Below, one piece after another: positions 1 to 58,230 of a stretch of DNA of 58,230 nucleotides. The number at the start of each line of letters is the position of its first letter. Position 1 is the stretch's first letter. Under the pieces are notes generated by a model. That model saw only the letters and a program-made list of their open reading frames with translations. It searched no databases and had not been told where the DNA came from. Source of the stretch: Gammaproteobacteria bacterium (GTDB lineage Bacteria; Pseudomonadota; Gammaproteobacteria; Pseudomonadales; Pseudohongiellaceae); contig JAUHWU010000004.1 of NCBI GenBank assembly GCA_030427065.1, positions 1 through 58,230 on the forward strand. The letters are read 5' to 3'. Made by a program: the position numbers and the translations under genes.

Positions 1-263
1 AGTCGCTGAATCCCAATACTGCTATTGTCCTGGTGGAAAACGGAGTACTGGATTTCACCTCCGATATGCGTGGCTGGTTGTTCTGTCTCGCCTTTGCCAG
101 CATTGGTCTGTCGGGTAATTTTCGAGAACTTAAATCCCAGTTCCATGGCGGTAAACCACTGATTCTTTATGTGTGCGGGCAAACCCTTAATCTAGGCCTG
201 ACCCTGTTAATGGCCTGGCTGATGTTTTACAAGGTGTTTCCAGAGATTACCAACAGTCTGTGA
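1..263 (+). CDS. YeiH/UPF0324-family membrane transporter, C-terminal end (partial)
   Basis: The reading frame is already open at the window edge (codons from base 3) and ends at TGA 261-263, so only the last 87 or so residues are present. They contain two hydrophobic segments separated by a short polar stretch with GLSGNFREL and a following GGKPLILY, which resembles the C-terminus of the UPF0324/YeiH family of putative anion (sulfate) exporters. The family is predicted to be an inner membrane protein with about ten helices. Its stop overlaps the start of the next small gene (TGATG), suggesting translational coupling. The transported substrate cannot be told from this fragment. Confidence 0.55.
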
Positions 264-475
264 TGAAAAACGATGCTCTTAAAACTCTGGCATTTATTGC
301 AGCACTGATAATGCTTCAGCAGCTTATTGCTTACGGCAATAATAATTTTCATCATTTGCAGGCACAGTCATCCATTATTAGAACCAATGACATTGATCCC
401 TCGGCACTGTTTTATATGGAAAGCAAGCTGGCGCTGTCTGCTGAAAAGACAGTGCGGGAATCCATTAATGAGTAG
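263..475 (+). CDS. small hypothetical membrane-anchored or secreted protein
   Basis: This encodes 70 residues from ATG 263, which overlaps the upstream stop. The N-terminus is charged (MKNDALK) and is followed by a hydrophobic stretch (TLAFIAALIMLQQLIAY), which could be an uncleaved anchor or a signal peptide. The remaining 45 residues are polar and have no cysteines. I do not recognise a family. The overlap with the transporter gene upstream and the 27-nt gap to the PepSY gene downstream suggest one transcript for all three. Confidence 0.5.
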   Translation: MKNDALKTLAFIAALIMLQQLIAYGNNNFHHLQAQSSIIRTNDIDPSALFYMESKLALSAEKTVRESINE

Positions 476-502
476 TGCCGGTCGCAGAGCCATGAGTCAG
501 CA

Positions 503-1396
503 ATGAATAACTGGCAACGCTGGGTTCAGGCTCCCAATACCACTTCGTTTCGGCGTGCTCTGTTCCAGATCCATTTATGGTTAGGCATCGCGCTGGGTTC
601 GTATATTCTGCTCATCAGCGTCAGTGGCTCGGCAGTAGTACTCAGACCCCAGTTCAGTCGCTGGTTTATTGCCAGCGAAGTCCCTTCAGAAACAGGAGAA
701 GCACTTGCTGGCAGCGCCCTGGAAGCCAGGGTCGCTGACGTTTACCGGGACTATCGCATCATCAATATTGTTGCTCCGACCCGCCCCGGGCGCGCTACCT
801 ATGTGGTGCTGGAACGGGGTGGTGAGGAATCCTCACGTTATTTTGATCACTATAGCGGCCTGGATCTGGGCGATACCTATCCCTGGCAGGCACGCACAGT
901 GGAATGGCTTACACGCCTGCATGATGATCTGTTAATGGAGCGTGCAACCGGTCGCAAGGTGAATGCTGCTGGTGGTATGGTGCTGCTGTTGATGGTGATT
1001 ACCGGCGTGGTCATCTGGTGGCAGGGGCGGCGGCGCTGGAGAGACGGCTTGCTGGTCAAACGTAGCAGTCCTCACAGTATGCTGTGGCAATTGCACAGTG
1101 TTCTTGGTTTCTGGTCTCTATTGCTTCTTTTTATCTGGGGCATAACAGCGATCTATTTTGCTTTTCCCCAGCCCTTTGATTTTATTATCAATGCCATGGA
1201 CAGTGATCTGGAAGATTTTGATCGCCCTGACAGCTGGCTATTGTTTCTGATTGACATGCATTTTGGGCGGTTCCGCGGCTCCTGGCCGGTATTGCCCTAT
1301 ATCTGGGTTGTACTCGGATTGCTGCCGGCATTTATGTACATCAGCGGGTTTATCGTCTGGTACCGTCGGGTGATAAAAAAATACCAGCGCTATTAA
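503..1396 (+). CDS. PepSY-associated TM helix protein (297 aa)
   Basis: This is an inner-membrane protein of the PepSY-associated transmembrane family. It starts with a short cytoplasmic segment and the typical H-x-W-x-G first helix (IHLWLGIALGSYILL, residues 23-37). A periplasmic stretch with a PepSY-like fold and the HDDLLMERATGR segment (about 139-150) follows, then further helices at about 158-172, 196-215 and 264-285. His residues near membrane boundaries (LHSVLGFW) are typical of the family. Such proteins are often found beside TonB-dependent siderophore receptors and are linked to ferric reduction or metal handling, but no receptor lies in this window. It lies convergent to the broken gene that ends at 1400. 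Confidence 0.75.
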   Translation: MNNWQRWVQAPNTTSFRRALFQIHLWLGIALGSYILLISVSGSAVVLRPQFSRWFIASEVPSETGEALAGSALEARVADVYRDYRIINIVAPTRPGRATYVVLERGGEESSRYFDHYSGLDLGDTYPWQARTVEWLTRLHDDLLMERATGRKVNAAGGMVLLLMVITGVVIWWQGRRRWRDGLLVKRSSPHSMLWQLHSVLGFWSLLLLFIWGITAIYFAFPQPFDFIINAMDSDLEDFDRPDSWLLFLIDMHFGRFRGSWPVLPYIWVVLGLLPAFMYISGFIVWYRRVIKKYQRY

Positions 1397-1399
1397 TAG

Positions 1400-1981
1400 T
1401 TACTGGCATGATTGATTGAGTAACAGGCGCTTGAGGTTTTCCGAGACCGGCTCAATGCCAATCCAGTTATACAGCAGGGTGGTAATCAGGGTGGAGTTAT
1501 TGCGCTCTATCACCCTTTCATTATTAAGTGATACCCGTGTTCCCAGTTCGGGGTGATAAGTGAATATCACGATATCCCCGGTGCTTATCTGATCGTAAAG
1601 ATTGAGCACGGTTTCTAACATTTCCCGATTCATCTCTTCCTGCAGGGGCTCGCGCCAGAGTTCGGGTAATTCCTCGGGTAACTCATTGTCATAGAGTACT
1701 TTCAGCCGGATTGCCTTGGCGCTTGAGTCAGACATGATTTTGTCCACATCAGAGGTGGCTTCTTCAAGGTAGATAGCAACCAGATATAAACTGTTCCAGA
1801 GCATTTCCCTTTTTCCACATCCTGTGAGTACCAGAGTGTCGTCACCAAGCATTTAGGTATCTGGAATGCGCTGTCCCTGGATTTCAGCTGCCAGAGTTAC
1901 CTGTTGCAAAGAAAAAATACCCAGAAATGCAAGGGCAGGGGCAAGGCGCAAACCAGAAAAGTAGTGGAGGAACTTGGTCAT
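1400..1981 (-). pseudogene. chalcone-isomerase-like periplasmic protein interrupted by an in-frame stop
   Basis: The open part (1400-1852, 150 aa) begins LGDDTLVLTGCGKR and continues through NSLYLVAIYLEE, as in bacterial chalcone-isomerase-like proteins (Chalcone_3 type), but it lacks the expected leader. Directly upstream in the same frame, ATG 1979-1981 opens 42 codons that read as a signal peptide (MTKFLHYFSGLRLAPALAF, cleavage near TLAAE). They lead into the family's usual mature start (IQGQRIPDT) and then stop at TAA 1853-1855, immediately followed by ATG. The two pieces align end to end with an intact family member, so a single base change to a stop is the simplest explanation. Reinitiation at the adjacent ATG could still give a cytosolic product. 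A sequencing error is also possible. Confidence 0.7.
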
Positions 1982-2142
1982 TGTAGTTTTATCTTATCTG
2001 GCGATTTTTTATAACCGGGGAGGCTTATAGTAAATCAATACACTATTCGTTTGTATGCAGTAGATGAATTTCGCTACACTCAATAATCTGGATAGCCGCT
2101 TTGTCACTTATCACTTTTTCACACCGGGGGGGGAGAGAAGGT

Positions 2143-3747
2143 ATGAGGGCGTTTAAAACCCTGCTTGTTCTCAGCCACCGTTATATCGGTATACCACTGA
2201 GTTTTCTTTTTGTGGTGTGGTTTCTGTCCGCCTTTGTCATGATTTACGCAGGCGGTATGCCGCGTATCACCAATGAAATGCGCATTGAAGGAGGCAGTTC
2301 CCTTAACTTCGAAGACATGGCCATTACTCCCTGGCAAGCGGTTGGTCTGCTTGGCTATTCCCCTTATGAGGCACGCCTGCGGACGCTGTTGGGCAGGCCG
2401 GTGTACGAATTCCCGGAACCGCGTTTCCCCAGTACCTTTATCTGGGCAGACAATGGCGAGTTTCTTGCCGACCTGAGCCAGGAACAGGGCGCACAAATCG
2501 CCAGTGATTTTCTCGATATTCCGCTTGAATTGTTTACTTTTGAAGGCCTGGTGACCCGGCCCGATCAGTGGACTATTGCCATTCCCAATGAGCTGCCGCT
2601 GTATAAATACAGCGTGGCGGATGACTATGCCACGCAAGCCTATGTGTCACCCGCCAGAGCCCAGGTTGCTGTCTACACCACGCGCCAGAGTCGTCTGCTG
2701 GCATGGCTTGGCACCATTCCCCACTGGTTTTATTTTGCTGACCTGCGTGCCAATCAGCCGCTGTGGTATGACATTGTGGTGTGGACTTCCGGCATCGGTT
2801 GCGTACTGGCCTTGCTTGGTCTGGTCATGAGTTTTACCCAGTGGCGTAAAGTCAAACCGTTCAGGTTAAGCAAGGCAATCCCCTATCGGGGCCTAATGCG
2901 CTGGCATTATATTCTGGGCACGATTTTTGGCGTTTTTGTGTTGACCTGGTGTTTTAGCGGCATGCTTTCCATGGAGCCCTTTGCCTGGTCTGATGCCCGT
3001 GGGTTAAGTGTTGATGAGGGAGTCTTCCAGGAAGGGCTTCTGGATATGACAGCGTTTCCGGCCTTTGACCCGGGCCAGTGGCAAACCCTGGCACAGGCAA
3101 ATGGCGTGCAGCGCGATATCAAGGAAGTGGAATTCCGCTGGATTGGCGCTGCGCCTTATTATCTTGCTCTGTACAGTGAGAGCACTGGACTGGAAATGGA
3201 TAAGCGTGATCGTTTGCATCAACCCTACAACATAATAGGACAACTGGATTCCAATAGTTTGCTGATCGAAGCCGACGGTTTTCGTCTCAGTGAGCGTTTC
3301 GCCACGGAACAACTGGTGAGCAAGCTGGATGAAAGTATTGAAGACGCGCAGGTCACTGATTACGCCCTGCTGACTGACTATGATGACTATTATTATTCCC
3401 GCAACAACCAGTTACCGCTACCGGTGTTGCGCATTAAATTTAATGACCCGGCGCAAAGCTGGATTTATGTGGATCCCCACAAAAGTGAGCTGCTGAGCCT
3501 GATTCATCGCAATAGCAGAATAGAGCGCTGGCTCTACAGTGGTCTGCACAGTCTGGATTTTGCTTTCTGGTATCACCAGCGGCCGCTATGGGATCTCGGT
3601 GTTCTGATTCTTCTGGCGGGCGGGCTTGGTGTCAGTGTTATCGGGCTCTATTGTGGCTTGAAACGATTAAAAAATGACGTGATGTTTATACTGAAAAAAA
3701 TAATTCGAAAACAAAAAGCTAACGAGGTGACAGGTGTTTCACATTAA
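2143..3747 (+). CDS. PepSY domain-containing membrane protein (534 aa)
   Basis: This is a larger member of the PepSY/PepSY-TM group. The first helix (residues about 14-37, IGIPLSFLFVVWFLSAFVM) is followed by a long periplasmic region, a helix pair in the middle (about 220-245 and 265-292, with the HYILGTIFGVFVLTWCFSGM segment), a second periplasmic region, and a last helix near 485-510. An HSLDF-type segment precedes the last helix. I chose ATG 2143 over an upstream TTG because a purine-rich ribosome site (GGGAGAGAAGG) lies just before it. Its 3' end overlaps the PQQ dehydrogenase gene by 14 nt, so the two are probably co-translated. It may supply a redox or metal function to that enzyme, but this is inference. 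Confidence 0.75.
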   Translation: MRAFKTLLVLSHRYIGIPLSFLFVVWFLSAFVMIYAGGMPRITNEMRIEGGSSLNFEDMAITPWQAVGLLGYSPYEARLRTLLGRPVYEFPEPRFPSTFIWADNGEFLADLSQEQGAQIASDFLDIPLELFTFEGLVTRPDQWTIAIPNELPLYKYSVADDYATQAYVSPARAQVAVYTTRQSRLLAWLGTIPHWFYFADLRANQPLWYDIVVWTSGIGCVLALLGLVMSFTQWRKVKPFRLSKAIPYRGLMRWHYILGTIFGVFVLTWCFSGMLSMEPFAWSDARGLSVDEGVFQEGLLDMTAFPAFDPGQWQTLAQANGVQRDIKEVEFRWIGAAPYYLALYSESTGLEMDKRDRLHQPYNIIGQLDSNSLLIEADGFRLSERFATEQLVSKLDESIEDAQVTDYALLTDYDDYYYSRNNQLPLPVLRIKFNDPAQSWIYVDPHKSELLSLIHRNSRIERWLYSGLHSLDFAFWYHQRPLWDLGVLILLAGGLGVSVIGLYCGLKRLKNDVMFILKKIIRKQKANEVTGVSH

Positions 3748-4927
3748 AAAACTGGTTTCAATTCTGGTCTTGCTGGCCGCTTCAGGGGCGTTGCTGGCTC
3801 AGCCCTTTACCCTTGGTGATGGGCCCTGGTATTACGATACCTGGTCGCCCGCAGGAAAAATCAAGGTATCCATTGTCGCGCGTGGTATTGCGAATCCCTG
3901 GGGCATGGCATTTCTGCCCAATGGCAATATTCTGATTGCCGAGAAGGCCGGGCAATTCAGGATTGTCAGGAATGGAAAACTTGATCCAGAAATTGTCAGT
4001 GGCGCTCCAGAAGTACAGGTAGCCTCCGGTGGTGGTCTGATGGATGTAGTTTTGCATCCGGATTTTGCCAGCAATCGGCTGGTGTATTTTACCTATGTAA
4101 AAAATGCGCCACCCCCCGCAGGGGCTGATTATTATGCCACCACAGCAATGGCAAGGGGGCGCCTGAACCAGGCTGAAACTGCGCTTGAAGAGGTTGAGGA
4201 TGTCTTTGTTGCAGATGCCTGGAGCACAACTGCCGGTGGCCATGGTTCACGCCTGCGCTTTGCACCTGATGGCACAATTTTCATGTCTTCTCCGTTTCGA
4301 CGAGATTTTGAAAATCCCCAGAACCCGATGAGTGATATCAGTAAATTATTACGACTTAATGATGATGGCTCCATTCCGTCAAACAATCCCTTTGTCGGCA
4401 GGGAGGGCTATCTGCCGGAGATCTGGAGTATTGGTCATCGCGCTATGGAAGGCATTGATTTTCACCCTGTCACTGGAGAGCTTTGGGCCAGCGAACACGG
4501 CCCCCAGGGTGGCGATGAAGTGAATATTATTCAGCCGGGAAAAAATTATGGCTGGCCACTGGTCAGTTATGGCCGGGACTATGATGGCAGTCGCGTTTCC
4601 CAGCAACCCTGGCTCGAAGATATGGTGCAGCCGGAAATTTTCTGGGTTCCTTCTATTGCCACTTCCGGCTTGATGTTTTACACCGGTGAGCGTTTTCCCC
4701 AATGGCACAATGATTTGTTTGTTGGCGCCTTGATGACGGCCCGCATGCCGGGAACAGGACATGTGGAACGTATCAACTTTAATGAGTTTGGAGAACAGAG
4801 GAGGGAATGGCTGCTGTCTGATCTGAAACAACGCATTCGTGATGTTCAGCAAGGGCCTGATGGCTTGATTTATGTCCTTACTGAGGAAACTGATGGCGCG
4901 TTACTGGTTATAGAGCCTGTTGAATAA
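3734..4927 (+). CDS. PQQ-dependent aldose sugar dehydrogenase, secreted (397 aa)
   Basis: The family is a six-bladed beta-propeller that oxidises aldoses at C1 in the periplasm using pyrroloquinoline quinone. The product starts at GTG 3734 with a signal peptide (MFHIKKLVSILVLLAASG, cleavage near LLAQ). Family hallmarks are visible: IANPWGMAFLPNGNILIAEK near residue 52, the GGHGSRLRFAPDG segment near 167, and HGPQGGDEVNIIQPGKNYGW near 255, which holds metal- and PQQ-binding residues. The length fits the YliI/soluble glucose dehydrogenase group. No PQQ biosynthesis genes are in the window, so the cofactor must be made elsewhere or taken up. The start lies inside the 3' end of the PepSY gene. 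Confidence 0.85.
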   Translation: MFHIKKLVSILVLLAASGALLAQPFTLGDGPWYYDTWSPAGKIKVSIVARGIANPWGMAFLPNGNILIAEKAGQFRIVRNGKLDPEIVSGAPEVQVASGGGLMDVVLHPDFASNRLVYFTYVKNAPPPAGADYYATTAMARGRLNQAETALEEVEDVFVADAWSTTAGGHGSRLRFAPDGTIFMSSPFRRDFENPQNPMSDISKLLRLNDDGSIPSNNPFVGREGYLPEIWSIGHRAMEGIDFHPVTGELWASEHGPQGGDEVNIIQPGKNYGWPLVSYGRDYDGSRVSQQPWLEDMVQPEIFWVPSIATSGLMFYTGERFPQWHNDLFVGALMTARMPGTGHVERINFNEFGEQRREWLLSDLKQRIRDVQQGPDGLIYVLTEETDGALLVIEPVE

Positions 4928-4981
4928 AGCCCGGGCCCTGATCTTCAATTTTGAAAAACCCAAGGCTGATGTTTTCCGGCA

Positions 4982-5932
4982 CTACTCGACAGTCTGTATG
5001 TCCAGTTGCAGGAGTTCGGCGATATGCCCGATATCTCCGGTATAGAAAGCTGCCATGACTTCCAGTTGCAGCTGCTTAATATTGCCATTGTATTGTGGCC
5101 TGATACTTATCTGCAGTGTTTTTTCTCCGGTCATAAATTCAGCAAAATTGCCCAGCAAATCCTGGGCCAGTGCCTGCATTTGCGGAGGCACAAACAGGGC
5201 GGCTGCCTGTAGCTGTTCCAAAAGTTGCTGTCGGTATTCATCGCCGCTTGTCCCCAATGCCGTTCCCTGCAACGCCGATATTTCCGCGACCATGCCATCA
5301 TCTCTCAAGGCTATCAAGGCAGCAGGGATATCGGCATTTTGTAACATCATTGAAACGCTGGTTGGAGAATTTACATTGTCAGGGGTATTTTCATTCATCC
5401 CTTCCATTGGCAGATTTAATATCTGTGCTTCAGCGCTAAGGAAAAATGAGCCGGGAAGCGCAAGGTCTGCCTCTATATCCATGCGGTTGTTAGCTTCAGG
5501 TTGATAGTTATAGCGATAGTTCATGGTCAGCGGCAACAGATCTCCATCCATCATGCTGGCAATATAATTATTCAGTAAATTATTCAGACCATTACCGAAG
5601 CTGGGTGCTGCTGCAGGAAAGCGCAGACCCTGTGCTAACAGGTGAAGGTGGTGGGGGACAGGGTTAAAGTAATCAAATTCGCTTATTCGGATATTTTCCA
5701 GAATGTATTCTTTGAGATTACTGTCCATGACATAAAGGTTTTCCAGCGTGATTTCACCATTGAATTGCAGTGCAACCGAGTCATAGGTGATTTCCTGGTA
5801 ATCACCACTGGCGATTAATTCCTCAACTCTCAGATCAACCACGGTTTTTAATCGGTAATTTGCAAAAAAATAGACAGCACCAAGGATGATAATCAGAGCG
5901 CCGGGGATAATAAGCAGGAGTTTTTTGGCCAT
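4982..5932 (-). CDS. membrane-anchored protein of unknown function (316 aa)
   Basis: I do not recognise this family. The N-terminus has a short basic start and one hydrophobic helix (MAKKLLLIIPGALIIILGAV), which suggests an inner-membrane anchor. The rest is a soluble, probably periplasmic domain of about 290 residues, rich in alternating hydrophobic and polar residues (LQFNGEITLENLYVMD, then LTMNYRYNYQPEAN), as in beta-rich AsmA- or DUF945-like proteins. There are no cysteines or obvious catalytic motifs. The gene stands alone and is convergent with the sugar dehydrogenase, 54 nt away. Confidence 0.6.
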   Translation of the reverse strand: MAKKLLLIIPGALIIILGAVYFFANYRLKTVVDLRVEELIASGDYQEITYDSVALQFNGEITLENLYVMDSNLKEYILENIRISEFDYFNPVPHHLHLLAQGLRFPAAAPSFGNGLNNLLNNYIASMMDGDLLPLTMNYRYNYQPEANNRMDIEADLALPGSFFLSAEAQILNLPMEGMNENTPDNVNSPTSVSMMLQNADIPAALIALRDDGMVAEISALQGTALGTSGDEYRQQLLEQLQAAALFVPPQMQALAQDLLGNFAEFMTGEKTLQISIRPQYNGNIKQLQLEVMAAFYTGDIGHIAELLQLDIQTVE

Positions 5933-6176
5933 ATTTTTGGTTCAGATGACAGATATGAATGATAAAAAAGTCGACATGGAGACTGCAGCACAAGATAGGG
6001 GGGAGTGAGGAGATTGTCCAAGGAATTAGTACAATATCGGTAATTTTATGCTCAATACGGTATTTTTTTGTTAAGCAGCAAGCACATTGGACGAGATCCG
6101 GATTAGCAGGAACCCTGGCATGGATGCTGATAAACTTAAATTGCAGCCCAGTGTATAGACCAGGAATGATCAGACC

Positions 6177-6617
6177 ATGAAAATTCAATTACAAAGCATT
6201 GCCAAAAGTAAAACCGATGACGGTGCCAGGGAGGAAGTGTTTGCCGCACAAGTGACCATTAATGATGGGCTTCAGGGTGACAAGTCTGACCTGCTTGGAG
6301 AGGGTGAGGTGGCAGTGCTCAGCAAGGAGTCATGGGTAAAGGTTTGTCATGAAGCAGGACTGGAATTGCCCTGGCTGGATCACGGCTCCAGTTTGTTAAT
6401 CAAGGGTTTTGAATTTTTACCAACAGACCTTGGCAGAACGCTACAGATTGGCGAGGCTGAATTTGAGATTCACAGGGAAATGGCTCCCCATGACAGGCTG
6501 GAAAAAAAGGCTCCGGAATTGTTCAGGGCGCTGCAGCTGGGCTACCGCGGTGGTGTGGTGTGCAAGGTGCTACGCAGCGGCAGTATCCAGAGCGGAGATG
6601 ATGTCATTATCGGATAA
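6177..6617 (+). CDS. diverged MOSC-domain protein (146 aa)
   Basis: The layout matches small MOSC proteins, the family that handles molybdenum cofactor sulfur. There is an early G-L-Q-G-D (GLQGDKSDL, about residues 32-40), a middle segment LLIKGFEFLPTDLGRTLQIG (about 70-90), and a late RGGVVCKVLRSGSIQSGD (about 123-140). Where the family has a conserved Pro-Cys pair (P-C-x-R), this protein has APHDRL, so the usual cysteine appears to be replaced by histidine. It is therefore a MOSC fold whose cofactor chemistry may be altered. It starts at ATG 6177 and is convergent with ispB, with only 10 nt between the stops. Confidence 0.65.
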   Translation: MKIQLQSIAKSKTDDGAREEVFAAQVTINDGLQGDKSDLLGEGEVAVLSKESWVKVCHEAGLELPWLDHGSSLLIKGFEFLPTDLGRTLQIGEAEFEIHREMAPHDRLEKKAPELFRALQLGYRGGVVCKVLRSGSIQSGDDVIIG

Positions 6618-6627
6618 ATAAAATCCG

Positions 6628-7593
6628 CTAGTTATCCCGATTCAGTGCAGCCTCGGCCACCTGCTTCAGAGCATCCCGGTATTTATTATCCGGCAGGCAG
6701 TTCAAACAGTTCATGGCGATATCTATAGCTTCACGCGCTTTGGCGCGGGTGTAATCAAGAGCGCCAGAGCGAACCACTGCCTCGATTATTGCCTCCAGAT
6801 GCTCGCGTCCTCCGGTCTTGATGGCTTCCTCAATCAGTTTGCTTTCCTTTTCCGAGCCATACTGCATGGCATAAATCAGCGGCAGGGTGGGTTTTCCTTC
6901 GGCCAGGTCGTCACCAATATTCTTTCCCATGGCTTCGCTGGAGCCGGAGAAATCCAGTACATCGTCCACCAGCTGGAAAGCAATGCCCACCTGCAGTCCA
7001 AACTGATGTAACTGCCCGGTAATCGACTCACTGGCACCGGAGAGGATTCCGGCTGTCTTGCAGGCGGCGGCAAATAATATGGCGGTTTTATTGTGAATCA
7101 CCTGCATATAGTCTGCTTCAGTTGCCTGGGGATTGTGCTGGTTCACCAGTTGCAGGACTTCCCCCTCGGAAATTTTATTGGTGGTACTGGCCATGACATC
7201 CATGATCTGCATATTGCCAATACCTACCAGCAGCTCAAAGGCACGTGAGTAAATGAAATCCCCTACCAGTACACTGGAAGGGTTATCCCAGCGCGTATTG
7301 GCGGTGGGGCGTCCCCTGCGCATTTCAGACATATCAACCACGTCATCATGCAGTAATGTTGCGGTATGGAGAAATTCTATGACGGTGGCCAGCTCGATAT
7401 GGTCTTTTCCGCTGTAGCCAAGGTTCTTGCTGCACAACAATACCAGTACCGGACGCATGCGCTTGCCACCGGCCTCGATAATGTAATGCCCGATGCTTTC
7501 GATCAGTGGGACGTCTGAATGAAGTTGCGCTACAACCGTCTTATTAAGCGCAGTAAAATCATCAGCAACGATTTGTTGAATTCGTGAAGCCAT
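6628..7593 (-). CDS. ispB: octaprenyl diphosphate synthase (IspB)
   Basis: This is a trans-polyprenyl diphosphate synthase that makes the side chain of ubiquinone. Both aspartate-rich motifs are present: DDVVDMSEMRRGR (first, DDxxD) and DDVLD in FQLVDDVLDFSG (second). GGKRMRP near the N-terminus is the usual allylic-substrate site. I prefer the ATG at 7593 (MASRIQQ), which gives about 321 residues, close to the Escherichia coli length. An in-frame start at 7647 would add 18 residues that do not look like the family. It is divergent from rplU, as in many gammaproteobacteria. Confidence 0.93.
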   Translation of the reverse strand: MASRIQQIVADDFTALNKTVVAQLHSDVPLIESIGHYIIEAGGKRMRPVLVLLCSKNLGYSGKDHIELATVIEFLHTATLLHDDVVDMSEMRRGRPTANTRWDNPSSVLVGDFIYSRAFELLVGIGNMQIMDVMASTTNKISEGEVLQLVNQHNPQATEADYMQVIHNKTAILFAAACKTAGILSGASESITGQLHQFGLQVGIAFQLVDDVLDFSGSSEAMGKNIGDDLAEGKPTLPLIYAMQYGSEKESKLIEEAIKTGGREHLEAIIEAVVRSGALDYTRAKAREAIDIAMNCLNCLPDNKYRDALKQVAEAALNRDN

Positions 7594-8007
7594 AGTCTGC
7601 TCTGAAAAAGTGTTTCGCATGCTAGTTTTGGGGATGGTTAAAGTCAAGGATTACGGGCTTTTCAGGCATAATCCTGATTCCGGCAACGGAGGCGCCGGTA
7701 AAGCTAAAAAATCCCCTGATAATGTTGCGAAAGCGGGGTTGTTCCCGTACAATTCCCGCCCTCGTAATGACCGGCCAAAGCCTGACTGCATTTACGCGCA
7801 ATATTAACACCTCGTTACTGGCGGGTCCTGTTGGATGGTAGTAGGGATAACCAGCGCTGATCGTTAGCTGGAACAGCTGACTGGTGTTGAGAAAATGCAG
7901 GCTTGGATCTTCGTGATTAAAAGAAAACCGGGTTTACACAGGCAGGTCAGTTAATTCTGGTTCAAAAGAACAATATCTGAATAGCAATAGCGCTATTGGA
8001 GCAAAAT
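7594..8007. other. intergenic region between ispB and rplU
   Basis: These 414 bases between divergent genes must hold the promoters of both ispB and the rplU-rpmA operon. The short open frames here on both strands overlap each other and have no ribosome site or recognisable product, so I read no gene. Apart from the palindrome at 7985-7998, I see no clear regulatory structure. Confidence 0.6.
7985..7998 (+). promoter_or_regulatory. perfect palindrome touching the rplU ribosome site
   Basis: CAATAGCGCTATTG is a perfect 14-base palindrome. Its last base is the first G of the rplU Shine-Dalgarno sequence (GGAG, 7998-8001; ATG at 8008). As RNA it could pair between two transcripts, or locally with the preceding AATAG, and so affect access to the ribosome site. 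As DNA it could bind a dimeric regulator. Function is inference only. Confidence 0.35.
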
Positions 8008-8424
8008 ATGTACGCGGTAATTGAAAGTGGCGGCAAGCAGCACCGGGTTTCAGAAGGTGAAGTGCTGAAGCTTGAAAAAATCGAAGCCAGTACTGGTGAT
8101 ACAGTAAGCTTTGACAAGGTCCTGATGGTAGGCGAAGGTGCTGATGTAAAGATTGGTACGCCCTATGTTGAGGGTAATGTCACTGCTGAAGTTATCAGTC
8201 ATGGGCGCGGTGAGAAAGTCACTATTATCAAGTTTCATCGTCGCAAGCATCACAAAAAGCAGATGGGACATCGCCAGTGGTTTACTGAAGTAAAGATCAC
8301 CGGGATTTCATCAGGCGAGAAAGCAGCTCCAAAGAAAGAAGCAGCTCCCAAAAAGGAAGCGGCTCCCAAAAAGGAAGGAGCCCCAAAAGCCAAGGCAAAA
8401 GCAAAAGCTGAAAAGAAAGATTGA
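8008..8424 (+). CDS. rplU: 50S ribosomal protein L21 with a long Lys/Ala/Pro tail
   Basis: L21 binds 23S rRNA in the large subunit. The product starts [14 protein letters not shown], the family signature, and contains the basic block [15 protein letters not shown] typical of the C-terminal half. The GGAG ribosome site is 6 nt upstream of ATG 8008. The normal protein is about 103 residues; this one is 138. The extra 35 residues are a low-complexity tail made of KKEAAP units followed by AKAKAKA and ending KKD. Such tails occur in some bacterial ribosomal proteins and are probably disordered and RNA-binding. It forms an operon with rpmA, 62 nt downstream. Confidence 0.95.
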
Positions 8425-8486
8425 TTCGGCAACACACGAAGCTGAATAAAGCTTATTAATGAATTATAGGTTTAAAGGAGTGCATC

Positions 8487-8750
8487 ATGGCTCATAAGAA
8501 AGCAGGCGGTAGTACTAATAACGGTAGAGATTCCAATTCCAAGCGACTTGGCGTCAAGCGTTTTGGTGGTGAACAGGTTCTTGCTGGTAATATAATCGTG
8601 CGTCAGCGTGGCACTCATTTCCATCCTGGTACTAATATGGGGTGTGGCAAGGATCATACGCTGTTTGCAAAAGCTGATGGTGTGGTAAGGTTTGAGGTCA
8701 AAGGCCCGAAAAACCGACGTTTCGTCAGCATCGAGACAGCGACAGCCTGA
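8487..8750 (+). CDS. rpmA: 50S ribosomal protein L27
   Basis: The product has 87 residues and starts [16 protein letters not shown], which matches L27 closely. The flexible N-terminus of L27 reaches the peptidyl transferase centre. The [18 protein letters not shown] segment is the other family signature. There is no N-terminal extension of the Firmicute type that needs proteolytic trimming. A ribosome site (AAAGGAG) lies upstream of ATG 8487, and the terminator at 8782-8807 follows the gene. Confidence 0.97.
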
Positions 8751-8781
8751 TCCTTAAAAAGCTAAGTTAGAATTGAGAAAG

Positions 8782-10035
<1,254 letters not shown>

Positions 10036-10037
10036 AG

Positions 10038-11162
10038 GTGAGTAACAGACAGACACTGACAGCAGCCAAAACCTGGGTTGTCAAAATCGGCAGCTCCCTG
10101 CTCACCGATGACGGGAAAGGGTTGAACCGGGAAAGCATGGCAGCCTGGGTAAGGCAGATTGCCGGTTTTCGTGATGCCGGTCTTTGTGTAGTGCTGGTCT
10201 CTTCCGGCGCAGTGGCTGAAGGGGTATTGCGTCTGGGACTAAAAGGCAGACCCACTGCCATCCATGAACAACAGGCCGCTGCCGCTGTTGGCCAGATGGG
10301 GCTGATCCAGGCATACGAATCCGAATTCAAGAAATTTGATCTGCATACCGCCCAGATTCTTCTAACCCATGATGACCTGTCTAACAGAAAGCGTTATTTG
10401 AATGCACGTACCACCTTGATGACATTGCTCAAGCTGGGGGTTGTACCGGTGGTGAATGAAAATGACACCGTTGTTACCGATGAGATCTGTTTTGGCGATA
10501 ACGACACACTCGCGGGCCTGGTGGCCAACCTGATCAATGCCGATGCCATGGTTATTCTGACTGACCAGGATGGGCTCTATGAATCAGATCCGCGTAACAA
10601 TCCACAGGCCAAACTGGTAAGCCAGGCGCAAAGTAATAACGACGAACTGTTTGATTTCGCAGGCACCGGTCACGGTGATCTTGGTCGTGGCGGAATGCTG
10701 ACCAAGGTAAAGGCCGCACGGCTTGCCGCCAGGTCGGGGACTGCCACCTGTATTGTTAACGGCAGGAAGCCTGATATCCTGGCAATGCTGCGGGAAGGGA
10801 CTGAAGTGGGTACGCTTCTACTGCCAGAAAGCGAGCCACTGGCGGCGCGCAAGCAATGGCTTGCCAGTCACCTTAAAGTGAAAGGTGTATTCACGCTTGA
10901 TGCCGGCGCTGTTCGGGTTTTAAAAGAATCAGGCAAAAGCCTGCTGCCTGTAGGAATCACTTCGAGCTCCGGAAACTTTCTGCGTGGAGAAGTCGTCAGC
11001 TGTGTTGATGACAAGGGTAATCCCGTTGCCCGTGGTCTGGTGAATTACAACGCCCAGGAAGCTGCCAGTATCATCGGCCATTCCAGTGAAGAGATTTTTT
11101 CTTTATTGGGCTATGAGGGTGATCACGAAATAATACACAGAGATAATCTTGTGCTTCTTTGA
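10038..11162 (+). CDS. proB: glutamate 5-kinase (374 aa)
   Basis: This enzyme phosphorylates glutamate in the first step of proline synthesis. The N-terminal amino-acid kinase domain (about 1-260) shows [30 protein letters not shown] and [14 protein letters not shown]-terminal PUA domain (about 285-370) is present ([11 protein letters not shown], then [11 protein letters not shown]), the full-length arrangement seen in E. coli. The start is GTG at 10038, with AAAGG directly before it and overlapping the end of obgE. proA is not adjacent. Confidence 0.96.
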
Positions 11163-11385
11163 GTAAGCTCTGATTTCCTTATTCCCTGAATTCCAGATAC
11201 CGGGTTGTTGGGAAAATGTTCCGCCTGTTCGTCCTTATGCGGCAAACCAGGTGCGGATACAGCCTGAACTTCACGCCTTCTTTCTATTTGACAGAATTGC
11301 CCCCCATCGTTATGTTAGCGGGGTTTCTTAATTACAATAATCACCATAAAACACAGTTAGTATTTTCACCGGTCAGGGGGACTTC

Positions 11386-12255
11386 ATGGGCAAAATCTGT
11401 TGCCGTGTTTCACTATTGTTTGTATTTTCCATTGCCAGCTTTTCCGCGCTGGCAGAGAAAAACTTTTCTGGCGTTTGGGTAGGTAATTACAGCGAGGATT
11501 TTCCTGACCGCTTACCCGGTCCCGAGCTTGGGGACTATGCCGGGCTCCCCCTTAATGATGCTGACAGATTACGGGCGCAGAGCTGGAGCGCTTCACTGAT
11601 CGCGCTGCCTGAATACCAGTGTCGTGTCCATCCATCAGATTATGCCAGCAGCTTTGCCAATATCCGCATTTGGGAAGAACGCGATCCTATCACTGAACAG
11701 TTAATCGCTATTCGTATCCAGCATTTTGCCTGGCAAACCCGGCGCACCATCTGGATGGATGGTCGCGAGCACCCGCCTGAGTTTGCACAACATACTGCGA
11801 TGGGTTTTTCTACCGGGGAATGGGTCGGGCATCAGTTAAAAATCAAAACCACCCATCTTAAGGAAGGCTGGTTACGCCGAAATGGTGTTGCCCGCAGTGA
11901 CCAGGCCACGGTGACCGAATATTTTATTCGCCATGACGATTTGCTGACCTGGACAGTGATTATTGATGACCCCGTTTATCTGGATGAACCTTTCATCAGG
12001 AATCGTGATTATCTTTATTCCATTGACAGTCAGGTGGGCAATTATCCTTGTGATCCGGTGATCGAAATGGTCAGAGAGCCTGGTTATATTCCCCATCATC
12101 TGCCAGGCACCAATACCGATTTGCTGATTTATTCCGAGCGCCATGATATTCCTGTAGAAGCCGCCATGGGGGGCGCCGAAACCATGTATCCGGAATATAT
12201 CGAGCGTTTGCGGGAATTGCCTAAACCCAGTGAATTACAGGCAGGGCAGGAGTAA
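11386..12255 (+). CDS. secreted protein of unknown function with a WLRRNGV motif (289 aa)
   Basis: A signal peptide is visible (MGKICCRVSLLFVFSIASF, cleavage near ALAEK). The mature part starts NFSGVWVGNY, a lipocalin-like opening. Near residue 160 it has GWLRRNGVARSDQATVTEYF, which is matched in the gene at 13249 (GYLRRNGVPYGTQAKLTEYY), so the two proteins are related. Cysteines near residues 79 (YQCRVH) and 224 (NYPCDP) could form a disulfide. The gene is 2 nt from the metallo-beta-lactamase gene, so the two are almost certainly co-transcribed. I know no enzymatic function for the family; it is often seen near DUF6152 genes. Confidence 0.7.
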   Translation: MGKICCRVSLLFVFSIASFSALAEKNFSGVWVGNYSEDFPDRLPGPELGDYAGLPLNDADRLRAQSWSASLIALPEYQCRVHPSDYASSFANIRIWEERDPITEQLIAIRIQHFAWQTRRTIWMDGREHPPEFAQHTAMGFSTGEWVGHQLKIKTTHLKEGWLRRNGVARSDQATVTEYFIRHDDLLTWTVIIDDPVYLDEPFIRNRDYLYSIDSQVGNYPCDPVIEMVREPGYIPHHLPGTNTDLLIYSERHDIPVEAAMGGAETMYPEYIERLRELPKPSELQAGQE

Positions 12256-12257
12256 TT

Positions 12258-13238
12258 ATGAAGAACATTACACTAAATAAACTGTTTGCCATGGTTCCGG
12301 CGCTGGCAGTTTCCATTGTCTTTTCGCAAACGATTATTGTCCCACAAGCACAGGCACAAACCGATTTTGACGCGGTAGAAATCCAGACGCTTAAAGTGCG
12401 TGACAATATTTATATGCTGGTGGGTGCCGGCGGCAATATCACTGTTCAGACTGGAGATGACGGTATCCTGATCATCGACACCCAGTATGCCGAGTTGTCG
12501 GAAAAAAATCTGGCGGCAATCAGGGCGCTGTCTGACAAACCACTGCGTTACATTATCAATACCCATCACCATGGTGATCATGTGGGAGGCAATGCCGAAT
12601 TAAAGGCGGCGGGATTTACTCCCAGTGGCGGTAATGTTGGCGCAGCCTTGTCCAATGCTGGAGAAGGGGCAACTATCTTAGCCCATGAAAATGTACTGTT
12701 GAATATGGCTGGTGACGACAACATGTCTACAGAAATGTGGCCGACCATGACCTACTTTGCCGACAAAAAAGATCTCTACTTCAATGGCGAAGGGGTGCGG
12801 ATAATTCATCAGCCCAATGCCCATACCAACGGCGACAGTATTGTCTTTTTCCGGAAATCCGATGTGATTACCACGGGTGATGCCTATATCACCAGCTTCT
12901 ATCCTTTTATTGATATGTCTTCTGGCGGCACTTTGCAGGGATTTATTGATGCTGCCAATGCCATTATTGACCTTATCATTCCGGAATATGGCCAGGACGG
13001 CGGTACCCTCGTCATTCCCGGTCATGGCAGACTCAGTGATATTGGGGATGTCATTAACTGGCGAGAAATGCTGACAATCATCAGGGATCGCATCATTGAT
13101 ATGAAACAGCGTGGCATGAGCCTGGAAGAAGTCCTCGCTGCCAGACCCACCAGAGACTATGACCCACGTTGGGCGGGGCAGGGAATTTTTTCCACTGAAA
13201 ATTTTGTCACTGCAGCCTACATGACACTGGTAGATTAA
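12258..13238 (+). CDS. secreted metallo-beta-lactamase-fold hydrolase (326 aa)
   Basis: This is an MBL-fold metal-dependent hydrolase with an N-terminal signal peptide (cleavage near AQAQT, residue 34). The zinc site is complete: NTHHHGDHVGGN (HxHxDH, about residue 98), AHTNGDS (about 190), TTGDAY (Asp about 212) and PGHGR (last His about 254). It resembles periplasmic cyclase/beta-lactamase-like MBL proteins rather than true class B enzymes, and the substrate is unknown. A paralogue with the same motif order is at 45823-46806; this copy has about 20 extra residues after GGN. It sits between two related secreted proteins, which suggests a shared extracytoplasmic pathway. Confidence 0.85.
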   Translation: MKNITLNKLFAMVPALAVSIVFSQTIIVPQAQAQTDFDAVEIQTLKVRDNIYMLVGAGGNITVQTGDDGILIIDTQYAELSEKNLAAIRALSDKPLRYIINTHHHGDHVGGNAELKAAGFTPSGGNVGAALSNAGEGATILAHENVLLNMAGDDNMSTEMWPTMTYFADKKDLYFNGEGVRIIHQPNAHTNGDSIVFFRKSDVITTGDAYITSFYPFIDMSSGGTLQGFIDAANAIIDLIIPEYGQDGGTLVIPGHGRLSDIGDVINWREMLTIIRDRIIDMKQRGMSLEEVLAARPTRDYDPRWAGQGIFSTENFVTAAYMTLVD

Positions 13239-13248
13239 GGAGCGACAC

Positions 13249-13998
13249 ATGAAAACAAGCATGATCAAACTAATATTGTCGACTCTTCTCCTGTTTTCGG
13301 CCATCGATTTATCAGCACAACCGGGTGGAGAACAACAATCGGCACGGGAAATGGCCGCCATTGACATCACCGGTAACTGGGTTTCACTGGTGACTGAAGA
13401 CTGGCGTTTCAGAATGGTGGTAGCTAATGCTGGTGACTACGAGGGCATAGGCTTAACGCCCAAAGGCCGGGAAATTGCCAATGCCTGGGACCCTGACGCT
13501 GATCTGGCCGCAGGCAACGCCTGCAAGGCCTATGGAGCCGGTGGTCTGATGCGAATTCCTACCCGCTTGAATATCAGTTGGGTAAGCGACAATGTCCTGC
13601 AGATTGACACCGATGCCGGCATGCAGACGCGTTTACTCAAGTTTGGTCCGGCGCAGGATAATGCCGGTGCCGGGACTCTGCAGGGGGTCACCAGGGCCAG
13701 CTGGCAGATAGAAAGGGAAGGCGGTTTTGGTGGCGCAGTGACAGGTGGCAGCATCAATGCAGTAACCACTGATATGGCGCCGGGATACCTGCGTCGTAAT
13801 GGGGTGCCTTACGGCACGCAGGCTAAGCTGACAGAGTATTATGAGTTGTTGATTGGTGGTGATGGGACGCATTACCTGACAGTGATCTCTATACTGGAGG
13901 ATCCTGAACATCTGACTCAGTTGTATACTACCAGTGCCAATTTCAAAAGAGAGCTTGATGGTTCCAAATGGAATCCTTCGGAATGCGAGGTCCAATAG
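13249..13998 (+). CDS. secreted protein related to the 11386 product (249 aa)
   Basis: The N-terminus is a signal peptide (MKTSMIKLILSTLLLFSAI, cleavage near LSAQ). A beta-rich domain follows, beginning ITGNWVSLVTEDWRFRM. The motif GYLRRNGVPYGTQAKLTEYY (about residue 181) is shared with the gene at 11386, as is a closing EDPEHLTQLY stretch comparable to DDPVYLDEPF. The gene is 10 nt downstream of the metallo-beta-lactamase gene and is the last of the three-gene unit. It may be a lipocalin-like binding protein, but no function is established. Confidence 0.7.
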   Translation: MKTSMIKLILSTLLLFSAIDLSAQPGGEQQSAREMAAIDITGNWVSLVTEDWRFRMVVANAGDYEGIGLTPKGREIANAWDPDADLAAGNACKAYGAGGLMRIPTRLNISWVSDNVLQIDTDAGMQTRLLKFGPAQDNAGAGTLQGVTRASWQIEREGGFGGAVTGGSINAVTTDMAPGYLRRNGVPYGTQAKLTEYYELLIGGDGTHYLTVISILEDPEHLTQLYTTSANFKRELDGSKWNPSECEVQ

Positions 13999-14012
13999 TA
14001 GCTATTACGCTC

Positions 14013-14127
14013 GGCTACTCATCGTTAAAAATGTGCTCAGTCGGTCATGTGCTCAATGTACACTTTCTCCCTGCGCGCATTTTTGCCTCGATTAGCCAGC
14101 GCTCATGACGCTACCAAATTTTGAGCG
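14013..14127. repeat. long imperfect inverted-repeat element
   Basis: Two nested stems lie here. GGCTA-ATCG at 14013-14024 pairs with CGATTAGCC at 14089-14097, and AAAAATGTGC at 14027-14036 pairs with GCGCATTTTT at 14075-14084. The inner loop carries two copies of ATGTGCTCA. A second, shorter inverted repeat follows (CGCTCA at 14100-14105 and TGAGCG at 14122-14127). The base pattern is unlike the flanking genes and looks like a mobile intergenic hairpin element. It lies between convergent genes. Confidence 0.55.
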
Positions 14128-14211
14128 TTTATGATGAACTGCATTCACCTTATTCAGAAAAAAAGCGGAAAATAGAAGGAAATAGCTGGAATAGCCGCAA
14201 AGAAACATAAT

Positions 14212-14240
14212 AAAAAAGGCCGCATAAGCGGCCTTTTTTT
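14212..14240. terminator. bidirectional Rho-independent terminator
   Basis: A GC-rich stem (GGCCGC/GCGGCC) with an ATAA loop is flanked by six A on the left and seven T on the right. It can therefore end transcription from both sides, serving the 11386-13998 unit on the plus strand and the DUF6152 gene on the minus strand. Confidence 0.9.
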
Positions 14241-14268
14241 CTTTCAGTGGCCAGTAGCCACCAAATGA

Positions 14269-14664
14269 TTAATCGAAGGTTTGATCTTCCGAGAAGCCCC
14301 AGCCGAAACCGTCTGCCGGACGCAGAATACTTTCCATGCGCATACGGTGATCGCTTCGGTCTCTCGAGGGTTGTCCGGTGATGATGACTTCGTCACCCGG
14401 TTTGAATGAGGTTCTTGTCAGTCCCTGTCGCATCAGCAGTGTAGCACCGCCCCACTCAACGCCCCAGCGTTGCTCATTGCCATCTTCATCCGGTGCCATA
14501 ACCATCACAGAGGCGTGGGGATTACGGAAATTCATCTGCACCAGTTTGCCCTTAATCTCAATCATGGTGTCCATGTCATAAGTGGCTTGAAACGAGTGAT
14601 GTGCAAACGCGGAAGGAACCAGGATTAAACTGGCAAACACACTAAAAATTTTGATTAATTTCAT
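14269..14664 (-). CDS. DUF6152-family secreted protein (131 aa)
   Basis: I chose ATG 14664 because GGGGGAAG lies just upstream; an earlier in-frame start would put 27 polar residues before the signal peptide. The signal peptide MKLIKIFSVFASLILVPSA should be cut after AFA, leaving a mature chain that begins HHSFQATYD. A second histidine is in NPHASVMV, and a small beta-barrel-like domain follows (KGKLVQMNFRNPH, FKPGDEVIITGQPSRD). This is the DUF6152 pattern. A histidine at the very N-terminus is the arrangement used for copper binding in CopC-like proteins and LPMOs, but for this family the idea is my inference. Confidence 0.8.
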   Translation of the reverse strand: MKLIKIFSVFASLILVPSAFAHHSFQATYDMDTMIEIKGKLVQMNFRNPHASVMVMAPDEDGNEQRWGVEWGGATLLMRQGLTRTSFKPGDEVIITGQPSRDRSDHRMRMESILRPADGFGWGFSEDQTFD

Positions 14665-14775
14665 ACTAACTTCCCCCAAACTGTTATGGCTGGCCTGGTA
14701 AGCCCCAGTGCCGGGATTATAACTGAAGGGTCGGTGCCTTTGCATTTCTTTATGGGGACTTGTTCAGCAGGCATT

Positions 14776-14801
14776 AAAAAACCGGCTAATGCCGGTTTTT
14801 T
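14776..14801 (-). terminator. Rho-independent terminator after rpsT
   Basis: The inverted repeat is AAAAAACCGGC, loop TAAT, GCCGGTTTTTT. Read on the minus strand it follows the rpsT stop by about 27 nt and has the T-tract needed for termination. It is symmetric and could also stop plus-strand transcripts. Confidence 0.88.
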
Positions 14802-14828
14802 AATAAAATCATAGGCTTAACAATTCAA

Positions 14829-15095
14829 TCAGACTTTAAGCGCCTTGATTGCACTGTTCAGGCGACTTTTATGGCGTGCTGCCTTGTTGGCATGAATGAT
14901 TCCCTTGTCAGAAAGTCGATCAATGACGGGAACAGCTGCATTATAGGCAGTGGTTGCCTGATCATAATCCTTGCTATCAATGGCCGCATTCACTTTCTTG
15001 ATATAGGTACGAACCATGGAACGTGCACTTGCGTTGTGCTTGCGTCGGTTTTCTGCCTGTCGTGCCCTTTTACGAGCCTGTGGAGAGTTTGCCAA
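14829..15095 (-). CDS. rpsT: 30S ribosomal protein S20
   Basis: S20 is an early-binding protein of the small subunit. The 88-residue product begins [18 protein letters not shown] and ends with [12 protein letters not shown], clear family signatures, and is very basic. The start codon is TTG (15093-15095) with AAAGGAG 6 nt upstream. E. coli rpsT also starts with UUG, and the weak start takes part in autoregulation there, so similar control is likely. It is divergent from murJ, as in Pseudomonas. Confidence 0.96.
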
Positions 15096-15337
15096 AGGGG
15101 GCTCCTTTACTTTTATAGCTGTTATTTATAGCTTTTATAAGCTTCGAATTGGTTACGTGGTATCAGTGTTTTTGCATTGCCCGGAGGTGAATCCGTTAAA
15201 CACAATGTTTGCTTACTGAAAAAAGACGCGAATCATGCAGTTTTAAAGGGTATTTGTCAACTCCCAGACCATGCTATTGCAGAACAAATGCTGTGTTAAG
15301 ATGCGCTTTGAGGCGTGAACCCGGAGAAATATAGAGC

Positions 15338-16909
15338 GTGCAGGCAGTTGAAGACAGGCCGGAACAGACCGGGGTAGCGAAGTCGAGTCTGGTTGTTTCC
15401 TCGATGACCTTTGTGTCCCGAATACTGGGCCTGGTGCGTGAAATCGTTTTTGCCGCGGTATTCGGGGATGGACCGGCTGCCGATGCCTTTTTTGTTGCCT
15501 TCAGAATTCCTAACTTCCTGCGCCGCCTGTTTGCGGAAGGCGCGTTTTCCCAGGCCTTCGTGCCGGTACTCTCACAATACCGTAAAAATCGACCGTTTGT
15601 TGATATCAAGGCACTGGTAGACCATGTGGCGGGTCGATTATCCCTGATTTTAGTTGTGGTGACAGTGATTGGCATTGTTGCGGCTCCCATGGTGGGAGGA
15701 CTTTTCGCCTTTGGTTACCTGGATACACCGGATAAATTTGCCTTGCTGGTGAAGATGCTTCGCATCACCTTTCCCTACATTCTGCTTATATCCCTGACCG
15801 GTTTTGCTGGCTCAATTCTTAATTCCTATGGCCGCTTTGCCGTTCCTGCGATGACGCCGATTCTGCTGAATCTCACCCTGATCAGTTGTGCCTTGCTGTT
15901 AAGTCCGCTGATGGCCGAGCCGGTGGTAGCATTGGCGTGGGGCGTGTTGATTGCCGGATTTATCCAGCTGATGTTCCAGTTGCCGTTCCTGAATCATCTG
16001 AGGCTGATACCCAGACCCAGACTGAAGCCCAGGCATGAGGGCGTCAGCAAGGTGATTGCCCTGATGATTCCGGTGATGTTCAGTGTCTCTGTGGGACAGA
16101 TCAACCTGTTGCTTGATACTGTGCTTGCTACAGCCCTGCAGGGCGATGGGGCAGTGAGTTGGTTGTATTACTCAGACCGCCTGATGGAATTACCGCTGGG
16201 CATCTTTGCGATTGCCATAGCGACTGTAATTCTGCCAACTCTCTCCAGAATTCATGCAGCGCAAGCCACAGAGCAGTTCATTGAGACTCTGGACTGGAGT
16301 TTGCGCACAATCCTGTTGCTGGGGTTGCCCGCGACTCTGGCGCTGGTGGTGCTGGCCGAGCCATTGATTGTCACCATATACCAGCATGGGGCGTTCGGAG
16401 CAGAATCGGTACCCCCAACCGCCATGAGCTTGAAGGCCTATGCAGTGGGACTGTTGGGCTTTATGAGTATTAAAGTCCTGGCAACGGCCTATTTTTCCCG
16501 TCAGGACACCTCCACCCCGGTGCGCTATGCGGTGATTGCCATGGTGAGTAACATGGTATTTAACCTGATGCTTATCATACCCCTGGCCCATGTTGGTCTG
16601 GCTCTGGCTACCTCGTTATCGGCCTTTGTGAATGCCGGTCTGTTGTTGTACGGGCTGGTGAAAACAGGGGTTTTTCATTTCCGTGTGCACTGGCTGATTT
16701 ATCTGGTACAGGCAGCTGCAGCCAATATTGTGATGGTGCTGGTTTTGACTTTCTTTCTCTCTGGTAGCAGCCTGGAGTTATGGATTAATGCGACGACTGT
16801 GTCGCGAATTACCATGCTGAGTGTTCTGTGTTTGGCGGGCGCCGGCAGTTATGCGCTGACATTATTGGCTTGTGGGGTCAGGCCTTCCCATTTTCGCCAT
16901 AGTGTATAA
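15338..16909 (+). CDS. murJ: lipid II flippase MurJ (523 aa)
   Basis: MurJ moves the peptidoglycan precursor lipid II across the inner membrane. The N-terminus shows SSMTFVSRILGLVREIVFA and ADAFFVAFRIPNFLRRLFAEGAF in two pieces, the hallmark of the MviN/MurJ family. Around 14 hydrophobic segments span the protein. Arg and Asp residues of the central cavity (DAFFVAFRIPN) are present. The start is GTG at 15338 with GGAG about 12 nt upstream. ribF follows after 82 nt. Confidence 0.95.
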   Translation: MQAVEDRPEQTGVAKSSLVVSSMTFVSRILGLVREIVFAAVFGDGPAADAFFVAFRIPNFLRRLFAEGAFSQAFVPVLSQYRKNRPFVDIKALVDHVAGRLSLILVVVTVIGIVAAPMVGGLFAFGYLDTPDKFALLVKMLRITFPYILLISLTGFAGSILNSYGRFAVPAMTPILLNLTLISCALLLSPLMAEPVVALAWGVLIAGFIQLMFQLPFLNHLRLIPRPRLKPRHEGVSKVIALMIPVMFSVSVGQINLLLDTVLATALQGDGAVSWLYYSDRLMELPLGIFAIAIATVILPTLSRIHAAQATEQFIETLDWSLRTILLLGLPATLALVVLAEPLIVTIYQHGAFGAESVPPTAMSLKAYAVGLLGFMSIKVLATAYFSRQDTSTPVRYAVIAMVSNMVFNLMLIIPLAHVGLALATSLSAFVNAGLLLYGLVKTGVFHFRVHWLIYLVQAAAANIVMVLVLTFFLSGSSLELWINATTVSRITMLSVLCLAGAGSYALTLLACGVRPSHFRHSV

Positions 16910-16991
16910 AAACACGGGTATGGACAATCTTGATGTATCAGGCCGCCGCACTGGCATATAATAGCCGGCTTTTTGTTAACAAGCAGATGCC

Positions 16992-17930
16992 ATGAGTGTT
17001 TTTTCTGATTTCCCGTCCTTCCGCTCAGTTCACGAGGGATGTGTTGCTACCATTGGTAAGTATGACGGCATGCATGTTGGTCATCAGCATGTACTGAAGA
17101 CCCTGTGCCACACCGCTGATATCAGGGGCTTGCCCGCTGTCGTCATCGTAAGCGAACCTCATCCGGAAGAATTTTTCTCCAGCACAAATGCTGCGCCACG
17201 TCTGATGCCGTTTCAGGAGAAGGTGGATTTTCTGCTGTCTTTTGGGATCAATGCGGTTTTTCGTATGACCTTTGATAATGCGCTTTGTAATCAGGCCCCG
17301 ACAGCATTTATTCAGGAATACCTGATAGAAGGTCTGGGGGTGAAAGCAATAATCGTCGGTGATGATTTTCGTTTTGGCAAAAACCGTAAAGGGGATTTTC
17401 AACTGTTGCAGAAAGCGGGCAGGGAGCTCGGCTTTGAAGTGATTCGGGAAATTCCATTCAAGTACGAAAATCATCGGGTCAGTAGCACCCTGGTCAGGAA
17501 TTATCTCGAGCAGGGAGATTGTGAAAAAGTCCGTTCATTGCTTGGCCGTTACTACAGTGTCAGCGGACGTGTTGAGACGGGGAAAAAACTTGGTCGTGAG
17601 TTGGGGACACCCACTGCCAACATAGACCTGGAAGGACGTCGACTGCCATTACATGGTATTTTCAGTGTGCTTGTTGAATTTGAGGGTAAAACCTTGCAAG
17701 GCATAGCCAGCGTTGGCTTCAATCCCACAGTGGAAAACAGTGAAGTGGCTAAACTGGAGGTCTATATTTTTGACTTTGACAAAGATATTTATGGTGAGCG
17801 TCTGGTAGTAAGTTTTATCGAAAAACTCAGGGACGAGCTCAAATTTCCCGATCTGGAAAGCCTGAAGCAACAGATGGTCGTTGATATTGAACAGGCCAGA
17901 CAATCACTGCAAAGCCTGCCAATGGCATGA
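16992..17930 (+). CDS. ribF: bifunctional riboflavin kinase/FAD synthetase (312 aa)
   Basis: RibF converts riboflavin to FMN and FAD. The N-terminal FAD synthetase half (about 1-185) contains ATIGKYDGMHVGHQ (GxFDGxHxGH-type nucleotide site) and VVGDDFRFGKNRKGD. The C-terminal riboflavin kinase half has GRELGTPTANIDLEGR (PTAN motif), GIFSVLVEF and VEVYIFDFDKDIYGE-type residues. The usual downstream neighbour ileS is missing: lspA starts only 21 nt after the stop. No FMN riboswitch is visible upstream. Confidence 0.95.
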   Translation: MSVFSDFPSFRSVHEGCVATIGKYDGMHVGHQHVLKTLCHTADIRGLPAVVIVSEPHPEEFFSSTNAAPRLMPFQEKVDFLLSFGINAVFRMTFDNALCNQAPTAFIQEYLIEGLGVKAIIVGDDFRFGKNRKGDFQLLQKAGRELGFEVIREIPFKYENHRVSSTLVRNYLEQGDCEKVRSLLGRYYSVSGRVETGKKLGRELGTPTANIDLEGRRLPLHGIFSVLVEFEGKTLQGIASVGFNPTVENSEVAKLEVYIFDFDKDIYGERLVVSFIEKLRDELKFPDLESLKQQMVVDIEQARQSLQSLPMA

Positions 17931-17951
17931 GTATTCAGAGAAAGGTAAACC

Positions 17952-18473
17952 ATGGACAGTAAGAAAACCTCGACAAAACCCTTCAGCCTGCTGGCCCTGT
18001 TCACCCTTTCCGGTTTGATAGTAGTGGTCGATCAGGTGACTAAATACGTAAGTAATAGCAACCTGACAGAACATATGCCGGTAGCGGTGATCCCGGGATT
18101 TGATTTACTGCTTGCCTATAATCGTGGCGCAGCCTTCAGCTTTCTCAATGATGCCGGAGGCTGGCAACGCTGGTTGTTAACCGGAATTTCCATAGCAGTA
18201 AGCGGTTTTCTGCTGGCCTGGCTGATTAAATTACCGAAAACCCAGCGGCTGCTCGGTTTTGCCCTGGCTCTCATTCTGGGGGGGGCGGTGGGAAATTTAA
18301 TTGATCGTATGCTGGCCGGTTATGTCATCGATTTTATAAGTCTTTATTTTATGGACTATCGTTTTGCTACTTTTAATATTGCGGATGCTGCCATCAGTAT
18401 TGGTGCTGCGCTCATGATTCTGGATATCGTTATTGATTTCAGGCGATCAAATGCCGCCAATACCGCAACCTGA
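17952..18473 (+). CDS. lspA: lipoprotein signal peptidase (signal peptidase II)
   Basis: This inner-membrane aspartyl protease removes signal peptides from diacylated prolipoproteins. The 173-residue product has four hydrophobic segments and the conserved motifs VDQVTKY (about 26), NRGAAFSFL (about 57), GGAVGNLIDRM (about 114, catalytic Asp) and YVIDFI (about 127, second Asp region). It is cotranscribed with fkpB (15 nt gap). It directly follows ribF here, instead of ileS. Confidence 0.95.
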   Translation: MDSKKTSTKPFSLLALFTLSGLIVVVDQVTKYVSNSNLTEHMPVAVIPGFDLLLAYNRGAAFSFLNDAGGWQRWLLTGISIAVSGFLLAWLIKLPKTQRLLGFALALILGGAVGNLIDRMLAGYVIDFISLYFMDYRFATFNIADAAISIGAALMILDIVIDFRRSNAANTAT

Positions 18474-18488
18474 GAGCGCTATCCAGAC

Positions 18489-19031
18489 ATGGAAAAAATT
18501 ACTCTTAACGATATCACCCTGGATAATCAGGAGTCTGATACCACTCTAAAGCCTGCAAGGGTCCATGAGCTGGCAGACTATGCCGATGATCAGGTAGGGC
18601 CGGGGAAGCAGGTCACCTTGAATTTTGAGCTTGCCCTGGCGCAGGGGGAAATCATCGACAGCAACTTTGAGCAGGCGCCGGCGCAGTTTACAGTTGGTGA
18701 TGGCAATCTTCTGCCAGGTTTTGAGTTATCCATGTTTGGTATGCGTGCCGGTGAGGAAAAAACCCGGCTAATACCCGCTCTGCAGGCCTTTGGGCAGCCA
18801 CGGGAAGAAAATGTGCATAGTTTCCCGCGTTACCGATTTCCTGCAGATTTAGTCATGGAGGTTGGCCTGATGATAAACTTCACTGACAGTGGCGGAAATC
18901 AACAGCCGGGAATGATCAGTAAATTTGATGCCGACAAGGTGGAGATCGACTTCAATCATCCATTGGCGGGCAGAGATATCCAGTTCCGGGTCAAAATCCT
19001 TGGGGTATCATGCAGTGAAATTTCTACCTGA
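18489..19031 (+). CDS. fkpB: FKBP-type peptidyl-prolyl isomerase (SlpA/FkpB type)
   Basis: This cytoplasmic proline isomerase and chaperone has an insert-in-flap domain. The isomerase part has [19 protein letters not shown] and [13 protein letters not shown]; the insert carries [11 protein letters not shown]; the end has [18 protein letters not shown], typical of SlpA. At 180 residues it is slightly longer than the E. coli protein because of about 30 extra N-terminal residues. It lies between lspA and ispH, the standard order. Confidence 0.9.
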
Positions 19032-19050
19032 ACCACGACAACAGGAAACC

Positions 19051-20049
19051 ATGAACTCAGCAGTCAATTCAACAGCAGACTCATTACAGATCAATCTGGC
19101 CAATCCGCGGGGCTTTTGCGCCGGTGTTGATCGTGCCATTGATATTGTGAATCGGGCCCTGGATATATATGGGCCCCCCATTTATGTGCGCCATGAAGTC
19201 GTGCACAACAAAACTGTGGTTCAGTCACTGCGTAATCGTGGTGCTATTTTTGTAGATGAATTGGCAGATGTGCCTTCCCAGGATACTAAAGGAAATCCTT
19301 CTATTGTTATTTTCAGTGCCCACGGGGTTTCACAGCATGTAAAAGATGAAGCTGATGAGCTTGGCTTGCGGGTGTTTGATGCGACCTGTCCACTGGTAAC
19401 GAAAGTACATCTGGAAGTGATTAAATACAGTGATGCCGGACGCGAGTGCATACTCATCGGGCATGCCTTTCATCCTGAAGTAGAGGGCACTATGGGGCAG
19501 TACGATACCAGTAATGGCGGCTGTATCTATCTGGTGGAATCAGAAGAGGATGTTCAAAACCTGATCGTCAAGGATGATGATAATCTGGCATACGTGACCC
19601 AGACAACACTATCGATGGATGATACCGCGCGCATAATAGATGCCCTGCGTGATCGCTTCCCCAATATTACCGGCCCGCGCAAAAAAGATATTTGTTATGC
19701 TACCCAGAACCGCCAGGATGCGGTCAAACAACTGGCTTTGGAAAACGATCTGGTGCTGGTGGTTGGTTCCCCCAATTCCTCAAACTCAAACCGCTTAAAG
19801 GAACTGGCAGAACGTATGGGCAGTGAGGCCTATCTGATAGATCATGCCGGCGAAATCAAGGAAAGCTGGTTCAATGGCAAACATGCTGTGGGCGTAACAG
19901 CGGGCGCATCAGCCCCGGAAGTACTGGTAAGGGAAGTTATTGAAAGACTTATGCAAATGGGCGGACAGCAGCCAAAAGAAATGCATGGGGTGGAGGAAAA
20001 TATAGTGTTTTCCATGCCCCGGGAATTGAAAGTCCAGGAATCGGCTTAA
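19051..20049 (+). CDS. ispH: 4-hydroxy-3-methylbut-2-enyl diphosphate reductase
   Basis: IspH carries out the last step of the MEP isoprenoid pathway with a [4Fe-4S] cluster. The three cluster cysteines appear in [24 protein letters not shown] and [11 protein letters not shown]. Substrate-binding motifs HEVVHN, SAHGVS and PNSSNSNRL are present. I chose ATG 19051 (332 aa, GGAAA just upstream), because the longer frame from 18925 overlaps fkpB. It is convergent with pilR only 12 nt away; in Pseudomonas a minor pilin cluster lies in this place. Confidence 0.95.
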
Positions 20050-20060
20050 ACACAGCTTCC

Positions 20061-21497
20061 TTAATCTATACCGAGTTTCTTTAGCCGATAGCGGAAAGAT
20101 CTGAATGTCATGCCCAGTTTTTTTGCTGCAGCAGTTTTGTTCCAGCGGGTTTCTTCCAGCGCTTTTTTAATAGCTGCCGTTTCGATTTCTTCCAGATGTT
20201 TTTCAAGAGAGAAGTTTTCACTGCTTTCAAGCTTGCTCTCAATACTCTCAATATTCTCAATACTTTCCATAGCACTTTTGATACCAATGCTGTTTGGCTT
20301 ATTATCAGATGTGTTTACATTAACAGCAGGATTTTCTTCCACAGCTGAATTCATTTCGGGAAGATCAGCGGCCTGTATCGAATTATTTTCGGCCATGGCC
20401 AGTGCGCGCTGTAAAATATTTTCCAGTTCCCTGACATTACCGGGAAAGCTGTAAGCCTTCAGGCGTGAAATAGCCTCTTCAGAGATGGTGACTTTTTCCA
20501 TGCCATTTTCCCTGGCCAGTATGTCAAGGTAATGGGAGGCCAGTAGCTCAATATCATCCTTGTGTTCTCTCAAGCTGGGGACCTTGAGTTCGATAACGTT
20601 GATCCGGTAATAAAGATCCTGCCGTAAATTCCCCTGTTCAATCTCATGTGCAAGGTTTTTGTGAGTCGCGCTGATCAGGCGCACATCAACCGGAATTTCA
20701 GTTTCCGAACCCACCGGTCTGACAGATTTTTCCTGTATTGCTCTGAGTAATTTTACCTGCATGTGCAGGGGCAAATCGGCGATTTCATCAAGGAACAGAC
20801 TGCCTCCATCAGCAACCTGGAACAGGCCGGACTTATCACTGTGAGCACCGGTAAAGCTACCTTTCTTATGACCGAAAAACTCACTCTCCATAAGCTCGGT
20901 AGGTATAGCGCCGCAGTTAATGGGCACAAAATCCTTGTCGCGTCGTGGCCCCTGGGCATGAATGGCTCTTGCTACCAGCTCTTTCCCGCTACCTGATTCT
21001 CCACTGATAAAAACAGGCGCCTGGCTTCGTGCCAGCTTGATGATCTGTTGTTTCAATTTGGTGATCTGCGGGGATTCTCCAACAATATTGAGTTGGGTGT
21101 CAGGTATTTGCTCGGTTTTTGTGGGTAATTCATGTTCCAGTTTCAGGGCAGTACTTACCATTTCGCGTAACTTTCTGATGTCTACTGGTTTGGAAACGAA
21201 GTCGAAAGCCCCTGACTTCAGTGCGCTGATTGCTGTTTCGGTACTGCCATGGGCGGTTATTACCGCAACCGGGATATGCGGGTAATCACTCTGAATTTCC
21301 TTTACCAGTTCAATACCATTGCCATCAGGTAATTTCATATCGGTCAGGCACAGGTGAAAATCATTAGTGCCAAAGTGATTTCTGGCTTCTTCAAGATTGC
21401 TGGCAGAAAGGGTAGACAGATCCATACGCCCCAGGGTTATTTCCAGGAGTTCCCTGATATCGGGTTCATCATCAACGATTAATACTTTGTGGCTCAT
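20061..21497 (-). CDS. pilR: sigma-54-dependent response regulator, PilR type (478 aa)
   Basis: PilR activates type IV pilin transcription with RpoN. It has a receiver domain (about 1-120) with VDDEPDIRELLEITLGRM, phospho-acceptor in LTDMKLPDG and K in SKPVD; an AAA+ domain with GESGSGKE (Walker A), the sigma-54 contact loop GSFTGA and LFLDEIADLP (Walker B); and a C-terminal Fis-type helix-turn-helix (KTAAAKKLGMTFRSFRYRLKKLG). The linker has an unusual glutamate/serine run (ESIENIESIESKLESSE) encoded by 9-bp repeats at 20238-20264. It pairs with pilS, 71 nt upstream. Confidence 0.9.
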   Translation of the reverse strand: MSHKVLIVDDEPDIRELLEITLGRMDLSTLSASNLEEARNHFGTNDFHLCLTDMKLPDGNGIELVKEIQSDYPHIPVAVITAHGSTETAISALKSGAFDFVSKPVDIRKLREMVSTALKLEHELPTKTEQIPDTQLNIVGESPQITKLKQQIIKLARSQAPVFISGESGSGKELVARAIHAQGPRRDKDFVPINCGAIPTELMESEFFGHKKGSFTGAHSDKSGLFQVADGGSLFLDEIADLPLHMQVKLLRAIQEKSVRPVGSETEIPVDVRLISATHKNLAHEIEQGNLRQDLYYRINVIELKVPSLREHKDDIELLASHYLDILARENGMEKVTISEEAISRLKAYSFPGNVRELENILQRALAMAENNSIQAADLPEMNSAVEENPAVNVNTSDNKPNSIGIKSAMESIENIESIESKLESSENFSLEKHLEEIETAAIKKALEETRWNKTAAAKKLGMTFRSFRYRLKKLGID

Positions 21498-21568
21498 GTT
21501 TTAATGTGTCAATTTATGGATCGGCTTCTGGATTAAGGTGTAAATCTAATTCCTGGGTCAAGTTCGGG

Positions 21569-23206
21569 TCAGATCAGGCTCTTGTCGGGATTGGTAAAGT
21601 TTATCTGGAATGTACTTTTGCCTTTGTATTCACGTTGATAGGACAGGCGTGCGCGGTTAGCGTCGCATATTTCCCGGCAAATAAACAGACCGAGACCAGT
21701 GCCTGACTGTTCAGTAGTAAAAAACGGTTCGAAGATTTGCGTTGTAAATTCCTCGGGAATCCCTTTGCCATCATCCATGATATGCATTTCAGGGTTTCCA
21801 TCTATTTCACTGTTTTTCACTTCAATACTCAGATGTCTCGCTCCTGTTGCCTTCTCACTGTAACGCAATCCGTTTTCACAAAGGTTGGTAAGCACCTGTT
21901 CCAGTTGTCCGCTATTAAAAAGTACACGTATGTCTTTGGGTGAGACGTCACATTCAATTTCTATCGGAACCGCCATGGAGTTGGAAAACTTGGTAACAAA
22001 CTGGGTCAGCCAGTCTGATATCGTAAACTGACTCATGTCCTCAGCCTTGTTACGGGATAGGTCGAGAATACTTTCTATTATTATGTTTACCCTGTCTGAA
22101 TGGGTATTAATTATTTCCAGTAAACGCTGATCACTTTCATGGATTTCCTCAGATTCGTTAAGTAACTGGCTGGCATGGGATATTGCGCCAAGAGGATTCC
22201 TGATTTCATGAGCGATGCTTGCTGTAAGGCGGCCAAGAGATATCATTTTCAATTGTTGTGCACGACTGGTTAATAATGAAAAATCTTCGAGAAAAATAAG
22301 AATATTGGAATCTGCCCCGGGGTTCAGATATGAAAATGTAGCCTGCAGGTCTGTAGATGTCTCATTCAAACGAAAAGGCGTTGATTTTACATTGTTGTCG
22401 TTCATCCAGTGCTGAAGTTGTGAAAAAAGAATCTGTGGTAAAACCGAGGCAGTATCTTCATCATTAAGTTCGACATTATCCAGGTGAAGAAACCTGCTGG
22501 CGGCAACATTAATGGTAAGAATAACCCCTTCCGGTGTGACTACCAGGATACCGGTATGCATGCGTTCGATAATCTTGTTATTCATTTCCTGCAGGGACTG
22601 GATGTTTTTTGCCTGCTGTCGGGCAAGCAGTTCGTTTTGTCTGATTTTTCCACCCAGATACTGCAGTGATCCAGATACAGCAAACAGGCTGAAGCCAAGC
22701 AAACCGGCCTGGACAAAGTAGACAATACCCTCATCAATGATCAGGTAGAGATTTACTTCACTGTAAATGGCGAGTATGGAGCCTACTGCAGCAAAGAATG
22801 TGCTGAGTCTTGAACGAAATAAAAGACTGCCCGAGGCTATCGGGACAATTAGCAGACTCGCCATACCACTACTCACCCCACCACAGGTATAACTAATGAG
22901 TACCAGGAACACTATATCAACGAGAATAACGCTGATGAATTGTGAGGTCAGCAGGCCTTTGCTTTTGGGTAATAGTATGCGGAAGAAAACTATGACATTA
23001 AAGGCCATATAAATAACGACAACGTTTACAAACATATCAGGATTGATTGTGCCAAGCGTTGACGTTAATGATCTGAAGTAAAAGCTGATCAGTAGGATCA
23101 GTGACAGAACGAAACGGTAGATGTTGTAAACATCAAATACCCGTTGATCTTGCTGTTGAGCCAGATTTTCCAGAGATGTGTCAGTTTTATTATTAGTGAA
23201 AGGCAT
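21569..23206 (-). CDS. pilS: sensor histidine kinase, PilS type (545 aa)
   Basis: This is the membrane sensor partner of PilR. About six hydrophobic segments occupy residues 25-190. A PAS-like region (about 205-310, TGILVVTPEGVILTIN) follows, then HisKA with the phosphorylated His in ASIAHEIRNPLGAISHA (about 335). The ATPase domain has an N box (NLCENGLRYSEK), a G1 box (DDGKGIP) and a G2 box (GTGLGLFI). Length and layout match Pseudomonas PilS. It should monitor pilin in the membrane and phosphorylate PilR. No pilin gene is near. Confidence 0.88.
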   Translation of the reverse strand: MPFTNNKTDTSLENLAQQQDQRVFDVYNIYRFVLSLILLISFYFRSLTSTLGTINPDMFVNVVVIYMAFNVIVFFRILLPKSKGLLTSQFISVILVDIVFLVLISYTCGGVSSGMASLLIVPIASGSLLFRSRLSTFFAAVGSILAIYSEVNLYLIIDEGIVYFVQAGLLGFSLFAVSGSLQYLGGKIRQNELLARQQAKNIQSLQEMNNKIIERMHTGILVVTPEGVILTINVAASRFLHLDNVELNDEDTASVLPQILFSQLQHWMNDNNVKSTPFRLNETSTDLQATFSYLNPGADSNILIFLEDFSLLTSRAQQLKMISLGRLTASIAHEIRNPLGAISHASQLLNESEEIHESDQRLLEIINTHSDRVNIIIESILDLSRNKAEDMSQFTISDWLTQFVTKFSNSMAVPIEIECDVSPKDIRVLFNSGQLEQVLTNLCENGLRYSEKATGARHLSIEVKNSEIDGNPEMHIMDDGKGIPEEFTTQIFEPFFTTEQSGTGLGLFICREICDANRARLSYQREYKGKSTFQINFTNPDKSLI

Positions 23207-23277
23207 GGGGAAAAATTATAGAAGAGTGAAAAGTATCGCTTTCGATAACGGAGCTGCCAGCCAATACATCGAAACAA

Positions 23278-23520
23278 TCAGTCATTGCCGGAAAGATAGT
23301 TTTGCTTATGTTTTTCGCTGCAAAACCATAGTTTTTCATGAGCCACAGCTCTTTGCTCAGGCACATGAACCGAGCAATACGCGCACAGGACCATATTGCC
23401 CTGTTCCAGTTTGCCGGCTGCTTTTTTGTTTGCTTTTGCCTGCTTGGCCAGGAAGTTCCTGATTAAACGCCAGAACATCCAGATCACTACAGCAAAAATG
23501 ACGAGTCTGATTAATCCCAT
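23278..23520 (-). CDS. PP0621-family small membrane protein with zinc-ribbon-like end
   Basis: This 80-residue protein has an N-terminal helix (LIRLVIFAVVIWMFWRLI), a basic Lys/Ala linker, and a C-terminal segment CAYCSVHVPEQRAVAHEKLWFCS, cut here at the third Cys, that looks like a treble-clef or YHS-type metal site (C-x2-C ... C, with His). It resembles the PP0621 family found upstream of pilS in pseudomonads. Function is unknown. The gene is 71 nt upstream of pilS and in the same direction. Confidence 0.75.
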   Translation of the reverse strand: MGLIRLVIFAVVIWMFWRLIRNFLAKQAKANKKAAGKLEQGNMVLCAYCSVHVPEQRAVAHEKLWFCSEKHKQNYLSGND

Positions 23521-23736
23521 AAAATATCTTTATAATAAGTACTTAGTGGCAGACAATACCGCACCTGTATGACAATATCCATAGAAGCCATTCATAGAGG
23601 CTAATCCGGTGAGTATGCCTTTTAATGTGTGATTTATTGTCATTTAATGCCTATTAATGTGTTTTAGCTGGCATCCCGCAGATGTCAAAATTATTATACG
23701 CTTTTACTGAAAAACAGGTTTTCAAAATCCCTATTC

Positions 23737-25389
23737 ATGGCTAATCATAATACCCTGAACGTAGTAATGGCCCAGGTGAATCCACTGGTGGGTGACATCC
23801 CGGGAAATACCGAGCTGGTTATAAAAACGGCGGAGAAAATTCTGGTTCGGCATAAACCTGACGTGATTGTGTTTCCGGAACTGGTGCTCACGTCTTATCC
23901 TCCTGAAGACCTGTTATTAAGAGCCAGTCTGGATATCAGGGTCGAGTCCGCACTGCAGGCAATCAGGGACTGCAAGTTTGATACCCATCTAGTTATTGGT
24001 TATCCCGGCAGGGAGCAGGGACGTCTTTACAATATGCTCTGCGTAATTTACCAGGGCAATACGCTAACTACCTACAAGAAACAGATTCTTCCCAATTATC
24101 AGGTTTTCGACGAGAAGCGTTATTTTGATGCAGGCTCACAGGCCTGTGTGTTGAACATTAATAATATTCCTACCGGGTTTACTATTTGCGAAGATCTTTG
24201 GGCGCCAGGTCCCATGGCCCAGGCTCAGGCCGCCGGCGCGAAACTGATGATCAATATTAATGGTTCTCCCTTTCATGTAGATAAATACCAGAACAGGTTG
24301 GATGTATTGCATGCCAGACAGCAGGAAGCAGCTTTACCGATTATTTATGTAAACCTGGTGGGTGGTCAGGACGAACTGGTATTTGATGGCTGTTCCATGG
24401 CTATTGATGGCGATGGCGGCATCAGGGCACTGGCACCAGCCTGCGAAGAGAGCCTGGCAAGCGTCAGCGTCAACTATGATGGTGTACAGGCCACTATCGC
24501 ACAGGCCGTTATAAGCCCGGTGGAGGATAAACAGGCACTGATATACCGGGTGCTGGTCCTTGGCTTACATGATTATGTGATTAAAAACGGATTTTCTGGC
24601 GTTGTGTTGGGGCTTTCCGGTGGCATCGATTCTGCCTTGACCCTGGCTATTGCCGTTGATGCCCTTGGCGCCGATAGGGTGCATGCTGTCATGATGCCGT
24701 TTAAATATACTTCTGACATGAGTATGGAAGATGCGGCAAAGCAGGCTGAAAATTTTGGAGTTAATTATCGGGTTATCCCTATTGAAGATATTTATGAAGG
24801 CTTTATGTCCAGTCTTGCTCAGGAGTTTGTCGGGACTGATGTCGACCTGACGGAGCAGAATCTGCAGGCAAGGTGTCGCGGTGTTATCCTCATGGCGATT
24901 TCCAATAAAAAGGGATACCTGGTTCTTACTACTGGCAACAAGAGCGAGATGGCGGTAGGTTATTCAACGCTTTATGGTGATATGGCCGGTGGTTTTGATG
25001 TGCTCAAGGATGTGCCAAAAATGCTGGTATATTCTTTATCACGTTACAGAAATTCTGTTTCTGCCGGTGCTCATGCTGAAATGATCCCTGGACGTATTAT
25101 TGATCGCCCACCCTCTGCAGAGCTGGCACCTGATCAGGTAGATGAAGATAATCTGCCCCCTTATGAGATTCTTGATCAGATACTTGAGTTATATATTGAA
25201 GGTGATGAAAGCGCGAATGCCATAATTGAAAAAGGTTTTGATCATGATACGGTTATGCGAGTATTAAGGCTCGTTGATTTAAATGAATATAAACGTCGTC
25301 AGGCGCCGGTTGGCGTCAGAATCAGTAAAAAAGGCTTTGGCAGGGATCGTCGTTATCCGATAACGTCGGGGTGGAAGTTGGGCGAATGA
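23737..25389 (+). CDS. nadE: glutamine-dependent NAD+ synthetase (550 aa)
   Basis: The enzyme makes NAD from nicotinic acid adenine dinucleotide using ammonia released from glutamine. The N-terminal nitrilase-fold glutaminase domain has its Glu in VFPELVLTSYP, Lys in YKKQILPNY and Cys in GFTICEDLWAPG. The C-terminal synthetase domain has the PP-loop LGLSGGIDSAL (about 288) and TGNKSEMAVGYSTLYGD. The length is normal for the two-domain form. A heptad repeat tract starts 4 nt after its TGA, followed by two REP elements. Confidence 0.96.
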   Translation: MANHNTLNVVMAQVNPLVGDIPGNTELVIKTAEKILVRHKPDVIVFPELVLTSYPPEDLLLRASLDIRVESALQAIRDCKFDTHLVIGYPGREQGRLYNMLCVIYQGNTLTTYKKQILPNYQVFDEKRYFDAGSQACVLNINNIPTGFTICEDLWAPGPMAQAQAAGAKLMININGSPFHVDKYQNRLDVLHARQQEAALPIIYVNLVGGQDELVFDGCSMAIDGDGGIRALAPACEESLASVSVNYDGVQATIAQAVISPVEDKQALIYRVLVLGLHDYVIKNGFSGVVLGLSGGIDSALTLAIAVDALGADRVHAVMMPFKYTSDMSMEDAAKQAENFGVNYRVIPIEDIYEGFMSSLAQEFVGTDVDLTEQNLQARCRGVILMAISNKKGYLVLTTGNKSEMAVGYSTLYGDMAGGFDVLKDVPKMLVYSLSRYRNSVSAGAHAEMIPGRIIDRPPSAELAPDQVDEDNLPPYEILDQILELYIEGDESANAIIEKGFDHDTVMRVLRLVDLNEYKRRQAPVGVRISKKGFGRDRRYPITSGWKLGE

Positions 25390-25392
25390 AAC

Positions 25393-25422
25393 GGATAAAG
25401 GATAGTGGATAAAGGATAAAGG
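25393..25422 (+). repeat. tandem 7-bp repeats after nadE
   Basis: Four heptads in strict 7-base register (GGATAAA three times and GGATAGT once, plus a trailing GG) start 3 nt after the nadE stop codon, in its sense direction. See the related tracts at 36085, 47703 and 51394. Confidence 0.85.
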
Positions 25423-25452
25423 TGGCCGGGTGCAGGTAGATCGGATGAGCGC

Positions 25453-25487
25453 GTAGGTCAGATAAGGCTGACAAGCCGCCATCCGAC
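25453..25487 (+). repeat. REP-like element A1
   Basis: This 35-base element starts GTAGGTCAGATAAGGC and ends CCATCCGAC. The outer arms (GTCAGAT/ATCCGAC) pair with one mismatch and the inner arms (GGCT/AGCC) pair fully, giving a hairpin. The GTAG head is typical of REP elements moved by TnpA-REP (RAYT) enzymes. Confidence 0.8.
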
Positions 25488-25540
25488 AGGCAGGATACAG
25501 AATTGTAGAAAAAGGTAACCGGTATAGGCAGGATAAGCGT

Positions 25541-25575
25541 GTAGGTCGGATAAGGCTGACAGGCCGTCATCCGAC
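25541..25575 (+). repeat. REP-like element A2
   Basis: This second copy, 53 bases after A1 and in the same orientation, starts GTAGGTCGGATAAGGC and ends TCATCCGAC. Its outer arms GTCGGAT/ATCCGAC pair perfectly. It differs from A1 at only a few positions. Confidence 0.85.
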
Positions 25576-25659
25576 AGGCCGGGCACGGTCAGCTAGAATA
25601 AAAACACTGTGAATGAATTTCGCAATCAGTAAATAAACCGATTGTTTAAGCGAGGGGCT

Positions 25660-25950
25660 ATGCAGGAAGACGACAACAAGTACTGGCTGGAAAACATTCG
25701 CATACTCAAGATACTGTTGGGTATCTGGTTTATTGTTTCATTTCTGATGTCTGTGATTTTTGTTGATCAGCTGGATGTTATTCGAATCGGTGGCTTCAAG
25801 TTTGGCTTCTGGATGGCGCAACAGGGATCGATCTATATTTACGTAATATTGATATTCGTCTATTTGAAGATGATGGATAACCTTGATCGTAAATATCATC
25901 ATGAAGAAAAAGACATCATTGCTGAAGAAGCAAGCGATCAGGTTTCCTGA
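25660..25950 (+). CDS. DUF4212 small subunit of a sodium/solute symporter (96 aa)
   Basis: DUF4212 proteins are small two-helix membrane partners of SSS-family transporters. The product has a soluble start (MQEDDNKYWLENIRIL), two hydrophobic segments (LLGIWFIVSFLMSVIFV and GSIYIYVILIFVYL), and the family's typical GFKFGFWMAQQGS between them. I prefer ATG 25660, which has GAGGGG close by, over an upstream TTG. The large subunit follows after 44 nt. Confidence 0.88.
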   Translation: MQEDDNKYWLENIRILKILLGIWFIVSFLMSVIFVDQLDVIRIGGFKFGFWMAQQGSIYIYVILIFVYLKMMDNLDRKYHHEEKDIIAEEASDQVS

Positions 25951-25994
25951 GCTTTGTTCCTAAACAATAATAATGACCAACAGGGCATGACGGC

Positions 25995-27677
25995 ATGAGT
26001 CTGCAACTCTTAACCTATATTTTCGTAGGCATTACCTTTCTCGTCTATATCGGCATTGCCGTCTGGTCCAGGGCTTCCTCTACACAGGAGTTTTATATTG
26101 CCGGGGCTCATGTCCCTCCGCTAGCCAATGGTCTGGCGACAGCGGCAGACTGGATGTCAGCAGCGTCGTTTATTTCCATGGCAGGAATTGTGTCCTATAT
26201 GGGGCGCGATGGCTCGGTGTATTTGATGGGCTGGACCGGAGGTTATGTCCTGCTGGCACTGATGATCGCGCCTTACCTGCGTGATTTCGGCAAATTTACG
26301 GTGCCCGATTTCATCGGGGATCGCTATTACAGCCAGTTAGCCCGCATGGTGGCCGTTGTGTGCGCCATTTTTGTGTCTTTCACCTATGTGGCCGGCCAGA
26401 TGCGTGGTGTCGGTGTGGTATTTTCACGCTTTCTGGAAGTGGATATCAATCTTGGTGTTCTCATCGGTATGACTATAGTGTTCTTCTATGCCGTACTGGG
26501 GGGAATGAAAGGCATTACCTATACGCAGGTAGCGCAATACTGCGTACTGATTTTTGCTTACATGGTGCCAGCAGTGTTTATCTCCATTCTGATGACGGGC
26601 AATGTGATTCCCCAGATTGGCTTTGGCTCGGAATTGAATGAGTCCATGGGCGGGGGGTATTTGCTTGATCGACTTGATGGCCTGCACGAAGAACTGGGTT
26701 TTACCGCCTATACCGAAGGTGTGCGCAGTTCGCTGGATGTACTGTTTATTACCGCCGCGCTGATCATGGGCACGGCAGGTTTGCCTCACGTTATTATTCG
26801 CTTTTTCACCGTCCCCAGTGTCAGGGCAGCACGAAAGTCAGCCGGTTATGCCCTGTTCTTTATCGCCATTCTCTACACCACAGCACCGGCCATTGCGGCT
26901 TTCGCCCGCACTAACCTGATCAATACCGTGAACAATGCAGTCTATACCGAAATGCCAGGCTGGTTTCGCACCTGGGAAAATATCAATCTCATTACTTTCG
27001 ATGACAAAAACGGCGATGGCAGAATACAGTATGTGGCTGATCCTGTCATCAATGAGCTGAACGTGGACCGGGATATTATTGTGCTCGCCAACCCCGAAAT
27101 CGCGCAGTTACCCAATTGGGTAATTGCGCTGATCGCTGCGGGCGGACTTGCCGCTGCGCTGTCTACGGCCGCCGGTTTGTTGCTGGTGATATCCACGTCC
27201 ATTTCCCATGATCTGTTAAAGCGTAATCTGATGCCGGATATTTCAGAGAAACAGGAACTCAAGTTTGCCCGTATCGCCATATTCTTTGCCGTGTGTATTG
27301 CCGGTTACTTCGGCATCAATCCGCCAGGCTTTGTGGCTCAGGTAGTGGCGTTTGCGTTTGGTCTGGCCGCGTCATCTTTCTTCCCCGCGATAGTGCTGGG
27401 TATATTTTCGGTGCGCATGAACAAGGAAGGGGCGGTGTCCGGCATGATTGCGGGCATAGTCTTTACTGCCACCTATATTATTTACTTCAAGTTCATTAAT
27501 CCTGCTGCTGATACGGCAGAAAAATGGTGGTTTGGAATTTCTCCGGAAGGAATTGGTACAGTAGGGATGTTGATGAATTTCATTATTTCAGTCGTGGTTT
27601 GCCGCTTTACCCCGGCACCGCCCCAGGATGTGGTGGACATGGTGCTGGATATCCGGGTGCCGGGAAAACCTTCCTGA
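25995..27677 (+). CDS. sodium:solute symporter large subunit (SSS, VC_2705 type; 560 aa)
   Basis: This is an inner-membrane secondary transporter of the SSS family, paired with the DUF4212 gene upstream. About 13 hydrophobic segments are visible, together with TAADWMSAASFISMAG (about 48-63), a sodium-site region typical of the family, and GTAGLPHVIIRFFTVPS. Near residue 335 an extramembrane loop carries DDKNGDGRIQY, which fits a calcium-binding EF-hand loop. Related proteins transport short organic acids such as acetate, but the substrate here is not fixed by the sequence. It is convergent with the RND pump gene, 6 nt away. Confidence 0.88.
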   Translation: MSLQLLTYIFVGITFLVYIGIAVWSRASSTQEFYIAGAHVPPLANGLATAADWMSAASFISMAGIVSYMGRDGSVYLMGWTGGYVLLALMIAPYLRDFGKFTVPDFIGDRYYSQLARMVAVVCAIFVSFTYVAGQMRGVGVVFSRFLEVDINLGVLIGMTIVFFYAVLGGMKGITYTQVAQYCVLIFAYMVPAVFISILMTGNVIPQIGFGSELNESMGGGYLLDRLDGLHEELGFTAYTEGVRSSLDVLFITAALIMGTAGLPHVIIRFFTVPSVRAARKSAGYALFFIAILYTTAPAIAAFARTNLINTVNNAVYTEMPGWFRTWENINLITFDDKNGDGRIQYVADPVINELNVDRDIIVLANPEIAQLPNWVIALIAAGGLAAALSTAAGLLLVISTSISHDLLKRNLMPDISEKQELKFARIAIFFAVCIAGYFGINPPGFVAQVVAFAFGLAASSFFPAIVLGIFSVRMNKEGAVSGMIAGIVFTATYIIYFKFINPAADTAEKWWFGISPEGIGTVGMLMNFIISVVVCRFTPAPPQDVVDMVLDIRVPGKPS

Positions 27678-27683
27678 GCGTCC

Positions 27684-30600
27684 TTATGTCTGGACAGGTA
27701 TGAAAGTATTTATATCATTCCCGTTGTCATCTTCAGCGCCCGGGCTGTTGCTGGTCTGCGCTTTTCCAGATTTGGTTTCGCCGGCAAGTAACCGGTAAAC
27801 CGAGGGTAGAATAAACAGCGTAAAAAGCGTCCCTATCAGCATACCTGCAACCAGAATAATACCAATACTGTTACGTGCTTCGGCGCCGGCGCCAGTAACA
27901 AGTACCAGAGGAAAGTGGCCAAGCACAGTAGCAGCAGTAGTCATCAACACAGGACGCAGGCGCAGCAGTGAGGCTGACTTGATGGCGTCGAGCTTTTCCA
28001 ACCCGGCAAGTTGTTGTTTGTGGGCAAACTCGGTAATCAAAATAGCATTCTTGGCCACCAGTCCGACCAGCGTGACAAAGCCTATCTGGGCATAAATATT
28101 AATGGTTGTCAGGCTGAGAAAACTGAACAGCATGGCGCCAGAAAGCGCTAGTGGAACTGAGCCCAGTAAAACCACAAGGGGCAGGCGAAAAGAGTTGAAT
28201 TGGACAACAAGCGCCAGGTAAACCACAATTACTGAAATCATCAGTACAGAGATCATGGTATTTCCCTCTTGCCTTAGCTGCCGTGAAATCCCCGCATAAT
28301 CAATATTGTAATCTGCCGGCAGAATCTCCGCCGCGCGATTTTCCAGCGTGGTCAATGCCTGGCCACTGGTGGTACCCGGAACGGCAGCACCGGTAATACG
28401 AAACGAACGCTGCTGGTTAAACGTACTCAGGGAATTCGGGCTGGTCAGTGGTTCAAGCTCCACCACTGAGCGCAGTGGAATGAAGCCGGCAGCCGGTGTT
28501 CGAATCATCAAATCAAGAATGGCATCGGGCGTACCGCGCCCCCTGTTTTCAACCAGGGGTATGACGCGATAGGCCTTGCCATTCATGTTGAAACGATTGG
28601 CATCCATTTCAGCCAGCAGAGTGGCCAGCTGGGCGCTGACCGAATTCACATCCAGGCCGAGGTCGGCAATGCGGTCATGGTTAAACAGCATGCGATATTC
28701 CGGCAAATCCAGCGTTAAATTGGTATTGGCATAGAGAAATTGTCCGCTTTGCTGTGCCGCCTGAACCAGCTGCTGGGCATAGGCCGCCATATTTTCGTAA
28801 CTGTCCGTGGACTGTACCACCATTTCCACATCGGACTGTCCCGGACTGGGCAGGCTCGATGCCAGTGAAGGAAACACACGCAATCCGGTGATGGCACTTA
28901 ACCGGCTTGTGACTTCAGGGAGCATCTCCATGACCGACTGGTCGCGGGAATCAAATTTCACCAGCTCAATTCCCCCAAAGCCGCCTGTTGGCGAAATCAC
29001 CTGCCAGATCATATCCAGACCGGGAATGTTCTCCTGGATTTGTGCAATGACATCATCCATATAGCTGCTGGTATATTCCAGGGAGGCATCGGGCGGTGCT
29101 TCAACAATCAGGAAAATGCCACTCTGGTCTTCCACCGGGGCCAGTTCAGTGGCCGAAAACATGTAAAACGGCACCATTAATATCGAAATAAACAGCGCAA
29201 AGAAAAGTACCTGGTAATGCCACTGGAAAGAACTTGCCAGCACTTTTTCATAGCCATTGCGCAGGGAGACAAAGCCGGCATTCACTTTTTTGGTAAGCCA
29301 GCCTTCTTTTCCGCGCTCGGCACAGACCCAGGCACTCATAATGGGAGACAGGGTAATGGCCACGATGCCAGAAATAATCACGGCAATGGCAAGTGTCAGG
29401 GCAAATTCGCGAAACAGGCTACCGGTAAATCCGGAGACAAACCCTATCGGGGTGTAAACAGCGGCCAGCGTAAACGTCATCGCAATTACAGGCGCCAGTA
29501 ATTCTCGCGAGCTTAACAGGGCAGCTTCAATACGGCTGCGTCCTTCCTGCATGTGTCGGGAAACATTTTCAACCACCACAATGGCGTCATCAACCACCAG
29601 GCCAACAGAAAGTACTACTGCCAGAATGGTTAACAGATTCAGGGAAAAGCCCAGCATATAGATAACGCCAATACTGCCCAGTATGGAAATCGGTATTGCC
29701 GCCAGTGGTACCAGGGCTGTGCGAAACGAGCCCATCAAAAGCAGTATAACAATGCTGACCAGCAGAATAGTTTCAAATAGCGTTGTGAAAATTTCACGCA
29801 GTGAGTCACGCATATAAGTAGTGCCATCTTCTGCGATATTGATAGTCAGACCTGCCGGCAGGGATTCATTAATGTTGTCCAGCATCAGATAGACAGCATC
29901 ACCGATTTCTATTTCATTGGCTCCAGGCATAGGCCAGATGGATAGATAGATAGTATTGTCCATGTCCAGGCGAGCATTGGATGAACCGCGCGTTTCACCA
30001 ATTTCCACACGCGCAATATCCCCCAGCTTGATAATGGTACCTTCACGCTCAACCACCACCAGTTCTCTGAAATCGTCGGCGTTTTGCAGGGTGGCATTAC
30101 TGAGTAAATTAAATTGCTGGGCATCATTTTCACTTTTGCCAATGGCAGCAATAACGTTGTTGGCCCTGATCGCGGCCATAACCTGATCGGCACCTATTTC
30201 CAGTGCAGCTATTCTGGCGGGATCTATCCATACCCGCATTGCAGGTGACCGGCTACCTTCCAACCCGACCCGTTGTACCCCTTCAATACCGGCCAGCAGT
30301 GGTCTTACCTGGCGATCCATATAATCGGTCAACTCGCTTCGGGTCCAGTTTTTGCCTGCAATATCAAGATAGAACAAGGCATTGGAGCGATCCGCCCGCA
30401 CCACTTCAACGGCGGGATCCTCGGCTCCCTGGGGGAGTTCATAACTGATTTGAGCGAGTCTTGTCGATAACTCGGCAAGGGCGCGGGTGGTATCAATATT
30501 CAGATCAAGCCAAACGGTAACCGTGCTTAGTCCCGGGGCTGTGGTGGTATCAACATAATCCACACCGGGAATGGTCATGGCAACTTCTTCAATGGGTTCA

Positions 30601-30782
30601 GTGATAAAGCCCTGTACGACTTCAGCGGAGGCACCAAAGTAGGAAGTAGTAATCTGCAAAGAGGCACTTTCGATCTGGGGAAACTGCAGAACCGGAATTT
30701 TAAATGCGGCGAAAGTCCCTGCCAGTAAAATGACCAGCGAAATGACCAGTGACAGGGTGGGCCGTTTGACAAATATATCCAT
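27684..30782 (-). CDS. RND efflux pump inner-membrane permease (1032 aa)
   Basis: This is a HAE1/MexB-like proton-driven exporter. It opens MDIFVKRPTLSLVISLVILL, and the TM4 proton-relay aspartates are in GLVVDDAIVVVENVSRHM (about residue 405). Two large periplasmic loops and 12 hydrophobic segments are present, as expected for the trimeric family. The C-terminal half repeats the fold (GLVAKNAILITEFA near 930). Its start overlaps the stop of the adaptor gene (TGATG). No outer-membrane factor gene follows, so the channel must be encoded elsewhere. Confidence 0.92.
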   Translation of the reverse strand: MDIFVKRPTLSLVISLVILLAGTFAAFKIPVLQFPQIESASLQITTSYFGASAEVVQGFITEPIEEVAMTIPGVDYVDTTTAPGLSTVTVWLDLNIDTTRALAELSTRLAQISYELPQGAEDPAVEVVRADRSNALFYLDIAGKNWTRSELTDYMDRQVRPLLAGIEGVQRVGLEGSRSPAMRVWIDPARIAALEIGADQVMAAIRANNVIAAIGKSENDAQQFNLLSNATLQNADDFRELVVVEREGTIIKLGDIARVEIGETRGSSNARLDMDNTIYLSIWPMPGANEIEIGDAVYLMLDNINESLPAGLTINIAEDGTTYMRDSLREIFTTLFETILLVSIVILLLMGSFRTALVPLAAIPISILGSIGVIYMLGFSLNLLTILAVVLSVGLVVDDAIVVVENVSRHMQEGRSRIEAALLSSRELLAPVIAMTFTLAAVYTPIGFVSGFTGSLFREFALTLAIAVIISGIVAITLSPIMSAWVCAERGKEGWLTKKVNAGFVSLRNGYEKVLASSFQWHYQVLFFALFISILMVPFYMFSATELAPVEDQSGIFLIVEAPPDASLEYTSSYMDDVIAQIQENIPGLDMIWQVISPTGGFGGIELVKFDSRDQSVMEMLPEVTSRLSAITGLRVFPSLASSLPSPGQSDVEMVVQSTDSYENMAAYAQQLVQAAQQSGQFLYANTNLTLDLPEYRMLFNHDRIADLGLDVNSVSAQLATLLAEMDANRFNMNGKAYRVIPLVENRGRGTPDAILDLMIRTPAAGFIPLRSVVELEPLTSPNSLSTFNQQRSFRITGAAVPGTTSGQALTTLENRAAEILPADYNIDYAGISRQLRQEGNTMISVLMISVIVVYLALVVQFNSFRLPLVVLLGSVPLALSGAMLFSFLSLTTINIYAQIGFVTLVGLVAKNAILITEFAHKQQLAGLEKLDAIKSASLLRLRPVLMTTAATVLGHFPLVLVTGAGAEARNSIGIILVAGMLIGTLFTLFILPSVYRLLAGETKSGKAQTSNSPGAEDDNGNDINTFIPVQT

Positions 30783-31960
30783 CAGGGCGTATCCATGACC
30801 GAAAGACTGCCAGTGGACGGCGCAGTCATTTCATTCGCGCGGCCCGATTCTGTAGCATTGCCCCGGGTTTGTCTTTGCCCGGTAAGGACCTTGATGCCCT
30901 CGTAAAGCTTGAATGCGCCGGCGCCGGCAATTATATCGCCTGCCTTGAGGCCTGCATTAGCCTCCAACAGAGTGAATTCACTGCCTACCAGTTTAACTTT
31001 TACCTGCTGTCTGGCCGCACGAAAACTGTTACTGGCGGGGTCTTCCCTGAGCAGAAAAACATAGGATCCCAGCGGGTCATACTGTACTGATACGGACGGT
31101 ACTTGCAGTACTGTTTCCGGTACCGCAACCGGGGCGACAACATTAACGATGGTCTGTGGTGGATAGGCCTGCAAGTCACTGTCGAGACTGGCGCGATAAC
31201 CTCTGCTGCGATTGCCGGCGTTGATTATTGTGTTTTCTGCCAGAATGACGGCTTCCAGGCCACTTTCATTACTGCGATTATTGATGGTTTTTATCGTGAC
31301 AGCTGAACCAATGGGTAGCTGGGGGTAAAACTGGGGAATCTGGAAATCTACCCAGATTTCACCGGTACTGCCGATAAGCGAGGTAACGAGAGTATTGGCC
31401 GAAAGATACTGCCCGGTTTCAAAGCTGTGAATACCTACCCGTCCGCTAAAGGGAGCGCGCAGCGTCTTTTTCTCAATGGTGCGTTCAAGGACTGCGATTT
31501 CTGCCTCTGCGGTACTTAGTTCAGAGATCGCCGTATCAAGCTGTTCCTTACTGGCGAGATTGGAATCGTAGAGTTCCTTGCTTCGATTCAAGACCAGGCG
31601 CGACAGCTCTGCCCGGGCTCTGGCAGCCTGCAGGTTGGCTTGCTCTGTGGCTATATCCATTTGCAGGAGTAACTGTCCCTGCTGGACGATTTCGCCTGAT
31701 TGAAAATTAACTGCAGTGATTTCACCGGCTATTTCATTACGAATATCCAGGCGTTTGGGGGCAATGATTTCAGCCATCACAGTAATGACAGGGGTAAATT
31801 CGCTTGTTGTGACCTGTGCCTGCTCAACCACCTCTGACTGTTCCGGGAATGCTTCGCCAGCAGCAATTGCGCGCCTGATCTCCGCCACTTTATAGGCCGC
31901 CAGACCGCCAAATATTGTCAGACAAAGCGCAATGGTCAGGCTCCACTTTTTAAAGTTCAT
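30782..31960 (-). CDS. RND efflux periplasmic adaptor (membrane fusion protein, 392 aa)
   Basis: The adaptor joins the RND permease to an outer-membrane channel. It has an N-terminal anchor (WSLTIALCLTIFGGLAAY), a biotinyl-lipoyl half-motif (IAGEITAVNFQSGEIVQQGQ, about 90), a coiled-coil hairpin rich in Ala, Glu and Leu (about 110-165), the second lipoyl half (TLRAPFSGRVGIHSFETGQY), and a beta-barrel. It is the first gene of the two-gene pump operon. The substrate range cannot be inferred. Confidence 0.92.
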   Translation of the reverse strand: MNFKKWSLTIALCLTIFGGLAAYKVAEIRRAIAAGEAFPEQSEVVEQAQVTTSEFTPVITVMAEIIAPKRLDIRNEIAGEITAVNFQSGEIVQQGQLLLQMDIATEQANLQAARARAELSRLVLNRSKELYDSNLASKEQLDTAISELSTAEAEIAVLERTIEKKTLRAPFSGRVGIHSFETGQYLSANTLVTSLIGSTGEIWVDFQIPQFYPQLPIGSAVTIKTINNRSNESGLEAVILAENTIINAGNRSRGYRASLDSDLQAYPPQTIVNVVAPVAVPETVLQVPSVSVQYDPLGSYVFLLREDPASNSFRAARQQVKVKLVGSEFTLLEANAGLKAGDIIAGAGAFKLYEGIKVLTGQRQTRGNATESGRANEMTAPSTGSLSVMDTP

Positions 31961-32128
31961 TTTTTGTGCTTCTCCAAAGCTGATCGAGTCTGTTGTGGTC
32001 GAATACCAAAAACGGTGTTGATTATACTGTTTTGTTCTAGCGACGGATGAGTGTTTGAGAAATTAGCCGGGTTTTCCCGATATCGCAGGAAAAAAGCCAC
32101 AAAAAAGCATAATGCAAATACCGTTTTG

Positions 32129-32683
32129 TTACAGGCTATCCAGAATCTGCTTTTGCTCCTGCAATTTTTTCTGAAGCTGCCTGGAAACTTCCCCGGCGTT
32201 TTGCAATGTCTCCTGCATCTCACTGAACTGCTCAGGCAGTAAAGCCTCTGCATTATCTGCTGCCAGGGGCGCAATCTGTGAATCCTGTGCGCCAACACTG
32301 TTTCCATTTTGGGAGGGAGCGCCGGTTTCGGGTATGCTGCGATATAGCGTCAATACGGAAGGCGGAGCCAGGTCTACCACTTCTGCTTCAATTTCGGGTG
32401 GCGGTAAATTACTGAAGTGCACCCCTCCCTGTTCATCCTGCGAACGGTAGATTTTCGTCTCGGCGGGGGCATTTTCCATGCTGCTTTCAGCTTGGCTGTT
32501 GCCAATCTCGGTATCAGTTGCAGATCTCAAAGAAGCTGTGGAATCAAGCAGGGCAGACAGATTCAGGCGCTGCATAATACTATCCCGCCCGCCGAAAGGC
32601 GTACCATCCGGATTCTTCAAAAGATGGATACTGGCAAGCCCCAGTATCAGTAACAACATGAGTATTTGGATAAATAGTTTCAT
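32129..32683 (-). CDS. DUF4124-like membrane-anchored protein (184 aa)
   Basis: I start this at ATG 32683 (MKLFIQILMLLLILGLAS), which gives a clear signal anchor; an earlier in-frame start adds 25 polar residues before it. A short segment, KIYRSQDEQGGVHFSNLPPP (about residue 77), matches the DUF4124 pattern of Y-x-x-D-x-x-G-x-x-H-F/Y-S-x-x-P. The C-terminus is a glutamine/glutamate-rich predicted coiled coil (LQKKLQEQKQILDSL). The role is unknown; DUF4124 proteins are periplasmic. Confidence 0.65.
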   Translation of the reverse strand: MKLFIQILMLLLILGLASIHLLKNPDGTPFGGRDSIMQRLNLSALLDSTASLRSATDTEIGNSQAESSMENAPAETKIYRSQDEQGGVHFSNLPPPEIEAEVVDLAPPSVLTLYRSIPETGAPSQNGNSVGAQDSQIAPLAADNAEALLPEQFSEMQETLQNAGEVSRQLQKKLQEQKQILDSL

Positions 32684-32762
32684 GGAAGCAATTAAATCGT
32701 CCTGATGGAGATTCCCGACATAGTACTTTGCCTGATGGACAGGCATCAACCTGGACACCAGA

Positions 32763-33989
32763 CTAACTTTTTCTGGCGTTTACATGACTGGCCAACTGTA
32801 CCAGCACCGCAAGTGAGATTGCGATTAACACCTGGCAGGCAATGGGAACCGGGGTGCCGGTATAGCTTAAGGCAAGTAAGGGGCCCACCAAGGCCCCGGT
32901 ACTGAAACGCAAGGTGCGCGCGACCGCCGAGGCTGAACTTGCCTGATTTGGAAAATCAATCAATATCAGTGATTCCGCATTGACGGAAATAATGCCAAGA
33001 CTGCCGATAATCATAAAGTAACAGGCCACTGTCCAGTAAAATGACAGGTTGGAAAGGGTAACCCCGATCAGCACCAGGGAGAAAACCAGCGCAACACTCA
33101 TTCCCAAATGCAGCATGCGGCGGGACCCGAGTCGGCTTACATGCCGCACATTAATATAGTTGGCCAGAATCAGGGACGCGGCCGTGGTAGTAAACAGCAA
33201 GCCGAAAACAATTTCTGACAGGCCAAACCAGGTGATATAGACAAAGGGAGCAGAGGTCAGATAGGTAAAAAACGCCAGCGAAGAAAGCAGAAAAGTGGCC
33301 AGTGTCGGATAAATTTTCCGGGTTGATAGAATGAGCAGATAGTTACTCACAAAAGACGGTTTTTGATTGCTTGCCTGAACAGTATGGGTTTCCGGCAACT
33401 TCCAGAAGGATAAAGCCAGTACCACGATGGCATATACCGTCAGCAATAAAAAAATGGCACGCCAGTTACTGAAGGTGAGTAACATAGAGCCAATAAGTGG
33501 CGCGACCAATGGCGCTGTCAGCATGATCATGGTCACGGTAGACATCCCCTTCGCCGTATCCCTGCCAAAGGTGTCGCGAATCATGGCGGGTATGACAATA
33601 GTTGCCGCACTCCCCAGCAGGCCCTGGAAAAATCGAAAAATCAGGAAGCTCTCGGGGGTCGGACTCAGGGTAAGACCAAGAGAGGCCAGTGCAAATCCGC
33701 CAAGACCAAATAGTGCCAGCGGTCTGCGCCCAAAGCGATCAGAAAAAGGGCCAAACAGCAGCATACCAAAGCCGAAAGACACCAGAAAAATACTTAAAGA
33801 GTATTGAACCGTACTGATTTCTGTCCCCAGACTTTCAGCCATACTGGGAATAGCTGGCAGATACATATCTATCGACAAGGGGGGCAGGGCTGAAATAGAG
33901 GCCATTAGTGGTAAAGGCAGTTTGTGCCTGAGTGGATGCACACTGCTTTCATCACGTTGAATGTGAGTGTTGCTATCAGTACTGCTCAA
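32763..33989 (-). CDS. Bcr/CflA-family MFS drug exporter (408 aa)
   Basis: This is a twelve-helix major facilitator exporter. The first helix carries LPPLSIDMYLPAIPSMA (the family's D-M-Y-L-P-A motif). Motif A-like GPFSDRFGRRP follows (about 80), and the antiporter region has RFFQGLLGSAATIVIPAMIRD. Such proteins export bicyclomycin, chloramphenicol or similar compounds; the actual substrate is unknown. Its start overlaps the end of the exonuclease gene by 4 nt, indicating translational coupling with an unrelated function. Confidence 0.9.
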   Translation of the reverse strand: MSSTDSNTHIQRDESSVHPLRHKLPLPLMASISALPPLSIDMYLPAIPSMAESLGTEISTVQYSLSIFLVSFGFGMLLFGPFSDRFGRRPLALFGLGGFALASLGLTLSPTPESFLIFRFFQGLLGSAATIVIPAMIRDTFGRDTAKGMSTVTMIMLTAPLVAPLIGSMLLTFSNWRAIFLLLTVYAIVVLALSFWKLPETHTVQASNQKPSFVSNYLLILSTRKIYPTLATFLLSSLAFFTYLTSAPFVYITWFGLSEIVFGLLFTTTAASLILANYINVRHVSRLGSRRMLHLGMSVALVFSLVLIGVTLSNLSFYWTVACYFMIIGSLGIISVNAESLILIDFPNQASSASAVARTLRFSTGALVGPLLALSYTGTPVPIACQVLIAISLAVLVQLASHVNARKS

Positions 33990-34882
33990 AGAGGATGGTC
34001 CAGATTAAGCCAGCGCTGATGCATGGTGTCACTCAGTGCAAGCAGGTCGCTGATTTCCCGTAATGCTTCTTCATTGATTCCACTCCAGCTCAGGTTCGGT
34101 TCCTCGCCAAAATCCATGTCAGTAACCACCGTGGTCAGTAATTTATTCAGCGGAAGCATTTCCTTATGGGCATTAACCAGTGCCTGAACCCGCGTTGCGC
34201 CTCTGAATTTCATCGCCGCAATATGTTCAATATTTTCGATTACGGCTTCTACTGATGGAAACTTTTGCAGGATGCGTGACGCTGTTGTGTAACCAATTCC
34301 CGGGATGCCGGGGATATTGTCTATTTTGTCGCCGGTCAGTGCGAGCAGGTCTGCGATTTGATCAGGTCTTACGCCAAACTGTTTTTCCACACCGCGCGAA
34401 TTCAGCACATTGCCACGGGCAAAATCCCACCAGGCATCTTCCTCGCCCAACACCAGTTGCGTTAGATCCTTATCGGCGCTGACGATTGTTACAGCCATAC
34501 CCTGTTCGCGTAATCGATGAGCCAGTGATCCGATGATATCGTCTGCTTCATAACGATCACTGCCAAATTCTGCTATACCCACAGCACGGCAAAAACTTCT
34601 GCAGTGCTGAAACTGGACTTTTAACTCTTCCGGCGCTGGCTCGCGATTGGCTTTGTAGTCCGGGTAAAGCCCTCTGCGATAAGAGTCTGTCTGGGAAGCA
34701 TCAAAAGCACAGGCAATAAATTCAGGTTTTTTCTGTTGAATTAACTGATAAAGAAAATCAGAAAATCCAAACACCGCATTGCTGGGATTGCCATTACTGT
34801 CGGTAATGGAATCGTCGTAGACATACCAGGCACGAAAGATATAAATGCTGGAGTCGATGAGGTAGGCGCGGGGTAGGGGCAT
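33986..34882 (-). CDS. FEN-like 5'-3' exonuclease (298 aa)
   Basis: This protein is similar to the 5'-3' exonuclease domain of DNA polymerase I and to E. coli Xni. The metal-binding acidic residues are visible in LIDSSIYIFRAW, FDASQTDSYRRGLYPDYKANR (21 residues with the first F), YEADDIIGSLA and SADKDLTQLV. The H3TH DNA-binding region is GDKIDNIPGIPGIGYTTA. No polymerase domain follows. It would remove RNA primers or flaps during replication and repair. It is the upstream gene of a pair with the MFS exporter. Confidence 0.88.
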   Translation of the reverse strand: MPLPRAYLIDSSIYIFRAWYVYDDSITDSNGNPSNAVFGFSDFLYQLIQQKKPEFIACAFDASQTDSYRRGLYPDYKANREPAPEELKVQFQHCRSFCRAVGIAEFGSDRYEADDIIGSLAHRLREQGMAVTIVSADKDLTQLVLGEEDAWWDFARGNVLNSRGVEKQFGVRPDQIADLLALTGDKIDNIPGIPGIGYTTASRILQKFPSVEAVIENIEHIAAMKFRGATRVQALVNAHKEMLPLNKLLTTVVTDMDFGEEPNLSWSGINEEALREISDLLALSDTMHQRWLNLDHPL

Positions 34883-34930
34883 CGCGGGATTTTACCGGAA
34901 AACTCGGGAAATAACATGAAACAGGGAGAA

Positions 34931-34962
34931 GGGCGGATAAGGACCGCAGGGACGCATCCGAC
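34931..34962 (+). repeat. REP-like element B1 (head degenerate)
   Basis: It contains CGGATAAGGACCGCAGGG and then ACGCATCCGAC, identical over about 29 bases to element B2 at 35145, but the GTAG head is replaced by GGGC. It lies upstream of the exonuclease start at 34882. Confidence 0.75.
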
Positions 34963-34979
34963 GGAGCGACCTTTGAATT

Positions 34980-35112
34980 GGATGCAGGAGACAGGATGCA
35001 GGATGCAAGAGGAAGCGGGCAGGATAAAAGATAAAGAAAAAAGGATAAAGGTGGGCGGCAGGAATATTGAGAGACAAGAGACAAGAGACAAGAGACAAGA
35101 GACAAGAGACAG
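34980..35112 (+). repeat. 19 consecutive heptads in one 7-bp register
   Basis: Read from 34980, the sequence divides into 7-base units to 35112 without a break in phase. GGATGCA occurs three times (with one GGAGACA between), a middle part contains two GGATAAA and one AGATAAA among degenerate purine-rich units, and the last six units are GAGACAA (the final one GAGACAG). The content is strongly purine-rich on this strand. Long open frames through it on both strands are by-products of the repeat. Confidence 0.85.
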
Positions 35113-35144
35113 GCAACCACTTTTCCAGGCTTCAATGGTTTTCT

Positions 35145-35179
35145 GTAGGTCGGATAAGGACCGCAGGGACGCATCCGAC
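35145..35179 (+). repeat. REP-like element B2
   Basis: This 35-base element starts GTAGGTCGGATAAGG and ends GCATCCGAC, with perfect outer arms (GTCGGAT/ATCCGAC). The inner part (ACCGCAGGGAC) differs from the A and D copies. A second hairpin follows at 35183-35204. Confidence 0.85.
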
Positions 35180-35182
35180 GCG

Positions 35183-35204
35183 GCGATCTTTGATCGCTTT
35201 TTTT
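35183..35204 (+). terminator. hairpin with T-tract next to REP B2
   Basis: GCGATC, loop TTT, GATCGC and then seven T have the form of a plus-strand Rho-independent terminator. Both neighbouring genes are on the minus strand, so it ends no gene visible here. It is the positional equivalent of the GGCGACC palindrome beside REP D. Confidence 0.6.
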
Positions 35205-35246
35205 GAAACTTGAAACTTGAAACTTTAGATTTGAGACTTGAGACTT
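35205..35246 (-). repeat. tandem heptads after the omega-amidase stop
   Basis: Six units sit in exact 7-base register. On the minus strand they read AAGTCTC (twice), AAATCTA and AAGTTTC (three times), beginning 4 nt after the stop codon of the gene at 35251. They belong to the same AAGTNNC family as the tract at 47647. Confidence 0.85.
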
Positions 35247-35250
35247 GTAG

Positions 35251-36021
35251 CTATTTCAATTCAAACTCATCCGCATCCATATGCGCCGGAAACGATTCGC
35301 GGTAGTTCTCCAGCGCTGGCTTGTCGATGGTTAGGGTGAAGGTGCCGGCTTTTTCACCGGCATCCAGCAGGACTTCGCCGGTGGGATCGATGAGCATGCT
35401 GCGGCCGCTGTAATCAATGCCATTGCCATCCTTGCCAATACGGTTAACGCCGGCTACATAGGCGAGGTTTTCAATGGCGCGGGCTTTGAGTAATGTCTGC
35501 CAGTGATAATTTCTCTCGCCCGGCCAGTTCGCCACATACAGGAGCAGGTCATAGGCCAGGTCGGGGGTATTGCGACTCCAGACCGGAAAGCGCAGGTCGT
35601 AACAGATCAGTGGCAATATGCGCCAGCCGCGCCAGCTCAGCACTGCGCGCTCGGTTCCGGCCTGGTAGCGTTTATGCTCCCCCAGCATGCGAAACATATG
35701 GCGCTTGTCATAGTAGGCCAGGTTGCCTTCCGGGCTGATAAAAACCAGCCGGTTATAGCGTTGCCCGTCTTCTTCAACGGCGATGCTGCCACACACAGCA
35801 GCATCAAAATTAACAGCCACCGACTGCATCCAGTCAACGCTGTCGCCGGGCCATGGTTCAGGTATCGCACCAGTGCCAACCGAAAAGGCACTGGTAAACA
35901 TCTCCGGGAGAAGGATCAGGTCTGTTTCAGTAACAGACTGCGCCAGCATCCCTGCCAGAATTTCGCGATTCACCTCGGCCTGCTGCCACTCAAGATTGGA
36001 CTGAACCAGCGTGATTTTCAT
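35251..36021 (-). CDS. yafV: omega-amidase, YafV-type nitrilase-fold hydrolase (256 aa)
   Basis: YafV-like enzymes hydrolyse omega-amides such as alpha-ketoglutaramate in metabolite repair. The nitrilase triad is visible: Glu in LLPEMFTSAFS (about 40), Lys in YYDKRHMFRM (about 109) and Cys in PLICYDLRFPVWSRN (about 139). YVANWPGERNYHWQTLLKAR is the family's next conserved block. The length is as expected. It starts at ATG 36021 and ends at a heptad tract. Confidence 0.88.
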   Translation of the reverse strand: MKITLVQSNLEWQQAEVNREILAGMLAQSVTETDLILLPEMFTSAFSVGTGAIPEPWPGDSVDWMQSVAVNFDAAVCGSIAVEEDGQRYNRLVFISPEGNLAYYDKRHMFRMLGEHKRYQAGTERAVLSWRGWRILPLICYDLRFPVWSRNTPDLAYDLLLYVANWPGERNYHWQTLLKARAIENLAYVAGVNRIGKDGNGIDYSGRSMLIDPTGEVLLDAGEKAGTFTLTIDKPALENYRESFPAHMDADEFELK

Positions 36022-36084
36022 TTAATAACCCTGATGCCTGGCCTCGGAGCTTAATTCACAGGGGGTAGTTAAAAATTTACCCCC

Positions 36085-36122
36085 TTTATCCTTTATATTC
36101 TTTCCTTTATCCGGGTTTATCC
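36085..36122 (-). repeat. tandem heptads after fghA
   Basis: On the minus strand, 2 nt after the fghA stop, the sequence reads GGATAAA, a CCC spacer, then GGATAAA, GGAAAGA, ATATAAA and GGATAAA in 7-base register. The orientation is sense relative to fghA. No REP element accompanies it. Confidence 0.75.
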
Positions 36123-36124
36123 GC

Positions 36125-36973
36125 TTATCCCCACAGCGCTGCCGCATGATGGGTAATATGATCCTCAATAAACGTGGCGATAAAGAAATAGCTGTGATCG
36201 TAACCGGCCTGGTAACGCAGCGTCAGGGGGTGTTTGGCATCCTGACAGGCCTGTTGCAGTAATTCAGGCTTGAGCTGGCCACTGAGGAAATCATCATTTT
36301 GACCCTGGTCCACCAGGATATGCAGTTTTTCTTCGGCACTGGCGATCAATGCGCAGGCATCATACTGCGCCCAATCCTCTTTGTTATCACCGATATAATT
36401 CCCCAGCGCCTTTTCTCCCCAGGGGCAGTTCAGCGGAGAGCAAATGGGTGAAAATGCGGATACCGCTTTGTATTTACCGGCATTCTTCAGAGCGATAGTT
36501 AACGCGCCATGCCCACCCATGGAATGACCCATAATGGAACAATTGTCTGTGTCCAGCGGCAGGTCGCTGCCGGCCAATACCTGAGGTAATTCCTGCGTGA
36601 CGTAATCATACATATGGTAATGCTCAGACCACGGTGCCTGAGTGGCATTCACATAAAACCCCGCCCCGAGACCAAAATCATAGGCACCCTCGGGATCATC
36701 AGGTATGTTTTCGCCACGAGGACTGGTGTCCGGACAAACGATGGCAACACCGGCTTCGGCCGCATATTGCTGGGCACCGGCTTTCTGCACAAAATTATCA
36801 TCGGTACAGGTCAGCCCGGATAGCCAGTAGATAACCGGGACATTGACCGAGTCTGCCTGTGGCGGCAGATAAACAGAAAAAATCATTTCACAGTTAAGGG
36901 TGCTGGAATGGTGTTTCAGTTTTAGCTGCTTGCCGCCAAACATGGCATTGGCACTGACTTGTTCAAGACTCAT
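36125..36973 (-). CDS. fghA: S-formylglutathione hydrolase (282 aa)
   Basis: The enzyme splits S-formylglutathione into formate and glutathione, the second step of formaldehyde removal. It is an esterase-D-like alpha/beta hydrolase with its nucleophile in GHSMGGHGAL (about 148), the Asp near DQGQNDDFL (about 225) and the His in YDHSYFFI (about 259). WLSGLTCTDDNF near 50 is a further family signature. It lies downstream of adhC in the same direction, but a terminator lies between them. Confidence 0.94.
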   Translation of the reverse strand: MSLEQVSANAMFGGKQLKLKHHSSTLNCEMIFSVYLPPQADSVNVPVIYWLSGLTCTDDNFVQKAGAQQYAAEAGVAIVCPDTSPRGENIPDDPEGAYDFGLGAGFYVNATQAPWSEHYHMYDYVTQELPQVLAGSDLPLDTDNCSIMGHSMGGHGALTIALKNAGKYKAVSAFSPICSPLNCPWGEKALGNYIGDNKEDWAQYDACALIASAEEKLHILVDQGQNDDFLSGQLKPELLQQACQDAKHPLTLRYQAGYDHSYFFIATFIEDHITHHAAALWG

Positions 36974-37043
36974 GGGGTCTATCCTCTAGTTTTAAATTTT
37001 GGAAATTTCAATACCGGGTTTGTTACCCGGCACGTGATGAAAG

Positions 37044-37075
37044 AAAAAAGGGGCCAGGGCAAAAACCCTGACCCC
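37044..37075 (-). terminator. Rho-independent terminator after adhC
   Basis: On the minus strand a 10-bp stem with one mismatch (GGGGTCAGGG with CCCTGGCCCC, loop TTTTTG) is followed by six T. It begins about 40 nt after the adhC stop, so fghA transcription from the adhC promoter would depend on readthrough. A separate small hairpin (CCGGGT/ACCCGG) lies at 37014-37030. Confidence 0.8.
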
Positions 37076-37115
37076 TTATTTCGTTTAGTCTTTGTTCGAC
37101 AATATTACAAAAGCA

Positions 37116-38219
37116 TTAATATAACACGACAGAACGAATACTTTCGCCCGCATGCATAAGATCGAATGCCTTGTTGATGTCTTCCAGTGGCATGGTATGG
37201 GTAATCAGATCGTCAATATTGATCTTCTTGTCCATATACCAGTCCACGATTTTGGGAACGTCGGTACGACCGCGGGCACCACCAAAGGCCGTGCCTTTCC
37301 AGGAACGTCCGGTTACCAGCTGGAAAGGACGGGTAGAAATTTCCTGCCCGGCACCGGCTACACCGATGATATAGGATTCACCCCAGCCCTTGTGACAGCA
37401 CTCAAGAGCCTGACGCATGACATTGACGTTACCGATACACTCAAAGCTGTAATCGACACCGCCAGTCATCTGAACAATATGATCCACAACATTGTCGACA
37501 TCTTTGGGATTAATAAAGTCTGTCATGCCGAACTGCTTGCCCAGCGCCTCGCGGGCAGGGTTCAGGTCAATACCGATGATTTTGCTGGCTCCTGCCAGTT
37601 TGGCACCCTGGATAACATTCAGTCCGATACCGCCAAGACCAAACACAGCCACAGTAGTCCCGATTTCCACTTTTGCCTGGAATACCACAGCGCCTACACC
37701 GGTAGTAACACCGCAACCGATGTAGCAAATAGTTTCAAATGGGGCGTCTTCGCGAACCTTGGCCAGGGAAATTTCCGGTAAAACGGTGTAGTTTGAAAAA
37801 GTAGAACAGCCCATGTAATGCAGTATGGGTTTCCCATCCAGGGAAAAACGGCTGGTTCCATCGGGCATCAGGCCCTGGCCCTGTGTGGCGCGAACGGCCT
37901 GACACAGGTTGGTTTTCGGATGCAGGCAATACTCACATTCACGGCATTCAGCGGTATACAGAGGAATCACATGGTCGCCAGGTTTCAGGGATTTAACCCC
38001 GGGGCCGACTTCAACCACAACACCGGCGCCTTCATGACCAAGGATTGCTGGAAACGCACCTTCAGGGTCATCGCCACTGAGGGTAAAGGCATCGGTATGG
38101 CAGACACCCGTGGCTTTGAGTTCTACCAGAACCTCTCCTGCTTTCGGTCCTTCGAGATCGACTTCACAAATTTCCAGTGGTTTTCCTGCTCCAAAGGCAA
38201 CAGCAGCTCTTGTTTTCAT
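37116..38219 (-). CDS. adhC: S-(hydroxymethyl)glutathione dehydrogenase, class III ADH (367 aa)
   Basis: The enzyme oxidises the formaldehyde-glutathione adduct with NAD. The catalytic zinc ligands are in [12 protein letters not shown] and GHEGAG, and the structural zinc cysteines are in [15 protein letters not shown] (about 93-107). The Rossmann motif is [14 protein letters not shown] (about 194), with the NAD-selective Asp in IGIDLN. The length is typical of FrmA/AdhC. Together with fghA it forms the formaldehyde detoxification route. It is divergent from the ferredoxin reductase gene. Confidence 0.95.
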
Positions 38220-38398
38220 GGGACTTATCCTTTTCTGTATTTCTAATTATTCATCAGGTTAATTGATCCTGATTCTTGGTATTAATTTGGGTTAAACTGG
38301 GAAATCAAATATATCCGGTTGCAGGCTGGATGTGTAGCCTCCAGAGGCATTTTGACCCGTCAATAGCGTGCAAATAGAGAGGAAATTAATAAAAAATC

Positions 38399-39625
38399 AT
38401 GACTGAGGCATGTTGCATTGTTGTGGGGGCCAGTCACGCTGGCGGCCAGCTTGCTGTGAGCTTGCGTCAGCAGGGCTGGGAAGGTCGCATTCTGATAATC
38501 GGTGATGAGCCTTTTTTACCCTACAACCGACCGCCGCTGTCCAAAACATTCCTTTCCGGAGAAAAGCATATTGAAGACCTGCTGATCAGGCCGGAAGCTC
38601 AATACGAAAAAGTAGGCATTGAATTTCTGCTTGGCCAGCGCGTCAAGTCAATTGATCGAAATAACAAAACTGTCACCTTAAACAAGGGCGAAACATTCGC
38701 TTATGACAAGCTGGCGCTGACAACAGGGGCAAGGGTGCGGCCTTTGGCTATTGCCGGATCTGAATTAAAAGGTGTGCTGTACCTGCGTGATATCAGTGAC
38801 GTGGAACATATCAGGCAGTTTATCGGCAAGGGGAAAAAGGCTGTTATTGTGGGCGGCGGCTATATTGGTCTTGAAACCGCCGCCATGCTGAGAAAACTGG
38901 GCTTGCAGGTTACCGTACTGGAAGCTGCGGAACGTATTTTGAATCGGGTCACTGCCCCGCAGGTATCAGAATTTTATACCCGGGTACACCGGGAGGAAGG
39001 CGTCCAACTTGAAACCGGAGTTGAAATTCAGGGCTTTGTCGGACAAGACCGGGTCGAAGGGGTGCAGTGTGGCGATGGCACTGTCTATCCGGCAGATCTG
39101 GTGATCATTGGTATTGGCGTCATCCCCAATACTGAGCTGGCGCAGGCGGCCGGACTGGAAGTTGAAAATGGCATAAAAGTGAATGAATTTTGCCAGACCA
39201 GCGATCCCGACATTACCGCAGCCGGGGATTGCACGAATCATTTTAATGGCTTTTACCAACGCAATCTGCGCCTGGAGAGCGTGCAAAATGCCATGGAACA
39301 GGCCAGGGTTGCGGCGGCGACTTTATGTGACAAACCAATTGAGTATAATGCCCTGCCGTGGTTCTGGTCAGATCAGTATGACATCAAGCTGCAGATTGCC
39401 GGTCTTTCGTCAGGTTATGATGAGCTGGTAATCAGGGGAGACCAAAATGGCAGCAGGAAATTCAGTGCTTTTTATTTGAGCAAGGGCAGGGTCATTGCCG
39501 TAGATGCCATTAACAACCCTCAGGATTTCATGTTTGGCAAACAAATCATCACGCGAAAACTGCTGGTCGATAAAGCCGGCCTGAGTGATCCGGAGATTTC
39601 ATTAAAAGATTTCCTGAAAAAATAA
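38399..39625 (+). CDS. NAD(P)H:ferredoxin reductase, putidaredoxin/rhodocoxin reductase type (408 aa)
   Basis: This FAD flavoprotein passes electrons from NAD(P)H to a small ferredoxin. The FAD-binding motif is VVGASHAGGQLAVSLRQ at the N-terminus, the NAD(P)H motif is VGGGYIGLETAAMLRKLG (about 150), and the second FAD contact is AAGDCTNHF (about 275). A C-terminal interface domain includes PWFWSDQYDIKLQIAGL, typical of class I cytochrome P450 or dioxygenase reductases. The ferredoxin gene follows after 98 nt. No P450 or oxygenase is in the window. Confidence 0.9.
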   Translation: MTEACCIVVGASHAGGQLAVSLRQQGWEGRILIIGDEPFLPYNRPPLSKTFLSGEKHIEDLLIRPEAQYEKVGIEFLLGQRVKSIDRNNKTVTLNKGETFAYDKLALTTGARVRPLAIAGSELKGVLYLRDISDVEHIRQFIGKGKKAVIVGGGYIGLETAAMLRKLGLQVTVLEAAERILNRVTAPQVSEFYTRVHREEGVQLETGVEIQGFVGQDRVEGVQCGDGTVYPADLVIIGIGVIPNTELAQAAGLEVENGIKVNEFCQTSDPDITAAGDCTNHFNGFYQRNLRLESVQNAMEQARVAAATLCDKPIEYNALPWFWSDQYDIKLQIAGLSSGYDELVIRGDQNGSRKFSAFYLSKGRVIAVDAINNPQDFMFGKQIITRKLLVDKAGLSDPEISLKDFLKK

Positions 39626-39723
39626 TGACACTGAAGGGTTTTCAATCAACGTAATTGAACTATCTATAACGCATCTGCATTTTTGATTTTTCATTACCCA
39701 AGAGCAAAAGGAAGCAAGAACTT

Positions 39724-40044
39724 ATGCCAGTAGTAACCTATATAAGCCATGACGGCGCCATTAACGAGATAGAAGTCGCCAGCGGTACCTCGGTCATGCA
39801 GGGTGCTGTGGATAACATGATTGATGGTATTGTTGCCGAATGCGGCGGCTCCTGCAGTTGTGCCACATGCCATTGCTACATAGATGAAGCTTGGCTGGAT
39901 AAAGTGCCCCCTGCCAGTGAAATGGAAAAGGATATGCTGGAGTGTGTGCTGGAGCCTGAAGACAATAGCCGCCTCAGTTGCCAGATTACGGTGACCGATG
40001 AGCTGGACGGCCTGGTGGTTAAATTGCCCGCCTCACAATTTTAA
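39724..40044 (+). CDS. [2Fe-2S] ferredoxin, putidaredoxin type (106 aa)
   Basis: This is a small electron carrier of the adrenodoxin/putidaredoxin class. The cluster ligands are visible as C-x5-C-x2-C in [13 protein letters not shown], with the last cysteine in LSCQITV. The [16 protein letters not shown] segment is the usual loop that interacts with the P450 or reductase. It starts at ATG 39724 with AAAAGGAAG upstream. It must serve an oxygenase encoded elsewhere. Confidence 0.93.
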
Positions 40045-40153
40045 AAATAATTTATCAGCAACGGGGAACTTTTATCGAATTGGGCGTACTAAACAGTTGT
40101 GTAAAGACAAAATCCCCTTTTTGATCGATGTACACTCTCCTTGAGAAATTTTG

Positions 40154-40182
40154 AATGCCCGTTAACAGCGGGCATTTTTTTT
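40154..40182 (+). terminator. Rho-independent terminator after the ferredoxin gene
   Basis: The 8-bp stem AATGCCCG/CGGGCATT has a 7-nt loop and is followed by a run of T to 40182. It lies 110 nt after the ferredoxin stop, leaving an unusually long 3' region with no visible gene. Confidence 0.9.
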
Positions 40183-40300
40183 CATTTAAAATCAATGAGT
40201 TATTTTAATTTTTTGAGTCTGGCGAAGCTGGCAATAGTGCTATGTAGAGCACACGGGCCTCTCAATAACGTAGACCCTTGGCGTTTATGGCAGGTGTTTA

Positions 40301-41566
40301 TTACCCAAAAATTCCTTTCAGAATATAGAAAATCAGTATTGCCAGGAAAGCCCCGGCAGGCAGGGTGATTACCCAGGAAATAAAAATCGTCCTGATTACT
40401 TTAAGGTTAATGGCCGCAATGCCTCTGGCAAACCCTACGCCCAGAACCGCGCCGACCAGCGTATGGGTGGTTGATATGGGCATCCCTGTGGCGGAAGCCA
40501 GAACCACGGTGGTGCCGGCAGCAAGCTCTGCAGCAAAACCCCGGCTTGGTGTCAGATGGGTAATCCCCTTGCCAATGGTGGCAATGACCTTATGGCCATA
40601 CATGATCAGTCCCGTGGCAATTCCGGCACCGCCCAGGAATAGAATCCATACCGGAATCGGGGCTGAAGAAGAAATCTGGCCGCCAGACATGATGACGGAG
40701 TTAACCGCTGCCAGCGGTCCAATAGCATTGGCAACGTCATTGGAACCATGGGCAAAGGCCATGCCACAAGCGGTAAAAATCATCAGCACTGCAAACACTT
40801 TTTCAACACTGGCGTAATGGAAATCCTTGTCAGCGTGTTCATCGATAATAATTTTGCGTTGCAGAGTAACGCCAATCGCGACAACTACCAGGCCAATCAA
40901 CACTGAATAGAGTGAGGATTCCATAATGCTCAGGTCCAGTCCCACATGAGACAGCCCTTTGAGGAAAGTCACCATGGACATTACAAATCCAACCATGAAC
41001 ATATAATAGGGGATGAACTTTTTGGCTCGTTTGAACGGTTCGTCGGTATCAAGAATCAGTATCTGCACCGAGCGAAATAGCATAAATGAAAGAATACCGG
41101 CACAAAGAGGCGAGGTGACCCAGCTTAATACAATGGTTCCTACCCGCCCCCAGCTTACGGCATCGACACTGATCCCAACAGCGCCAAAACCCACGATGGC
41201 GCCCACAATAGTGTGTGTAGTAGAAACGGGCCACCCATTGAGTGATGCAATGAGTAGCCAGATTCCTGCCGCCAGCAAGGAGGCAATCATTCCGTACACC
41301 AGCAATTCCGGTGTTTCGGTAAACAGCACGGGATCAATGATGCCTCGTCTGATGGTGGAGGTGACTTGACCACCCGCAAGGTAGGCACCGGCAAATTCAA
41401 ATATCGCCGCTATTATCACTGCCTGTTTAATAGTTAATGCACCGGCACCGACAGAAGTCCCCATGGCATTGGCAACGTCATTGGCGCCAACACCCCAGGC
41501 CATAAAAAAACCGAAGGCGATAGTCAGCCAAAGCAAAATCATGCCACTGTGATCAATTATTTCCAT
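40301..41566 (-). CDS. low-affinity inorganic phosphate transporter, PiT family (421 aa)
   Basis: PiT carriers import phosphate, often as metal-phosphate, with protons or sodium. The two inverted family signatures are visible: GANDVANAMGTSVGAGALT (about 27) and HGSNDVANAIGPLAAV (about 273). About ten hydrophobic segments are present. The DUF47 partner lies 30 nt upstream, the common arrangement for regulated PiT transporters. Confidence 0.93.
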   Translation of the reverse strand: MEIIDHSGMILLWLTIAFGFFMAWGVGANDVANAMGTSVGAGALTIKQAVIIAAIFEFAGAYLAGGQVTSTIRRGIIDPVLFTETPELLVYGMIASLLAAGIWLLIASLNGWPVSTTHTIVGAIVGFGAVGISVDAVSWGRVGTIVLSWVTSPLCAGILSFMLFRSVQILILDTDEPFKRAKKFIPYYMFMVGFVMSMVTFLKGLSHVGLDLSIMESSLYSVLIGLVVVAIGVTLQRKIIIDEHADKDFHYASVEKVFAVLMIFTACGMAFAHGSNDVANAIGPLAAVNSVIMSGGQISSSAPIPVWILFLGGAGIATGLIMYGHKVIATIGKGITHLTPSRGFAAELAAGTTVVLASATGMPISTTHTLVGAVLGVGFARGIAAINLKVIRTIFISWVITLPAGAFLAILIFYILKGIFG

Positions 41567-41596
41567 AATTAACTCTCTGCTTGCTCAAAAAAAACG

Positions 41597-42271
41597 CTAG
41601 CGAGCTAGCATAAGATGCAGTCGATGACCCACAGCCTGGGCACGATTGGCAACCTCACCAATCCAGTCGATTACTTTATAGAGGAACATCACCTGGACAG
41701 CATCAATATCCCCCTCCAGTGAGAATAATTGCTGCCGCACATCGCGTTCATGGGAGTCTGTAATATCTTCGAGATCATCAAGCTCAAAAATCAGGGCTTC
41801 GACTTTCTTGACTTCAAATCCCCTGAAACCGGTTTCAAGCAGCTCATCGAGCTCTTGAATGACCTGATTGGCCTTGCCACAAACCTTCATTGAGCTTTCC
41901 AGGAACTCGCTAAAAGCAGTATGCATGGGCTGTGGAACGATCATCTGACGTCCCAGCATAATGTTGGCAATATCCTTGGATTTGTTGGCGATGCGATCCT
42001 GCAGTCCGATAAGGTCGATGAGGTCGGTTCGGGACACCGGCATGAAAAGGCCATCGGGAAGTTTCAGGCGTATTTCGCGTTTCAGGTCGTCAGCGATTTC
42101 TTCCAGATTGTTGATGGTTTCCTGATGCTGTCTGGCTTCCTCCCAGTCCTCGGCAAAGACCGCCAACATGAAGTTTTCCAGTGTCTGGACACATTCCAGA
42201 ACCTTTTTCATGTGCTCTTGCATGGGAAGAAAAGGAGAGCTGGCAAACAGGGAAAATATGGGATTTGACAT
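41597..42271 (-). CDS. DUF47/TIGR00153 PhoU-like phosphate transport regulator
   Basis: This is a helical PhoU-like protein that accompanies PiT transporters. It begins MSNPIFSLFASSPFLPMQEHMKKV, quoted only as MSNPIFSLFASSPF and QEHMKKV, close to the TIGR00153 start, so I chose ATG 42271; an in-frame ATG at 42301 is also possible and would add ten residues. The body has the acidic helix motifs LEEIADDLKREIRLKLPDG and DLIGLQDRIANKSKDIANI. It probably gates or stabilises the carrier. Confidence 0.88.
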   Translation of the reverse strand: MSNPIFSLFASSPFLPMQEHMKKVLECVQTLENFMLAVFAEDWEEARQHQETINNLEEIADDLKREIRLKLPDGLFMPVSRTDLIDLIGLQDRIANKSKDIANIMLGRQMIVPQPMHTAFSEFLESSMKVCGKANQVIQELDELLETGFRGFEVKKVEALIFELDDLEDITDSHERDVRQQLFSLEGDIDAVQVMFLYKVIDWIGEVANRAQAVGHRLHLMLAR

Positions 42272-42544
42272 GGGTTTTCCGGTGTTTTTATTTGGCGCCA
42301 TTATTACCGATCAGGTAGTGAGTATCCATACACAATTGTGAAAAATCATCATCTATCTGATACAGAACAAATACCCGGCATGGGGGCTATTGATCAGGGC
42401 CGGGCAAGGGGAATTTGCACTATTTTGACGGAAATCATTTCTTTTCGGCGCTATAAATGGGAATTCTGTGATCTTGCTATCAATATTTACCTGGGCTAAT
42501 CGCTATAGTCTTCTGCAAGCTATGATTTTTCCTGGATTTGACCT

Positions 42545-42775
42545 ATGAATGCTTATTATTTCGACAAGAAGACTGCCGATAAATGCGGGCTTTCAGCGAA
42601 ACGGTCCGACAACGTCACTGTGGACTCCCAGGCTCTGCAGGAGATAATCAATATGCTGAAAAATCCGTTTCAAATGTCCTGCGATACCTGCAATGGATTG
42701 GGTTTTGTCAGAAGTGGACAGGATTGTGTGACCTGTAATGGCTCAGGCAAGGTGCTTGATAACTGTTTCAAGTAA
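42545..42775 (+). CDS. small protein with two CxxCxGxG zinc-finger motifs (76 aa)
   Basis: This short protein carries CDTCNGLG and CVTCNGSG, two CxxCxGxG repeats like half of the DnaJ zinc-binding domain, in its last 35 residues. There is no J domain. The N-terminal half is helical and polar (QALQEIINMLKNP). It could be a stand-alone zinc knuckle that binds an unfolded or partner protein. Its stop codon overlaps the 3' end of the convergent nucleotidyltransferase gene by 8 nt. Confidence 0.7.
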   Translation: MNAYYFDKKTADKCGLSAKRSDNVTVDSQALQEIINMLKNPFQMSCDTCNGLGFVRSGQDCVTCNGSGKVLDNCFK

Positions 42776-43349
42776 GCATTTCCGGCCGGTCTATATCCTT
42801 TAGAATTCCACTATCATCAGTTTCCAGTTCCACACATTGCTCCAGGTATTTTTCCAGCAGGGGCTTTGCCCCCTTGTCTCCTTGCAGTTTTCGTATCTCG
42901 GCAAAGTATTGCTTGCGAAAACCTACCGGGTTCCCCCGCTGACCTTCAAACACGGGTATGACAATATTACTTTCCGAAAGCGCATGCTGAATCTGAATGT
43001 AGGTTTGCGAGGCGATGTAAGGCATATCCCCCAAAGCGATCACTGCACCTTCCCAGGACCCAGCCCGGGCAATAGCACTGGCAAGACTGTTGGCCATGCC
43101 TGATTCTGGCGCCTCGGCCAGACAGATTTCCCACGCCTTGCTGAACTGTTCAGCAAGGGCGATATCATCTTTTCTCAGGACAAGAATTTTGCGTGTGAAA
43201 GTATCGGGAATGGTGGTCAGTGTTTTTTCAAGCAAAGACGTTTGCGGATCAAAGCTCGCCAGGCGTTTATCCGCGCCAAAGCGCCTGCTGCTGCCTGCGG
43301 CCAGCACGATGATGCCGATTGCGGTGGCGCTTATAGAGGGCGAATTCAT
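42768..43349 (-). CDS. MobA-like nucleotidyltransferase, MocA type (193 aa)
   Basis: This NTP-transferase fold protein is similar to molybdopterin cytidylyltransferase. The nucleotide-binding motif is IIVLAAGSSRRFGADKRLA (about 13-31), the family's LAAGxSxRxGxxK. GDMPYIA (about 107) supplies the metal-binding Asp. RGNPVGF near 140 matches the family. It overlaps the xdhC gene by 4 nt (ATGA), so the two are translated together. It would attach CMP to molybdopterin for a xanthine- or CO-dehydrogenase-type enzyme. Confidence 0.85.
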   Translation of the reverse strand: MNSPSISATAIGIIVLAAGSSRRFGADKRLASFDPQTSLLEKTLTTIPDTFTRKILVLRKDDIALAEQFSKAWEICLAEAPESGMANSLASAIARAGSWEGAVIALGDMPYIASQTYIQIQHALSESNIVIPVFEGQRGNPVGFRKQYFAEIRKLQGDKGAKPLLEKYLEQCVELETDDSGILKDIDRPEMLT

Positions 43350-44332
43350 CCCTTTTCGGGCTTTGGATTGCTGGTTTTCTTGCGGGCAATGGCGCGCAAG
43401 CTGGTAAGTTCGGCGAGGATGGCAATGGCTATTTCTGGTGGTGTTTTGCTGCCAATGGGCAGTCCCACCGGTGCATGCAGTTTATCTATTTCATGTTGAC
43501 TGATATCGAGTAAGGTAAGTCGCTCCCTGCGCTGGGCAGAAGTGCGCTGCGATCCCATCGCGCCAATATAGAAAGCCTGGCTGTCCTGCAGGGCTTCCAT
43601 CAAGGCCATATCGTCAATGCGGGGATCATGACACAGGGCGATAATGGCGGTCTGCTGATCCAGGGTCTTGCTGCGCAACCAGTCATCGGGCATGGCATTG
43701 ATCACGGGTACGTTGCTGATGGGCGAATTTTCCACCAGTTCCGCTCTCGGGTCGCAGACTTCAACCTGGTAATCCAGCGCCGGCGCCATATTGGCCAGAT
43801 AGTAGGCGACCTGGACAGCCCCTATCAGCAGCAATTGAAAGGAGGGGCCATAGGTGTGGTAAAGCACGCCATCTTCTATAGACAGGGATTGATAGGTTGT
43901 GGCGCTTTCCAGGGTTGTTTCGCCAGTCTCAATATTTACTGTGCGGGTAACCAGCTCGCGCGCAGAGATCTTGTCAGCAAGGCTGCGGTAAAGCGCTTTC
44001 TGAGCCGGTTCAATGGGCTCAATAACCACTTCCAGAGTACCGCCACAGGGCAAGCCCAGCCGCTGCACATCCTCCACAGTGACACCATAGGTGATTTTTT
44101 CCGGTTTGCTGGTAGCCAGCTCGCGCCTGTTAATACTTTCCCTGAGGTCGTCTTCAACACAGCCACCGGAAAGGGAGCCGCAGTAAAGACCGTCTTCATT
44201 GCAGGCCAGCAATGAACCCACGGGACGGGGAGAAGAGCCAAAGGTGTCAATAATGGTACACAGCCAGCACTGCTTGCCGGATTCCAGCCACTCACTGAGT
44301 TGTTCCACGACCTGCTGGTCAAGACTGTTCAT
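43346..44332 (-). CDS. XdhC/CoxI-family molybdenum cofactor chaperone (328 aa)
   Basis: XdhC-type proteins bind molybdenum cofactor and deliver its sulfurated form to xanthine-dehydrogenase-family enzymes. The N-terminal domain has LCTIIDTFGSSPRPVGSLLA and GSLSGGCVEDDL (conserved Cys about 58). The C-terminal Rossmann-like half has LLIGAVQVAYYLANMA and FYIGAMGSQRTSAQRRERL. No molybdoenzyme gene is adjacent. Confidence 0.9.
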   Translation of the reverse strand: MNSLDQQVVEQLSEWLESGKQCWLCTIIDTFGSSPRPVGSLLACNEDGLYCGSLSGGCVEDDLRESINRRELATSKPEKITYGVTVEDVQRLGLPCGGTLEVVIEPIEPAQKALYRSLADKISARELVTRTVNIETGETTLESATTYQSLSIEDGVLYHTYGPSFQLLLIGAVQVAYYLANMAPALDYQVEVCDPRAELVENSPISNVPVINAMPDDWLRSKTLDQQTAIIALCHDPRIDDMALMEALQDSQAFYIGAMGSQRTSAQRRERLTLLDISQHEIDKLHAPVGLPIGSKTPPEIAIAILAELTSLRAIARKKTSNPKPEKG

Positions 44333-44595
44333 ACTGCATCCTGAAAAAAAAGAAAGTTGGGAAATTAATGAGAGGGAATTATAGGGAAATCAGTAGTGCG
44401 AGGGAATCAGGGCTTTTCAAACGCGTAACCCAACCTGTTACAGCAATTTATAAAAAAGCTATTCAATTATTCCCGATAGTGCAGGGACACTGCTTTCAGC
44501 CTTTACTTGCACCGGCCATTCTGTAAACCGGGTGGCTTAAATATGACTATATTAAAAAAATTTTTTAGAACAAAGTTTTACACTTCGTGAGCGAA

Positions 44596-45408
44596 TCAAT
44601 CGAGCTCATAGCGATCAAGCAGATGCCTGACAATGCCACTGCGAACAATGTCGGTTCTCTCAAATTTATGGATGTGTACTCCGGGTAAGCCCTGTACACG
44701 TTGCACGGCATCTTCCAGGCCATTATCTCCACGAATATCGCTTTGCCTGATATCACCATTAATAACAACTTTGCAATCATCGCCGATGCGCGTAAGAAAC
44801 ATCTTCATTTGAACCGGCGTGGTATTTTGCGCTTCATCGAGAATGACGAAGGTATTGTTATTGAAAGTCTTGCCGCGCATATAAGCCAGAGGAGCGCCCA
44901 CAATACGACCATGACGCAGGCAATAATCAACGACCCCGCGACCCAGCCTCTCGTTAAGAATATCCCTGAAAGGGTCAATATAGACAGCAAATTTATCCTC
45001 GACCTCACCGGGTAAAAAGCCCAGATTCTCCCCGGCTTCGACAGCCGGGCGGGTCAGGATAATGCGCTCTATACGGCCGGATTCCAGTGCTTCAGCAGCC
45101 AGCGCTCCAGCACAGTAGGATTTGCCAGTACCGGCCGGGCCAATACCAAAAGTCAGGCAGTTGGTCTGGATGGCATTAATATATTTTTGTTGGGAACTGG
45201 TACGTGCTTCGAGTGGGGTCTTTTTGTGGTGGGGGTAGTAAGCTGTCTCAAGCTGGTTGCTGTGAGAGTTGATATCGACGATGTTTGAGTTGCTGTCTGG
45301 TTGCCGACGTTTTGATTTTGATCTGCTGCTGTCTCTGTGTCTGGAATTGTGTGTGTAGTTCTCTCCCTGGTATTTTGCTTGTCGCTTGGCACTGGATCTT
45401 TTAGCCAT
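44596..45408 (-). CDS. PhoH-family ATPase (270 aa)
   Basis: This P-loop ATPase of the PhoH group is a helicase-like family linked to RNA metabolism. The first 75 residues are a basic, Ser/Arg/Asn-rich, probably disordered segment. The core has Walker A GIGPAGTGKSYCAGAL (about 88), RPAVEAGENLGFLPG, Walker B FVILDEAQNTT (about 193) and a final sensor GDIRQSD. The core length matches the short PhoH form (phage type and bacterial) without PIN or KH domains. Confidence 0.85.
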   Translation of the reverse strand: MAKRSSAKRQAKYQGENYTHNSRHRDSSRSKSKRRQPDSNSNIVDINSHSNQLETAYYPHHKKTPLEARTSSQQKYINAIQTNCLTFGIGPAGTGKSYCAGALAAEALESGRIERIILTRPAVEAGENLGFLPGEVEDKFAVYIDPFRDILNERLGRGVVDYCLRHGRIVGAPLAYMRGKTFNNNTFVILDEAQNTTPVQMKMFLTRIGDDCKVVINGDIRQSDIRGDNGLEDAVQRVQGLPGVHIHKFERTDIVRSGIVRHLLDRYELD

Positions 45409-45822
45409 ACTGAATAGTCTCCGATTAGGTTAACAACGTTTGTTAAGAATAACGAACCGTGGATATCTTTTTCAGATAAAAATGTCAGATAAGAAAATAT
45501 GGATAGACTTTTTAGTGCGGTACCACCCTCCCCGCTGGCGTGAAATGAGCGATATGAGAAAGGGTGATTGAGATAACGACCTTCTCAAAAAGCGTTTCTC
45601 ATGAGGCTGCAAAACAACGTTGGCGTTTGTTTGCATCAAGAGATTACAGTCTGCCACACTGACAACAACCGTGCAATTCCAATAGCCTGCAAATGCCAAT
45701 TTTTTATGAAAAATTTATGCGTATTTCACATTCAGAAAACTCATGCAGAAATGCGGCTAAACGGGTTTCCCTTTTTGACCATTCTGCTATGCTAAATGGC
45801 TGCCTGACAGGGAGGGGACACT
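45409..45822. other. intergenic region between phoH and the MBL gene
   Basis: This is 414 bases between divergent genes. It contains the inverted repeat at 45430-45446. Short open frames here lack ribosome sites and recognisable products, and I see no other structure. The promoters of phoH and of the plus-strand MBL gene must lie here. Confidence 0.6.
45430..45446. promoter_or_regulatory. perfect 7-bp inverted repeat upstream of phoH
   Basis: TTAACAA, spacer CGT, TTGTTAA begins 22 nt before the phoH start codon. Its size and position fit an operator for a dimeric regulator or a small RNA hairpin in the leader. The regulator is unknown. Confidence 0.35.
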
Positions 45823-46806
45823 ATGAGCAAACCAATAAATCCAATAATTCAAAAAACCATTGCGGCGACTTCTATACATAAAATGATGACATTTAAAACC
45901 CGTAACAATATTTTTAAGGCTTTTTCCCGAACATTATCTGCCGTGGCTTTATTGGCACTGACAGTGGAGCCGACAATCGCGCAACAGGATTTCAGTCAGG
46001 TTGAGATAATTCCGCATCAGCTGACCGACAATATTTATTATCTGGAAGGCCAGGGCGGCAATATCGGGGTTTCCATTGGTGAAGATGGTGTGTTCATGAT
46101 TGATGACCAGTTCGCCCCCTTGTCAGAAAAAATTCTGGATACTCTGGAGGAGTTGTCTGACCAACCGTTGCGCTTTGTTATCAATACCCATCAGCACCCG
46201 GACCATATCGGCGGTAATCAGAATATGGGCAGGGAAGGGGCAGTCATTGTTGCTCATGAGAATGTGCGGACCGCCCTTGCCGCCGGCTTCACCAGTGGGG
46301 ACCTGAACCGGGCTTTGACAGCGGATCAGCGCATCGGTCTGCCCATTGTCACCTTTACTGATTCTGTGGATTTCCATTTAAACGGTGACGATATTCATGT
46401 CTTTTATAACGGATCCGGTCACACCAATGGCGATTCCTTTGTCTTTTTCAGACAAAGCAACATCATCCATACCGGTGACGTTTTCAGGACCGTTGCCTAC
46501 CCAAGAGTGGATGTCGGTGCCGGCGGTACATTTCATGGGATCGTAGCGTCCTATGAAAAATTGCTGGAAATATCCGATGCCAATACGCGGTTTCTTCCCG
46601 GTCATGGCGTAGTCAGTACACAGACTGAGCTCCTGTCACAGTTGCAGATGTTCAAAACCATTGCCAGGCGCGTTCAAAATGCCATTGACGATGGCATGAG
46701 TCTGGAGCAGGTACTGGCTGCAGGACTTACTGCTGAATATGATGCGCGCTGGGGAGATCCCGAAGGTATGCTGACGGCAATATTCAATGAACTGATCATC
46801 AGGTAG
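45823..46806 (+). CDS. secreted metallo-beta-lactamase-fold hydrolase, second paralogue (327 aa)
   Basis: The zinc motifs match those of the gene at 12258: NTHQHPDHIGGN (HxHxDH), GHTNGDSFVFF, HTGDVF and LPGHGV. The spacing is shorter after GGN. A strong GGGAGGGG ribosome site supports ATG 45823. This gives about 35 residues before the hydrophobic signal segment (AVALLALTVEPTIAQ), a long n-region for a signal peptide. It is a single gene, not flanked by WLRRNGV proteins. The substrate is unknown. Confidence 0.83.
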   Translation: MSKPINPIIQKTIAATSIHKMMTFKTRNNIFKAFSRTLSAVALLALTVEPTIAQQDFSQVEIIPHQLTDNIYYLEGQGGNIGVSIGEDGVFMIDDQFAPLSEKILDTLEELSDQPLRFVINTHQHPDHIGGNQNMGREGAVIVAHENVRTALAAGFTSGDLNRALTADQRIGLPIVTFTDSVDFHLNGDDIHVFYNGSGHTNGDSFVFFRQSNIIHTGDVFRTVAYPRVDVGAGGTFHGIVASYEKLLEISDANTRFLPGHGVVSTQTELLSQLQMFKTIARRVQNAIDDGMSLEQVLAAGLTAEYDARWGDPEGMLTAIFNELIIR

Positions 46807-46879
46807 TCGATGTGTCAGGGAGTAGTAGAACAATAAAAGTGTTTGAAAAATTGTGCGGAATTGAAGGGATAATAAGCCA

Positions 46880-47644
46880 ATGAAATTCCGGCCCTGTATA
46901 GATCTGCATGACGGAAAAGTGGTGCAGATCGTTGGGGGCTCCCTGCAGGATGGTCACAATGAGTTGCTGGAAACCAATTTTGTTTCCAGCAAGTCCCCCT
47001 CGGAATATGCTGACCTTTATGAATCCGATGGTCTTACTGGCGGTCATGTCATTTCACTTGGCTCCGGTAACAGGTCCGCCGCGCTGGAAGCGCTTTCGGC
47101 ATTTCCGGGCGGAATGCATTATGGCGGTGGCGTTAATCCGGACAATGCCGCTGAATATCTGGATGCCGGCGCCAGTCATGTTATCGTCACTTCCTGGATA
47201 TTTGATGAAAACAGACTTTCCATTCAAAAACTTGCTGAATTAAGTAATAAGGTGGGCAGAGACCGGCTTGTTCTCGATCTTAGTTGTCGTGGCCGGGATA
47301 ATGATTTTTATGTTGTGACCAATCGCTGGCAGACCTTCACTGAAGAAAAAGTTAACGCCGACCTGCTTGAGCGGCTCGCTGACTACTGCAGCGAATATCT
47401 GGTTCATGGCGTTGATGTGGAAGGCAAGAGTCAGGGGATCCAGGAAGACCTAATTGCTGTGCTGGGTGAGCACTCCCCGTTACCCGTGACCTACGCCGGT
47501 GGTGTCGCCAGGCTTTCAGATCTTGATCTGGTAAAAGCGCTCGGGAATAACAGGGTAGATCTCACCATCGGTAGTGCGCTGGATATCTTTGGCGGAAACA
47601 TTCCGTACGCAAGCGTTTTGGAGTGGATCCGCAACAACGAATAA
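46880..47644 (+). CDS. hisA: eukaryotic-type HisA (ProFAR isomerase, 254 aa)
   Basis: This TIM-barrel isomerase of histidine synthesis belongs to the form known from yeast HIS6, not to the usual bacterial HisA. It starts MKFRPCIDLHDGKVVQIVGG and has TNFVSSKSPSEYADLY, VIVTSWIF, LDLSCRGR, NRWQTFTEEKVNAD, HGVDVEG, YAGGVA and TIGSALDIFGGN. All of these correspond to the eukaryotic protein as I know it. Catalytic aspartates lie in CIDLHDG and in HGVDVEG. It stands outside a his operon. A heptad tract starts 2 nt after the stop. Confidence 0.88.
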   Translation: MKFRPCIDLHDGKVVQIVGGSLQDGHNELLETNFVSSKSPSEYADLYESDGLTGGHVISLGSGNRSAALEALSAFPGGMHYGGGVNPDNAAEYLDAGASHVIVTSWIFDENRLSIQKLAELSNKVGRDRLVLDLSCRGRDNDFYVVTNRWQTFTEEKVNADLLERLADYCSEYLVHGVDVEGKSQGIQEDLIAVLGEHSPLPVTYAGGVARLSDLDLVKALGNNRVDLTIGSALDIFGGNIPYASVLEWIRNNE

Positions 47645-47646
47645 CA

Positions 47647-47681
47647 AAGTCGCAAGTGACAAGTTACAAGTCGCAAGTAGG
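47647..47681 (+). repeat. AAGTNNC heptads after hisA
   Basis: Five units in 7-base register (AAGTCGC twice, AAGTGAC, AAGTTAC and AAGTAGG) start 2 nt after the stop codon in sense orientation. They are matched by an inverted unit (GCGACTT, 47833-47839) at the other end of the island. Confidence 0.85.
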
Positions 47682-47702
47682 TGACCTAAGCTCGCCTTAA
47701 AG

Positions 47703-47732
47703 GGATAAAGGAAAAAAGATAAAGGATAAAGG
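47703..47732 (+). repeat. GGATAAA heptads
   Basis: Four units in register (GGATAAA twice, GGAAAAA and AGATAAA, with a trailing GG). They follow the AAGTNNC tract after 21 bases, making this the only island with both families in the same orientation after one gene. Confidence 0.85.
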
Positions 47733-47772
47733 TGAGCAGCTAAATGCTGACTGCTGTTTGAAGGAAAAACCC

Positions 47773-47807
47773 GTAGGTCGGATAAGGCCTACAGGGCCGC
47801 ATCCGAC
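47773..47807 (+). repeat. REP-like element D
   Basis: This 35-base hairpin starts GTAGGTCGGATAAGGCC and ends CCGCATCCGAC, with perfect outer arms and a GGCC/GGCC inner stem. It has the clearest resemblance to REP units of enterobacteria among the copies here. Confidence 0.88.
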
Positions 47808-47810
47808 ATT

Positions 47811-47839
47811 GGCGACCTTAGGTCGCCTTCTTGCGACTT
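47811..47839. repeat. palindrome and inverted heptad closing island D
   Basis: GGCGACC, loop TTA, GGTCGCC (47811-47827) is a perfect 7-bp hairpin. It is followed by GCGACTT at 47833-47839, the reverse complement of the AAGTCGC heptad. Read on the minus strand, this heptad begins 2 nt after the stop codon of the reductase gene at 47842. Confidence 0.8.
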
Positions 47840-47841
47840 GG

Positions 47842-48870
47842 TTAATTCGTTCCGCCGGTTGCGGCGACGCTGTGTTCCAGGAAGGGGTCGCAATAGATAT
47901 TGCCGGATTTGGCGCCCTTCAGAAAAAACTGCTTACGCATGCCGTAAACAAAGTCCGGGGCGCCACATAAAAAGACCCGTGTCGAGGCAAGAGCGCCTGT
48001 ATCAATTTTTTTATTAATATTGTCTTCAATACTGCCTGAATGTACTGTCATTGGTTTCTTGCCGGACGACTTGCTGCCGGGTTCCTTAACACAGGGATAG
48101 TAGTGCAGGTTCGGGTGCTTTGCTGCCAGTGCCTCCAGTTCATCAACATAGTAGAGCTTGTCTGGGGTTCTGCCGCCATGATACAAGCTGATCTCGCCCG
48201 GATGATTGTTTTGCAGGGCATTGTTGAGAATGGCATATAAAGGGGCCAGCCCGGTCCCGGTGCCGGCCAGAATCACAGGAAACTCTTCAGCACCGGTATT
48301 GCGGTAGTAGCAGTCGCCGGCCGGACCACGCATATGAAGAATGTCTCCACATGCGGCTTCATTAAATAGCCAACCACTAAAAGCACCCTGTTCTGTCTCG
48401 CTGATATGAAATTCCAGAACCTGGTCTTCTTCGTAATTATTGGCCACAGAATAACTGCGCGCTGTGCCATGGGGGTTGATCAGGGTCACGTATTGACCCG
48501 GGTAGTAATGGAACATTCTATCCTTGTCCTCGACGTCGAGAATCAAGCGAATAACGCCAGGGTTGAGATAGTCCAGAGTTTTTATCCTGGTGCGAACTGA
48601 AAACTCCTCGACGGTTGGCAACGCTGCTTCAACATCGCTGTCAGGCACCCATTGGCAGGCCAGCGTATAGCCTTTGTCCTGCAGGGATTGCTTGATCCAT
48701 TTTTTGGACTCGGTTGTTGCCTCGCAATTCACGGCGCGCACAAGGCATGCCTGGCACATACCTGCGCGGCAGGCATAAGGAATGTATTGCTTGTTGCGCA
48801 ACAGGCAGTCGAGGACTGTTTCGTATTGGTTCAGACTGAACTGTGATGATTTAAACTTAAGCTTTGGCAT
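47842..48870 (-). CDS. ferredoxin-FAD/NAD reductase (342 aa)
   Basis: This is a single-chain electron-transfer flavoprotein like the reductase parts of phenol hydroxylase or CDP-6-deoxyglucoseen reductase. The N-terminal [2Fe-2S] domain has CRAGMCQAC (about 37-45) and the fourth Cys in TLACQW. The FAD domain has ARSYSVAN (RxYS motif, about 157) and the NAD domain has ILAGTGTGLAPLYAIL (about 222) and a closing CGAPDFVYGMRKQF. I start it at ATG 48870 (MPKLKFKSS); the longer frame to 49032 adds 54 residues without family character. The partner oxygenase is not nearby. Confidence 0.85.
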   Translation of the reverse strand: MPKLKFKSSQFSLNQYETVLDCLLRNKQYIPYACRAGMCQACLVRAVNCEATTESKKWIKQSLQDKGYTLACQWVPDSDVEAALPTVEEFSVRTRIKTLDYLNPGVIRLILDVEDKDRMFHYYPGQYVTLINPHGTARSYSVANNYEEDQVLEFHISETEQGAFSGWLFNEAACGDILHMRGPAGDCYYRNTGAEEFPVILAGTGTGLAPLYAILNNALQNNHPGEISLYHGGRTPDKLYYVDELEALAAKHPNLHYYPCVKEPGSKSSGKKPMTVHSGSIEDNINKKIDTGALASTRVFLCGAPDFVYGMRKQFFLKGAKSGNIYCDPFLEHSVAATGGTN

Positions 48871-49289
48871 ACGGCGAATGGATTTTGCAGTAAATGATTG
48901 GGTTATATGGCAAACATGAATGATCCGTAAGTGTAATTCGGGTTTTTTCTGCTGGCATTTATTGTAATTCTGCTGTCTGGAAAATTCGCTTTTTATAAAA
49001 CAGCTGACGCCTTTGTTTGCTGCGAGCAACAAGGAGTAACAAAGGGTAAAGAGTATAAAGAGTCGCCTGGATGATTGCTACGACAAGGCGCCACACCGGC
49101 CCTGGTTCCGGTTCAGGATGGATTCATGGCTCGCAGGGTAAAAGAGATCAATAAATTTGCCACCGCTGTCCTGACATCCTGGCGAACGCTTGCCAGGGGG
49201 AGAATTTACATCATCTATATTAGCGGTGACTTATAAGGGATAATGTGTGGTTTTGGATAGTTTTCATTGTTTTAACAGGCAACAGGGTA
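48871..49289. other. intergenic region upstream of maf and the reductase gene
   Basis: This is a 419-base stretch between divergent genes. A small hairpin (CCTGGC/GCCAGG, 49178-49197) without a T-tract is visible. A purine-rich part near 49028-49061 resembles degenerate heptads but does not keep register. I see no gene. Confidence 0.55.
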
Positions 49290-49910
49290 ATGACCGCAGT
49301 AACACTCTATCTTGCTTCAGCCTCGCCGAGACGCCGGGAAATACTGGATCAATTGGGTCTTGCTTACCAGTTGTTACCCCAGGATATCGATGAATCACGC
49401 CTGCCTGGAGAAGCGCCAGAAGATTATGTTTGCCGCCTTGCCGTAGCCAAGGCCCAGGCGGCATTGAATGGTCTGCAGGAAGTGGGGCAATGCGCCTGTC
49501 TGGGGTCGGATACCACCGTAGTCTGGGAAAATGAAATATTTGAAAAACCTAAAGATGAAGCGGATGCCCGGCGTATTCTGCGCTGCCTTTCCGGTCGTAC
49601 TCACGAGGTTTTGACGGCTGTTGCCCTGGTAACGGCACAGAGTTCAGAGCTGCGTTTATCCAGATCACAGGTGACCTTCAGGCCCCTGCTGGAGGATGAA
49701 ATCAGTCAATACTGGCTCACCGGAGAACCCGCGGACAAGGCTGGTGCCTACGCAATTCAAGGGCTTGGCGCGATGTTTATCAAGGAAATTAAAGGTAGCT
49801 ACAGCAGTATCATGGGGCTTCCCGTTCAGGAAACTGTTGAGCTGCTATCGGCGGTGGGCATTACTGCACAAGAGATCCTCAAAGCCGCAGTGTCGGAACA
49901 AAAGCCATGA
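49290..49910 (+). CDS. maf: Maf-family nucleotide pyrophosphatase (206 aa)
   Basis: Maf/YhdE-type enzymes hydrolyse dTTP, UTP or modified nucleotides. The product starts MTAVTLYLASASPRRREIL, the family signature; I chose ATG 49290 over an upstream start. Other signatures are GSDTTVVWENEIFEKPKDEADARRIL (split: GSDTTV and EKPKDEADA), LSGRTHEVLTAV, and AGAYAIQGLGAMFI with KGSYSSIMGLP. It overlaps rng by 4 nt (ATGA), as commonly seen. Confidence 0.93.
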   Translation: MTAVTLYLASASPRRREILDQLGLAYQLLPQDIDESRLPGEAPEDYVCRLAVAKAQAALNGLQEVGQCACLGSDTTVVWENEIFEKPKDEADARRILRCLSGRTHEVLTAVALVTAQSSELRLSRSQVTFRPLLEDEISQYWLTGEPADKAGAYAIQGLGAMFIKEIKGSYSSIMGLPVQETVELLSAVGITAQEILKAAVSEQKP

Positions 49911-51385
49911 CAGCAGAAATTCTCATCAACACAACACCGATGGAAACCCGCGTTGCCTTGCTGGAGCAGGGCTTGCTTCAGGAAATCTATATAGAGCGTA
50001 ACAATCACAAGGGTCCGGTTGGCAATATCTACATGGGTAAAGTAGTGCGAGTGATGCCGGGCATGCAGGCAGCCTTTGTGGATATCGGGCTGGAAAGGGC
50101 GGGCTTCATTCATGCGCAGGATATTACGCCCCTGGATCCAGCCGGTTTTGAAATCCATGATAATCAGGAAGTTCAGATCGGTCAGTTATTGCGCGAAGGA
50201 CAAATGCTGGTGGTTCAGGTCGTAAAAGAACCGATTTCCAGCAAAGGGGCCCGTTTGACGACGCATTTGTCCATTGCTTCACGCTACCTTGTCCATATGC
50301 CCAGAAATAAAAATCTGGGTATTTCCCAGCGCATCGAAAATGAAGAGGAGCGCAATCGTCTGCTGACGCTGCTTGAACAGAGTGTTGAAAAAGCCGGTTT
50401 AGTCGGACAGTGCGGTTTTATTCTGCGCACCGCTGCCGAAGGCGTTAGTGAGGCTGCACTGTTATCTGATATCAATTTTTTGCAGAAGCTGTGGGCATCA
50501 GTGGCGCAGACAATGACAGGTTGTCGTAAAGTCAGCCCGCTTTATGAGGATCTTGTGCTTTATATGCGTGCCATGCGCGATCTTTTTCATCCTGAAGTTC
50601 AGCGTGTGCGTATCGACGACAGGAAAACTTATGACAAGGTTGCCGAGTTCTGCAGTCATTTCATGCCTGAAATACAGAGCCGTATCGAATTCTATAAAGA
50701 TGAGCGCCCCTTGTTTGATTTATGCAGTGTGGATGATGAAATACAAAAAGCCCTGGGGCGTTCTGTAAAACTGAAATCCGGTGGCAATCTGGTTATCGAC
50801 CAGAACGAAGCCATGACCACAATTGATGTAAATACCGGTGCCTTTCTTGGTGTCAGGAATCTGGAAGAAACCATTTTCAAAACCAATCTTGAAGCTGCCA
50901 AGGCCAGTGCCCGTCAGATTAAGGTAAGAAACCTCGGCGGCATAATTATTCTTGATTTTATTGACATGGTGAATGAAGAGCACCGACGCCAGGTATTACG
51001 GACTTTGCAAAAAGCCCTGGACAAAGACCCGGTACGAACCATGATCACCGAGCTTTCAGAATTGGGTCTGGTGGAAATGACCCGTAAGCGCAATCGCGAA
51101 AGTCTTGAACAGATGTTATGCCATGAGTGTCCAACCTGTAACGGGCGTGGAACCATAAAAACACCGGAAACAGTTTGTTACGAGGTGTTCCGGGAAATAC
51201 TCAGGGTCGCCAGGGCATTCGATAATGACTCCATTCTGGTAATGGCCTCACAGGAAGTAGTAGACAGGCTACTGGATGAAGATGCCGCCATGGTTGCCGA
51301 TATGGAAGGGCTGGTAGGGAAAAATATCCGCTTTCAGGTCGAGTTGATGTACCACAATGAACAGTTTGATGTGGTGCTTTACTAA
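49907..51385 (+). CDS. rng: ribonuclease G (492 aa)
   Basis: This endoribonuclease takes part in 16S rRNA 5' maturation and mRNA decay. The N-terminal S1 domain has GNIYMGKVVRVMPGMQAAFVD (split: GNIYMGKV and MPGMQAAFVDIG). The catalytic part has the DNase-I-like Asp in TIDVNTG and IILDFIDM, and the zinc-link cysteines are in CPTCNGRG (about 410). The length is the same as E. coli RNase G and it lacks the RNase E C-terminal scaffold. GGATAAA heptads begin 8 nt after its stop. Confidence 0.96.
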   Translation: MTAEILINTTPMETRVALLEQGLLQEIYIERNNHKGPVGNIYMGKVVRVMPGMQAAFVDIGLERAGFIHAQDITPLDPAGFEIHDNQEVQIGQLLREGQMLVVQVVKEPISSKGARLTTHLSIASRYLVHMPRNKNLGISQRIENEEERNRLLTLLEQSVEKAGLVGQCGFILRTAAEGVSEAALLSDINFLQKLWASVAQTMTGCRKVSPLYEDLVLYMRAMRDLFHPEVQRVRIDDRKTYDKVAEFCSHFMPEIQSRIEFYKDERPLFDLCSVDDEIQKALGRSVKLKSGGNLVIDQNEAMTTIDVNTGAFLGVRNLEETIFKTNLEAAKASARQIKVRNLGGIIILDFIDMVNEEHRRQVLRTLQKALDKDPVRTMITELSELGLVEMTRKRNRESLEQMLCHECPTCNGRGTIKTPETVCYEVFREILRVARAFDNDSILVMASQEVVDRLLDEDAAMVADMEGLVGKNIRFQVELMYHNEQFDVVLY

Positions 51386-51393
51386 TAAAAGAT

Positions 51394-51428
51394 GGATAAA
51401 AGATAAAGGATAAAGGAAGAAAGATAAA
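51394..51428 (+). repeat. tandem heptads after rng
   Basis: Five units in register (GGATAAA twice, AGATAAA twice and GGAAGAA) run in sense orientation relative to rng, starting 8 nt after its stop codon. Confidence 0.85.
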
Positions 51429-51458
51429 GGAGGGCAGCAGCGTAGGCCGGAAAGTAGC

Positions 51459-51494
51459 ATAGGCCGGAAAAGGCCTGCAGGGCCATCTTCCGAC
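51459..51494 (+). repeat. REP-like element E1
   Basis: This 36-base variant starts ATAGGCCGGAAAAGGCC and ends CATCTTCCGAC; the GATAAGG of the other copies is GGAAAAGG here. A partial copy (GTAGGCCGGAAA, 51442-51453) lies just upstream. Confidence 0.8.
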
Positions 51495-51532
51495 GCAGGT
51501 TAAAGGTTAGGGCAAGGTAAAAATAAAGTAGC

Positions 51533-51568
51533 GTAGGTCGGAAAAGGCCTGCAGGGTCGTCTTCCGAC
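51533..51568 (+). repeat. REP-like element E2
   Basis: This 36-base variant starts GTAGGTCGGAAAAGGCC and ends GTCTTCCGAC. E1 and E2 form a subfamily with GGAA/TTCC arms in place of GGAT/ATCC: both arms have changed together, so pairing is kept. This is evidence that the hairpin itself matters. Confidence 0.85.
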
Positions 51569-51608
51569 GTAGGTTAAATGAGAAATAAAAGGTACAAATA
51601 ACGCACTT

Positions 51609-54600
51609 ATGACGGAACAGGAAAGCACACAGGAACAATTGCCCGGCGACAAGCCGACCGTTGCCCTGTGGCGAAAAACCCTGAAATGGTTTTCCAGAAT
51701 TGCAGTTTCGTTATTACTGGTTTTTGCGGTGCTGGTTACTGGCGGACGCCTGCTGATGCCGCTGGTGGCTTCGCAGAAAATGCAGGTTGAAGCGCAGCTG
51801 CAGAGTCTGCTTGGCACACGGGTCACCATTGCAGAGTTAAAGGGCGACTGGTTTCGTTTTGGGCCGATTCTTGAAGTGCGTGATTTGAACATTATCAGTG
51901 ACTTTGTCACGGCGCCCCATGTTATCTCCCGGATTTCCATCAGACCGGCTGTGTTGGACACTATTCTTTCTCGCAGCCTGGTCATTAGTGACATTGTCGT
52001 ACATGAGCCCGCCTTTATTCTCAGGGAAAATCAAAATGGCAGTTGGTCGCTGGAAGGCTTGCAGGCGGGTACGGGCGATAATGCCGGTACCATGATTGAC
52101 TTCCTTCTCAGCACAGGGCGCATGCAGATTACCGAAGCAAACCTGGTGCTGCACTGGCTCGATGGCCGGGTGCTTACGTTGGAAAATACCTATGTTGATC
52201 TGAGTAATGCTGGCAATCGTCACCTGACTCACATTCAGGCAAGAATCGCTGGCCAGCCAAGCCCTTTTCAACTGCAGCTGGAAATCAACGGTGATCCCCG
52301 TGAGCGTTTTACGGCATCTGCCTATTTCCAGGCCTCTCAACTTGAGCTTAAAGGCTTACTTGAGATTCCCGGAATCACCCTGGATTCTGCCCGCCTAAGC
52401 GGCGATTTCTGGATATCAGCGGAAGAAGATCAGGTGTTCACATTGCAATCCAGGCTTCAGGCTTTGACTTTGCGGGGAAATGGAGCTGTAAATGAAACTG
52501 ATAGCCGTTTAATCAACCGCTTTGCGCTGGATATAGCTGATATGGATTTGAGCCTGAATCATGACGCAGATCAACGCTGGCAAGCATGGCTCTCAGAGGC
52601 TGAAATAGATTGGGAAAACCGCCCCTGGCGCACCGGGCAGTTATACCTGGATTATGATTCGCGGCCCGATAATAAGCCACTGAAAATAAGCGCAGGCAGT
52701 CTGGATCTGGCCATGCTTAATGACATTGTTGATGATCTGTTTGTATTGCCCGAGATGGCCGCTGGTGCCCTGGCGGATCTGTCCCCGCAAGGCAGTCTGA
52801 CCAATATCATCTTCAGCACTGATCTTGCGCAGGACACGGACACTGATTTTTTGCTAAGCGCTAATCTTGAAAATGTGGCAGTCGGCGCCTGGCAGGGCGC
52901 TCCGTCTGCCAGTGGCATCCAGGGTTATCTGCAGGCTGAAAAAAATCGTGGCTTTGTCGAAATGGATTCCCCGGCCTTCAGCATTCACCTGCCGCGTCTG
53001 TTTGAAGATCCCTGGAATTATGATGTGGCGAATACCCGCGTGAACTGGAGTTTACTCAATAACATGCTCCGGGTGAACAGCAGCATTATTGATGTGCGCA
53101 ATGAACTTTCCCACGGGCATGTCCAGTTTGACCTGTTAAATTATCAGGACCTGGCGGGAGAACCAACCACAGAACTAACTCTTCTTATCGGGGTGTTGGA
53201 AATGGATGCCAGTTTCAAGTCCCTGTATTTGCCAACATTGCCTAATTTAAAAGGCACTATGGATTGGCTGGATGAAGCCTTGCTCGGTGGCGATATCAGC
53301 AATAGTGGCTTTGTCTCCAGAACCTTGATGACGCGTAATCCCGTGGCAAATTCAGGTACCGTGATTTCTTTCTATCAGATAGACAATGGTGTGCTGAAGT
53401 TTCAGCCAGATTGGCCAGAACTGACAGATATAAGCGCTTTTGTGAACGTCAATAATAATGAAGCTGATGTCATGGCGGACAATGCTGTCATCCAGAATAT
53501 GGCACTCGCGCAGACCGTTGCGCAAATTCGACCTGATCCGGCAGGGGGTTCCTGGCTTACGCTCAAGGGAGGTAGCAATACCACGACTGATCTGGGGCTG
53601 GAATTTCTTAAAAACACTCCTGTGCGAAATAACATTGGTGAATTTATAGACGACTGGCAGGGGCAGGGCAGTCTTCAGGTTGATATTGAACTGGGTATTC
53701 CAATAAATAATCCTGATCGTGAAAATGAGGTGCTGGTAAATGTTCTGAGTAGTGAGAGTACTCTATCCATTCCTGAATATTCTCTGTCCATAGAAGAGCT
53801 GCGCGGCAGAGTGGTCTATGACAGCAAGACAGGTCTTTCTGCCAATGCCATGAGTGGAAAGCTTTTTGATTTTCCTATTGCGGCAACCATAGAGTCAATG
53901 ATGAGCACTAACGCCGAGGGCGAGACCGAATTTGTTGGCACCCGTATTATCGGTAGTGGTCGCGCGTCAAAGTCTGCCCTTGAGGAATGGCAGGGTCAGC
54001 CTGATTTTGTTAAGCATCTTTTGGATTTTGCCAGTGGCCAGATCGATTATCTGGCAGAAATTACTATTCCCGCAGCCGAACAGGTTAATGCCGGAACAGA
54101 CAGAAACCGGATACGGCTGACCTCGGAGTTACTGGGATTATCACTTGAATTGCCTCACCCCTTCACCAAGACAGTAGAAAACATTCGTCCCATGGAACTG
54201 TTGATTGAGTTCAGAGAAAACAATGAGTGGGTCTCTGTTAAATTTGATAATAAAGTGGGTGCCAATATCAGAATTACCGACAACGAATTTTCCGGAGGAA
54301 AAGTGGTTTTTGGGCCTGTCGCCAGGGAAATGACTTTTGGTGCGGTCCCCGTGATTGAGGCAGGGCTGGTATTTACCGGGCTTGTGGATATTTTCAACTA
54401 TGATGACTGGGAAAATACCGCTAAGCGTTTTTCAGAAATGTCCTACGAGCCGAATGAGAAGCATAATTCACTCGATAAATATATCAGTCTGGCAGATGTG
54501 CAGGTGGGCAGACTGATTGTCAGTGGCCAGACTCTGGAAAATGTGCGCACCAGAGTCAGCAGAATCAATCACGCAAATAACAGCAACGTCAGTACTGATA

Positions 54601-55724
54601 GTGAAAGCGGTTTTATTGATGCTGCGGACAGTTGGCTGGTACAGCTGGAAAATCAGTTATTAAGCGGGGATTTCATTTTTCCGGATGATACACAGCTGCC
54701 CTGGAACATAAACCTGGGTTACCTGCGTTTACCTGAAGCAGATGAGCCCGATGCTGAATCGTCTGAGCCGGAGGAAGATATTGATATTCTGGCAGATGTT
54801 GATCCTGCCACATTACCTGACATGGATTTTCATACCGATGAATTTACCGTAGGTGAGAAGCAGTTGGGTGCGTGGGACTTTGAGATGCGAACCACTGGTG
54901 CAGCGGCAACGATTTCCGAACTGAAAATGACCACGGCGGACGCGAGAATCCGCGATTTTGGTGGAGTGGACGGTGCCAATCTTGACTGGCGTGTTGACAA
55001 TGGTATGCATACCACCAGTTTTAATGGTCTGTTCAGCGCCGGCGATCTGGCTCGGGTATTACCGGGCTGGGGCTATGATGCCAACGTCGAAAGTGAAAAT
55101 GCTGCCTTTATCAGTAACCTGCAATGGACTGGATCACCTGCGGCATTTGATCTGAAAAAAGTGGTAGGTACGGTACAGGTCGAGATTCGTGACGGGCGTT
55201 TTGTCAATGTGGAATCCGGTGGTAGTCGCTTGTTCGGCGCTTTCAGTTTCGATTCTCTGGTACGTCGTTTACAGCTGGATTTTTCCGATCTCTATGAAAG
55301 AGGTTTGGCCTATGATGTGATCAGGGGTGGACTGCAGTTTGATCGCGGAATAGTAACTTCACAAGGGGCGTTCCGGATTGAAGGACCCTCCAGCAGAATT
55401 ACCATTGATGGTGAAATCAACCTGCTCAATCAAACTATTGATGCGGACATGCTGGTTAATGTTCCCCTTGGGCAAAACCTTTCGGTGCTTGCTGGCATCC
55501 TTGGCGCATGGCCAATTGCGGTAAGTACTTATATCGCCGGCAAGATATTCCAGGACCAGGTAGATGATTTCACTACTGTACTTTACCGTCTGGAAGGGCC
55601 CTGGGAAAATCCCACTTCGGGGTTTGAGCCGACAGAAGAAATTCTTAATGCTGCGCCCCTGGAAGGCGACGTTCAACCTGCCTTGCCCGCATCCGGAGAG
55701 CCGACTACTGTCCCGGCTCCCTGA
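51609..55724 (+). CDS. yhdP: YhdP-family AsmA-like envelope lipid transport protein (1371 aa)
   Basis: YhdP is an AsmA-like bridge protein that helps carry phospholipids between the inner and outer membranes. One N-terminal helix follows a short cytoplasmic start (RIAVSLLLVFAVLVTGG, about 30-46). The AsmA-type N-terminal repeat follows with QLQSLLGTRVTIAELKGDW. The rest is a very long beta-rich periplasmic stretch, as expected for a hydrophobic groove. The C-terminal part has LDFSDLYERGLAYDVIRGG and GPSSRITIDGEINLL. The maf-rng-yhdP order matches related genomes; tldD, often next, is not here. Confidence 0.93.
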   Translation: MTEQESTQEQLPGDKPTVALWRKTLKWFSRIAVSLLLVFAVLVTGGRLLMPLVASQKMQVEAQLQSLLGTRVTIAELKGDWFRFGPILEVRDLNIISDFVTAPHVISRISIRPAVLDTILSRSLVISDIVVHEPAFILRENQNGSWSLEGLQAGTGDNAGTMIDFLLSTGRMQITEANLVLHWLDGRVLTLENTYVDLSNAGNRHLTHIQARIAGQPSPFQLQLEINGDPRERFTASAYFQASQLELKGLLEIPGITLDSARLSGDFWISAEEDQVFTLQSRLQALTLRGNGAVNETDSRLINRFALDIADMDLSLNHDADQRWQAWLSEAEIDWENRPWRTGQLYLDYDSRPDNKPLKISAGSLDLAMLNDIVDDLFVLPEMAAGALADLSPQGSLTNIIFSTDLAQDTDTDFLLSANLENVAVGAWQGAPSASGIQGYLQAEKNRGFVEMDSPAFSIHLPRLFEDPWNYDVANTRVNWSLLNNMLRVNSSIIDVRNELSHGHVQFDLLNYQDLAGEPTTELTLLIGVLEMDASFKSLYLPTLPNLKGTMDWLDEALLGGDISNSGFVSRTLMTRNPVANSGTVISFYQIDNGVLKFQPDWPELTDISAFVNVNNNEADVMADNAVIQNMALAQTVAQIRPDPAGGSWLTLKGGSNTTTDLGLEFLKNTPVRNNIGEFIDDWQGQGSLQVDIELGIPINNPDRENEVLVNVLSSESTLSIPEYSLSIEELRGRVVYDSKTGLSANAMSGKLFDFPIAATIESMMSTNAEGETEFVGTRIIGSGRASKSALEEWQGQPDFVKHLLDFASGQIDYLAEITIPAAEQVNAGTDRNRIRLTSELLGLSLELPHPFTKTVENIRPMELLIEFRENNEWVSVKFDNKVGANIRITDNEFSGGKVVFGPVAREMTFGAVPVIEAGLVFTGLVDIFNYDDWENTAKRFSEMSYEPNEKHNSLDKYISLADVQVGRLIVSGQTLENVRTRVSRINHANNSNVSTDSESGFIDAADSWLVQLENQLLSGDFIFPDDTQLPWNINLGYLRLPEADEPDAESSEPEEDIDILADVDPATLPDMDFHTDEFTVGEKQLGAWDFEMRTTGAAATISELKMTTADARIRDFGGVDGANLDWRVDNGMHTTSFNGLFSAGDLARVLPGWGYDANVESENAAFISNLQWTGSPAAFDLKKVVGTVQVEIRDGRFVNVESGGSRLFGAFSFDSLVRRLQLDFSDLYERGLAYDVIRGGLQFDRGIVTSQGAFRIEGPSSRITIDGEINLLNQTIDADMLVNVPLGQNLSVLAGILGAWPIAVSTYIAGKIFQDQVDDFTTVLYRLEGPWENPTSGFEPTEEILNAAPLEGDVQPALPASGEPTTVPAP

Positions 55725-55775
55725 GAAGTATTGTTTCACTCTTTATAATTAGTTTTACACAGGTAATCTGAATTA

Positions 55776-56507
55776 ATGAATAAAAGTCTGGTGACCAATC
55801 TTGTTGCATTACTGATCGTCATTGTTGGCGTATTTCTGAATGAGGAGTCCAATCCCCAGTTAAAAGCCCTGGTGCTCAATACCGGTTTGTTTGCGCTTTC
55901 AGGTGGTATCACAAACTGGCTGGCTATTCATATGCTGTTTGAAAAGGTGCCGGGGTTTTATGGCTCAGGTGTAATCCCCGCACGCTTTGAAGAATTCAAA
56001 TCCGGTATCAAGGATTTAATTATGGACCAGTTTTTCACTCGGGCTAATCTTGATAGCTTCTTCAGTAAAATTTCCAGCTCAGGTCCCGATGCCGAAGAAG
56101 AATCTGCGCTGGGGAAAATAATTGATTCAGTGGATCTCGACGCCGCGTTTAATTCACTGGTTGATGTCATCATGAATTCCTCGTTTGCCAGCATGCTGTC
56201 GATGTTTGGAGGAGCGGATGCATTAAAGCCGCTGAAAGAACCTTTTATAGAAAAAATGCGCACCTTTCTGCTACAGGTTGGTGAGGACAGGGAAATTCTC
56301 GATCAGGTCAGGCAAGACTCCACCCGCAATCTGCTTGATAAGGTAGAGGAAATTGTTGATCAACGTCTTGATGAACTAACGCCCCAGCTGGTGAAAGAAA
56401 TTATTCAGCAAATGATCAGGAAGCACCTGGGCTGGCTGGTAGTCTGGGGTGGCGTTATTGGTGGCCTGATAGGCCTGGTCAGTACTCTGCTTCTGCCCAC
56501 TGGCTGA
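55776..56507 (+). CDS. DUF445-family membrane protein (243 aa)
   Basis: The N-terminus has two hydrophobic segments (NLVALLIVIVGVFL and LNTGLFALSGGITNWLAIHMLF), the latter carrying the family's G-x-x-x-N-W-x-A-x-x-M pattern. Next comes IPARFEEFKSGIKDLIMDQF, a long helical soluble part, and a closing TM segment (LVVWGGVIGGLIGLVSTLL). The layout fits DUF445 (YjiN/YheB-like) proteins, whose function is poorly known. It lies 51 nt downstream of yhdP in the same direction. Confidence 0.82.
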   Translation: MNKSLVTNLVALLIVIVGVFLNEESNPQLKALVLNTGLFALSGGITNWLAIHMLFEKVPGFYGSGVIPARFEEFKSGIKDLIMDQFFTRANLDSFFSKISSSGPDAEEESALGKIIDSVDLDAAFNSLVDVIMNSSFASMLSMFGGADALKPLKEPFIEKMRTFLLQVGEDREILDQVRQDSTRNLLDKVEEIVDQRLDELTPQLVKEIIQQMIRKHLGWLVVWGGVIGGLIGLVSTLLLPTG

Positions 56508-56513
56508 TTCAGG

Positions 56514-58230
56514 CTATCGTGGTACAAAAAATTGCCGAACGTCTTCGATCTCAGGTTCAGTAGCCTGTGTTTCTTCCTGCGCATCGCTTTGCAGGTCAGC
56601 CTGACTGACAGGCGCTGGTTCTGTTGTAGCAGGTAATGGTGTGGTTTGCTGGCGCACCCGGGCAACGGGCAGCCACAAACGCGCAGGATACTGCAGGCTA
56701 TGGTAAAGCAGTTCTGTCGCCTTGGTGTCGGGAATCGAGCCATCATTTACCGGAACTATTTCCAGAACCAGGCGGTTACCGGCACTGAATCGATAGGACG
56801 TCTGTCGCATGGCTATATCTAGACGGGTGACCTGACCTGGCTGCAAGAGCTGTTTACCATTGAGCGCATAGACCGGCGAATATTCCGTACTTTGTTCTTC
56901 ATCCCGGGCCCTGGCGGATGCTTTTAGCCTGCCGGTTGAGACAATAACGTCCTGAACGTCCTGAACGTCGGGAACGGGTTCCGGCTCGATTATCGGTGTT
57001 GGCGCGGCTACAAAACTGGGTAACCTGGACACGGTGGTCAGTGGGGCTTGAGGCACAATCTCTTCATGCAGGATGACTTCAAAGGCCGCATCATTGAAGG
57101 CACTCGCAGTATAAAGCTCCAGCATTAATGGCCCTGCAATTTCCAGGTTCTGGTTTAACTCAGCTGAAACAAAGCGAAGCCCTGCATCATTTTGACCGGT
57201 GCTGAAAGTACTGATTTCCAGACTGCCAGCAACATGTTCACTATTGAGTGTGGCAATACTGTTGTTGTTTTCATTCAGTGTGCTATTGAGAAACCAGGCT
57301 TCGTGTTTGACATTACCGGGCGGCCAGTTGCTTTCCCGTTTAAGCGTACTCTGATTGGTTGCCTGATAGCGAACACGCGGTACTTCTATATAGGAAGAAC
57401 CCGGTGCGCGTCCGTTAAAACACCATTCATAATAGGGAAGTAATTCCCGAGCCAGCAGCGCGGTATCCTGATAAAGAGCAGTGTCTGCGCTCGGGTTCGT
57501 GATAAGAATCTTGTTTACCGTATTGAGTGTCTTGAGTGCCTGCAGGGTACTGTTTAGACCCGCCTGGGTACGCTCCATGCTCCAGTCATTGATCACAAAA
57601 ACCGGGACATTGATCTGCCGGGTATTTCCCTGGCTGCTTCGAATACGCCAGTAGTCATCAAAACCTTGATGTAACAGCTGGGCCAGTCGCATGTCGTAAT
57701 TCACCAGCCGCGCAGTCTCTGTTGAATAAGCATTGGCCAACCTTACCTTGCGGTCATACCAGTCATTAATAAACTCATTATTAGTCAGGCCTCCCGGGCT
57801 GATCCATTCACGAAAGGGATCAAGGGTGCCATTGATCGGGGCGATGCATTCCAGGTGAGGAGGGTTCTGAATGGCCATTTGCCACTGTGATGCGGCGTAG
57901 TATCCCGCACCGGTTCCGGCTATCTGCCCGTCGGACCATGGCTGGGTGGCAATCCACTCAATAATTTCATAATGATCCTGCTGTTCTTCCCGGGAGAAAA
58001 ACCCAAAGTCGCCACCAGAGGCACCTGTTCCCCTGACATTGGCTACCACAACGGCATAACCCTGGCTCACATACCAGGCTATGGGGCCTACCTGGTTTTC
58101 AGTATCTGCAAGAATGTCTACGCTGTGGGGAAAGGGACCGGCAGCATAGAGGGTGGAATAGCGGGTGTTGCCAGTGGGGCGATAGATATCCAGGGCGACA
58201 GGGGTCTCATCTCGCATACTTACCTGAACA
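56514..58230 (-). CDS. CocE/NonD (X-Pro dipeptidyl-peptidase-like) hydrolase without its catalytic serine, 5' end outside the window
   Basis: The frame runs from the right edge to 56514. An internal MRDETPVALDIYRP matches the family's early MRDGVxLAxDxYRP, and the codons before it (V-Q-V-S) continue off the window, so the gene is partial. Blocks NVRGTGASGG and PWSDGQIAGTGAGYYAASQW match the family; the latter corresponds to the nucleophile elbow G-x-S-Y, which here reads G-A-G-Y. The Asp and His regions also look altered (INDWSMER and ITNPSAD instead of GGWxD and GPWxH). The C-terminal part (from about residue 300) is a PepX_C-like beta domain. It may be a non-catalytic relative. It is convergent with the DUF445 gene. 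Confidence 0.78.
   Translation of the reverse strand, partial: VQVSMRDETPVALDIYRPTGNTRYSTLYAAGPFPHSVDILADTENQVGPIAWYVSQGYAVVVANVRGTGASGGDFGFFSREEQQDHYEIIEWIATQPWSDGQIAGTGAGYYAASQWQMAIQNPPHLECIAPINGTLDPFREWISPGGLTNNEFINDWYDRKVRLANAYSTETARLVNYDMRLAQLLHQGFDDYWRIRSSQGNTRQINVPVFVINDWSMERTQAGLNSTLQALKTLNTVNKILITNPSADTALYQDTALLARELLPYYEWCFNGRAPGSSYIEVPRVRYQATNQSTLKRESNWPPGNVKHEAWFLNSTLNENNNSIATLNSEHVAGSLEISTFSTGQNDAGLRFVSAELNQNLEIAGPLMLELYTASAFNDAAFEVILHEEIVPQAPLTTVSRLPSFVAAPTPIIEPEPVPDVQDVQDVIVSTGRLKASARARDEEQSTEYSPVYALNGKQLLQPGQVTRLDIAMRQTSYRFSAGNRLVLEIVPVNDGSIPDTKATELLYHSLQYPARLWLPVARVRQQTTPLPATTEPAPVSQADLQSDAQEETQATEPEIEDVRQFFVPR

Follow-up and report, generated by a model that had tools for sequence, protein, structure and literature searches.

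A conserved neighbourhood of predicted exported proteins, inserted between proB and rpsT, combines a metallo-beta-lactamase-fold protein with a DUF6152 protein and two related putative barrel proteins

Introduction

What brings four genes for exported proteins together between proB and rpsT? The question is raised by a stretch of 58,230 nucleotides, here called the window, from a gammaproteobacterium of the Pseudohongiellaceae (contig JAUHWU010000004.1). A first-pass annotation of this DNA had regarded the four genes as an inserted block for an uncharacterised periplasmic pathway, i. e. a hydrolase with two related binding or accessory proteins and possibly a metal-binding protein. Gene finding confirmed the four genes between proB and rpsT, and the N-termini of all four proteins, as judged by eye, fit the signal peptides predicted for them. 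The features of the block are the following:

11386..12255, plus strand: P1 (P0001), family L, predicted to be exported, 289 aa
11872-11889: LRRNGV motif of P1
12258..13238, plus strand: MBL (P0002), metallo-beta-lactamase-fold protein, predicted to be exported, 326 aa
13249..13998, plus strand: P3 (P0003), second family-L protein, predicted to be exported, 249 aa
13789-13806: LRRNGV motif of P3
14212..14239, no strand assigned: terminator-like hairpin of 12 pairs with T-runs, between the convergent genes of P3 and the DUF6152 protein
14269..14664, minus strand: D (P0004), DUF6152 protein, start ATG at 14664, 131 aa
14515..14517, minus strand: His codon of the NPH motif of D; third invariant His, predicted mature residue 29
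14596..14601, minus strand: codons of the His-His of D, predicted mature residues 1-2

The gaps of 2 and 10 nt within the P1-MBL-P3 run are exact. The claim that D faces P3 across a terminator holds for the convergent genes and the 12-pair hairpin, but the hairpin scan by itself is no evidence, because it found one site whereas shuffled sequence yields 4.0 on average. ARAGORN found no tRNA gene in the window.

Results

The comparison of 24 genomes of the bacterial family agrees with an insertion: the quartet occupies the proB-rpsT site in six of them and is absent there in 16, and two allow no call either way. Since rpsT lies directly beside proB in these 16 genomes, we regard the quartet as inserted. 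Its position among housekeeping genes and its absence there from most relatives might suggest that common exported proteins came together by accident. However, gene order and fusions are conserved across phyla, and relatives carry paralogous quartets at other sites. According to six-frame profile matches, the MBL gene is the same-strand neighbour after P1 in 72 of the best 80 among 143 named loci, which belong mostly to Gammaproteobacteria and Acidobacteriota, and in ten of the named loci P1 and MBL are fused in a single gene. Among 20 relative loci, 17 have the order P1-MBL-P3, as called by a simple longest-ORF script that misreads some high-GC loci. The gene for D lies within the same-strand P1-MBL-P3 run in locus L148, at its upstream end in L149, L151 and L154, and at its downstream end in L150. 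The earlier annotation had proposed to search other genomes for the LRRNGV family, this MBL subgroup and DUF6152, and had named the lack of a conserved neighbourhood as the sign of chance; the search found a neighbourhood kept across phyla together with P1-MBL and DUF6152-L fusions. With P1 followed by MBL in nine tenths of the named loci and fused to it in ten, the grouping is not accidental, and we reject chance as extremely improbable in view of the neighbourhoods conserved in distant bacteria. It is very likely that D, L and MBL work together, and the idea of an uncharacterised periplasmic pathway with a hydrolase, a pair of binding proteins related to each other and possibly a metal protein is supported, with its function being what we infer.

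The source genome contains 53 D and 67 L matches. We examined 51 of its loci, chosen for D, L or MBL matches, which cover 51 of the 53 D and 62 of the 67 L, so that about five L lie outside them. These loci hold 19 D-L fusions. Of the 43 unfused L, 36 have a D within two genes as compared to 2.65 expected, and the maximum in 2000 random placements (assuming 3200 genes) was nine. The further neighbours of D-L are varied, and none is dominant: the commonest Pfam family accounts for 5 of 135 neighbours of at least 150 aa, and there is no copper family among the neighbour families listed (25 of 183). Of the 15 MBL genes in the examined loci, only 5 have a D or an L no more than two genes away. In other members of the bacterial family, copy numbers per genome rise to 75 for D and 96 for L. 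An expansion of L does not require one of D, as genera g3 to g7 carry 7-31 L yet only 1-2 D. In the phylum, D was detected in 42 of 398 genomes and L in 12, all of them among the D-positive ones (hypergeometric 4e-13), and 30 of the 42 have D without a detected L. D adjoins L in 11 of the 12 L-positive genomes, the exception being G347 (coordinates judged by eye). Because these searches were capped at 12 candidates per genome for D and 6 for L, the phylum copy numbers are lower bounds. DUF6152 is also present in Acidobacteriota.

P1 and P3 had been called relatives that share an LRRNGV-type motif and a TEY motif. Indeed, they align with 23% identity (E=1e-10), GWLRRNGV or GYLRRNGV and TEY being common to both, and their kinship is real because profiles begun from either protein arrive at one common set of 62 proteins in the source genome. 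LRRNGV marks only the sub-branch of P1 and P3, and we rejected it as a hallmark of family L since the R-R-N columns are each kept in less than half of the 62 members. The best conserved features are an N-terminal G-x-W (W in 62/62, G in 55/62), a Cys pair and E/D positions. Neither P1 nor P3 matches any Pfam family, lipocalin families included, at E<=1, no Pfam or NCBIfam model matched the family, and PDB sequence searches with both L profiles returned nothing at E<=1. The predicted model of P1 (pLDDT 88) is a calycin-like beta-barrel with a helical insert and C-terminal helices, and the nearest solved folds are UnaG, CRBP, FABP and NanoLuc; the match is modest, with Z up to 8.0, and such values also occur for models that have no clear match. 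We thus consider P1 a predicted calycin-like barrel of the lipocalin/FABP type, and by family membership the same may hold for P3. The barrel topology predicted for P1 and the G-x-W at the first strand are shared with the calycin superfamily (FABP, CRBP, UnaG, lipocalins), whereas the conserved Cys pair and the nature of L as a bacterial, predicted exported family are different, as are the helical insert and the C-terminal helices of P1.

MBL matches PF00753 with 56.5 bits (cut-off 22.7) and keeps all seven ligand positions (H103, H105, D107, H108, H189, D208 and H256). The description of MBL as a zinc hydrolase fits the ligand positions of the protein of the window, but not those of all its relatives: all seven ligands are present in 61 of 80 MBL sequences (best 80 of 143 named loci), they are incomplete in 10 of 70 unfused forms, one of the ten being a gap at a contig end, and in nine of the ten P1-MBL fusions. 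As nine fused forms have lost metal ligands, the central function may be something other than hydrolysis. Assignment to class B beta-lactamases or to the PQQ-linked class (TIGR04559) was rejected, with 47.3 of the required 100 and 84.1 of the required 280 bits, respectively, and MBL stays under the curated cut-offs of the NCBIfam models listed (25 of 61 matched). PDB 8d2z and the chlorothalonil dehalogenase 6uxu share fold family and metal ligands with MBL, although the similarity is weak; in contrast to these proteins, MBL is partnered with L.

D matches DUF6152 (PF19649) with 87.9 bits at a cut-off of 27. It had been thought of as possibly metal-binding, and a candidate site is present in every D examined: the His-His and the third His were found in 120/120 sequences and then in 13/13 further ones, 130 of these 133 being distinct over 70 residues. 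In 115 of 119 D, the -3/-1 rule places a cleavage site exactly in front of the His-His, which gives a predicted mature start HHSF for the D of the window; the rule also accepts cleavage five residues after this point in 85 of the 119. In all 51 aligned D of the source genome, three histidine columns and no others are kept throughout, namely the NPH His and the first two residues (+1 and +2) after the predicted cleavage. By sequence, D thus has the two features of the histidine-brace or N-terminal-His class, i. e. a His first after the predicted signal-peptide cleavage and a further conserved internal His. No Met column reaches 50% save the start Met of the precursor, and the positions of mature D that are invariant, or nearly so, include no Met. 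The predicted model (pLDDT 89, with a mean of 70 for the first ten residues) has five main strands and a helix after the third, and points to an OB-fold (Z 9.2 to PriB). The fold matches listed are OB-folds and not the beta-sandwich of LPMO and CopC, which does not exclude other folds; a PDB sequence search with the D profile gave only a chance-level match (E 0.41).

The three histidines look like a strong signature of a metal site, and D probably uses its N-terminus to bind a transition metal. The best fold matches of D are single-stranded-DNA-binding proteins and PriB, so that D might be a surface OB protein that binds DNA or sugar, with the His-His serving processing or folding rather than a metal. 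We consider this very improbable: proteins with an OB-fold bind ligands of many kinds, export is predicted for D, and exactly the two N-terminal and the NPH histidines are invariant in the 51 copies.

Outside the source genome, D has companions that may reside in the membrane. A DUF6644-type gene comes after D in all 19 stand-alone loci of the HHGW type. Of six such proteins scanned, three pass the Pfam cut-off, two are just below and one has only a weak DUF2214 match; read by eye, they appear to be membrane proteins. In 11 of 13 low-copy loci, D-L has a HupE/UreJ_2-type gene at its side; the family was identified from one scanned member, and one D was examined in each genome with two. The strong-scoring D of locus L263 has neither L nor a DUF6644-type gene within 10.5 kb. 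In the source genome, DUF6644 and HupE/UreJ_2 matches are on contigs without D.

Discussion

D resembles the N-terminal-His metalloproteins DUF4198, DUF6702, Ang-1 and Ang-2, which were found by signal-strapping. In the sections of PMC12537917 used here, these proteins are exported and have a conserved His first in the mature protein and further possible ligands, as is predicted for D; DUF4198 binds nickel, and Ang-1 and Ang-2 bind copper. The Ang types are joined to HupE/UreJ-2 permeases, with weak enzyme activity (PMC12537917), and D-L of most low-copy loci likewise adjoins such genes, but as separate genes, unlike in the anglerases (Ang-1/Ang-2). Moreover, the domains described there are beta-sandwich or Ig-like whereas D is a predicted OB-fold that starts with His-His, has multiplied within genomes and occurs next to L barrels or in one protein with them. 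The main text of PMC12537917 does not contain DUF6152. The copper/silver chaperones CusF and SilF are small exported OB-fold proteins, as predicted for D, but the site described in the part of PMC10656224 used here consists of His, Met and Trp, whereas D lacks a conserved Met and has its candidate site at the N-terminus. If D binds a metal at its N-terminus, a His-brace-like site would sit on an OB-fold, and we met no such pairing in the literature examined; our search found no mention of DUF6152, DUF6644, PF19649 or PF20349. In CopC-CopD copper pairs, an N-terminal-His periplasmic protein is encoded beside a small membrane protein. Stand-alone D with its DUF6644-type protein resembles this arrangement, but the neighbour families listed for D-L include no copper family.

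We tentatively suggest that the block encodes a secreted capture-and-processing unit of ligand barrel, N-terminal-His metal protein and MBL hydrolase, a reading to which we give somewhat less than even chances. It starts from the computed gene linkage, fusions, copy numbers and invariant histidines and from the predicted folds and export of the quartet proteins; from these we infer the metal, the ligand or substrate and the chemistry. The unit would be located in the periplasm or at the cell surface, where the barrels of P1 and P3 may hold a small, probably hydrophobic organic ligand. The N-terminal His-His of mature D and the NPH histidine would bind one metal ion, most likely copper, and metal-charged D and its barrel partner might jointly act on the compound held there, by oxidation or by removal of a metal. 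MBL would be the partner of P1, as a di-metal hydrolase of an ester, lactone or similar bond where the ligands are kept, as here, and as a structural partner where they are lost. In other lineages, the small membrane proteins of the DUF6644 and HupE/UreJ_2 types may serve D.

The loss of metal ligands in nearly all P1-MBL fusions could also mean that the complex is non-catalytic, with MBL and D as scaffolds, L binding signals or toxic compounds, and hydrolysis being vestigial. This is improbable given the intact ligands in about three quarters of the MBL sequences, including that of the window, and the three histidines in every D. Rather unlikely, but harder to dismiss, is metal acquisition: a siderocalin-like L would bind a metal-chelator, MBL would open the chelator, and D would pass the metal to the DUF6644 or HupE/UreJ_2 permeases. 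The membrane-protein genes beside low-copy and stand-alone D speak for this idea, as do the TonB receptors in some neighbourhoods and the nickel- or copper-binding domains with permease links and weak enzyme activity in PMC12537917. However, the highest copy numbers of D and L are far beyond what metal supply should require, and neither permease family is beside D in the multi-copy genome. Since there are dozens of diverged D-L pairs per genome, many different ligands fit better than one housekeeping metal need; nevertheless, the processing of organic substrates rather than metal supply comes only close to an even bet.

It is tempting to speculate, even if this is unlikely, that DUF6152 and L form a new class, and a very large one, of exported copper enzymes with mono- or peroxygenase activity. 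The OB-fold with its N-terminal His-His copper site would be joined, by coupling or fusion, to a calycin barrel; this barrel would select a hydrophobic substrate, and MBL hydrolases would finish the product. If true, the 50-75 copies per genome would be diversified for diverse dissolved organic compounds as P450s are elsewhere. Metal binding at the N-terminus of D would already provide a function for a family present in about a tenth of the phylum genomes and in Acidobacteriota, and L is without a Pfam or NCBIfam match although it is so abundant in one bacterial family. For a DUF1592/DUF1552 block, no function was found in the sections of PMC5615132 used here or in the literature listing. Plasmid copies occur in the sphingomonads Sphingobium sp. 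TomTYG65, Novosphingobium humi and Croceibacterium atlanticum, and together with the fusions they bring the function of D-L within direct reach of bench experiments. An L-D-L-D array on the plasmid of Sphingobium sp. TomTYG65 has monooxygenases, TonB receptors and a DUF6644-type pair as neighbours.

Conservation of the proB-rpsT block

The four genes that separate proB from rpsT in this 58-kb contig, whose parent draft genome comprises 3.42 Mb and is 99% complete, belong to an apparently undescribed system much larger than the block: DUF6152 proteins (D), an unnamed family that includes P1 and P3 (L), and metallo-beta-lactamase fold (MBL) proteins. The first-pass annotation had read the block as an uncharacterised periplasmic pathway; both its observation and its interpretation are upheld and here extended to this far bigger system. 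The closest named relatives of the contig are metagenome-derived uncultured Gammaproteobacteria, with one entry titled Pseudomonadales.

Genes of the block
11386-12255, + strand: P1, between proB and rpsT
12258-13238, + strand: MBL-fold gene, between P1 and P3
13249-13998, + strand: P3, after the MBL gene
14269-14664, - strand: DUF6152 gene, facing P1-MBL-P3

The genes had been proposed to be an insertion, and this is right, since among 24 genomes of the family Pseudohongiellaceae the block occupies the site in 6 and rpsT lies immediately next to proB in 16 (2 are undecidable). P1 and P3 are indeed relatives, if remote ones: they share 23% identity (E=1e-10), and profile searches begun from P1 and from P3 arrive at an identical set of 62 proteins in the genome.

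The grouping is also meaningful, as the neighbourhood is conserved elsewhere: P1-MBL-P3 with a convergent DUF6152 gene is present in 5/5 same-genus genomes (loci L136-L140), and gene calls give P1-MBL-P3 in 17 of 20 relative loci. Locus L152 has P1 only, in L142 the P1 missed by the gene call is present by six-frame matches on the same contig (L163), and L155 has one frame with both L and MBL matches. The latter, in the first ~1.3 kb at a contig edge of a same-genus genome (G003), is a possible L-MBL fusion outside Acidobacteriota. Paralogous sets occur at other sites in genera g2 and g8, and in five loci DUF6152 is part of a same-strand run, either inside it (L148), upstream (L149, L151, L154) or downstream (L150). 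At L145, L146 and L147 (L215, L217, L221, L222), which come from genus g2 and one close relative, P1-MBL-P3 continues into a second MBL gene, a gene of ~175 aa that is SnoaL-like in the scanned cases, and an MBL gene of ~500 aa.

Beyond these genomes, we compared 80 named loci, the best 80 of 143 (45-96% identity to P1), whose titles chiefly name Gammaproteobacteria and Acidobacteriota; the others are a single Rhodospirillales, a few entries called "proteobacterium" and a metagenome bin that carries the label Bordetella parapertussis. P1 is followed by a same-strand MBL gene in 72 of them, an additional L gene comes after P1-MBL in 49 of the 64 with room, and DUF6152 lies within ~4 kb in 32 (downstream on the same strand in 15). 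Moreover, P1 and MBL form a single open frame in 10 loci. The MBL metal ligands are lost in 9 of these 10 fusions, whereas all seven are retained in 60 of the 70 unfused cases, a sign that the P1-MBL partnership persists beyond hydrolysis.

Amplification and coupling of DUF6152 and L

The genome itself has 53 DUF6152 and 67 L matches. Among the 51 D and 62 L that were placed, 19 single proteins are fusions with D as the N-terminal part and L second. DUF6152 is found within two genes of 36 of the 43 unfused L (expected 2.65, maximum 9 over 2000 random placements, assuming 3200 genes), and L within two genes of 27 of the 32 unfused D. Each of the 24 family genomes carries between 1 and 75 copies of D and between 7 and 96 of L. 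In genera g3 to g7, where D is nearly single-copy, L is immediately upstream of D on the same strand in 13/13 loci (one D locus per genome); 11 of them contain a gene of one conserved family, whose HupE/UreJ_2 (permease) identity comes from the single member scanned. In a phylum survey of 398 genomes, D was present in 42 and L in 12, all 12 also D-positive. The coupling has exceptions: L often occurs without D, and no L was detected in the other 30 D-positive genomes.

Beside D-L and the HupE/UreJ_2-type gene, loci L266-L278 contain a conserved protein of 150-200 aa with weak cytochrome c' similarity and an unassigned protein of ~190 aa.

Stand-alone D of the HHGW type retain the three histidines described below, and no L was found within 10 kb of them. 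A small hydrophobic DUF6644-type membrane protein follows on the same strand in 19/19 loci; in a twentieth fetched locus with a strong-scoring D (L263), neither L nor a DUF6644-type gene was found. Six of the 80 named loci also contain a member of this family, which adjoins D-L on two sphingomonad plasmids as well. In the genome of the contig, DUF6644-type genes form tandem pairs (L279 on C260, L280 on C86), with D and L absent from the fetched stretches.

Predicted properties and possible function

Linkage, fusion, amplification and histidine invariance are firm observations; the folds of D and L are model-based predictions. His-His followed by a third His is present in 120/120 D sequences (51 belong to this genome, 40 to named loci and 29 to phylum genomes), with a spacing of 26-28 residues in 116, and in 13/13 further D (130 of 133 in total are distinct). 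These are the only histidine columns kept in all 51 D of the genome. The -3/-1 rule of signal peptidase fits exactly just before His-His in 115 of 119 D, and the runner-up site, five residues downstream, fits 85. The D model is an OB-fold (pLDDT 89, pTM 0.81; first ten residues weaker, pLDDT 70); among solved structures, ssDNA-binding proteins and PriB come closest to it. The sequences suggest that D is probably a metal protein with a candidate site formed by the N-terminal His-His and the third His. Among published N-terminal-His domains, DUF4198 binds Ni and Ang-1 and Ang-2 bind Cu; both Ang domains come as fusions with HupE/UreJ-2 permeases (PMC12537917).

For L, the P1 model built from 84 sequences (pLDDT 88, pTM 0.85) shows similarity to UnaG, cellular retinol-binding protein, fatty-acid-binding proteins and NanoLuc. 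The scores are modest: the best Foldseek E is 6.5e-4, and Z reaches at most 8.0 across 113 residues with an rmsd of 3.1. A G-x-W motif of the kind typical for calycins lies in the first strand (G 55/62, W 62/62), and a pair of cysteines is near-invariant (61/62 and 60/62). At the thresholds applied, no relatives by sequence were found in Pfam, NCBIfam or PDB. L is predicted to be a ligand-holding calycin-like barrel.

Taken together, the components suggest that L would capture a small hydrophobic compound, that a metal centre on D would act on it or remove metal from it, and that MBL would carry out hydrolysis. We tentatively lean towards the processing of organic compounds, which is quite possible, because the copies are numerous and diversified, the neighbours are catabolic and varied, and one unit is plasmid-borne. 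The D-L neighbours in the genome include cytochromes, PQQ enzymes, FAD oxidoreductases, gluconolactonase-like and TonB genes (3-5 of 135 neighbours each), and the plasmid of Sphingobium sp. TomTYG65 carries an L-D-L-D unit amid monooxygenases and TonB receptors. This strain is from an isolate set out of alpha-tomatine-treated soil (PMC10653915). A role in metal handling, for which the HupE/UreJ_2 and DUF6644 partners speak, seems less likely.

Several loci of the genome (L081, L083, L086, L089, L101 and others) contain a repeated block, often with an MBL gene nearby, of a large DUF1592/DUF1588/DUF1585 protein, a DUF1552 (HXXSHH) protein and an ankyrin-repeat protein (domains read for L101); its members form blast clusters of 15, 13 and 13 in the fetched loci. 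A second MBL protein of the window, which looks exported (45823-46806, + strand; 41% identity to the block MBL), has no D or L within two genes. Finally, 46880-47641 (+ strand) encodes a HisA of the eukaryotic type in this bacterial genome (TIGR02129, 347.5 bits versus a cut-off of 229.3).
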